Source: a virus. From it: a DNA stretch of 28,690 nucleotides. This document shows, piece by piece, positions 1 through 28,690 of this stretch (position 1 is its first letter; the number at the start of each line of letters is the position of its first letter). The notes under the pieces are model-generated. The model was not told the origin of the DNA. It was given only the letters and a program-made list of their open reading frames with translations, and did not search any database. The translations under genes and the position numbers were made by a program. The DNA lies in IMG/VR virus record IMGVR_UViG_3300025697_000114, positions 1-28,690 of that record; one strand, given 5' to 3'.

Positions 1-1
1 G

Positions 2-21
2 GCGGGCTGAAATATGCCCGC
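2..21 (+). other. Intercistronic hairpin
   Basis: Six-base stem GCGGGC (2-7) pairs with GCCCGC (16-21) around the loop TGAAATAT. No T-run follows, so this is not a classical terminator; it may be a weak terminator or an RNA-processing or stability element before the first structural gene. The loop and flanks resemble the hairpin at 1286-1317. Confidence 0.5.
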
Positions 22-45
22 TTTATAACCAGGAGGTTTTTTATT

Positions 46-576
46 GTGACACACTATAACCAATCAAATACTGAAAGGATTGGGGATGTCAACCGTGGAC
101 TTTTGGTTGAAACCGGCGACTTGTTAGGTACGTCGTATCTAAAACAGGAACAAGTCAATCTTTTCACTGTCTATAACCGTATTATTGTTCATGCCCTTTG
201 GGGCGAGGTTGTGCTTAATGATTTAGCCGGATCAGGTTGTTTGCATCAATTCAACTGGACCTGTACGATTCCGGTAGTCACGGTTCAGCCACTTTGTGCT
301 GTTTCAACTGACATTGATGGCCTGGTGGTCGGGCATCGGATGACATGCCCCGGAGATGATAGCACGACAGCCTGTGCAATAACAGCTTCCGAGGGAATTT
401 CGTATTGGCCCTTGCAACCGATGATAATCGGTAATCGTGAATCTACTGCTGGCGTTACAAGCTACGGAGTTATCGGCGAATTGACTACGACTGTGAGCTT
501 GACTGGAGGGTCGGTAAGATATGCAGTTTTATATACCCCACTTGACGATGACGCATATGTCGAAGCGTTACTATAA
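46..576 (+). CDS. Putative virion decoration protein, paralogue 1
   Basis: A 176-residue protein starting at GTG, with AGGAGG nine bases upstream. I do not recognise a named family. It is clearly paralogous to the next gene: both share the patterns LVET..LLGT.YL, LFTVYNRI, a central variable region, GVTS.G.IGELT and a C-terminal LY.P.D.DA.VEALL. The protein is rich in beta-prone residues (V, T, I) and has no signal peptide or membrane segment. Its position, upstream of other small structural genes and the head-tail connector, is where tailed phages usually encode head-decoration or head-fibre proteins. That role is inferred from position and composition only. The upstream neighbour lies outside the window and would normally be the major capsid gene. 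Confidence 0.6.
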   Translation: MTHYNQSNTERIGDVNRGLLVETGDLLGTSYLKQEQVNLFTVYNRIIVHALWGEVVLNDLAGSGCLHQFNWTCTIPVVTVQPLCAVSTDIDGLVVGHRMTCPGDDSTTACAITASEGISYWPLQPMIIGNRESTAGVTSYGVIGELTTTVSLTGGSVRYAVLYTPLDDDAYVEALL

Positions 577-593
577 AAGGAGGGCTAATCAAA

Positions 594-1121
594 ATGGCTC
601 AAAATTTTAACAAAAGTACTCGTAAGAGACTACGAGACATGAAATCTGGAATGCTCGTTGAAACCAATGTTTTGCTCGGCACGGCTTATCTGGCCGCCGC
701 ACAGGTTGAGCTTTTCACGGTTTATAATCGAATTGCTGTCCTTGGCCTGTGGTTTGAAGTCACGACACTATGGGCAGGGGCGACACTATTGAAATTTACA
801 TGGACATCTTCAGAGCCGGTAATTGTGCTTGCAGACATTTCGGCTGATACTGGTAGCATGGCCGGTTTTGTTGCAGGCGCCAGGGCTTATGTGGTCGGGA
901 CAGCCGTTGCAACCGCGACAAATACTGAGGAATCCGCTGGTATAACACCTTATGATACCGTTCCCCTGATACTTGGGAATGCTCCTACCCTGGCAGGCGT
1001 GACAAGCGTAGGGACAATCGGAGAGCTTACTTCTACGGCAGGAACAGGTGTATCGGCTGGTAGATTCGGGCTTCTATACGCTCCGATTGACCAGGACGCC
1101 CATGTAGAAGCATTGTTGTAA
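594..1121 (+). CDS. Putative virion decoration protein, paralogue 2
   Basis: A 175-residue protein beginning at ATG after a strong AAAGGAGGG site. It is a tandem paralogue of the gene just upstream, of nearly the same length, with conserved ends (LVET..LLGTAYL..AQVELFTVYNRI near the start, IGELTSTA and LLYAPIDQDAHVEALL at the end) and a strongly diverged middle. That is the pattern expected if the ends form the conserved fold or anchor and the middle is surface-exposed. The gap to the first copy is 17 bases. A third, broken copy follows at 1133-1274, so the family has expanded and partly decayed here. Function is inferred as a virion surface protein. No enzymatic motif is visible. Confidence 0.6.
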   Translation: MAQNFNKSTRKRLRDMKSGMLVETNVLLGTAYLAAAQVELFTVYNRIAVLGLWFEVTTLWAGATLLKFTWTSSEPVIVLADISADTGSMAGFVAGARAYVVGTAVATATNTEESAGITPYDTVPLILGNAPTLAGVTSVGTIGELTSTAGTGVSAGRFGLLYAPIDQDAHVEALL

Positions 1122-1132
1122 GGAGGGTTGCC

Positions 1133-1274
1133 ATGACCGTATATAGTCGGGCAAGTCGATGTCGGCGGGGCAATCGGTATTCAATCCACTACTGCGTCAT
1201 TTAATTCAGGGGCAGCAAAGTTTTCTGTCTGGTATGTTCCTCTTGACGAAGGTGCTTATGTAGTAGCGGTATAA
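1133..1274 (+). pseudogene. Decayed third copy of the decoration-protein family
   Basis: A good ribosome binding site (AAGGAGGG) precedes an ATG at 1133, but that frame stops after 23 codons at TAA 1202-1204. In the frame one base later, from about 1143 to the TAA at 1272-1274, the translation contains GQVDVGGAIGIQSTTA and then FSVWYVPLDEGAYVVAV. This matches the C-terminal third of the two preceding genes (IGELTSTA and LLYAPIDQDAHVEALL). The N-terminal two-thirds is missing. The simplest reading is an internal deletion of about 400 bases that left the start region fused out of frame to the end of a third paralogue. A short functional product is possible but less likely. Confidence 0.6.
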
Positions 1275-1285
1275 AAAAGAATAAT

Positions 1286-1317
1286 ATTATGGCGGTTTGA
1301 AATATAGCCGCCATAAT
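1286..1317 (+). other. Intercistronic hairpin with 10-bp stem
   Basis: ATTATGGCGG (1286-1295) pairs perfectly with CCGCCATAAT (1308-1317) around a 12-base loop. It lies right after the decayed gene and just upstream of the ribosome binding site at 1324-1328. No T-run follows. The core (GGCGG, then TGAAATAT, then GCC) resembles the hairpin at 2-21, suggesting a repeated intercistronic element. Confidence 0.6.
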
Positions 1318-1334
1318 TTAACAAGGAGTAAACT

Positions 1335-1871
1335 ATGGCAGTCGCACTTATCTCTACTATACAGCGGTTTTCTGGTCTTTCGACGGACACAAAGCCCACC
1401 GGAGTCCGTGTCGGCTGTACGTTTTGGGAATATGACACCAATGCTGAATATGTTACCTACGATGGAACGAATTGGATGGTCAAGGAAATTAAAAGTATTA
1501 TAATTCCTACAACAGTTGACCTTAATCAAGTTGCAGGAGATTATGACCTTTATACGGCAACTGGCGGAACGGTGTATGTCGAGAACCTTACAATAACGCT
1601 CCCTAATGTGAACTGCGCGGATGACGCGACTATATCTTCAATATCCATTCAATCAGATATGGCAACGCCAGATGTTGTTTTATCGGCAACAGCAGGGGCT
1701 AAAGCGAATTTGACGGCGCTTGCATCGTTTACTTATTCAAGTCCTCCATTTGCTCTTACTGTTGGGAAAAAGATTCAGTTGACTATTGCAGGTGGTGCAT
1801 CAGATGCAGCCACGGTTTGTACCGTCGATTGTAGATACCAGGCGGTAACTCCGGCAGCATATCTGGCCTAA
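1335..1871 (+). CDS. Putative phage structural protein with N-terminal GTNW motif
   Basis: A 178-residue protein; AAGGAG precedes the ATG by seven bases. The N-terminus contains GLSTDTKPTGVRVG, then FWEYDT and VTYDGTNW (about residues 13-47). From recall, this block is frequent at the start of tailed-phage virion-associated proteins of unknown function. The remainder is rich in Thr, Ala and Val and should be mostly beta-sheet, with no signal peptide or membrane segment. Placement between decoration-type genes and the head-tail connector supports a head-fibre or decoration role, but no specific activity can be assigned. A 9-bp hairpin follows the stop codon. Confidence 0.55.
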   Translation: MAVALISTIQRFSGLSTDTKPTGVRVGCTFWEYDTNAEYVTYDGTNWMVKEIKSIIIPTTVDLNQVAGDYDLYTATGGTVYVENLTITLPNVNCADDATISSISIQSDMATPDVVLSATAGAKANLTALASFTYSSPPFALTVGKKIQLTIAGGASDAATVCTVDCRYQAVTPAAYLA

Positions 1872-1877
1872 ATTAAC

Positions 1878-1901
1878 GGGGCTATCCTACAAGATGGCCC
1901 C
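1878..1901 (+). other. Intercistronic hairpin after structural gene
   Basis: GGGGCTATC (1878-1886) pairs with GATGGCCCC (1893-1901), including one G-U pair, around the six-base loop CTACAA. It lies seven bases after a stop codon and has no T-run. It buries the ATG at 1894, which argues against that start for the next small gene. Confidence 0.55.
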
Positions 1902-1926
1902 TAAATATTATAAAATGAGAAAGACT

Positions 1927-2145
1927 ATGAACACTGTAATCAGACTTTTCCATCATAATTTTGGAAAAGGTAGTCGTATAATTCAGCAATGGGTATTGCT
2001 GGCTAAACGACTTTATCCCCAGCAGAAGCCCGGTCCTATTGGTATTAGTGCCGGTCCTATTTTCAGACCAATATTTAGTGAAGATGTAAGTAATGGGGCA
2101 AAAATTAATAACAAGATCGGTGACGAGCGAGAATCAGTTTACTGA
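1927..2145 (+). CDS. Small hypothetical protein
   Basis: If started at ATG 1927 this encodes 72 residues, with a basic hydrophobic N-terminus (NTVIRLFHHNFGKG), a helical stretch IIQQWVLLAKRLYPQQ and a Pro/Gly-rich middle. An earlier in-frame ATG at 1894 lies inside a stable hairpin and has no ribosome binding site, so the later start, preceded by GAGAAAG, is preferred. The last 53 bases overlap the next gene in another frame. I do not recognise it. It fills the gap between two structural genes and is on the same strand, but the weak start signal and overlap leave real doubt that it is translated. Confidence 0.4.
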   Translation: MNTVIRLFHHNFGKGSRIIQQWVLLAKRLYPQQKPGPIGISAGPIFRPIFSEDVSNGAKINNKIGDERESVY

Positions 2146-2374
2146 TCCTGCGGAGATAGTTGGTTATTTTAATGTGTCTATTTCCGGTACTTGGGAAGCG
2201 GCTATAACTTGCCAGCGGTCATTTGATAAAGGCTCGACCTTTTTTGACGTAAAGCAATGGAGTTCGGTAGTTCAGGAATATGGGTTTGAGCCAGAAAGAG
2301 GCGTCCAATATCGCATTGGTGTGAAATCTGGAGATTATGTAAACGGAACCGTTGTTTTACGATTGAGCCAATGA
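2093..2374 (+). CDS. Small phage structural protein
   Basis: A 93-residue protein, probably an all-beta domain: TRSVTSENQFTDPAEIVGYF, then FNVSISGTWEAAITCQRSF and repeated short strands ending in VVLRLSQ. Short immunoglobulin-like or fibre-like domains of this kind are common among tailed-phage head decoration proteins. The ribosome binding site is weak (GAAG eleven bases before the ATG), so translation may depend on the overlapping upstream ORF. Its stop overlaps the next start as ATGA, indicating translational coupling. No catalytic motif or export signal is seen. A structural role is inferred from composition and neighbourhood. Confidence 0.6.
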   Translation: MGQKLITRSVTSENQFTDPAEIVGYFNVSISGTWEAAITCQRSFDKGSTFFDVKQWSSVVQEYGFEPERGVQYRIGVKSGDYVNGTVVLRLSQ

Positions 2375-2577
2375 CACATATATTCAATGAGCAGACGAAA
2401 GTTGATGGAGTTGTTGATCTTGGTGCAGGCGTTGGAACTGGAGAAGTTACCGAGGCTGGACTGTTTAATGTAGTTACCCAGAATACTACTGACTTGATTC
2501 TCTATGACGATTTTTCGGTGGTCAATAAAGCGGTTGGCGACAGTTTAGCCGTAACATGGACCTTAACTTTTAGCTAA
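2371..2577 (+). CDS. Small phage structural protein, coupled
   Basis: A 68-residue protein whose ATG overlaps the upstream stop codon (ATGA), so it is likely translated by re-initiation and perhaps acts with that partner. The sequence is acidic to neutral and beta-rich: VDGVVDLGAGVGTGEV, an Asp-rich turn LILYDDFSV, and an end in VTWTLTFS. From recall, a terminal TLTF(S) strand is common in small phage virion proteins, where the last strand packs into a beta-sandwich. There is no enzymatic signature. It is most likely a minor head protein, with confidence resting on context. Confidence 0.6.
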   Translation: MTHIFNEQTKVDGVVDLGAGVGTGEVTEAGLFNVVTQNTTDLILYDDFSVVNKAVGDSLAVTWTLTFS

Positions 2578-2588
2578 TAGGTGGCTAA

Positions 2589-3191
2589 ATGAGCGAGAAA
2601 CTACAAGGCGGAGTTTTGGCTGGTAGTGCTGACCTTAGTATGCCGGTTATTCTTCGAAGCACAACAGACAATACCACTGTAACAGGTAAAGCCTTTGGTG
2701 ACGTCACGGCCTCATATTGGCGGCAGGGCGGTATCAGGGTTGATATTCCTGCGATTACTTTGGCGGCGGTAAACTCCACTCACGCAGATGGCGGATTTAA
2801 AGAAATTGATTCGACCAATATGCCAGGAGTTTACCGCTTTGATTTACCGGATGCAGCTATAGCAACGGGGGCCGATTGGGTTGTTATTTCAATTAAGGTT
2901 GCCGGAAGTTATGTATTTTTCCAGATGTTCAACTTGACGGCCAATATAATTGATCTTGGCGCAGGGGCTATATCCTGGCCAGTTACGGTAACAGACGACG
3001 ACACAGGGGCTTTATTGGATGGCGTCTCTGTGTGGATTACATCTGATTCGGCAGGTTCAACCGTTGTAGCTTCTGGCACTACAAATGACGGAGGTCTTGT
3101 CACATTTTATCTTGATGCTGGAATTTTATTTTTATGGAAATCGGCGGCAGGGTACAATTTTACGAATCCTACACAAATTACGGTGGCATGA
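2589..3191 (+). CDS. Two-domain phage structural protein with Ig/CNA-B-like C-terminus
   Basis: A 200-residue protein beginning ATGAGC. Residues 1-115 resemble an N-terminal domain frequent in phage virion proteins, with DGGFKEIDSTNMPGVYRFDL around residues 66-85. Residues 128-200 (WPVTVTDDDTGALLDGVSVW, then G.TN.DGG..TFYL, then AGYNFTNP) look like a carboxypeptidase-regulatory or CNA-B type beta-sandwich, a fold phages often use for surface or glycan-contacting decoration. Domain calls are by eye from motif pattern. The gene runs directly into the connector gene: the stop TGA (3189-3191) is followed at once by ATG 3192. It is probably a head or neck surface protein. Confidence 0.6.
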   Translation: MSEKLQGGVLAGSADLSMPVILRSTTDNTTVTGKAFGDVTASYWRQGGIRVDIPAITLAAVNSTHADGGFKEIDSTNMPGVYRFDLPDAAIATGADWVVISIKVAGSYVFFQMFNLTANIIDLGAGAISWPVTVTDDDTGALLDGVSVWITSDSAGSTVVASGTTNDGGLVTFYLDAGILFLWKSAAGYNFTNPTQITVA

Positions 3192-4409
3192 ATGGCTACA
3201 GCAACATCAGGAACAGCGGTATCAGGATTAGCGGCAGGTGGTGGGATTGTCACAGCTCCAACATTTGAGCCGATTACACTCGCGTCCTTGAAATTACATT
3301 TGCGCCTCGATTCTGGGTCATTTTCAGATAACATAAACGAACCTCAGAGCATCCCCCCGGGCAGCCACGCGATCACGACTACCTATGATCATTATGGCAC
3401 AGGTGTTGATGTCCTTGGCAAAACTGCCGTTGTCTATCTTCAATCCGGTACGAACTTAGCGACAGGAACGGTAAATGTAAAAATTCAGGAAGCGGACACG
3501 AACACTGAAACATTAACCCTCGATGTAGCACCGGCAACCGATTGGGCCGCTGATAACATTATTACAGGGCAGACGAGCAAAACAACTTGCGTATGTGTGG
3601 CAAAGGTCAGTGCCTTAGTCTATACGGTTAAGAACAGATCGGGGGTGTTTACCCTGGGGGAAATTATAGGTGTTACAGGAACTGCCGTAAAGCTTGCCGA
3701 TCAGGGGGCCGCAAATCCCATTTTCTCAGGCTCGGTTTACACTGACTGGACTGGTGGAGCTTTTACGCAAGTTACTACCAGTAATGACAATGCTACTCAG
3801 GAGATAGCCTATACTGGCACCAAACAATATGTCAGGACGGTTGCCAAGGTATTGCTGGCGGCTTGTGAGTTTGGGACTACGGTTGTCTGCTTAACGGCAA
3901 CATCTATTGAAGATGATTTGCTGAATTCGATTATTACAGCGGCCAGGGAGCATATTGAGGATATTACTAGACGTCAAATTATTACGGCTACATGGGATTA
4001 CTTTCTTGATAATTTCCCAGATACGAATTATATTAAATTACCTTATGGTAACTTGCAATCGGTGTCATATATAAAGTATACTGATTCTGATGGTACACAG
4101 ACGACAATGACTGTAACGACTGATTATCTGGTTGAGCAGAACGGCGAGTATTATGGCCGGATAGTATTACCTTATGGAGAAAGCTGGCCCTCTTTTACAG
4201 CTTACCCGACTCAGCCGATAGTTATACGATATGTTGCTGGTTGGACTACCAGGGCTTTGGTGCCATATAAAATTAAAGCGGCCATGCTTTTGATATGTGC
4301 TAATTTATATGTCAACAGAGAGGGGCAAGTTTTGAGTAATATGGATTATCGAGAGAATAAGGCGGTGATGGGGTTGTTGTCAAGTGCAAGACTTTGGAGT
4401 GAATTCTAA
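3192..4409 (+). CDS. Head-tail connector (gp6-like) with inserted domains
   Basis: A 405-residue protein. Residues 28-44 (PITLASLKLHLRLDSGSF) and 239-405 (IEDDLLNSIITAAREHIEDI, then ITATWDYFLDNFP, KLPYGNLQSV and Y.AGW near the end) form the pattern of the HK97 gp6/phiE125 gp8-type connector that docks on the portal ring. That family is usually 100-200 residues. Here about 190 residues (roughly 45-236) interrupt the first helix-turn. The insert includes VDVLGKTAVVYLQSG, KIQEADTN, WTGGAFTQVT and TGTKQYVRTVAKV, which resemble stand-alone phage decoration domains. A second segment with ITGQTSKTT and GVFTLGEIIGVTG is nested inside it. The gene overlaps the following adaptor by one base. Connector identity is strong; the insert's role is inferred. 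Confidence 0.8.
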   Translation: MATATSGTAVSGLAAGGGIVTAPTFEPITLASLKLHLRLDSGSFSDNINEPQSIPPGSHAITTTYDHYGTGVDVLGKTAVVYLQSGTNLATGTVNVKIQEADTNTETLTLDVAPATDWAADNIITGQTSKTTCVCVAKVSALVYTVKNRSGVFTLGEIIGVTGTAVKLADQGAANPIFSGSVYTDWTGGAFTQVTTSNDNATQEIAYTGTKQYVRTVAKVLLAACEFGTTVVCLTATSIEDDLLNSIITAAREHIEDITRRQIITATWDYFLDNFPDTNYIKLPYGNLQSVSYIKYTDSDGTQTTMTVTTDYLVEQNGEYYGRIVLPYGESWPSFTAYPTQPIVIRYVAGWTTRALVPYKIKAAMLLICANLYVNREGQVLSNMDYRENKAVMGLLSSARLWSEF

Positions 4410-4723
4410 TGATCGGTGATCTCAATAAACGCATAACCATCCAATATCCGACAAGGGTAAGTGATGGGATGGGAAATTTTACTGAAACTTGGAATGATTC
4501 TGATACAATTTTTGCAGCTATTTGGCCAGTGTCAGCAAAAGAACAAATTCAGTCTATGCAGAATGTTATGGAAATTACACATAGAATCCGTATTCGGTAT
4601 AGGAGCGTTTTAAGACCTGATTGGAGATTGAAATTCGGTACTCGTTATTTTGCAATATTGAGCGTGATCAATCAAAATGAACGGAATGAATGGTTGGACT
4701 TGTTATGTAAGGAGGCCGTGTGA
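4409..4723 (+). CDS. Head-tail adaptor (SPP1 gp16-like)
   Basis: A 104-residue protein with the classic phage head-tail joining pattern. It opens with IGDLNKRITIQYPT, continues through DGMGNFTETWNDSDTIFAAIWPVSA, and includes a HRIRIRYRSVL strand and a FAILSVINQNERNEWLDLLCKEA ending. This matches in order and length the PF05521 family, which plugs or seals the head channel below the connector ring. Its ATG overlaps the last base of the connector gene, and its stop overlaps the GTG of the tail-completion gene. That gives the standard connector, adaptor, completion order of siphoviruses. No anomalies are seen. Confidence 0.88.
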   Translation: MIGDLNKRITIQYPTRVSDGMGNFTETWNDSDTIFAAIWPVSAKEQIQSMQNVMEITHRIRIRYRSVLRPDWRLKFGTRYFAILSVINQNERNEWLDLLCKEAV

Positions 4724-5130
4724 AAGCATTAACTACAGCCATATACAGCCAGCTTGCAGGATCAGCTCTATCAACTGCCGTTGGGGGAAAAATGTTTAAA
4801 GGCCGGGCTCCTGATGGAACATCTTTCCCTTACGTCATATTTTTTGTAGTTACAGATATGCCGGATCGCACATTTACAGAAGATTACGAAAATGTTATTA
4901 TTCAATTCTCTCTTTTCTCAACGGCATCCGGTACAACTGAGATTGAGGATATGTTCACACATTTAAAAACTTTATATGATGAAAAACCATTTACGATAAC
5001 CGGATCAACTTTGGTGTGGATGCGGAGATCAAATACATCGTTCTTAGTGGAAGACCACACTACGCCAACCGGAACTCAGCAAGTTTGGCATTATGCCGTT
5101 GATTTTGAAGTACTTACTAGCTTAGATTAG
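4720..5130 (+). CDS. Tail completion/terminator protein (gp17-like)
   Basis: A 136-residue protein starting at GTG, four bases overlapping the adaptor stop (GTGA), with AGGAGG just upstream. The pattern ALTTAIYSQLAGSALSTAVGG, then FPYVIFF, then a strand pair II QFSLFS, the helix IEDMFTHLKTLYDE and a final AVDFEVLTS fits the DUF3168/gp17-like tail-completion family, which caps the upper end of the tail tube and joins it to the head. Length matches the family. In many phages an HK97 gp10-like gene precedes it; here that gene is displaced to 9859. The stop is TAG. A ten-base gap leads to the sugar-enzyme island. Confidence 0.82.
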   Translation: MKALTTAIYSQLAGSALSTAVGGKMFKGRAPDGTSFPYVIFFVVTDMPDRTFTEDYENVIIQFSLFSTASGTTEIEDMFTHLKTLYDEKPFTITGSTLVWMRRSNTSFLVEDHTTPTGTQQVWHYAVDFEVLTSLD

Positions 5131-5139
5131 GGAGATTAA

Positions 5140-6405
5140 ATGCTATCTATCATCGTCCCAATTTATAATCGTCAAGAGATGTCTTATGACTGCATAAGCG
5201 CAGTTATGGAGAATACCGAACCAGGCACGTATGAGATAATAGTGGTGGACAATGGAAGCGATCCAGAATTCAAACCTCCATTTAGCGGATTCAATGAACT
5301 TAAAGTTATAAAAAATAGTAGCAATCTAGGTTTCCCTGTGGCAGTGAACCGTGGTATTCGTGAGGCATCAGGCGACATAATTATACTATTAAATAACGAT
5401 GTTACTGTAACTACTTCGTGGGCAGAACATTTAGTTAATCACCTTAATGAATACGCTATTGTCGCACCTATAACCAATTATGCCGCAGGGATTCAGAATG
5501 TAATTGTAGAATCATATAATAATATTGATGAGCTTAACGAAGTAGCCGAGGCTGTCTATGAAGGGAATGAGGGCGAATCTGAGAACGTCAATTTTGTTAT
5601 TGGATTTGTGATGGCCTTCAAAAAATCCCTTTATGATGAGATTGGAGAATTTGACGAATCCCTTTGGCCATGTAGTGGCGAGGAAGTAGATTTCTGTTTA
5701 GAAGCTGTCAAGGCAGGTTACAAGGTAGGTGTCGCTTATGATGTGTATGTTCACCACTTGGGATCACAGACGTTAAGCGATATGATAGATGCTGATGAAA
5801 TTGATTATAAGGAATTGTGCGACCGTAACGACAAGCACCTTGCCGAAAAATGGGGTGATGATTTCTTTGATAATCAATTAAGATATAATAAAACTCGGAT
5901 ATTAGGGGAAGATGCTATTCGTCTGAATTTAGGGTGTGGCAATTTTCCGATGAAAGGATTTGTTAATGTCGATCAAATTAAGGAAGTAAAACCTGATCTT
6001 TTGGCAGATGCAACGGACTTGCCTTATGAAGACGATACGGTGGATGAGATATATTGTGGCCATATGCTTGAACATCTTACATGGGATGAAGGCCAGGGGG
6101 CTTTAAAGCACTGGTTATCCATTCTAAAGAAAGGCGGTGAGGTTCGGATAGTTGTGCCTGACTTTGATGCATTGGCAAAAAAATATATTGAGAATCCAAC
6201 GACAACAGCCATGAAATATATGAACGATTATTTTATATATTCCTATGTGCAGGATTCTCCGCATAAGTATTTTTACAGTGGGGGGCTTTTAAAGGAAGCA
6301 ATGGAGATGGCAGGGTTTAAAAAGGTTGTTAGGTTGCCGGTTGATCATCCATACTTTTTTGAGAATGTTGGTTGGCAGGTGGGTTTTGTGGGGGTGAAGG
6401 TATGA
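5140..6405 (+). CDS. Fused GT2 glycosyltransferase and SAM methyltransferase
   Basis: A 421-residue bifunctional protein. Residues 1-230 are a GT-A fold family 2 glycosyltransferase: LSIIVPIYNR at the start, VVDNGSD (35-41), a nucleotide-sugar/metal loop LLNNDV (83-88), an acid motif GEEVDF (180-185) and HH (205-206). Residues 263-421 are a class I SAM methyltransferase with motif I LNLGCGNFP, acidic residues VDQ and ADATDLPY, the helix CGHMLEHLTWDEG and LKKGGEVRIVVPDFD. Such a fusion would add a sugar and methylate it or a linked residue. It opens a four-gene accessory block inside the tail operon (ribosome binding site GGGAGA). The substrate is unknown: virion protein glycan, host glycan or nucleotide are all possible. 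The enzyme-family assignment is firm. Confidence 0.85.
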   Translation: MLSIIVPIYNRQEMSYDCISAVMENTEPGTYEIIVVDNGSDPEFKPPFSGFNELKVIKNSSNLGFPVAVNRGIREASGDIIILLNNDVTVTTSWAEHLVNHLNEYAIVAPITNYAAGIQNVIVESYNNIDELNEVAEAVYEGNEGESENVNFVIGFVMAFKKSLYDEIGEFDESLWPCSGEEVDFCLEAVKAGYKVGVAYDVYVHHLGSQTLSDMIDADEIDYKELCDRNDKHLAEKWGDDFFDNQLRYNKTRILGEDAIRLNLGCGNFPMKGFVNVDQIKEVKPDLLADATDLPYEDDTVDEIYCGHMLEHLTWDEGQGALKHWLSILKKGGEVRIVVPDFDALAKKYIENPTTTAMKYMNDYFIYSYVQDSPHKYFYSGGLLKEAMEMAGFKKVVRLPVDHPYFFENVGWQVGFVGVKV

Positions 6406-6560
6406 CAGTAAAAGAATTGATAGAGAAATTAAAGGAATGTGAACAAAGCGTTGAAGTTTGTATGTTAATCGATATGTTTGATGAAGTACTTGGTGTAACA
6501 AGAGAATCAATTAGTGTCGACGAAATTCAAGAAGAAGAAGGTAGGGTTTACATAAAATGA
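6402..6560 (+). CDS. Small acidic phage protein
   Basis: A 52-residue protein beginning at ATG 6402, which overlaps the upstream stop (ATGA) and has GGGGGTGAAGG just before it. An in-frame ATG at 6372 would add ten Gly-rich residues and lies within the previous gene, so it is not preferred. The pattern TVKELIEKLKECEQSVEVCM, then ISVDEIQEEEGRVYIK, resembles, from recall, small phage and bacterial proteins of unknown function that describe a helix followed by a beta-hairpin. Its stop overlaps the next ATG, so it is translationally coupled to both sugar enzymes. Confidence 0.6.
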   Translation: MTVKELIEKLKECEQSVEVCMLIDMFDEVLGVTRESISVDEIQEEEGRVYIK

Positions 6561-7717
6561 ATTGCCGAGTTTGTTCTACAGAATGTAAGAAGTTCTTAGA
6601 CCTTGGGTGGCAGCCTATCGCTAACAATTTCTTAACTCATGAGCAACTTGCAAATGAATTCTTTTATCATCTAAAAGTTTATTTTTGTCCTGTCTGCCTC
6701 ACTGTTCAGATTGGCGAGTGTCCAGATAGTTCGCAGGTGTTCAATAAGGACTATGCTTTTTTCACTGGGACATCGGAAAAAATGAGGGAGCATTTTGCAC
6801 ATTTAGCAGACTTGATTAAAGAAAGCTACATGCCCGAGAATGGTTGTATTATGGAAATAGGCAGCAATGATGGCACTTTTCTTGAGCATTTTAAGGACAA
6901 TGTTCATCTTGGCTTTGATCCCTCAGACAGTGTTAATAAAGTAGCAATGACAAAAGGGGTCCGGGTTTATCCTTATCCCTTCGAAGATTTTGGAGATGCA
7001 TCAACGGCATGGCCCAAGACTGATGTATTTGTGTCTTGCAATGCCTTTGCTCACATTCCAGATAGAAAGGGTGTACTCAGTGGCATTAAGAAGATGCTCG
7101 CTCCTAATGGCGTATGGATAGACGAAGAGCCATACATGGGAAACATAATCAACAACCTGGAGTATGACCAATTCTACAATGAGCATGTTTTCTATACATC
7201 CATTGCTTCGATGCAGAAGACCTTGGCTATGTTCGATCTTGAGATAAAGGATTTTGAGTTCATATGGACACACTGTGGTTCTATCCGGTATTTTGTGGGG
7301 CATAGGAATCCGGGGTTACGCCAAAAGGTTTCAGACGCAATAAAAAACGAGGGACTTGATAATTTTGAAATATTTGAGGCTTTCGGCAAAAAAGTTAAAG
7401 GCCAAATAGATAGATTCAAAAAAAGACTATTTGCTATGGAAGGGCCTCTTGTGGGCTACGCGGCATCGGCTAAAAGCACAACTCTTTTAAATTGCTGTAA
7501 AATTGGCCCGGATATCATAGAGAAAATTTACGACACAACGCCAGCGAAACAAGGCAAGCTGTCACCTGGGATGCATATACCAATCGTGTCTTATGATCAA
7601 TTCAAAAAAGACAATCCTTCAGATGTGGTTCTGTTTGCCTGTAACCATGCTAAGGAGATTTTTGCAAAAGAACGTGAAATGAAAATTAACTGGATTTTAC
7701 CACACGGGAGTTTGTAA
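6557..7717 (+). CDS. Sugar C-methyltransferase (TylCIII/NovU-like)
   Basis: A 386-residue three-domain enzyme. Residues 1-60 form a zinc-binding head with C3, C6, C44 and C47 (CRVC and CPVC). Residues about 75-240 are a SAM-binding domain with motif MEIGSNDGTFLEHF (99-112), the acidic FDPSD and a post-motif CNAFAHI. Residues about 280-386 carry the C-terminal domain with VGYAASAKSTTLLN, YDTTPAKQGKLSPG and HIPIVS. This order is that of the Methyltransf_13/11/14 family, which C-methylates NDP-deoxysugars on 4-keto intermediates. That would supply a branched, methylated sugar donor to the neighbouring glycosyltransferases. No dehydratase or epimerase for the donor is visible here, so a host precursor would be needed. 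Confidence 0.85.
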   Translation: MNCRVCSTECKKFLDLGWQPIANNFLTHEQLANEFFYHLKVYFCPVCLTVQIGECPDSSQVFNKDYAFFTGTSEKMREHFAHLADLIKESYMPENGCIMEIGSNDGTFLEHFKDNVHLGFDPSDSVNKVAMTKGVRVYPYPFEDFGDASTAWPKTDVFVSCNAFAHIPDRKGVLSGIKKMLAPNGVWIDEEPYMGNIINNLEYDQFYNEHVFYTSIASMQKTLAMFDLEIKDFEFIWTHCGSIRYFVGHRNPGLRQKVSDAIKNEGLDNFEIFEAFGKKVKGQIDRFKKRLFAMEGPLVGYAASAKSTTLLNCCKIGPDIIEKIYDTTPAKQGKLSPGMHIPIVSYDQFKKDNPSDVVLFACNHAKEIFAKEREMKINWILPHGSL

Positions 7718-7720
7718 ACA

Positions 7721-8416
7721 ATGCGCATATCTAACGCACACCTTGCCATAGGAATTCCATTAACTTTTCCTTGGGTTCCTTCGAGTTTCTTTCATTCCTT
7801 TATCCAAATGGAGAGACCAGATTTCACTTATATTTATGAGGATTCAACTGGGCCAATTCATGCACTGAGAAATAGTATTGTAGAAAAAGCTTTACAGGCT
7901 AGAGCTACAAAACTTTTAATGTGCGATATTGATCAAGTATATCACCCCAAAACAATTACTAAACTTTTGTCGCACAGATTACCCATTGTGGGCGCATTAG
8001 TTCACAGAAGATATCCTCCGTTCGATAGTCTAATGATGAAACAAGTGGCAATAAATGAGATGACAAATGGCTATAAAAGCATTGATGAATGGGAAGAAGA
8101 CGAGCTTGTGGAAGTTGACGCAACCGGAGCAGGATGTATCATGTATGATATGGATGTATTCAGAAAGATGCCTTCGCCGTGGTATAAGACACAAACAGGT
8201 CCAGATGGTTCTCCTGTAGGTGAGGACTTTGGATTTTGCCAGGACTTGAAGAAAGCAGGATATAAAATATTCGTTGATACTTCAGTACCAGCGGGACATC
8301 TGGCAACGATGGTAATAAATGCAGCAACAAGTAGACTATACAGATCAATGAAAACAGCGCAACAAAAAAAGGCCGCTGATATGGCATTGGGGGTTGATAA
8401 TAAAAAAATAGCTTAA
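7721..8416 (+). CDS. Phage GT-A fold glycosyltransferase
   Basis: A 231-residue protein. It has a nucleotide-sugar/metal DxD motif in LLMCDIDQVYHP (D69, D71), then IVGALVHRRYPP, a donor-site strand VDATGAGCIMYDMDVFRKM (132-150), the acidic GEDFGFCQDLKKAGYKIFVD (167-186) and a conserved-looking AGHL with H193. This is the layout of a compact GT-A glycosyltransferase common in phage genomes. There is no signal peptide or membrane segment, so it should act in the cytoplasm. It follows the C-methyltransferase after three bases and closes the sugar-enzyme island, which a terminator follows at 8476-8519. The acceptor is unknown. Confidence 0.75.
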   Translation: MRISNAHLAIGIPLTFPWVPSSFFHSFIQMERPDFTYIYEDSTGPIHALRNSIVEKALQARATKLLMCDIDQVYHPKTITKLLSHRLPIVGALVHRRYPPFDSLMMKQVAINEMTNGYKSIDEWEEDELVEVDATGAGCIMYDMDVFRKMPSPWYKTQTGPDGSPVGEDFGFCQDLKKAGYKIFVDTSVPAGHLATMVINAATSRLYRSMKTAQQKKAADMALGVDNKKIA

Positions 8417-8431
8417 TTTTACAACCAGGGT

Positions 8432-8462
8432 TTCTGCGAGGACTGGCCAAGTCTAAGCAGAA
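8432..8462 (+). other. Stem-loop upstream of tail-tube gene
   Basis: TTCTGC (8432-8437) pairs with GCAGAA (8457-8462). Inside, GACT (8441-8444) pairs with AGTC (8450-8453), with a 3x3 internal loop and a five-base terminal loop. It lies between the last sugar-enzyme gene and a terminator and belongs to no ORF. It could be an RNA-processing site or a small structured RNA. Confidence 0.45.
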
Positions 8463-8475
8463 CGCAAGAACATTG

Positions 8476-8519
8476 AAGCGGTTTGTAGGAGCCTACACTC
8501 TTACATTTCCGCTTTTTTT
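8476..8519 (+). terminator. Rho-independent terminator after sugar-enzyme island
   Basis: AAGCGG (8476-8481) pairs with CCGCTT (8509-8514), with an inner TGTA/TACA pairing and the T-run 8513-8519. It would end or attenuate transcription coming through the island just before the abundant tail-tube gene. This implies a separate promoter for that gene in the 50 bases that follow, but I could not identify convincing -35 and -10 boxes. Confidence 0.65.
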
Positions 8520-8568
8520 GTTGCCCTGAATTAACATAAAAATCATTTAACTTTTAGGAGGTACAAAA

Positions 8569-9015
8569 ATGGCTGATCGAGCTTCTACACTTAGCGGAAT
8601 GTTTCAAAAGGTGACTTTGGGATTAACTTCAAAGGTTTTGGGTGCTGGGACTTATACCCTTTCAGGGGTAACTCGTACATTGGCTGAGGCTTCAGAATTT
8701 GGAGTTGAAACCAACATTTATGAGTTTGGATGCGCCGATGGTGGGACAATCTCTTTATCGGATGTGAGTTATGATCCTGCATGTCCAGAACAGCTTACTT
8801 TGCAGGGATGTGTTGAGGATGGCACAAAACTGGTTGGCAATTCCTGTTCAGGACTTTGTTTTTGGATTAATTCAACCACTTATCTTAGGTGCGCAACCAC
8901 TGGACATATCTTAATGACTAAAGCTGGTGGTGTTAAGGCTGACCGATGTGGTTTGGCTAAGACTGATTTTGAGGGCCAGGTATCTGGTGGATTCATGGTA
9001 TTGTGTACAAAATAA
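8569..9015 (+). CDS. Probable major tail (tube) protein
   Basis: A 148-residue protein with a strong TTAGGAGG ribosome binding site. I infer the tail-tube role mainly from position: after the head-tail completion genes, directly before the paired chaperone ORFs with a frameshift site, and behind its own terminator and leader, as expected for a highly expressed gene. The body alternates short beta strands, and the end (KTDFEGQVSGGFMVLCTK) would suit a tube subunit. It carries eight cysteines, which is many for a cytoplasmically assembled tube protein and could mean inter-subunit disulfides or metal binding in the mature tail. No enzymatic motif is seen. A minor tail or capsid protein is the alternative. 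Confidence 0.6.
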   Translation: MADRASTLSGMFQKVTLGLTSKVLGAGTYTLSGVTRTLAEASEFGVETNIYEFGCADGGTISLSDVSYDPACPEQLTLQGCVEDGTKLVGNSCSGLCFWINSTTYLRCATTGHILMTKAGGVKADRCGLAKTDFEGQVSGGFMVLCTK

Positions 9016-9027
9016 TAAGGAGCTTCT

Positions 9028-9507
9028 ATGACAATAAAAAATGATGTCTACGTTGACTTATCTAGCGCAGACGATGGCGAATGGTTCCAGTTTTTTACCT
9101 CGCATATTGATGTTAATACCGGTGAAGTTGTCTATGATGATCCAATAGATGGCGGTCCTAGAATCCAGATCCGAGATATGCGGACATTTATTCGGGAGCG
9201 CATTAAGGAGCGCAAAATGCAAGTCGATAATGTTGTGAATCCTAAGACAAGATCAATGGAGCGCATACGGTATCCGAAGGAACTGTCAGCACAGGAAGAA
9301 AAACAGGAGCGGGAAGACCTCATTGATTATATGGTTGTTAACTTTGAAGGGTTCAAGGATAAGAAAACAAAAACGTTCATTGAAAATACCCGTGAGAATA
9401 AAATCAAAATGATGGACCTTCCCATTTTTGACAGGTGCGTATCAAGTTGTCAGCAAAAACTGTCTGACTCAAGCATACAGGAGGCAGTAGCAGAACAAAA
9501 AAACTAG
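9028..9507 (+). CDS. Tail assembly chaperone, upstream ORF (gpG-like)
   Basis: A 159-residue acidic, mostly helical protein following the tail-tube gene with AAGGAG before the ATG. The family is not recognisable by motif. The assignment rests on gene order and on the 3' end: the last codons are CAA AAA AAC TAG, so a canonical A_AAA_AAC slippery heptamer (9498-9504) sits immediately before the stop. A -1 slip there continues into the next ORF, as in lambda G/GT. The unshifted product would be the abundant chaperone that coats the tape measure. The shifted product carries the second domain that recruits the tube protein. The role is established for the family; the assignment here is inference with strong positional support. 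Confidence 0.75.
   Translation: MTIKNDVYVDLSSADDGEWFQFFTSHIDVNTGEVVYDDPIDGGPRIQIRDMRTFIRERIKERKMQVDNVVNPKTRSMERIRYPKELSAQEEKQEREDLIDYMVVNFEGFKDKKTKTFIENTRENKIKMMDLPIFDRCVSSCQQKLSDSSIQEAVAEQKN
9498..9504 (+). other. Programmed -1 ribosomal frameshift site A_AAA_AAC
   Basis: The heptamer is in the correct phase: zero-frame codons are AAA (9499-9501) and AAC (9502-9504), followed by TAG. After a -1 slip the next codons are CTA GCT GAG ATG ATC, running straight into the downstream chaperone ORF without a stop. Only weak stems (CTGA/TCAG and GACC/GGTC at 9531-9544) are visible downstream. Confidence 0.8.
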
Positions 9508-9512
9508 CTGAG

Positions 9513-9869
9513 ATGATCGAGTTTTCAGAAGACCAGGCTCGGTCAAGGATAGTTTATGATGATGGTTTTGTATCAACGAAGTGTGACCAATGCAGGGCGG
9601 CGTATGCAGAACGTATTCCGTTGGAAGAGCCGCCTTGCCATACGTGTTATGTAGAGTTAATGCCTGAAAATAACGAGGCTATGGAGGTGTATATGATGGT
9701 TCGGAGTCAATATATCACCGCTGGTATGGGTCAGGTTGTGGATGTTTCAATTCCTGCTGTCAAGATCGTTATGGATTTGCTCGGAGTCCATGACCAGTTG
9801 AAATGTCTCAATAAGGTTCGTGCTACTTTCCACCATTTTCTGAAGAAGGCTAAGGGCGATGCGAGTTGA
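9513..9869 (+). CDS. Tail assembly chaperone, downstream part (gpT-like, frameshift product)
   Basis: A 118-residue ORF in the -1 frame relative to the upstream chaperone. It has an ATG at 9513 but no ribosome binding site, so it is probably made mainly as the C-terminal part of a fusion of about 280 residues. It has a CDQC...CHTC pair (about residues 24-45) that may bind zinc. A helical region NNEAMEVYMMVRSQYITAGM then IPAVKIVMDLLGV resembles, from recall, the DUF1799 type of tail-chaperone second domain. It overlaps the next gene by 11 bases. Independent translation from ATG 9513 cannot be excluded. Confidence 0.65.
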   Translation: MIEFSEDQARSRIVYDDGFVSTKCDQCRAAYAERIPLEEPPCHTCYVELMPENNEAMEVYMMVRSQYITAGMGQVVDVSIPAVKIVMDLLGVHDQLKCLNKVRATFHHFLKKAKGDAS

Positions 9870-10245
9870 AAGCTTCAATCCTAATCGTATAGATGCTACG
9901 TTTGATTACGTAGCCACTGAGCGTCTTGTTAAGGCTGCAAAGGTTGTTGCGGCTGCGGTGAGAAGGAAATGTCCGGTTGGTACGATTTCGAGACCAATTT
10001 ATCGCTCAGGCCCATATGCAGGACAACCGTGGACTTCTACAGATGCAGGACGGTTAAGAAAGAGTGTCCGGGTTGTGCAGAAGAGATCTAAAACAGGCAG
10101 ATTATCAAAGAAGAAGTCAGTGCGAGTTTATGCAGGAACCTACCTGGCGTATTATGCTAATATCGTGGAATTTTCAAGACCTTTTATGCGACCCGCTCTT
10201 GCGGAAACATTGCATATGGTGAAGTCAATGATAGGAGCTAAGTAA
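9859..10245 (+). CDS. HK97 gp10-like neck/minor tail protein
   Basis: A 128-residue basic protein with the HK97 gp10-like pattern. The helix RLVKAAKVVAAAVRRKCPV comes first, then GTISRPIYRSGPYAGQPW, a DAGRLRKSVRVV strand, and VYAGTYLAYYANIVEF.RPFMRPAL near the end. These proteins sit at the head-tail neck and are normally encoded between the adaptor and the tail-completion gene. Here that place (4723) is empty and the gene lies after the chaperones, 5 kb downstream. The start ATG overlaps the chaperone end by 11 bases. The family call is good; the unusual position could mean relocation or a different neck or tail role. Confidence 0.75.
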   Translation: MRVESFNPNRIDATFDYVATERLVKAAKVVAAAVRRKCPVGTISRPIYRSGPYAGQPWTSTDAGRLRKSVRVVQKRSKTGRLSKKKSVRVYAGTYLAYYANIVEFSRPFMRPALAETLHMVKSMIGAK

Positions 10246-10248
10246 GCG

Positions 10249-10395
10249 GTGAATCCTATAGCTAAAAAGTTGATAATATTAAAGATATTGCTTGATTATC
10301 AATTCGCTATGTGGTATAAAATAATGAAGGTAGAACAAGCGGCTAACTTATTCTACCTCCTAACCATTTACCCATCTATAAAGGAGATGAGTGCC
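10249..10395 (+). pseudogene. Possible interrupted small gene, in frame with the HNH gene
   Basis: A GTG at 10249, with GGAG 11 bases upstream, opens a frame of 49 codons that runs directly into the HNH ORF. The translation (KKLIILKILLDYQFAMWYKI, then VEQAANLFYLLTIYP) looks like a coherent hydrophobic-helical protein, unlike the basic zinc-ribbon protein that follows. A second short frame, 11166-11219, lies beyond the HNH gene. One reading is that the HNH element inserted into, or next to, a small gene between the chaperones and the tape measure. Whether the fusion product of 301 residues is made is unknown. Confidence 0.3.
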
Positions 10396-11154
10396 ATGGC
10401 TGAATCTATATTAACAAAAACATGTTCTAAATGCAATATTGTTAAATCCGAAGATGATTTTAACAAGAGATCAGCCGCCGAAGACGGACTATGCCCCAGG
10501 TGTAGAGGTTGCTGTAAGGAATATTATCAATCTCATAAGAAAGAAATTTTGGACCAAAAAAGACAATATTACTCCGATAATAAAGATGAAGTATTGGTAA
10601 AAGCAAAACAATATTATGAGAATAATAAAGAAGAAAAAAGAACGTATGCAAAGCGATATCATAAAAAAAATGCTAACAAAATAAAAGCATATCTAAAGCA
10701 ATATTATGCTGACAATAATGAAGAAGCAAAATCTAAAGCAAAGCAATATTATAGGGACAACGCAGAAGAAAAAAAAGCATACGCGAAACAATATCGAGAG
10801 GATAACAAAGCATATTTTACTGAATATAATAGGATATATTCTAAAAGCCCAAATGGAAAAGCAGCCGACAAAAAGAAACGTCATCAACGCCGTGCTCAAA
10901 AAATGGGTGCACATTGTGATAACTTCAATCCAGACGAAGTCTTTGAACGTGATGGATATCGTTGTCAACTCTGTGGCAAAAAGACAAGACCTGATTACAA
11001 TAGATTCCATCCTTTGTTCCCAAACTTAGATCATATTGTTCCCTTAAGTAAGGGTGGAAATCATACCAAAAGGAATACCCAATGTTTGTGCCATCAGTGT
11101 AATTCAACGAAATATAATACCGGAGTTGGGAATCAATTCAGGTTATTTGGATAA
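10396..11154 (+). CDS. HNH homing endonuclease with zinc ribbon and coiled repeats
   Basis: A 252-residue protein from ATG 10396, with AAGGAG nine bases upstream. Residues about 1-45 hold a zinc ribbon (TCSKC, then CPRCRGCC). Residues 45-150 are a highly charged helical region built of irregular repeats around KQYY.DN.EE and AKQY. Residues about 190-245 carry the HNH nuclease: CQLCGKK, LDHIVPLSKGG and CHQCNSTKY. Such free-standing endonucleases spread by nicking or cutting intron-less or gene-junction sites. The gene is lysine- and adenine-rich, unlike its neighbours, consistent with recent acquisition. It sits between the neck-type gene and the tape measure and is probably not a virion component. 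Confidence 0.85.
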   Translation: MAESILTKTCSKCNIVKSEDDFNKRSAAEDGLCPRCRGCCKEYYQSHKKEILDQKRQYYSDNKDEVLVKAKQYYENNKEEKRTYAKRYHKKNANKIKAYLKQYYADNNEEAKSKAKQYYRDNAEEKKAYAKQYREDNKAYFTEYNRIYSKSPNGKAADKKKRHQRRAQKMGAHCDNFNPDEVFERDGYRCQLCGKKTRPDYNRFHPLFPNLDHIVPLSKGGNHTKRNTQCLCHQCNSTKYNTGVGNQFRLFG

Positions 11155-11211
11155 GGATGGACCATATGTTTTATATTGCCAAGAATACACGTATTATTGA
11201 GGAAAATTATC

Positions 11212-14200
11212 GTGGCTAGTCATTCTATCGGCAAGATATTTGTGGAATTGGACTTAGATGCGGACAGGTACACTAAGGGTCAGCAACGCCTTCTTAAAGA
11301 TGCCAAACAAACAAGTTTATCTATAGAAGAAAATTTCCGGAAACTTCAGATAAAGTCCTCTGCTCAATTCAATCTAATGCGACAAAAAGCAATCAATGCC
11401 AATAACATGATTGCTAATAGTGCCAAGGCTACTGCTAATGATCGTGTTCGAGCCGAAAGAGCTATGACCAAAAAACTTTCAAGGCTCAATGATCAACAAT
11501 ACGGACATCAAGTTTCAACATTCGATAAGCTTAAAAAACATTGGCAGGCGTATTCAGTTGCTGCAATCGGAGCAATATATTCTATCTCTCGGGCTATGAC
11601 CAAAAGTTTGGAGGAGTTCAAGAACTATGAGACTGCACTAATAGATATGGCCAAGGTAACAGACCAATCGTTCGGGGTAATGGATGACAAAATAATGAGT
11701 TTAAACAGTAATCTTGGCGATTCCACAGATTTAATGAAAGGATATTATCAGGTTATATCAGCGGGCGTGACTGAACCAAAGGCGGCTCTTGAATTATTGA
11801 TAACGGCTGCAAAGGCATCAAAGGCAGCACACCTAGACCAATCAGAGGTTATTAAGGCACTAACTAAAGTGATGAGAGGATTCGCTGGCGAAATTAAATC
11901 AACTGAAGAAGCGGCTGATTTACTGTTTACCACTGAGAAATTAGGTCAGACCACAGTTGCGGAGCTTGTACCAATTATAGGTGACATGGCGAAGATATCT
12001 AAGGAAGTGGGAATTTCTCATACTGAAATGGCCGCAGCGTTAGCACTTATAACTCAAACAGCAGGTAGTACATCAAATGCAGCCACACAATATAGAGGTG
12101 TTCTTCTTGGTTTACTTAGACCCAACGAGAAATTAACCGAATTAGTTACTAAGTATGGTTATGAATCTGGCGTCGCTATGGTTAAATCATTAGGCTTTTC
12201 CAGGTCATTAAATTTAATAAAAAGGGGCGCGGCTGATGCCAGTATCCAAATCGGTAAATTGTTCAGATCGTCAGAGGGTATGCTTGGTCTTGCATCTTTA
12301 AGTGAAAGCGATTTTGAACGATATAATGAATTGATTGTGGAAATGGGGGAGGGTGCCGGTAGTAGCGCGGAAGCCTTTGACAGATTTTTAGAATCAGCTC
12401 AAGCCGTTGATGATGAGCTTGAGACTAATTTTAAGCGATTGTTAATAGAGATTGGCGAATATGCCGATCCTTTTGCCAAAGCGATTAAGACTATGATGTC
12501 TGATGCGTTGGGATCATTAGCCGCAGGCATTGATAAGGTAGACAAAGATACGCCAATAGCGTTGTTACATTTGGCCATCCTTTTAGAAAACTTAAAGACT
12601 CGTTTTGGGGAAAATGCTAAAGCAACAGGTGAATGGACTCAGATAATAGATGCTTCTGGAGAGAAAGTTTGGATACTAACAGAATATGTTGAAGCTTATA
12701 ACGCTTCTTTAGAAGCAAACAAAAAAGCAAACGAAGACGTCCTAACTGTGGATGCAAAAAGACTGGCCGCAATAGAGGAACATTATAAGGCCACCATGAA
12801 GCAGGTAAAGGCTGAAGAAAAATTAAGCGAATCACAGTTACAGACATATGAAAGTTTAGAGAAATTCCTTGAACTCAATAGCCAGATTGATGATCAGGCC
12901 AAGGCGGTTGTCAGTCTAGATCAGCAGTACGCCAAAATAGAAGCCAAACTAAAGGCCCTTGAGCTTGCCGGTTATGATGTAGCCGAAATGTGGGTTAACC
13001 TGGAGAAATGGCACGCCAATAGTATGGATGAGATTGTCAACAAGACTGAGGATGCCACTGCTTCCTTTGATGATATCATGAAAGATATAGGTGGTTTGGA
13101 TTTCAAAGGAACTTCTTTTGGAAACGAGCTAGCTGATGGTATTAATAATGCTATGATTTCCATACAGAGCTTGAATACCTTGTTTGAGAAACATGCGAAA
13201 ATTCAAGGGGATATTAATAAACTAATAGAAGAAGGCAAGGAAGAAGAAGCAGCGAAAGCGCAAATAGCTCTTGATGATAGTTATTTCCAAGCTCAGATTT
13301 CCGGTTATCGGCAGCTCTTTGGTACTGTATCCCAGTTATTTGATGAAAACTCAAAAGAAAGGGAGGCTTTACATAAGATAGAGATGGGATTCGCTGTTAT
13401 GGAAATGGCAATGACCGCTAAAAAAATGGTGATGGAAACTGCGGCTATGATTTCATCCGTGGCTAATTCATCAACAGTAATCGCTGGTAAAGCAGGAGAG
13501 GCAGTTGCGGGTGCTGTAGTGGGCGTAACAAATCAAGGCACAGGTGATCCCTATACCGCATTTGGCAGAATAGCAGCTATGATTGCCCTAATGGGCAGTG
13601 TTTTAGCAATGGGTGGTATTGCTTTTGGTGGTGGAGGTGGTGGAGGCTCAGGAGGATCAGAAGCAGCAACAACTGGAACTGTTTTAGGAGATCCAACTAA
13701 ATCAAGTGAATCAATGCAAAAGTCTTTAGATATGGCAGAGGATTGGCATATAGAAGAGTATACTGAGCTAATTGGTATTCACAATGAGTTGATAGATTTG
13801 AATAAGAATATTACAGGAATTGTTTCTAATATAGTTAGGAACTTCGGTGACTTTGACCAGGATACATTTAAACTTGAGGGACTCGGAGATTGGGGCAAGG
13901 CCAACGAAAAGTTTATGGAGTTGAATGAAAAAATCATAGATAAGTTGGATTTGGGAGGATTTGCCAAGGGAGATATGTTGACTGTTGGCCTTAGTAGATT
14001 TATGGGTGATATAGCAGGTAAATTGGGGAATAAGATATTTGGTGGCGAAGTAAAGATAAAAGGTGCTGGAATTGTACTTGGGCGTGAATTTGCCGCAACT
14101 GTTGGTGATGTTTTAGAAGGTGTATATCCAAGTGTTGAAGAATATGCTGACTGGAAAAAGGACGGTGGGTGGTTTCATGATGACAAAAAAGGCACAAAAT

Positions 14201-17200
14201 ATGGGCCTGTCGATGCAGAAATAGAAAGATTATTTGATAAAATTTACGGAAACATAATCAACATGCTTGTATATTTGGCGGAAGGATTTGACTACTCTGC
14301 TGAACAAATGTCCGAAGTATTAGCTTATGAATTTGCAAATGTAAAGTTAGATTTAAAAGGGTTATCTGGAGAGGAAATAACCAAAAAGATAAGCGCATGG
14401 ATCTCCACTATGGGAGATACCGCCGTAGAAGCGCTCTTCTCAGAAGTCGTTGGTAAATATCAAGAAGTTGATGAAGGTATGCTGGAAACGGCAATGCGCT
14501 TGGTTATGCAAAAAGAGATCCTTCTCAGTGCTTTAGAAATGACCGGACAAGGATTTGACGCTACTTCTGGATCAGCAATAGATTTTAGTCAAGACATGAT
14601 AGCCTTGAGCAAAGATTTTGAAACATTGATGGATGACATATCCAATTATTATGATAAATTCTTTTCAGAAGAAGAGCAATTTGCTGACTTGACAGAAGGT
14701 TTAACTTCTAAACTTGCACTTCAAAATATGGAGTTACCAAAAACTAGGGATGGTTATAGAGACTTAGTCGAGGGATTAAAAAAAGGAACCGAAGCCGAAA
14801 ACAAAAGAGCAATAGCATTAATGGAGAATGCAGATGCAGCGGATGCTTACTATGACTATCTTGAAGATATTAATGACGAACTAAACTCAGTCTATGACAC
14901 TGCTATAATGGCAGATATGAATGATTATGAGGCAGCTTTATATGAAATAAATCAAAAGTATATTGACCTTGCATCGCAATTAAGTATCGCAAATCTCTTA
15001 TTCGACGAACAAGGAAAATTGACTGAACTTGGTGCGAAAGCTTTAGGAGCATATAATCTTGAGATTCAAGGACTTACTAAATCGGTTGAGGATTCAATAA
15101 ATTCCATGTTGGATACTGTATTTGAAGACATAGCTATGGAAGGCTTGACTGAATATGAGCAACAGCTTTATCGCATAAATGAAAAATACAAGGATATAGC
15201 TCAACAGTTAATTGACGCAAATCTGCTTTATGATGAACAAGGCAACTTAACCGATATAGCAACAAGAGCAATAGGAGCATATAATATCGAGATTCAAGGA
15301 CTTACTGAATCTGTTGAGGATTCAATAAATTCTATGTTGGACGCTGTATTTGAAGACATAGCTATGGAAGGCTTGACTGAATATGAGCAACAGCTTTATC
15401 GCATAAATGAAAAATACAAGGATATAGCTCAACAGTTAATTGACGCAAATCTGCTTTATGATGAACAAGGTAATTTAACCGATATAGCAACAAGAGCAAT
15501 AGGAGCCTATAATCTTGAGATCCAAAGACTTGCCAATGTTATTTTAGACACCATCGATCAAACAAAAAGACAACTATCTACTATGGGTATGGATTCCAAC
15601 AAAGCGGGTATGTTAGATATCGCTGCTCGTTACGGAATAGCACCTTCTGCGGTACAAAGTGGTGCACAGGATATCCTTAATTGGTACATGAATGCCAGTT
15701 CCACACAAATAGCAGGAATTTTAGCTACGTATGGTGTTTCAATAGACCAATTTAATGCTGATATGATAACACTTGGGAACTCTCTGATGACGCAAGGACA
15801 GGAGCATCATCAAGAAGCGCAAGCAAAGCGTGATGAAGCGCAAACAAAGCGCAATGAAATGATTAATTCCCTTGATAGTGCAATCGACGGTATTGATTCA
15901 ATGTTAGCCGATTTAAGTCCAACCGGATCACTTGCCCCTGTTCAAAGTGCAGAAGCATTCCAACTTAAATATGATGAATTAATTGATAAAATAAGGACTT
16001 CAGATGACCCAGGAAAATATGTTTCCGAGCTTCAATCTTTCTTGCCAGATTATTTAAGTTTTTCAGAAGCATTTGGCGGGGATTATAAAGATTTAGTTGC
16101 CGGAGTCCAAGAAGATTTAGAAGGGCTTAATGTAGAATTTAAAACTGAACGAGATTACTTAAAAGAAATTGCAGGTTCTACAGGAAATACAGCTGCGGGT
16201 ATCACAGAGCTTCTTGGTATGGGCATACCAATTACATTTAATACCGCAGGTCTCGGCGAGAACGCAGTGACTTTCCTTCAAGGACTACAAGAAATAGTCA
16301 GCTTGGTTGGTTGGAATAGCCCTTTTACAATAGACTTCGTTTCTAATTATTCTGGGTTTGCTACGATGCCGTTCCTTGATTTTGTAAATGTAGTAGATCA
16401 GATAGCCGCACAGGTTCCTGGTGGATGGCATGCTCAACTAACTATGGACACGATAATGTCTTTTGAGAATTGGGATGACACATCAATAGAGGAGAGGCTT
16501 GCAACTTGGGAATTTATAAAGGGCACCTATGGATGGCATTCCACAGTAACATTCGAGTTTATTGCAGACATGGTTGATTCTGTAGACGGACTTAGTTGGG
16601 AAGATATAATGACTATTCTTCCAGACGATGTAACCAAAAAAGAAATGCTTATATGGCTCAATAATAATACCGGGATGACTCCATCTCAATTAGCTAGTAT
16701 TTTCGGGTCAGATTTTACGGCCGATATGCATTTAAGTGCTGATCTAATCTGGCCGGAGGGCGGTTTCCTAGATGTTTTAGTTGGAGCACCAGTAACGATT
16801 GCTAAGTTCGGCAATACGAATGCAGATACTTGGACAAGTCAGATTCATTTTGGTTTGGTTGAAATATGGTGGGTATTAAAGGATATTGCGGCCAATGATG
16901 TTTTAGTTGGAGTACCAGTAACGATTGCTAAGTTTGGCAATACGAATGCAGATACTTGGACAAATGTAATCCATCTTGGTTTGGTTGAAATATGGAAGGT
17001 ATTAAAGGATATTGAGGCCAATGATGTTTTAGTTGGAGTACCAGTAACGATTGCTAAGTTTGGCAATACGAATGCAGATACTTGGACAAGTCAGATTCAT
17101 TTTGGTTTGGTTGAAATATGGTGGGTATTAAAGGATATCGAGCGTAATACAAGTAATCTTAATAGAGCTTTTGATATCCCAGGCTACGCTGCTGGCGGAT

Positions 17201-17475
17201 TAACAAGCGGACTCAGCTTTGCTGGTGAAAAGGGAGCAGAATATATCGTACCGACATATGAACCAGAAAGATCTTCTTTCTTACAAAGCGTTGGTGCCGA
17301 TCCAGAGGCAATAGGGAAATCAGTTGCAAAGTATATTATGCGTTCTGGCATGGGTGGGGAAAAAGAAGTTCATATCCATCTTGAGATTGACGGGCAAGAG
17401 ATTAGAAACCCAGTTATCATGGGACTACAGGGACGTGACGCAGATTTGATTGACGCGGTAAGGAAGGCAGCATAA
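11212..17475 (+). CDS. Tail tape measure protein
   Basis: Length is 2087 residues from GTG 11212, preceded by GAGG at a suitable distance; an in-frame TTG at 11176 lacks a site. Residues about 128-305 match the TP901-type tape-measure core (KNYETALIDMAKVTDQ, then ALELLITAAKASKAAHLD, LFTTEKLGQTTVAELVPIIG and EMAAALALITQTAGSTSNAATQYRG). Long helical stretches follow, then a hydrophobic segment (about 777-803) with a run of glycines. Two sets of internal repeats follow, 76-residue units (1229-1438) and 42-residue units (1854-1979), before an end containing FAGEKGAEYIVPT. The protein sets tail length and may reach the host membrane. It overlaps the next gene as TAATG. Confidence 0.93.
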   Translation: MASHSIGKIFVELDLDADRYTKGQQRLLKDAKQTSLSIEENFRKLQIKSSAQFNLMRQKAINANNMIANSAKATANDRVRAERAMTKKLSRLNDQQYGHQVSTFDKLKKHWQAYSVAAIGAIYSISRAMTKSLEEFKNYETALIDMAKVTDQSFGVMDDKIMSLNSNLGDSTDLMKGYYQVISAGVTEPKAALELLITAAKASKAAHLDQSEVIKALTKVMRGFAGEIKSTEEAADLLFTTEKLGQTTVAELVPIIGDMAKISKEVGISHTEMAAALALITQTAGSTSNAATQYRGVLLGLLRPNEKLTELVTKYGYESGVAMVKSLGFSRSLNLIKRGAADASIQIGKLFRSSEGMLGLASLSESDFERYNELIVEMGEGAGSSAEAFDRFLESAQAVDDELETNFKRLLIEIGEYADPFAKAIKTMMSDALGSLAAGIDKVDKDTPIALLHLAILLENLKTRFGENAKATGEWTQIIDASGEKVWILTEYVEAYNASLEANKKANEDVLTVDAKRLAAIEEHYKATMKQVKAEEKLSESQLQTYESLEKFLELNSQIDDQAKAVVSLDQQYAKIEAKLKALELAGYDVAEMWVNLEKWHANSMDEIVNKTEDATASFDDIMKDIGGLDFKGTSFGNELADGINNAMISIQSLNTLFEKHAKIQGDINKLIEEGKEEEAAKAQIALDDSYFQAQISGYRQLFGTVSQLFDENSKEREALHKIEMGFAVMEMAMTAKKMVMETAAMISSVANSSTVIAGKAGEAVAGAVVGVTNQGTGDPYTAFGRIAAMIALMGSVLAMGGIAFGGGGGGGSGGSEAATTGTVLGDPTKSSESMQKSLDMAEDWHIEEYTELIGIHNELIDLNKNITGIVSNIVRNFGDFDQDTFKLEGLGDWGKANEKFMELNEKIIDKLDLGGFAKGDMLTVGLSRFMGDIAGKLGNKIFGGEVKIKGAGIVLGREFAATVGDVLEGVYPSVEEYADWKKDGGWFHDDKKGTKYGPVDAEIERLFDKIYGNIINMLVYLAEGFDYSAEQMSEVLAYEFANVKLDLKGLSGEEITKKISAWISTMGDTAVEALFSEVVGKYQEVDEGMLETAMRLVMQKEILLSALEMTGQGFDATSGSAIDFSQDMIALSKDFETLMDDISNYYDKFFSEEEQFADLTEGLTSKLALQNMELPKTRDGYRDLVEGLKKGTEAENKRAIALMENADAADAYYDYLEDINDELNSVYDTAIMADMNDYEAALYEINQKYIDLASQLSIANLLFDEQGKLTELGAKALGAYNLEIQGLTKSVEDSINSMLDTVFEDIAMEGLTEYEQQLYRINEKYKDIAQQLIDANLLYDEQGNLTDIATRAIGAYNIEIQGLTESVEDSINSMLDAVFEDIAMEGLTEYEQQLYRINEKYKDIAQQLIDANLLYDEQGNLTDIATRAIGAYNLEIQRLANVILDTIDQTKRQLSTMGMDSNKAGMLDIAARYGIAPSAVQSGAQDILNWYMNASSTQIAGILATYGVSIDQFNADMITLGNSLMTQGQEHHQEAQAKRDEAQTKRNEMINSLDSAIDGIDSMLADLSPTGSLAPVQSAEAFQLKYDELIDKIRTSDDPGKYVSELQSFLPDYLSFSEAFGGDYKDLVAGVQEDLEGLNVEFKTERDYLKEIAGSTGNTAAGITELLGMGIPITFNTAGLGENAVTFLQGLQEIVSLVGWNSPFTIDFVSNYSGFATMPFLDFVNVVDQIAAQVPGGWHAQLTMDTIMSFENWDDTSIEERLATWEFIKGTYGWHSTVTFEFIADMVDSVDGLSWEDIMTILPDDVTKKEMLIWLNNNTGMTPSQLASIFGSDFTADMHLSADLIWPEGGFLDVLVGAPVTIAKFGNTNADTWTSQIHFGLVEIWWVLKDIAANDVLVGVPVTIAKFGNTNADTWTNVIHLGLVEIWKVLKDIEANDVLVGVPVTIAKFGNTNADTWTSQIHFGLVEIWWVLKDIERNTSNLNRAFDIPGYAAGGLTSGLSFAGEKGAEYIVPTYEPERSSFLQSVGADPEAIGKSVAKYIMRSGMGGEKEVHIHLEIDGQEIRNPVIMGLQGRDADLIDAVRKAA
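14896..15530 (+). repeat. Three 228-bp (76-residue) tandem repeats in tape measure
   Basis: Units begin at 14896 (diverged), 15124 and 15352. The last two are almost identical in DNA (e.g. GTTGAGGATTCAATAAA recurs at 15085 and 15313), so this is a recent duplication. The unit reads EDIAMEGLTEYEQQLYRINE, then LLYDEQGNLTDIA, then SVEDSINSML. The third copy is partial. Confidence 0.85.
16771..17148 (+). repeat. Three 126-bp (42-residue) tandem repeats in tape measure
   Basis: Units start at 16771, 16897 and 17023, each encoding DVLVG.PVTIAKFGNTNADT followed by W..LVEIW.VLKDI. They are nearly identical in DNA, and copies 1 and 3 share SQIHF where copy 2 has NVIHL, which suggests recombination between units. 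The unit is beta-like, unlike the helical body, and lies near the distal C-terminus. Confidence 0.85.
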
Positions 17476-17894
17476 TGGCCAATCACGAAATATGGGATTA
17501 TCTGAGTGGCGTGGCGGTTACTCCAGATTATAATGCAACTTTGGCTGTTGTCCCACAAAAAGTTATTAATGAGGAAGGCACAAAAAACCAAGTCGTACAT
17601 CTAGGTGATGATGACTCTGAAGCGATTATTTCCTTTAGTGATGATTCTATTTTTTATATCAGATGTATTTGGGACGTATTATCAGAGAGCGATGCAGGAA
17701 CAATATTTGATTGGTGGCATGATGCTGCAAAAGCGAACGGAAAAGCAAGATCATTCAAATTTCAAGATCATGGAGTGTCAGATATTCATACTTATACAGT
17801 TCGTTTTGCCTCAAATGTTAAAAGAAATATTAAATTGGCCAAGCTTTTTGGTTTTGCTGAAATTAGACTTAAGGTTTTGGGACGTGCACCATAA
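17475..17894 (+). CDS. Distal-tail-like protein, copy 1
   Basis: A 139-residue protein whose ATG shares a base with the tape-measure stop (TAATG). It is a tandem paralogue of the next gene: both begin ANHEI.DYLS...VTPDY, contain EEGTKNQ.V..GDDDS, FY(I/V)R and ESDAGTIFD, and end TVRFAS.V.R.IKLA.LFGFAEI. The position between tape measure and hub protein is that of the distal tail protein, which forms the ring joining tube to tip. The core (IFDWWHDAAKANGKARSFKF, then YTVRF) fits the minor or distal tail proteins of similar size. The family name is inferred, not certain. It ends GRAP with no extension. Confidence 0.65.
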   Translation: MANHEIWDYLSGVAVTPDYNATLAVVPQKVINEEGTKNQVVHLGDDDSEAIISFSDDSIFYIRCIWDVLSESDAGTIFDWWHDAAKANGKARSFKFQDHGVSDIHTYTVRFASNVKRNIKLAKLFGFAEIRLKVLGRAP

Positions 17895-18316
17895 TGGCTA
17901 ACCACGAGATATATGATTATCTAAGTTCGGTAGGGGTTACGCCAGATTATGATGAAACACTTGATGTAACACCGCAAGAAGTATTGCAGGAAGAAGGTAC
18001 AAAAAACCAAGCTGTTTATTCTGGGGATGATGATAGTGATGTAATTATCCCTTTTAACAATACTTCTATTTTTTATGTCCGGCTTAAATGGAACACTCTT
18101 TTAGAATCTGATGCAGGAACAATATTTGATTTTTATCATGACACGGCAAAAGCGAATGGAATTGCTATATCCTTTAAGTTCACAGATCATGGAGGGTCAG
18201 ACACACACGAATATACAGTCCGCTTTGCTTCAGATGTAGTAAGAAGTATTAAATTAGCAGAACTTTTTGGTTTCGCCGAGATCAAACTTAAGATTCTAGG
18301 ACGCGCGCCTGTTTAG
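17894..18316 (+). CDS. Distal-tail-like protein, copy 2
   Basis: A 140-residue protein starting on the last base of the previous stop (TAATG). It is a diverged duplicate of that gene (see shared motifs there), with differences spread along its length, so the duplication is not very recent. It ends GRAPV followed by TAG at 18314-18316. The same frame then stays open for 18 more codons of strikingly acidic sequence (EDESGDVYVDELGEDFEG) to a TAA. Either the TAG is a mutation that shortened the protein, or low-level readthrough makes an extended form. Two copies could form two stacked or hetero-oligomeric rings at the tail tip. This is inferred from gene order. Confidence 0.65.
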   Translation: MANHEIYDYLSSVGVTPDYDETLDVTPQEVLQEEGTKNQAVYSGDDDSDVIIPFNNTSIFYVRLKWNTLLESDAGTIFDFYHDTAKANGIAISFKFTDHGGSDTHEYTVRFASDVVRSIKLAELFGFAEIKLKILGRAPV

Positions 18317-18376
18317 GAGGATGAAAGCGGTGATGTTTATGTCGACGAACTTGGTGAGGATTTCGAAGGTTAAATA
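18317..18376 (+). other. Short gap with in-frame acidic extension and mini-ORF before the hub gene
   Basis: Two readings compete. Copy 2's frame continues past TAG as an acidic peptide of 18 codons. Separately, AGGAGG (18315-18320) lies nine bases before GTG 18330, which opens a 15-codon frame ending TAATG on the hub start. The second would act as a leader coupling translation to the hub gene. Confidence 0.35.
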
Positions 18377-21300
18377 ATGTTATCACTTAATGCTACAAAA
18401 CTTGGCCTAGTTGCCTCGGCCTATAAGAAAGTATCCTGGTTGTTCACGGTTGTGGATACCGCTGGGCCTACTACTTATTATTGGTCTACGATAACCAGAA
18501 GTTATGGCGGTCATGACTATGTATTTAAGATTGATCCTAAGACATTCAACGGTGTCACTTTAAGCCGGGGAAAATCCGAACTCGGTATCCAAGCACCGAA
18601 CGATCTCACTTTTACTATAGAGAACACAAGCAATACCTTAACAGCTAGTAATTTTGTCGATAGCTCAGTTACATTAGATTTGGTTCTTAGCGACGGAACA
18701 GATGAAGAAACAATAGCTACATGGAAGTTTAACACCAAGCGTTGTGAGGCTATTTATCAAACCCTCAAGTTTACTTGTGAGGACTTTTTGCAGCAATACT
18801 TGAGTGGGGATTATCCAAACACCAGATTGGTTAAGGATATAAGCCCCTCATCTGATATAGACAAGGATGATGATCTCTGTGTTCCAGTACCAATCGGAAC
18901 ATGTTATATCCCTTTACGTTCAATCTATGTTACGAATGATAGGTTTTATCTTCTTGGTCTAGATAGCCATGATTATACTATCTCAAAGGTAAGATCTCCT
19001 CGTTCCTGGGGAACTGGTAAGAGTGAATGGGCGACTGGAGATTATGCCTTTAATAAAAGCACTAAGACAATCGACACGGTGGTCTGGGAGGTTTTCCAAG
19101 CCATCATTTCCGATAGTGATGGAGATGGCGTTGTCGATGCAAATGGTGTGTGGCAAGATGGTGACTATCTTCTCGATATGCCAACAGAATTTTATCGGGA
19201 TGACACTCACACATTAACAAGCCCAGATGATGCCATAGAATTTATTCTAGAAGATCTTGGAGTGGCTTCTGGCGACATCGACACAGGGGGCGGGTCTTCG
19301 TTTGAAACCGCTGGAACTACATTCAGTGGGTGGAGCTTAGTATTCAATGGAGCATATTATAAGAAGCAAGATTCTGGGAAAGTTATTGCTTCTCTACTTA
19401 ACATGTGCCACTCGATCTTTAGAGTAACCGATAAGATAGAGCTTCACGTTCTTTCCAAGACATCTCAGAAGACCATAACTAAAGCAGATGTTATTTTAAA
19501 CTCCTTCAAGTTTTCCACTATAACTAAAAATCAAAATGATTCCGGCTATGTTTTATGGCAAGAATCAGGTGAAGCACAAGACGAATATATCAAGTCTTTG
19601 GTTTCTGCAAAAGCAAGCACTGATGAAATCTCAAGTGATTCACTAGAAATCCCCTTTGTACAGGACTCCCAAGATGTACAAAGGATCGGAACACTTTACT
19701 ATCAGAGAAAATTTCTGAAGGAAGCTAATTGTTCCTTTAGCAATAAAGGCGGAACACTCCTTGCTGTTCAGCCCGATGATGTAATTACAATCAATGAGGC
19801 TGATTACGGCGGAAATTATGCTGTCCTAGTTGATTCCATGACTATCAAGAGAGACCTAACGATAGATGTCAAATGTGTTAAGTTTAGTGAAGCTCTTGAT
19901 GATTGGGATGACTTAACTCCTGCTGCAATCTCTCCAGCAACTAATGATGTGCCAGCATTAAATACAACTGGATCTAGATTGTTTAGTTCACAACCTGTTA
20001 CGCCATATAATGTAGGTGATCTTTGGTCAGACGGACCATCTGGTGATTTGAAGAAATGTAAAACAGAAAGATTAACCGGAGCTTATGTGGCGGCTGATTG
20101 GGAACTGACGAGTGATTATAACAAAACAGCCAAAAACCTACAATTCAATGGTGATTTTGAACTAGATGCCTCTAGTGAAACCGATCCCACTTATTGGACA
20201 AGAACGATTAAAAATGGTACACCTTTATTTGCTATGGTGTGGATACCTACGCCTGAATCTCTTTGGCCCCCATGGAAACCAGAAGGACATTGTTTCTACG
20301 CAAATTGTAATGATGCCGCACAATATATAGGATTAAAGTCTGATTATTTTATTCCAGTATCTCAAGACTCATATTATTGTTTAAGCGCCTGGGTCAAAAC
20401 CTTTAATGGCAGATGTTATTTAGGCATTGCTTGGTACGACAAAGACTATGTTAAATTATCACATGTTTACGTGTGCATGAATGGTTATGAAGCCACCCAT
20501 GCTTGGGAACAAAAATCCTCAGCAGCTTTTAAGCCTTCAGATTATAATGCTACAGCTAGGTATGTCAAAATTTGGGGCTATCCGCAATATAAAAAAATTG
20601 GCTATACAATGATTTCTAGAATTCAACTTGTGGAATCCAGAACCCCGATAGTTTGGGAAGATAGCTATGCGGTTGCGCCGGGGGCTGATGTAACCGCTGA
20701 CAGCCCGCAACCCGCCGATTGGCTTTCCGATTTGATTGGCACGTTACATATAGATGACGATGCTATCACCGTAGCCAAACTTAATGTAGCAACCTTATCA
20801 GCCATTAGTGCCAATCTGGGTACGATTACTGCCGGTACAGTTACGGGAGCCCTAATTAGAACCTCAACTGGTAATGATAGGGTGGAAATGGATGCGACAA
20901 ACAATAGATTAAATATTTACAAAGGCGGGAGTATCGTAGGTTATTTAGGATATAGTGGATCAGGTGCAATTCTTTATATAAACCACCCTTCAGCCGCTAG
21001 TTATCTCCCCGTAAGAATAACGGATGCAAGAGTTGACTCTAATACTTTTACGTGTGCCAATACAAGTATTACAGATGGTGCTTCCAATTATCCGATGGCT
21101 GTATTTAATGCAAATGATGATGCAAAATCGGCTGTTTATGTACATGCAGATACTAGCAGTGTGTATGCCAGTTCTGGCGCTCTATTTGTTTCCCAAGATG
21201 GAACAGGAGCTGCTTTAGTTGTCAGTACTGGAGGCGTTACAGCTACTTGTACCAATGCTGGTCAGTGGGCATCTGCTTCATCTAAGGAGCTAAAAGAAAA

Positions 21301-21742
21301 TTTTGAAGATTTTGTAGCTTTAGATTTAATTAGTAATTTAGATGTTAAAAAATATAATTATAAAGGCAGTAGAAGAAAAACTTATGATGAAGTAAGACAA
21401 CACAACCTTCGTAGATGGAAGTCAATAAAACATGAAAAAAGTGATGCTTTTTCAGATATATCTATAGAGGATAAAAATGAAAAAATTGATGTAGTTATTC
21501 TTGAATTTACAGAGCTACAAAAAGCAGAAAAACAAGTACCAGCGCAATATGAGAATGAATTAAATAGACCAATCGCCAAGCATATTTCACCTATGGCAGA
21601 AGATTTTTATGACGCTTTTGGTGTGGGAGATAATAAAACTATTGTAGCCAAAGATTTAGGTGGAATAGCATTTCAGGCAATAAAGGAACTTTCTGTAAAA
21701 ATTACAGAACTTGAAGCAAGAATTGTAGAACTAGAAAAATAA
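18377..21742 (+). CDS. Tail hub/tip-fibre protein with C-terminal S74 chaperone
   Basis: A 1121-residue multidomain protein. Residues 1-530 look like a tail hub: beta-rich, with DYVFKIDPKTFNGVTLSRG early and IGTLYYQRKFLKEANCSF then VQPDDVITI later. Residues about 540-580 contain PYNVGDLWSDGPSG, common at hub-to-fibre junctions. Residues 590-770 (NLQFNGDFELD, many aromatic residues) resemble a carbohydrate-binding sandwich. Residues 790-830 (ITVAKLNVATLSAISANLGT) are the gpJ-type trimeric fibre motif. Residues 968-1121 form a Peptidase_S74 intramolecular chaperone: S968 and K973 in SSKELK match the catalytic Ser/Lys dyad, and the end is a coiled coil. It should trimerise and then self-cleave. 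It is the probable receptor-contacting protein. Confidence 0.82.
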   Translation: MLSLNATKLGLVASAYKKVSWLFTVVDTAGPTTYYWSTITRSYGGHDYVFKIDPKTFNGVTLSRGKSELGIQAPNDLTFTIENTSNTLTASNFVDSSVTLDLVLSDGTDEETIATWKFNTKRCEAIYQTLKFTCEDFLQQYLSGDYPNTRLVKDISPSSDIDKDDDLCVPVPIGTCYIPLRSIYVTNDRFYLLGLDSHDYTISKVRSPRSWGTGKSEWATGDYAFNKSTKTIDTVVWEVFQAIISDSDGDGVVDANGVWQDGDYLLDMPTEFYRDDTHTLTSPDDAIEFILEDLGVASGDIDTGGGSSFETAGTTFSGWSLVFNGAYYKKQDSGKVIASLLNMCHSIFRVTDKIELHVLSKTSQKTITKADVILNSFKFSTITKNQNDSGYVLWQESGEAQDEYIKSLVSAKASTDEISSDSLEIPFVQDSQDVQRIGTLYYQRKFLKEANCSFSNKGGTLLAVQPDDVITINEADYGGNYAVLVDSMTIKRDLTIDVKCVKFSEALDDWDDLTPAAISPATNDVPALNTTGSRLFSSQPVTPYNVGDLWSDGPSGDLKKCKTERLTGAYVAADWELTSDYNKTAKNLQFNGDFELDASSETDPTYWTRTIKNGTPLFAMVWIPTPESLWPPWKPEGHCFYANCNDAAQYIGLKSDYFIPVSQDSYYCLSAWVKTFNGRCYLGIAWYDKDYVKLSHVYVCMNGYEATHAWEQKSSAAFKPSDYNATARYVKIWGYPQYKKIGYTMISRIQLVESRTPIVWEDSYAVAPGADVTADSPQPADWLSDLIGTLHIDDDAITVAKLNVATLSAISANLGTITAGTVTGALIRTSTGNDRVEMDATNNRLNIYKGGSIVGYLGYSGSGAILYINHPSAASYLPVRITDARVDSNTFTCANTSITDGASNYPMAVFNANDDAKSAVYVHADTSSVYASSGALFVSQDGTGAALVVSTGGVTATCTNAGQWASASSKELKENFEDFVALDLISNLDVKKYNYKGSRRKTYDEVRQHNLRRWKSIKHEKSDAFSDISIEDKNEKIDVVILEFTELQKAEKQVPAQYENELNRPIAKHISPMAEDFYDAFGVGDNKTIVAKDLGGIAFQAIKELSVKITELEARIVELEK

Positions 21743-21816
21743 GTACTGCAGATAAATCACTAACTGATTTTACTAAACCGGGCAACCAGAGATTAACATT
21801 GGCTATTCTCAGTTAA
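21742..21816 (+). pseudogene. Possible remnant of a former tail-protein C-terminus
   Basis: Right after the hub stop, another frame reads STADKSLTDFTKPGNQRLTL and then AILS to a TAA at 21814-21816, with no start codon or ribosome binding site. It reads like the end of a phage structural protein. It may be the old C-terminus left when the S74 cassette was acquired. The evidence is coherent-looking translation only. Confidence 0.25.
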
Positions 21817-21828
21817 AAAGGCAGCTTT

Positions 21829-22080
21829 ATGAATGATTCGGAATGTGCCAATCAGTTAAGAGATATTAAAGTTTTATTAAACAAGGTATTCGGAGTATTA
21901 AATGGCGATAATGATGACGGTGGACTGGTGACTAGGGTAGCCTTAATCGAGCAAAAAATAGCAGACTTACCATCACCAAACGAATTAAAATTCTATGCGT
22001 CAGTTGGAGGTGGTGTCGTTTTGGTACTTGCGCTCTTTGGCTATGCGATGGTAAAATTAATCACTCAAAATTGGGGATAA
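21829..22080 (+). CDS. Lysis-associated membrane coiled-coil protein (XhlA-like)
   Basis: An 83-residue protein. An N-terminal helix (about residues 5-50, with LRDIKVLLNKVFGVL and TRVALIEQKIADL) is followed by one membrane segment (about 54-77: YASVGGGVVLVLALFGYAMV) and a short tail. This layout, a short coiled coil plus a C-terminal transmembrane helix, is that of XhlA-type haemolysin and holin-accessory proteins next to phage holins. The gene follows the tail module and directly precedes the holin. It probably sits in the inner membrane with the coiled coil in the cytoplasm and helps time or enlarge the lysis lesion. The assignment rests on topology and place. Confidence 0.65.
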   Translation: MNDSECANQLRDIKVLLNKVFGVLNGDNDDGGLVTRVALIEQKIADLPSPNELKFYASVGGGVVLVLALFGYAMVKLITQNWG

Positions 22081-22082
22081 TA

Positions 22083-22277
22083 ATGGACATTTTATGGATT
22101 ATAAATAATTGGGAAACTATCTTGCTGGCGGCTACTGGTATCGTTACGGCGGCCAGTGTTATAGCGAAATTAACACCAACAGAGACAGACGATAAGTGGC
22201 TTGCTAAGATTTTGAAAGTTGTGGATATGCTGGCTATTAATAATAAGCCTACAGAGCAAAAGGAGAAAACATCATGA
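22083..22277 (+). CDS. Small holin-like membrane protein
   Basis: A 64-residue protein from ATG 22083 (TGGGGA seven bases upstream; the TTG at 22071 lacks a site and overlaps the previous gene). It has one hydrophobic segment (ETILLAATGIVTAASVIAKL, residues 10-29), then TPTETDDKWLAKILKVVDML and a charged tail ending in KEKTS. This resembles, from recall, small phage holin-like proteins with an N-terminal membrane helix and an amphipathic second helix. It would release the endolysin, which lacks a signal peptide. Its stop overlaps the next start (ATGA). Confidence 0.7.
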   Translation: MDILWIINNWETILLAATGIVTAASVIAKLTPTETDDKWLAKILKVVDMLAINNKPTEQKEKTS

Positions 22278-23188
22278 AAAAGATTTTTACATTGACAATG
22301 ATCTTGGGATTTCTTTTGATGGGGTCTCTGGCGTTTGCTTGGCAAGATCCGTGTGAGCTTCAAGGATATGATTTTATCATATCCGACAGTTATGTTCTAA
22401 TGAACTTTACCGATGAGGCTCAGTTTGGGCCAACGCCTGACTGCGGGGGGCATGTAACCATTCTTTGCCCTGATGATCGGGAGTGTGCTCTTCCCTACGA
22501 GGTCTGGGGAGAACAAATTATTATAGGAAAGCCTAGTGAGTTACAAGTGTGGAACATGGTTTTCACGCTTGTGGCTGATCGTCTAGTTCCACAAAGCGAT
22601 GCAACCTGGGAAGAAGTTTTAGCCCGGAATGGGTGTCCTTCCTTAGAACCAGAACCAGAACCAGAACCGGAAGCATTATGTGCTCCTGACTGTTTGGATT
22701 CATGCACCAACAGGAACGCATGTGAAATAGTTGGAGGCCATTGGTATAACGAGCAGTGCAATGAGCAAGAACAAATAGAATGCCCTGAATGCTTAGAGTG
22801 CCCAGAGTGCCCAGAGTGCGATAATGCAACTGAGCCTTGTGCAGAATGTCCAGTTTGTGATAATGTGACTGAGCCTAATGTACCTTTTGTACCTTTTGTT
22901 TGTCCCCTTGTCGGTCAATCATATAGATTTGACACTCTTGATATCAGCTATGAATTGTCAGGTTTTGCCTGTGAGGTCGGCCCCGGTTGCCGAGGGACTT
23001 GTGATTTGTGGTATGGCAATTTTGAGGCAGGGCCTTTATATCGTTATTCTTTAGAGTTTAGCTGCCAAAAAGGTGATATTTTTATTTCTGGAATTTCCTG
23101 TAAGCTAAATAATAAGGGGAATCTAGTTTGCAAGATTATCACGCAACCAGAAATTTCGACTATGCTGGTTTTCGGTCAGCAGGAATAA
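22274..23188 (+). CDS. Secreted Cys-rich repeat protein of the lysis region
   Basis: A 304-residue exported protein. A Sec signal peptide (residues 1-22, KKIFTLTMILGFLLMGSLAF then an Ala cleavage site) is followed by an N-terminal domain (23-120) with paired cysteines. A Pro-Glu linker (EPEPEPEPE, 125-133) comes next, then a Cys-rich stretch (136-210) with CPEC repeats and DNATEP/DNVTEP, and a C-terminal domain from 211 with further Cys pairs. Many cysteines in an exported protein imply disulfides in the periplasm or outside the cell. There is no lipobox. I do not recognise the family. Its placement between holin and endolysin, with ATGA coupling, suggests an accessory role in lysis or envelope alteration. 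That role is unproven. Confidence 0.75.
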   Translation: MKKIFTLTMILGFLLMGSLAFAWQDPCELQGYDFIISDSYVLMNFTDEAQFGPTPDCGGHVTILCPDDRECALPYEVWGEQIIIGKPSELQVWNMVFTLVADRLVPQSDATWEEVLARNGCPSLEPEPEPEPEALCAPDCLDSCTNRNACEIVGGHWYNEQCNEQEQIECPECLECPECPECDNATEPCAECPVCDNVTEPNVPFVPFVCPLVGQSYRFDTLDISYELSGFACEVGPGCRGTCDLWYGNFEAGPLYRYSLEFSCQKGDIFISGISCKLNNKGNLVCKIITQPEISTMLVFGQQE

Positions 23189-23268
23189 GATCCTCCTTAC
23201 GCAACGCTCCTGGCTGGACGGCAACGGGATTGGTCAAAAGGCTGGGAGCAATTCTTAAAAAGGATTAG
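23128..23268 (+). CDS. Possible small overlapping ORF with TTG start
   Basis: A 46-codon frame from TTG 23128, preceded by AAGGGGA, overlaps the end of the Cys-rich gene and covers the gap to the FN3 gene. It contains YAGFRSAGIRSSLRNAPGWT and then a basic helix GLVKRLGAILKKD before TAG. The amphipathic end and good gap fit make it plausible, but the start codon is rare and no homologue is recognised. Confidence 0.3.
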   Translation: MQDYHATRNFDYAGFRSAGIRSSLRNAPGWTATGLVKRLGAILKKD

Positions 23269-23270
23269 AT

Positions 23271-23708
23271 ATGACTAAATCAGAAACAAAATTACTTATC
23301 ATGGTGCTCATCGCAGTTGCTGTTTTTGTTGCTTCAGTTTGGTTTATGTTTACTCCGGCTCATGCTGCTGATCTAAGCTGGGATACTTCCACTGAGCCAG
23401 ATATTCTTGGTTATAATATCAGTTATATGGGAGACTACACCGGAGCAGCGCAGAGAATTGCCAATCTTCCTATGGATGAATTAGATGTTAACGCTACCAG
23501 GATAAACTACACGAATATAGATACCAAGATGAATCTTAGGCCGAACGTAGAATATACCTTTTTCGTAACTGCTTATGATGCTTGTCAAGAAAGCGACCCC
23601 AGTGAATCTGTTACTTATACTAGAGTAGGCTATGTGCCACCTGAAGATAACTTGGAACCCGTCATTATCTATTGTACTCCGCCAGTCCATATCATAATAG
23701 GTAAGTAA
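23271..23708 (+). CDS. Secreted fibronectin type III protein
   Basis: A 145-residue protein with AAGGA before the ATG. Residues 1-32 are an export signal or anchor (hydrophobic LLIMVLIAVAVFVASVWF, then AHA before the likely cleavage point). Residues 33-118 form a single fibronectin type III domain: ADLSWDTSTEPDILGYNISY, then a V.YTFFVTAYD strand with C and S.PSESVTY. The short tail ends PVHIIIGK. The domain should fold outside the cytoplasm and mediate binding. Exported FN3 proteins are unusual in lysis cassettes. It may act as an envelope-linked partner of the neighbouring secreted protein, or alter the surface of infected cells; the sequence does not decide. An unusual spanin is also possible, but there is no lipobox or coiled coil. 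Confidence 0.7.
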   Translation: MTKSETKLLIMVLIAVAVFVASVWFMFTPAHAADLSWDTSTEPDILGYNISYMGDYTGAAQRIANLPMDELDVNATRINYTNIDTKMNLRPNVEYTFFVTAYDACQESDPSESVTYTRVGYVPPEDNLEPVIIYCTPPVHIIIGK

Positions 23709-23721
23709 CCGGGGTGACGCC

Positions 23722-23886
23722 ATGAAAAATATATCAGACTTGAAAATAGTTGAATTGGAAAGAGAAATTTCATTATTGTACCCGTTGTGTGGCTTCGGGA
23801 AATATGCCAATACTGGGATAGAAGTATTCATCCAACACCAATGGAAAATGTTGAGTGATCGGCTGACAGAAAAGATAGATGGATAA
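23722..23886 (+). CDS. Small hypothetical protein of the lysis region
   Basis: A 54-residue protein with GGGGTGA before the ATG. It has a helical N-terminus (NISDLKIVELEREISLLYPL), a short Cys/Gly turn and a second helix (FIQHQWKMLSDRLTEKI). There is no signal peptide or membrane segment. The end overlaps the endolysin start by eight bases, so the two are co-translated. The function is unrecognised; an endolysin regulator is only a positional guess. Confidence 0.55.
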   Translation: MKNISDLKIVELEREISLLYPLCGFGKYANTGIEVFIQHQWKMLSDRLTEKIDG

Positions 23887-24325
23887 AGCACATCCAAAAT
23901 ATGATCTAGACATGCTTTTAACGTGGTCAGAGCTTGTTTTACTCACTGGTTTAATATTCGGAGAGGCAAGGTCAGAATCGTGGAGTGGCAAAATTGGTGT
24001 AGGTTTAACTGTGCAGACGAGAGCAAAACATCCTGGTCATTGGCACTGGGGGTATAATTGGAGGCAGGTTATCTTATGTGCCAAGCAGTTTTCGTGCTTT
24101 AATCAACTTGATCCCAACCTTAAAGCATTAATAAATGCTCAAAGAATAAAGGGTGCCTTATGGTTTGAATGCGCTATGGTCGCAGAACAAATTTATCTTG
24201 ACAGAGTTAAGGATTTTGTGGGAGGCCCTACACATTATCATACGTTGAGCGTTTCCCCATCATGGGCTAAAGATTTAAAATCTTTGGGAATTATCGGCAA
24301 CCATCGGTTTTACACCTGTTTTTAG
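23879..24325 (+). CDS. SleB-family endolysin (cell-wall hydrolase)
   Basis: A 148-residue protein matching the Hydrolase_2/SleB family. LTGLIFGEARSES carries the catalytic Glu (E29), followed by GKIGVGLTVQTRAKHP, QFSCFN, and a C-terminal GGPTHYH then SPSWA and IGNHRFY. These enzymes cleave peptidoglycan; SleB itself is a lytic transglycosylase. There is no signal peptide, so the small holin should release it. The size is that of a single catalytic domain without a wall-binding module, as in many endolysins of Gram-negative phages. The start ATG overlaps the previous ORF by eight bases. This is the last plus-strand gene; the TAG stop touches a palindrome facing the minus-strand block. Confidence 0.88.
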   Translation: MDKAHPKYDLDMLLTWSELVLLTGLIFGEARSESWSGKIGVGLTVQTRAKHPGHWHWGYNWRQVILCAKQFSCFNQLDPNLKALINAQRIKGALWFECAMVAEQIYLDRVKDFVGGPTHYHTLSVSPSWAKDLKSLGIIGNHRFYTCF

Positions 24326-24328
24326 TTA

Positions 24329-24408
24329 GCCAATCCACTTTTTACCTCCAGATAATGCCCACGATCACCGGCGAGCGTAGCGATGACCGCGTGCATTGTG
24401 TTATTGGC
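24329..24408. repeat. Imperfect palindrome, copy 1 (attC-like or terminator-like)
   Basis: Outer arms GCCAAT (24329-24334) and ATTGGC (24403-24408) enclose a bulged stem: AATGC+CC+ACG (24354-24363) against CGTGCATT (24390-24397). The centre GGCGAGCGTAGCGATGACCG (24370-24389) recurs at 24805-24824, and GTTATTGGCGG recurs as GTTATTAGCGG. It lies between convergent genes. It may end transcription from both sides. Confidence 0.5.
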
Positions 24409-24428
24409 GGGCGCGTGACCCTCACTGG

Positions 24429-24704
24429 TTAAAGTTCTATTCTACCAAACAAACATTCCATCCTTTTTCTGAAACCAATTATCTTTATAGAATTATGTCT
24501 CAATGTATTTGCTAACGGGACAATCTCTTCCATATCCTTACTTGTTTCCTCCATCGGCGGTTCAGGTCTGATAATAACAGAAATTCTATCCTGTAAAGCG
24601 TTAAACAGATCATTCAACTCATTAACATTTGATATTAACAGTTGTAGTTCTCTATCAACTTCTGACTCTTTTGCCGGTACTGATGATTTTGCCATGTCAT
24701 TCAT
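24429..24704 (-). CDS. Small helical phage protein
   Basis: A 91-residue minus-strand protein; AAGGA stands six bases before the ATG. The sequence is nearly all helix: EVDRELQLLISNVNELNDLF, then LQDRISVIIRPEPP, an acidic linker, and VPLANTLRHNSIKIIGFRKR ending FGRIEL. The two helical halves around a RPEPP kink resemble, from recall, small phage proteins of unknown function that form dimeric coiled coils. It is the last gene of the minus-strand block and is flanked on both sides by copies of the same palindromic element. No function can be given. Confidence 0.65.
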   Translation of the reverse strand: MNDMAKSSVPAKESEVDRELQLLISNVNELNDLFNALQDRISVIIRPEPPMEETSKDMEEIVPLANTLRHNSIKIIGFRKRMECLFGRIEL

Positions 24705-24730
24705 ACTTTTTCCTTTTCTTCTGGTTCGTT

Positions 24731-24855
24731 CTACGGCTCGCCCGTAGCAGCGTATTGATTGGCTCGCAAATCTCTACATTGTCAGAGCCAATATGGACAT
24801 CAGCGGCGAGCGCAGCGATGTCCGTTGTATGCCGTTATTAGCGGATTTACTCCGC
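24731..24855. repeat. Cluster of hairpins including palindrome copy 2
   Basis: About 150 bases between two minus-strand genes hold four stems: CTACGG/CCGTAG (24731-24747), TTGGCTC/GAGCCAA (24759-24791), GGACATC/GATGTCC (24795-24823) and GCGGA/TCCGC just before the upstream gene's stop. The third encloses the core shared with 24370-24389. Outer GCCAATA (24787-24793) can also pair with TATTAGC (24836-24842). No gene is present. Confidence 0.55.
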
Positions 24856-24858
24856 AAC

Positions 24859-25575
24859 TCATAGACCAATTGTCTCACAGAAAATCCCGCATTCATCAAC
24901 TATAGGAGGGGCATGTCTACCACGTTCAGGGTCAAGTTCGTCAAGGAATACACCTTTAATGCAAGTAGCTTTAATCTTGCGCTCCATCTTTGCCCTTGCT
25001 TCAAATACTTCAGGGAAGTCTACACGAATATGATTCCAATAACCCATACCGCCATTAACGCACCCAACACAATTATTATTATGGTATCCGAGGTCATACA
25101 TTTTAGGACGTTTGATACCGCTTGCATTTAGAATCTCATGGGCGTGTTTCTTCGTGATTCCATGTTTAATCAACGGTGCAACATGGTCATATTCTGGCAT
25201 AGTTGTGAAAAGCCTATCTAATCTCTCTTGCTCGTTAGAATCCATTCCCCAAATATACCTTAATTCGTCAACCTGATCTTTCTCCCAGTCGGCTCGCACT
25301 TTCTTTTTCAGAAATTTGGTACACGCTGCACCAGATGGACCATTGATATAACCTCTACCACCAGACGAATAGCATGCGTTTTCCACAGTTTCATGGATTG
25401 ATCGCAATATCTCGATAGGCTTACCGAGCCATAATTCACAATCTTTAACAAACCGCAGCGTGTCTCTGTGCTGGTCATCTATGTGGATGTAAAATATTTG
25501 ATCAATTTCGGATATACTCATCTTTGCTGCAACAGCACTTGACACCCATGCACTAAACCACATTACTGTTTTCAT
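24859..25575 (-). CDS. PAPS-reductase-family protein with altered PP-loop
   Basis: A 238-residue protein; AAAGGA precedes the ATG. It belongs to the PAPS reductase/adenine nucleotide alpha-hydrolase group: the N-terminal loop FSAWVSSAVAAK (7-18) stands where relatives carry an S-[GA]-G-x-x-S loop binding ATP or PAPS. IYIHIDDQHRDT-like residues follow (YIHIDDQH, 29-36), and a C-terminal cluster has HNNNCVGC (166-172), GYW and C229/C233. Residue 10 is Trp, coded TGG, where Gly (GGG, one base away) would be expected. Phage members are proposed to act in sulfur chemistry on nucleic acids or nucleotides, but the substrate is unknown. The Trp could abolish or change nucleotide binding. Confidence 0.7.
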   Translation of the reverse strand: MKTVMWFSAWVSSAVAAKMSISEIDQIFYIHIDDQHRDTLRFVKDCELWLGKPIEILRSIHETVENACYSSGGRGYINGPSGAACTKFLKKKVRADWEKDQVDELRYIWGMDSNEQERLDRLFTTMPEYDHVAPLIKHGITKKHAHEILNASGIKRPKMYDLGYHNNNCVGCVNGGMGYWNHIRVDFPEVFEARAKMERKIKATCIKGVFLDELDPERGRHAPPIVDECGIFCETIGL

Positions 25576-25591
25576 AGTTGTCCTTTCCTAT

Positions 25592-25608
25592 AACCGGTTT
25601 ATCCGGTT
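25592..25608. other. Small hairpin before PAPS-family gene
   Basis: AACCGG (25592-25597) and CCGGTT (25603-25608) form a six-base stem around TTTAT. It is 5' of the ribosome binding site of the minus-strand PAPS-family gene and could influence its translation. Confidence 0.45.
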
Positions 25609-25619
25609 CATGCAGTTGA

Positions 25620-25844
25620 TTAGCATGGTTCACCCAGATCTAACGATTGAGTTAAGCGGCGGGGCTTTTTCGGATGACATACGGAATCACATCCATGCCA
25701 ATCCAATGTTTTTTTTATTTGCGGGCCAATAGATTGCAAAAAACTGCAAATCATTTCAGCCAGAATGAAATCAGGGACATCAACTTCGTTTTCAATACAA
25801 TGTTTGTTTATAAGTATTTCCAAATCCTTTTTAAACTCTTCCAT
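25620..25844 (-). CDS. Small phage protein (EEF.KDLE..INKH family)
   Basis: A 74-residue minus-strand protein from ATG 25844, with AAGGAG seven bases upstream; an in-frame GTG at 25886 lacks a good site. The pattern EEFKKDLEILINKHCIENE, then VPDFILAEMICSFLQ and a WHGCDSVCHP end, matches, from recall, a widespread small phage protein of unknown function. In the relatives I recall, the protein ends soon after CHP. Here about 15 extra residues (KPRRLTQSLDLGEPC) follow, encoded by DNA that resembles one half of an integron attC site (25638-25664). Function unknown. Confidence 0.65.
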   Translation of the reverse strand: MEEFKKDLEILINKHCIENEVDVPDFILAEMICSFLQSIGPQIKKTLDWHGCDSVCHPKKPRRLTQSLDLGEPC

Positions 25845-25882
25845 TGTCTTTCTCCTTTTCGCCTTGCAACATAATGTAATGA

Positions 25883-25990
25883 TCACCGGCTCTTAGAGTA
25901 TTCACATTTCCGCCGGCACCCTCCACATGTAGCTCCGTTGTGAGTAGGCCTGCCGGTCTTGTGGCAGGTTTTGGGGTATTTAGGTTTCAT
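25883..25990 (-). CDS. Tiny Cys-rich protein
   Basis: A 35-codon minus-strand frame starting three bases after the stop of the upstream small gene, with GGGA directly before the ATG. It encodes a basic peptide with TCHKTGRPTHNGATCGGCRR, that is C, H, C, C and C residues that could bind one zinc ion. The stop overlaps a possible GTG start of the next gene. It is short but tightly packed within the operon. Confidence 0.4.
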   Translation of the reverse strand: MKPKYPKTCHKTGRPTHNGATCGGCRRKCEYSKSR

Positions 25991-25993
25991 TCC

Positions 25994-26203
25994 CTACCGT
26001 CCCAGAATATAGTAATAACGAGACAATATATTCTCATGTGCCCTACATTGTGAAATACTGTCAGGAGTCTTCCATGTTGTTCTAAGCCCTTTTGCTCTGT
26101 TAACTGATTCAATTAAAAGCGTTTGGGAAGAAACAATAATCCACATATCAGCCGCTATGAGTCTTCTGGTTCTCTTCCGAAGTTGTAAGTGTTCTGTGTT
26201 CAT
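25994..26203 (-). CDS. Small hypothetical phage protein
   Basis: A 69-residue basic protein on the minus strand; AGAGGT stands seven to eight bases before the ATG. It begins NTEHLQLRKRTRRLIAADMW, continues with a hydrophobic helix IIVSSQTLLIESV and ends ILSRYYYILGR. No family is recognised. Its ribosome binding site lies in the last codons of the upstream 51-residue gene, so it is co-translated with it. A function in DNA binding is conceivable from the Arg/Lys-rich start but unsupported. Confidence 0.5.
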   Translation of the reverse strand: MNTEHLQLRKRTRRLIAADMWIIVSSQTLLIESVNRAKGLRTTWKTPDSISQCRAHENILSRYYYILGR

Positions 26204-26208
26204 TGTTT

Positions 26209-26364
26209 TTACCTCTTAGCGGACACCAGTTCCTCTTTTTCGTTTATCATCTCAAGAAGTGCTTTGCACTCTGCCATCGTTGTTTTACTTCGTGCCCACC
26301 CCAACTCAACCTTGCGAATAAATTTCTCACATAACTTTTTTGCGGCTATCTCAATTTCTGTCAT
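26209..26364 (-). CDS. Small helical phage protein behind a pseudoknot leader
   Basis: A 51-residue minus-strand protein (TEIEIAAKKLCEKFIRKVEL, then KTTMAECKALLEMINEKEEL). It is almost entirely helical and charged, typical of small phage early proteins of unknown function. GGAG sits seven to eight bases before the ATG. Just upstream lies a predicted H-type pseudoknot (26378-26417), which ends within two bases of the ribosome binding site and could control translation of this gene and the two coupled genes that follow. Confidence 0.6.
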   Translation of the reverse strand: MTEIEIAAKKLCEKFIRKVELGWARSKTTMAECKALLEMINEKEELVSAKR

Positions 26365-26377
26365 GATTCATCTCCAA

Positions 26378-26417
26378 TATCTAGCGGTTCTTACCCTGGC
26401 AAGCTAGATACCCAGGG
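26378..26417 (-). promoter_or_regulatory. Predicted H-type RNA pseudoknot before a ribosome binding site
   Basis: On the minus-strand RNA, CCCTGG (26417-26412) pairs with CCAGGG (26399-26394), and TATCTAGC (26410-26403) pairs with GCTAGATA (26385-26378). The two stems cross, with linkers of 1, 3 and 8 bases, a geometry suited to an H-type pseudoknot. The GGAG site begins two bases later. It could be a translational switch or protein-binding site. Confidence 0.5.
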
Positions 26418-26424
26418 CGGGGAG

Positions 26425-27654
26425 TTATTTTCCTATTAATTCGCTATAATATTCTCTAACCTTAGATTGATCGTCAAGAGGCATCTTGCCAAGTTGAGTT
26501 TGGAACGATGATGAAACCATAAATTCCATTAACTGTTCTTCTGGAACACCAGCCAACAGTTCTTTTGCTTCAATGACTTTCTTTTCACTATCGGATGGTT
26601 CCATTGTGGTAACGTCTTCTTCGGGTGCTTTATCTTTTTCCAAAGACTCATTGGATGCCTTTGCAATTTCTTCTGCTTTTTGCCTGAAATCATCAGGGTC
26701 TAACAGAGCATTTTTCTTTATTTCTTCCTCGGAAGAGCCCGTTGTTTCGAAGATAAAGCCAACAGCATTATTTATCTTTTGCTTTGTGGCCGTGTGCTTG
26801 TTGTAAAGAAACTCATTGAAAAACTTTTCTTCGATGGATAGAAGTTCCTGCCCCTTACCCTTCTCAGTCAGAGAGAAAAAGTCTTCTCTTTTGGCTACTC
26901 CGTCTTTCAAGCTTTTGTGAATTTGTGTTAACTGAACAAGCTGTGCGGGGACAACTCCCTTTAATTTATGGCCCAATCTTGCCTCAAGCATTTCTTGAGT
27001 TACCCCAAGATCACTAAAAGCAACTACCATTTCCCTTATACGGTCTTCGATTGGCTTTTCATCTTTCAGCAAAGTTTCTTTGCATTGCTTTTCTGCGGCC
27101 TCAACAATATCCCCTGGGATAAGCTCAAGAATACAGGCCCGGACCCGCCGTTGGCCCATGTTGGCAACCAGTTCGTACACATCACGCTCAGACGTTAAGG
27201 CAACATTGCCAGATTGCTTGTCTCTGATATGATTGACAACAAAAGTTCTGATAACTCTTGTATTGGTTTCCAAGTCCCATGCGAAAGCTTCTACCTCTGA
27301 TGATCCGAGCTTGCGCGACAATTCCTTTAGACCATATGTAAGATTCCCCCAATGGCACGCTAAGACCTCGGCAAGCCTAATGGTTGGCCCTGTAACCATT
27401 TTTCCACCACGGGGGTATGCATAAGCTGCTGTTTCGGCCAAAGACTTCCGACGACAAGCTTTCTTGATTTTTTCATAAGCAGTAAATTCGTCTCTTGGAT
27501 TCCCACGAGCTATAATCATAGCCGCCTGGACCTCGGCCATTGCCCTACTTTGCTCAACGCTGACTAGCCCCGTCTGGACTGCTGGGGCCGATGGTTCTTT
27601 TGGGGTCATCTCACCACTGAAAATGTTTACTTTATCAAAATCTTGTTCTGGCAT
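26425..27654 (-). CDS. Probable phage single-strand annealing/recombination protein
   Basis: A 409-residue protein. The conserved core (about residues 33-200) reads SVEQSRAMAEVQAAMIIARG, PRDEFTAYEKIKKACRRKSL, then YAYPRGGKMVTGPTIRLAEV, CHWGNLTYG, EAFAWDLETNTR and ELVANMGQRRVRACILELIP. I recall this as a common phage early protein, often unannotated. Its single-domain core, Arg/Lys pattern and acidic tail (about 315-375) suit a RecT/Rad52-like annealing protein. The adjacent Cas4/RecB-like nuclease supports a recombination pair. The recombination role is inference; the gene's reality is not in doubt. Its ribosome binding site is AAGGAG before ATG 27654. The acidic C-terminus could bind a single-strand DNA-binding protein's partners. 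Confidence 0.65.
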   Translation of the reverse strand: MPEQDFDKVNIFSGEMTPKEPSAPAVQTGLVSVEQSRAMAEVQAAMIIARGNPRDEFTAYEKIKKACRRKSLAETAAYAYPRGGKMVTGPTIRLAEVLACHWGNLTYGLKELSRKLGSSEVEAFAWDLETNTRVIRTFVVNHIRDKQSGNVALTSERDVYELVANMGQRRVRACILELIPGDIVEAAEKQCKETLLKDEKPIEDRIREMVVAFSDLGVTQEMLEARLGHKLKGVVPAQLVQLTQIHKSLKDGVAKREDFFSLTEKGKGQELLSIEEKFFNEFLYNKHTATKQKINNAVGFIFETTGSSEEEIKKNALLDPDDFRQKAEEIAKASNESLEKDKAPEEDVTTMEPSDSEKKVIEAKELLAGVPEEQLMEFMVSSSFQTQLGKMPLDDQSKVREYYSELIGK

Positions 27655-27666
27655 AATATTCTCCTT

Positions 27667-28446
27667 TTATTTTGTGTAGTTACAACTTTGGTAAAAACCG
27701 CACCAACGGGGGCTACAAACCCAGCCACTTGGGTCGCATGGCGGGAAGCATCCGGCTTTTATCATCTTCAACATTGATTGTACTCTTTTCTTTAATAATA
27801 CCCAGTCTTTTTCATCTCTTTCGGCCACCAGTGTTTGATAACCGAAATCTTTTGTTTTGGTGAATACCTCCACTGTCATCTTGCTTGGATACTTGCCTGT
27901 TTCAGCTTTCAATAGCTCACGGTAAATAGTCATCTGCATATCAGTCTTAATTTTGTTCTCAGGCCATTTCCGAGCCGCACTCTTCATATCCGCAAGCCAA
28001 TTCGGTTTTGCCAACAGGTCAACAGTCCCAACAAACGGGATTTCAATATCAGGGTCTTTAAAATAGATTTTCTTTTCTACCATTATTGGCTGTATCCGTG
28101 GTGCCAAGTTTTTATGGTAAGATTCTGTAAGCCCGACCGTGGTATCAATCCCCATGGCAAGTTGTTTTTTGGCTGAGGACAATTCCTCTTTTGGGAAAAA
28201 AACGCCGTGGTCAAAAATAAGCCTCCGGTATTCATCCCTTGCTGCATCCTGACAGACAGATAAAGGTTCATCTTTGCCGGTTAGGATCTTGCTCTTATGG
28301 TTGCATTCAGCCCCTTTGTGCATTCCTGAGCCTATACGGGCGGCAATACCTGGGGGGATTATCTCTCCTTCGATATAGCGACGCCTGAACTGTTCAGGGC
28401 ATCTGAAAAATTGTCCAATCATCGACTGGTGAATAGTTTCAATCAT
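27667..28446 (-). CDS. Cas4/RecB-like PD-(D/E)XK nuclease with Fe-S cluster
   Basis: A 259-residue protein with the full exonuclease signature: GSGMHKGAE (H43), GTVDLLA (D143), the catalytic WLADMKSAARKW (D153, K155) and QMTIYRELL (Q171). Cysteines C16 near the N-terminus and C244, C249 and C255 in the C-terminal WVCSPRWCGFYQSC are arranged as in Cas4/AddB nucleases that hold a 4Fe-4S cluster. It should degrade DNA ends to leave single-stranded tails. It lies 12 bases upstream of the probable annealing-protein gene on the same strand, the classic exonuclease/annealase pairing. A GGAGAA site precedes the ATG. The closest functional alternative is a replication-associated Dna2/Cas4-like nuclease. 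Confidence 0.85.
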   Translation of the reverse strand: MIETIHQSMIGQFFRCPEQFRRRYIEGEIIPPGIAARIGSGMHKGAECNHKSKILTGKDEPLSVCQDAARDEYRRLIFDHGVFFPKEELSSAKKQLAMGIDTTVGLTESYHKNLAPRIQPIMVEKKIYFKDPDIEIPFVGTVDLLAKPNWLADMKSAARKWPENKIKTDMQMTIYRELLKAETGKYPSKMTVEVFTKTKDFGYQTLVAERDEKDWVLLKKRVQSMLKMIKAGCFPPCDPSGWVCSPRWCGFYQSCNYTK

Positions 28447-28450
28447 GTTA

Positions 28451-28690
28451 TTACACTTCTCCTTCTTCCCTTCTTTTTAAATATCTCACAAATTCCTTTA
28501 GAGACATAACTTTAGTCTTTGCTCGAACAATAGCCCCACGTCTCGACAGAAACGGTCCCTCAAGTCTAACCCGCCTAAACCCCTTACGCCCATTCGCACA
28601 ATCGGGCATCCGGCGGCTGTAAATGTACCAGCCATTGGGTAGATTGTCGTGAAGCAGGGTACGGTGCTTTATCTTGTGGCGTAAGATCAT
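28451..28690 (-). CDS. Small basic protein, possibly 5'-truncated by window edge
   Basis: A 79-residue minus-strand frame whose ATG is the last codon in the window, so the true start may lie beyond it and no ribosome binding site can be checked. The protein is strongly basic (MILRHKIKHRTLLHDNLP, then RKGFRRVRLEGPFLSRRG, ending YLKRREEGEV) with an N-terminal NGWYIYSRR motif. It may bind nucleic acid. It ends five bases before the nuclease gene and is probably in the same operon. No family is recognised. Confidence 0.55.
   Translation of the reverse strand: MILRHKIKHRTLLHDNLPNGWYIYSRRMPDCANGRKGFRRVRLEGPFLSRRGAIVRAKTKVMSLKEFVRYLKRREEGEV

Follow-up and report, generated by a model that had tools for sequence, protein, structure and literature searches.

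Why does an uncultured phage carry glycosyltransferases and sugar methyltransferases in the middle of its tail operon, and what do these enzymes modify? The window analysed here is an entire viral record of 28,690 nucleotides, and the sugar genes occupy positions 5140-8416. To our knowledge, phage virion glycosylation has been chemically shown mainly in a few mycobacteriophages.

Organization of the sugar genes in the tail operon

The main features of the window are as follows, with genes named by their first position.

3192-4409, + strand: head-tail adaptor (Pfam/PHROG profile matches)
4409-4723, + strand: head closure Hc1 (Pfam/PHROG profile matches), with the adaptor the upstream morphogenesis genes
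4720-5130, + strand: tail terminator, bordering the slot on its left (PF11367, 9.9e-12; phrog_176, 4.6e-11)
5140-6405, + strand: fusion of a GT2 glycosyltransferase (about residues 1-215) and a class I SAM methyltransferase (about residues 255-421) (PF00535, PF08241)
6402-6560, + strand: 52-residue open reading frame bridging 5140 and 6557 (weak phrog_5861 match, E=0.002)
6557-7717, + strand: sugar C-methyltransferase of the TcaB9/mycarose 3-C-methyltransferase family, optional cassette gene (Pfam and TcaB9 matches)
7721-8416, + strand: GT-A glycosyltransferase, conserved core gene, proposed tube-specific transferase (fold match, invariant residues, synteny, co-variation)
8424-8530, + strand: structured RNA, three-way junction (covariation; no Rfam match), the "terminator" of the initial annotation
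8569-9015, + strand: major tail (tube) protein, proposed sugar acceptor (family-level phrog_158, 2.1e-11, and PF16460, 1.9e-6)
11176-17475, + strand: tape measure protein, a tail gene further downstream that anchors the operon context (phrog_7740, 1.5e-35)

The initial annotation had described the block as two glycosyltransferases, a methyltransferase domain and a sugar C-methyltransferase, translationally coupled and placed between tail-completion and tail-tube genes. Each of these points held: the open frames at 5140-6405, 6557-7717 and 7721-8416 are as claimed, Pfam, fold and TcaB9 matches bear out the enzyme assignments, and the only frame overlooked was the 52-residue one at 6402-6560. 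The four genes are flanked by the tail terminator on one side and gene 8569 on the other. In the reading frames, ATGA overlaps at 6402-6405 and 6557-6560 join 5140, the small frame and 6557, and gaps of only 3 nt ahead of 7721 and 9 nt between the tail terminator and the block start complete the sequence-level case for coupling.

Searches of INPHARED returned no near-identical phages, only distant homologues of the cassette proteins, and no homologue of 8569 by tblastn. The block had been set against glycosylation in actinobacteriophages, a setting not borne out for this phage: its host assignment is a hint only, because one 10-kb contig of a Syntrophorhabdus metagenome-assembled genome is all that turned up when genome contigs were searched for relatives.

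Enzymes of the block and the tube protein

Gene 5140 matched Glycos_transf_2 (PF00535, 1.5e-23) and Methyltransf_11 (PF08241, 2.6e-7), and its NND and VHH motifs are kept in 9 relatives. Gene 6557 has the full-length C-methyltransferase architecture (Methyltransf_13, _23 and _14; Pfam, 1.3e-29) and aligns end-to-end with TcaB9 (E=7e-87), with the zinc cysteines and the catalytic positions conserved. The catalytic residues of the TcaB9/TylC3/NovU family, which we take to be Y76, H181, Y222, E224 and H225, align with Y66, H166, Y207, E209 and H210 of gene 6557. The enzyme thus shares with TcaB9, TylC3 and NovU both the three-part architecture and the conserved catalytic positions; unlike them, it lies in a phage tail operon, and the accompanying deoxysugar pathway was not found. 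For that pathway, PF16363 was the sole family specifically sought, and neither the window nor 16 of 17 records contained it. Since the window yielded no nucleotide-sugar pathway gene, 6557 would rely on a 4-keto sugar of the host.

Gene 7721 has a weak profile match to Anp1 (1.3e-3) and a stronger one to phrog_1574 (2.5e-14), a family of unknown function. Its fold model resembles GT-A glycosyltransferases (COLGALT1, E=6e-8), and D69-x-D71, E168-D169 and H193 are invariant in 36 relatives. Both the fold and the DxD motif are shared with COLGALT1, LH3, GalNAc-T2 and STIV A197, at a sequence identity to GT-A fold protein glycosyltransferases of about 15% or less; glycolipid enzymes such as B4GALNT1 match too, and the acceptor cannot be read from the fold.

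The window copy of 8569 gave no direct match in Pfam or PHROG profile searches. Within its family, 8 of 33 members matched phrog_158 "major tail protein" (best 2.1e-11) and 2 of the 33 matched the tail tube family PF16460, and these matches of its relatives identify 8569 as the gene of the major tail (tube) protein. Its AF2 model is modest (pLDDT 66), with weak fold matches to tail tubes that alone are non-significant.

A conserved slot next to the tube gene

Among 80 distinct related tube loci, the 7721 family lies immediately 5' of the tube gene in 75, and in three more only an HNH gene separates the two; the remaining two (L107 and L124) carry other putative glycosyltransferases in the slot. 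Nearly all glycan-family HMM matches in these loci (158 of 159) fall inside the slot, and the tube-anchored and glycosyltransferase-anchored scans were in agreement. Thus, the slot position of the sugar genes is not accidental. Its conserved core is the second glycosyltransferase (7721) together with a GT2, while the methyltransferases and extra glycosyltransferases vary among relatives. Other contents are of sugar-tailoring types (MT_24/rhamnosyl O-methyltransferase-like, MT_11, GT2, GT4 and radical SAM-SPASM). The methyl-branched sugar that had been suggested keeps its enzyme here, and appears to be an optional decoration because the C-methyltransferase occurs in only a minority of relatives. 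A search of the literature for this glycosyltransferase-tube arrangement found no description of it.

We compared pairwise identities over 33 loci for nine neighbouring genes (36 pairs). The 7721-tube pair co-varied most strongly of all 36 (r=0.72, partial 0.63; Mantel 0/5000), and co-variation of 7721 with the adaptor and head-closure genes was weak. The phage-encoded glycosyltransferases are therefore not only situated with virion genes, since one of them is tied specifically to one virion protein, the tube. Tight linkage alone, with co-transfer as a unit, could yield synteny and part of the co-variation.

These results bear on which protein receives the sugar. The enzymes might instead glycosylate another virion protein, such as the capsid, the decoration proteins 46 and 594 or the tail tip or fibre, with the place before the tube reflecting operon timing only. 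A late-operon position suits a virion target of whatever kind, mycobacteriophages are also known to have glycosylated capsids according to the accounts in PMC12619734 and PMC12363180, and in the unrelated phage MW202711 a distant 7721 homologue adjoins the major capsid gene, lying between it and tail tubular protein A. We nevertheless regard such a target as unlikely, given that 7721 co-varies far more strongly with the tube than with any other gene compared, and weakly with the adaptor and head-closure genes, and that the tube adjacency is near invariant. Of the targets first listed (46, 594, 2589 and 8569), the evidence points to the tube protein 8569, and less to the other three.

It is also conceivable, and in our judgement still less probable, that the enzymes alter the host cell surface in the manner of O-antigen conversion, for receptor masking or superinfection exclusion. 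Sugars bearing methyl or C-methyl groups are characteristic of O-antigens and exopolysaccharides, and the GT2 domain of 5140 weakly matches the GtrB-like phrog_841 (4e-8). As in serotype-converting gtrABC modules, a GT2-type enzyme is thus found in a phage; unlike those modules, the slot has neither the flippase GtrA nor a membrane-bound bactoprenol glycosyltransferase, and is tied to the tail tube. Indeed, the window's slot holds no flippase or membrane gene at all, the GT2 domain is followed by a methyltransferase and not by a membrane segment, and the strict tube linkage and co-variation also argue against this reading. Proteins combining GT2 and methyltransferase domains also build cell-surface polysaccharides.

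Phage glycosyltransferases can also hypermodify DNA, as cited in PMC12619734 (Pyle 2024), and the block could in principle glycosylate the bases of the phage genome. We rejected this highly improbable reading, for no thymidylate-synthase/hydroxymethylase family member occurs in 20 related records, of which many are fragments, and the block was found solely in the tail operon. In the search for the same block beside tail genes in related phages, every relative scored had it in the tail operon, and with no base-modification gene of the thymidylate synthase type in the 20 records, homologous blocks are not confined to early or DNA-modification genes.

A structured RNA between the cassette and the tube gene

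The block had been described as closed by its own terminator. A stem with a T-run is present (z=-5.6), and it belongs to a larger conserved RNA (z=-6.6), which elsewhere also precedes head genes. The element at 8424-8530 consists of P1 (CAGGG/CCCTG), P2 with a GGCCA loop, a ACGCAAGA joiner and P3 with the T-run, and the P3 region holds two competing helices. MAFFT aligned part of the RNA wrongly, and the structure was therefore measured anew on alignments from the covariance model; such alignments favour the model, and slid controls served as the safeguard. In 66 sequences, 22 of 25 pairs had compensatory changes, and the covariation score of 0.80 exceeded shuffled and slid controls (0.07-0.15 for the latter), so that covariation in the aligned sequences shows the predicted fold. 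Counting covariance-model matches only, as some pattern matches are probably chance, the element precedes genes for virion proteins (tube, major head, scaffold, protease and portal) in about 80 phage or prophage contigs. No Rfam 15 family came at or near its gathering threshold, with nothing above chance, and a literature search for the element found no description.

That the element is simply an intrinsic terminator at the end of the sugar transcript, with the tube gene under its own promoter, is rather unlikely. The P3 stem with its U-run is like an intrinsic terminator, GC-rich and followed by T7 (z=-5.6), but the covarying three-way junction and competing helices are unlike both intrinsic terminators and Rfam phage leader RNAs. 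Because P1 pairs across the T-run, and P1, P2 and the two competing P3 helices are kept with compensatory changes, the read-through RNA is under selection, and the element's place before head genes in other phages also speaks against a simple transcript end. The RNA is probably a separate leader of the tube gene. Through partial termination, processing or stabilization, it would adjust how strongly the abundant tube protein is expressed compared with the genes before it. With somewhat better than even confidence, we suggest that the "terminator" belongs to a family of regulatory RNAs in tailed phages that has gone undescribed, and that works as a common switch for late-gene expression; here it would separate a co-evolving, tube-specific glycosylation cassette from its substrate gene. 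Such a family would combine the three-way junction, the two competing helices and the internal terminator-like stem, and would stand shortly before abundant virion genes (tube, major head protein, scaffold) in unrelated phages and prophages.

Discussion

Enzyme families, gene order, the conserved slot and the 7721-tube co-variation are direct results of this study. A virion target for these late-operon enzymes is still the best reading, and we propose that the block probably serves specifically to glycosylate the tail tube of the phage itself. We infer the acceptor, the order of action and the identity of the sugar as follows. The GT-A enzyme 7721 would put the first sugar on the major tail protein encoded by the next gene (8569), and the GT2 domain of 5140 would lengthen the glycan. 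The methyltransferase domain of 5140 and the C-methyltransferase 6557 would add methyl groups either to the sugar itself or to its activated precursor, with activated sugars supplied by the host. The tail would carry, along its length, repeated copies of a methylated glycan that may be 3-C-methyl-branched.

In the mycobacteriophages Che8, Corndog and Myrna, phage glycosyltransferases make glycans on the capsid and tail tube (Freeman 2023, as cited in PMC12619734 and PMC12363180). The present phage resembles them in encoding its own glycosyltransferases, and capsid and tail-tube subunits are the targets that those citing accounts report. Unlike in those phages, the genes here occupy a fixed slot directly before the tube gene across an uncultured lineage, and are accompanied by swappable sugar methyltransferases, including one of the 3-C-methyltransferase type.

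If confirmed as regulatory, the RNA would be a widespread means of controlling the expression of phage structural genes, not represented in Rfam 15, and could be used for finding virion genes in metagenomes. The slot offers a natural series of sugar-tailoring variants, and the near-invariant pair of a glycosyltransferase gene followed by the tube gene in about 80 uncultured phages names a likely acceptor, which may be tested with two purified proteins.

Gene order and enzymes of the sugar block

The window spans all 28,690 bases of an IMG/VR viral record, and no near relatives at the DNA level were found among 50,697 phage records. The sugar-modification island that the initial annotation placed in the tail operon is real as described, and lies among the following genes, named below by their start coordinates:

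Gene order around the sugar block in the window
from 3192: head-tail adaptor, then head closure Hc1
4720-5130: tail terminator
5140-6405: GT2-methyltransferase fusion (sugar block)
6402-6560: 52-residue open reading frame (sugar block)
6557-7717: C-methyltransferase (sugar block)
7721-8416: second glycosyltransferase (sugar block)
10249-11154: HNH gene

On the 3' side of the block, genes 8569, 9028, 9513 and 9859 are followed by the HNH gene, the tape measure gene (11176-17475), more tail genes and an endolysin-type gene. Because of the ATGA overlaps and a 3-nt gap, translational coupling within the block is plausible. A PAPS-reductase family gene (24859-25575; phrog_424, 1.1e-38) is encoded on the minus strand, the other strand from the late operon.

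Gene 5140 matched Glycos_transf_2 (1.5e-23) and Methyltransf_11 (2.6e-7). The product of 6557 has all three C-methyltransferase domains and matched the profile of the sugar 3-C-methyltransferase TcaB9 end to end (7e-87), with Y66, H166, Y207, E209 and H210 as aligned counterparts of TcaB9 Y76, H181, Y222, E224 and H225, which we take to be the catalytic residues. PF16363 was absent from the window and from 16 of 17 records; the 4-keto sugar required by the C-methyltransferase would therefore have to come from the host.

At the sequence level, 7721 matched known families weakly (Anp1, 1.3e-3; phrog_1574, 2.5e-14). The fold of its AF2 model (pLDDT 69) resembles GT-A glycosyltransferases, with COLGALT1 as the best match (6e-8), followed by STIV A197, LH3, Mnn9 and GalNAc-T2, and residues D69, D71, E168, D169 and H193 were invariant across 36 relatives. 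Several of these fold relatives are protein glycosyltransferases, yet the glycolipid enzyme B4GALNT1 is also listed, so the fold leaves the acceptor undecided.

A conserved slot between the tail terminator and the tail tube

No direct family match was found for window 8569. Its relatives matched phrog_158 'major tail protein' (8/33, best 2.1e-11), phrog_10528 (3/33) and the PF16460 tail tube family (2/33), and several of the highest-probability matches of its weak structural model were tube proteins. The window tube protein (8569-9015) has 8 cysteines that are mostly replaced by different residues in the aligned relatives; they may form disulfides, bind metal or carry an S-linked modification. 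In four loci (L040, L090, L093, L121), a tandem pair of tail-tube paralogues lies directly 3' of the glycosyltransferase.

Viral contigs were scanned with the second glycosyltransferase as anchor and, independently, with the tube gene. Together, the two types of scan found 82 distinct tube genes; sequence 5' of the gene was available for 80. A gene matching the iterated 7721 profile, which defines a family only in the broad sense because it can pick up GT-A domains of other kinds in long fusion proteins as well, lay directly 5' of the tube gene in 75 of the 80, and an HNH gene intervened in 3. In L107 and L124, other proteins, GT-A- or GT-B-like by eye, occupy this place. Within these loci, which extend only about 6 kb on each side, 158 of 159 glycan-family matches fell between the tail terminator and the tube gene. 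A PF00535 search of 17 whole records (up to 137 kb) found 17 places in 16 records; those compared with slot coordinates fit the slot, except one far away on the 137-kb record.

Nearly all relatives have a GT2 in the slot. The tailoring genes that accompany it vary: Methyltransf_24/rhamnosyl O-methyltransferase-like, Methyltransf_11/23, GT4, extra GT2 and radical SAM-SPASM genes. Only a minority of relatives (L002-L006, L010, L022, L128 and copies) share the window's C-methyltransferase, which makes the C-methyl step of the methyl-branched sugar first suggested an optional one. A close relative has a radical SAM-SPASM gene beside an extra GT2 in its slot (L003, 4608-5267). HNH endonuclease genes are frequent within or adjoining the slot and may cause its gene turnover; such insertions recur in L031, L032, L035, L037, L042, L049, L053 and L090. 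An O-antigen ligase/polymerase-like membrane protein fragment, assigned by eye, lies 5' of the head-tail genes in L044 (3-317).

The 7721 family recurs in virion modules, judging from MW202711, an unrelated circular phage genome whose 25%-identical homologue is flanked by the genes for the major capsid protein and for tail tubular protein A. The only host hint is L153 (MVQP01000108.1), a 10-kb contig with the same operon binned to a Syntrophorhabdus MAG.

Co-variation with the tube protein and proposed function

Pairwise identity matrices were compared over 33 loci sharing nine genes. The pair 7721/tube ranked top of 36 (r=0.72; partial 0.63 given the other genes), followed by adaptor/Hc1 (0.49) and tube/9513 (0.46). 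GT2 tracked the tube less (0.41, partial 0.25). Other adjacent pairs had lower values (Hc1/terminator 0.33, tube/9028 0.27), and physical adjacency alone does not bring other neighbours to values like that of 7721/tube. Co-transfer of 7721 and the tube gene as a unit is an alternative cause of this co-variation.

The best reading, which we consider somewhat probable, is that 7721 would glycosylate the tube protein, GT2 would extend the sugar and the methyltransferases would decorate it, with donors coming from the host. The virion target proposed initially stays plausible, and the relatives narrow it to the tail tube. Rival acceptors are another virion protein or the host surface; DNA as the target is weakened by the absence of PF00303 from all 20 records searched.

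A conserved RNA element at the boundary of the sugar block

The region 8417-8568 folds far better than its shuffles, and its 107-nt core (8424-8530) has z=-6.6. A matching fold lies between the glycosyltransferase and tube genes in 11 loci (L003, L004, L006, L022, L036, L052, L061, L070, L107, L122 and L126), of which L052 (E=2e-15) had played no part in training. When viral contigs were scanned with a degenerate pattern, 82 stretches were obtained, followed by 72 covariance-model matches that were nearly all full length (E 1e-8 to 1e-22). Among 66 distinct sequences, 95% of cells were paired and 22 of 25 pairs had changes on both sides; the covariation score was 0.80, compared with 0.07-0.15 in slid controls.

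Strand a, which ends in GGUG, has two complementary partners, strand b (CC...) and strand c (CAUC...). The a:b helix was paired in 99% of cells, and the a:c helix averaged 8.4 pairs versus 4.6 with shuffled c; the two helices are mutually exclusive. This three-way-junction RNA with two competing helices was seen in the window, L173, L212, L235, L241 and about 70 other loci, in phages and prophages. One or two copies occur per genome. Among genomes of the Syntrophorhabdus MAG's class and phylum, 5 of 46 and 7 of 395, respectively, also carry the element. It matched none of the Rfam 15 families, and a literature search found no description of it.

A plausible start codon lies at a median of 36 nt 3' of the element. 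With PHROG names from one representative per sequence cluster, the genes that follow encode major tail proteins (14 cases), head scaffolding proteins (phrog_206, 12; phrog_8865, 2), major head proteins (phrog_10, 8; phrog_371, 4; phrog_1005), head maturation protease, head-tail adaptor or portal, terminase large subunit or tail terminator, and some are unassigned. Examples from the class and phylum genomes lie 5' of genes whose sequences resemble those of prohead proteases and scaffold proteins. The strong fold at the end of the block, initially taken as its own terminator, holds, but it is a conserved, covarying RNA that also precedes head genes elsewhere. Autoregulation by the gene product is unlikely because unrelated proteins come after the element; we infer instead that it acts in one common way, through transcriptional read-through, processing or stability. 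The boundary RNA is more novel than the sugar block.
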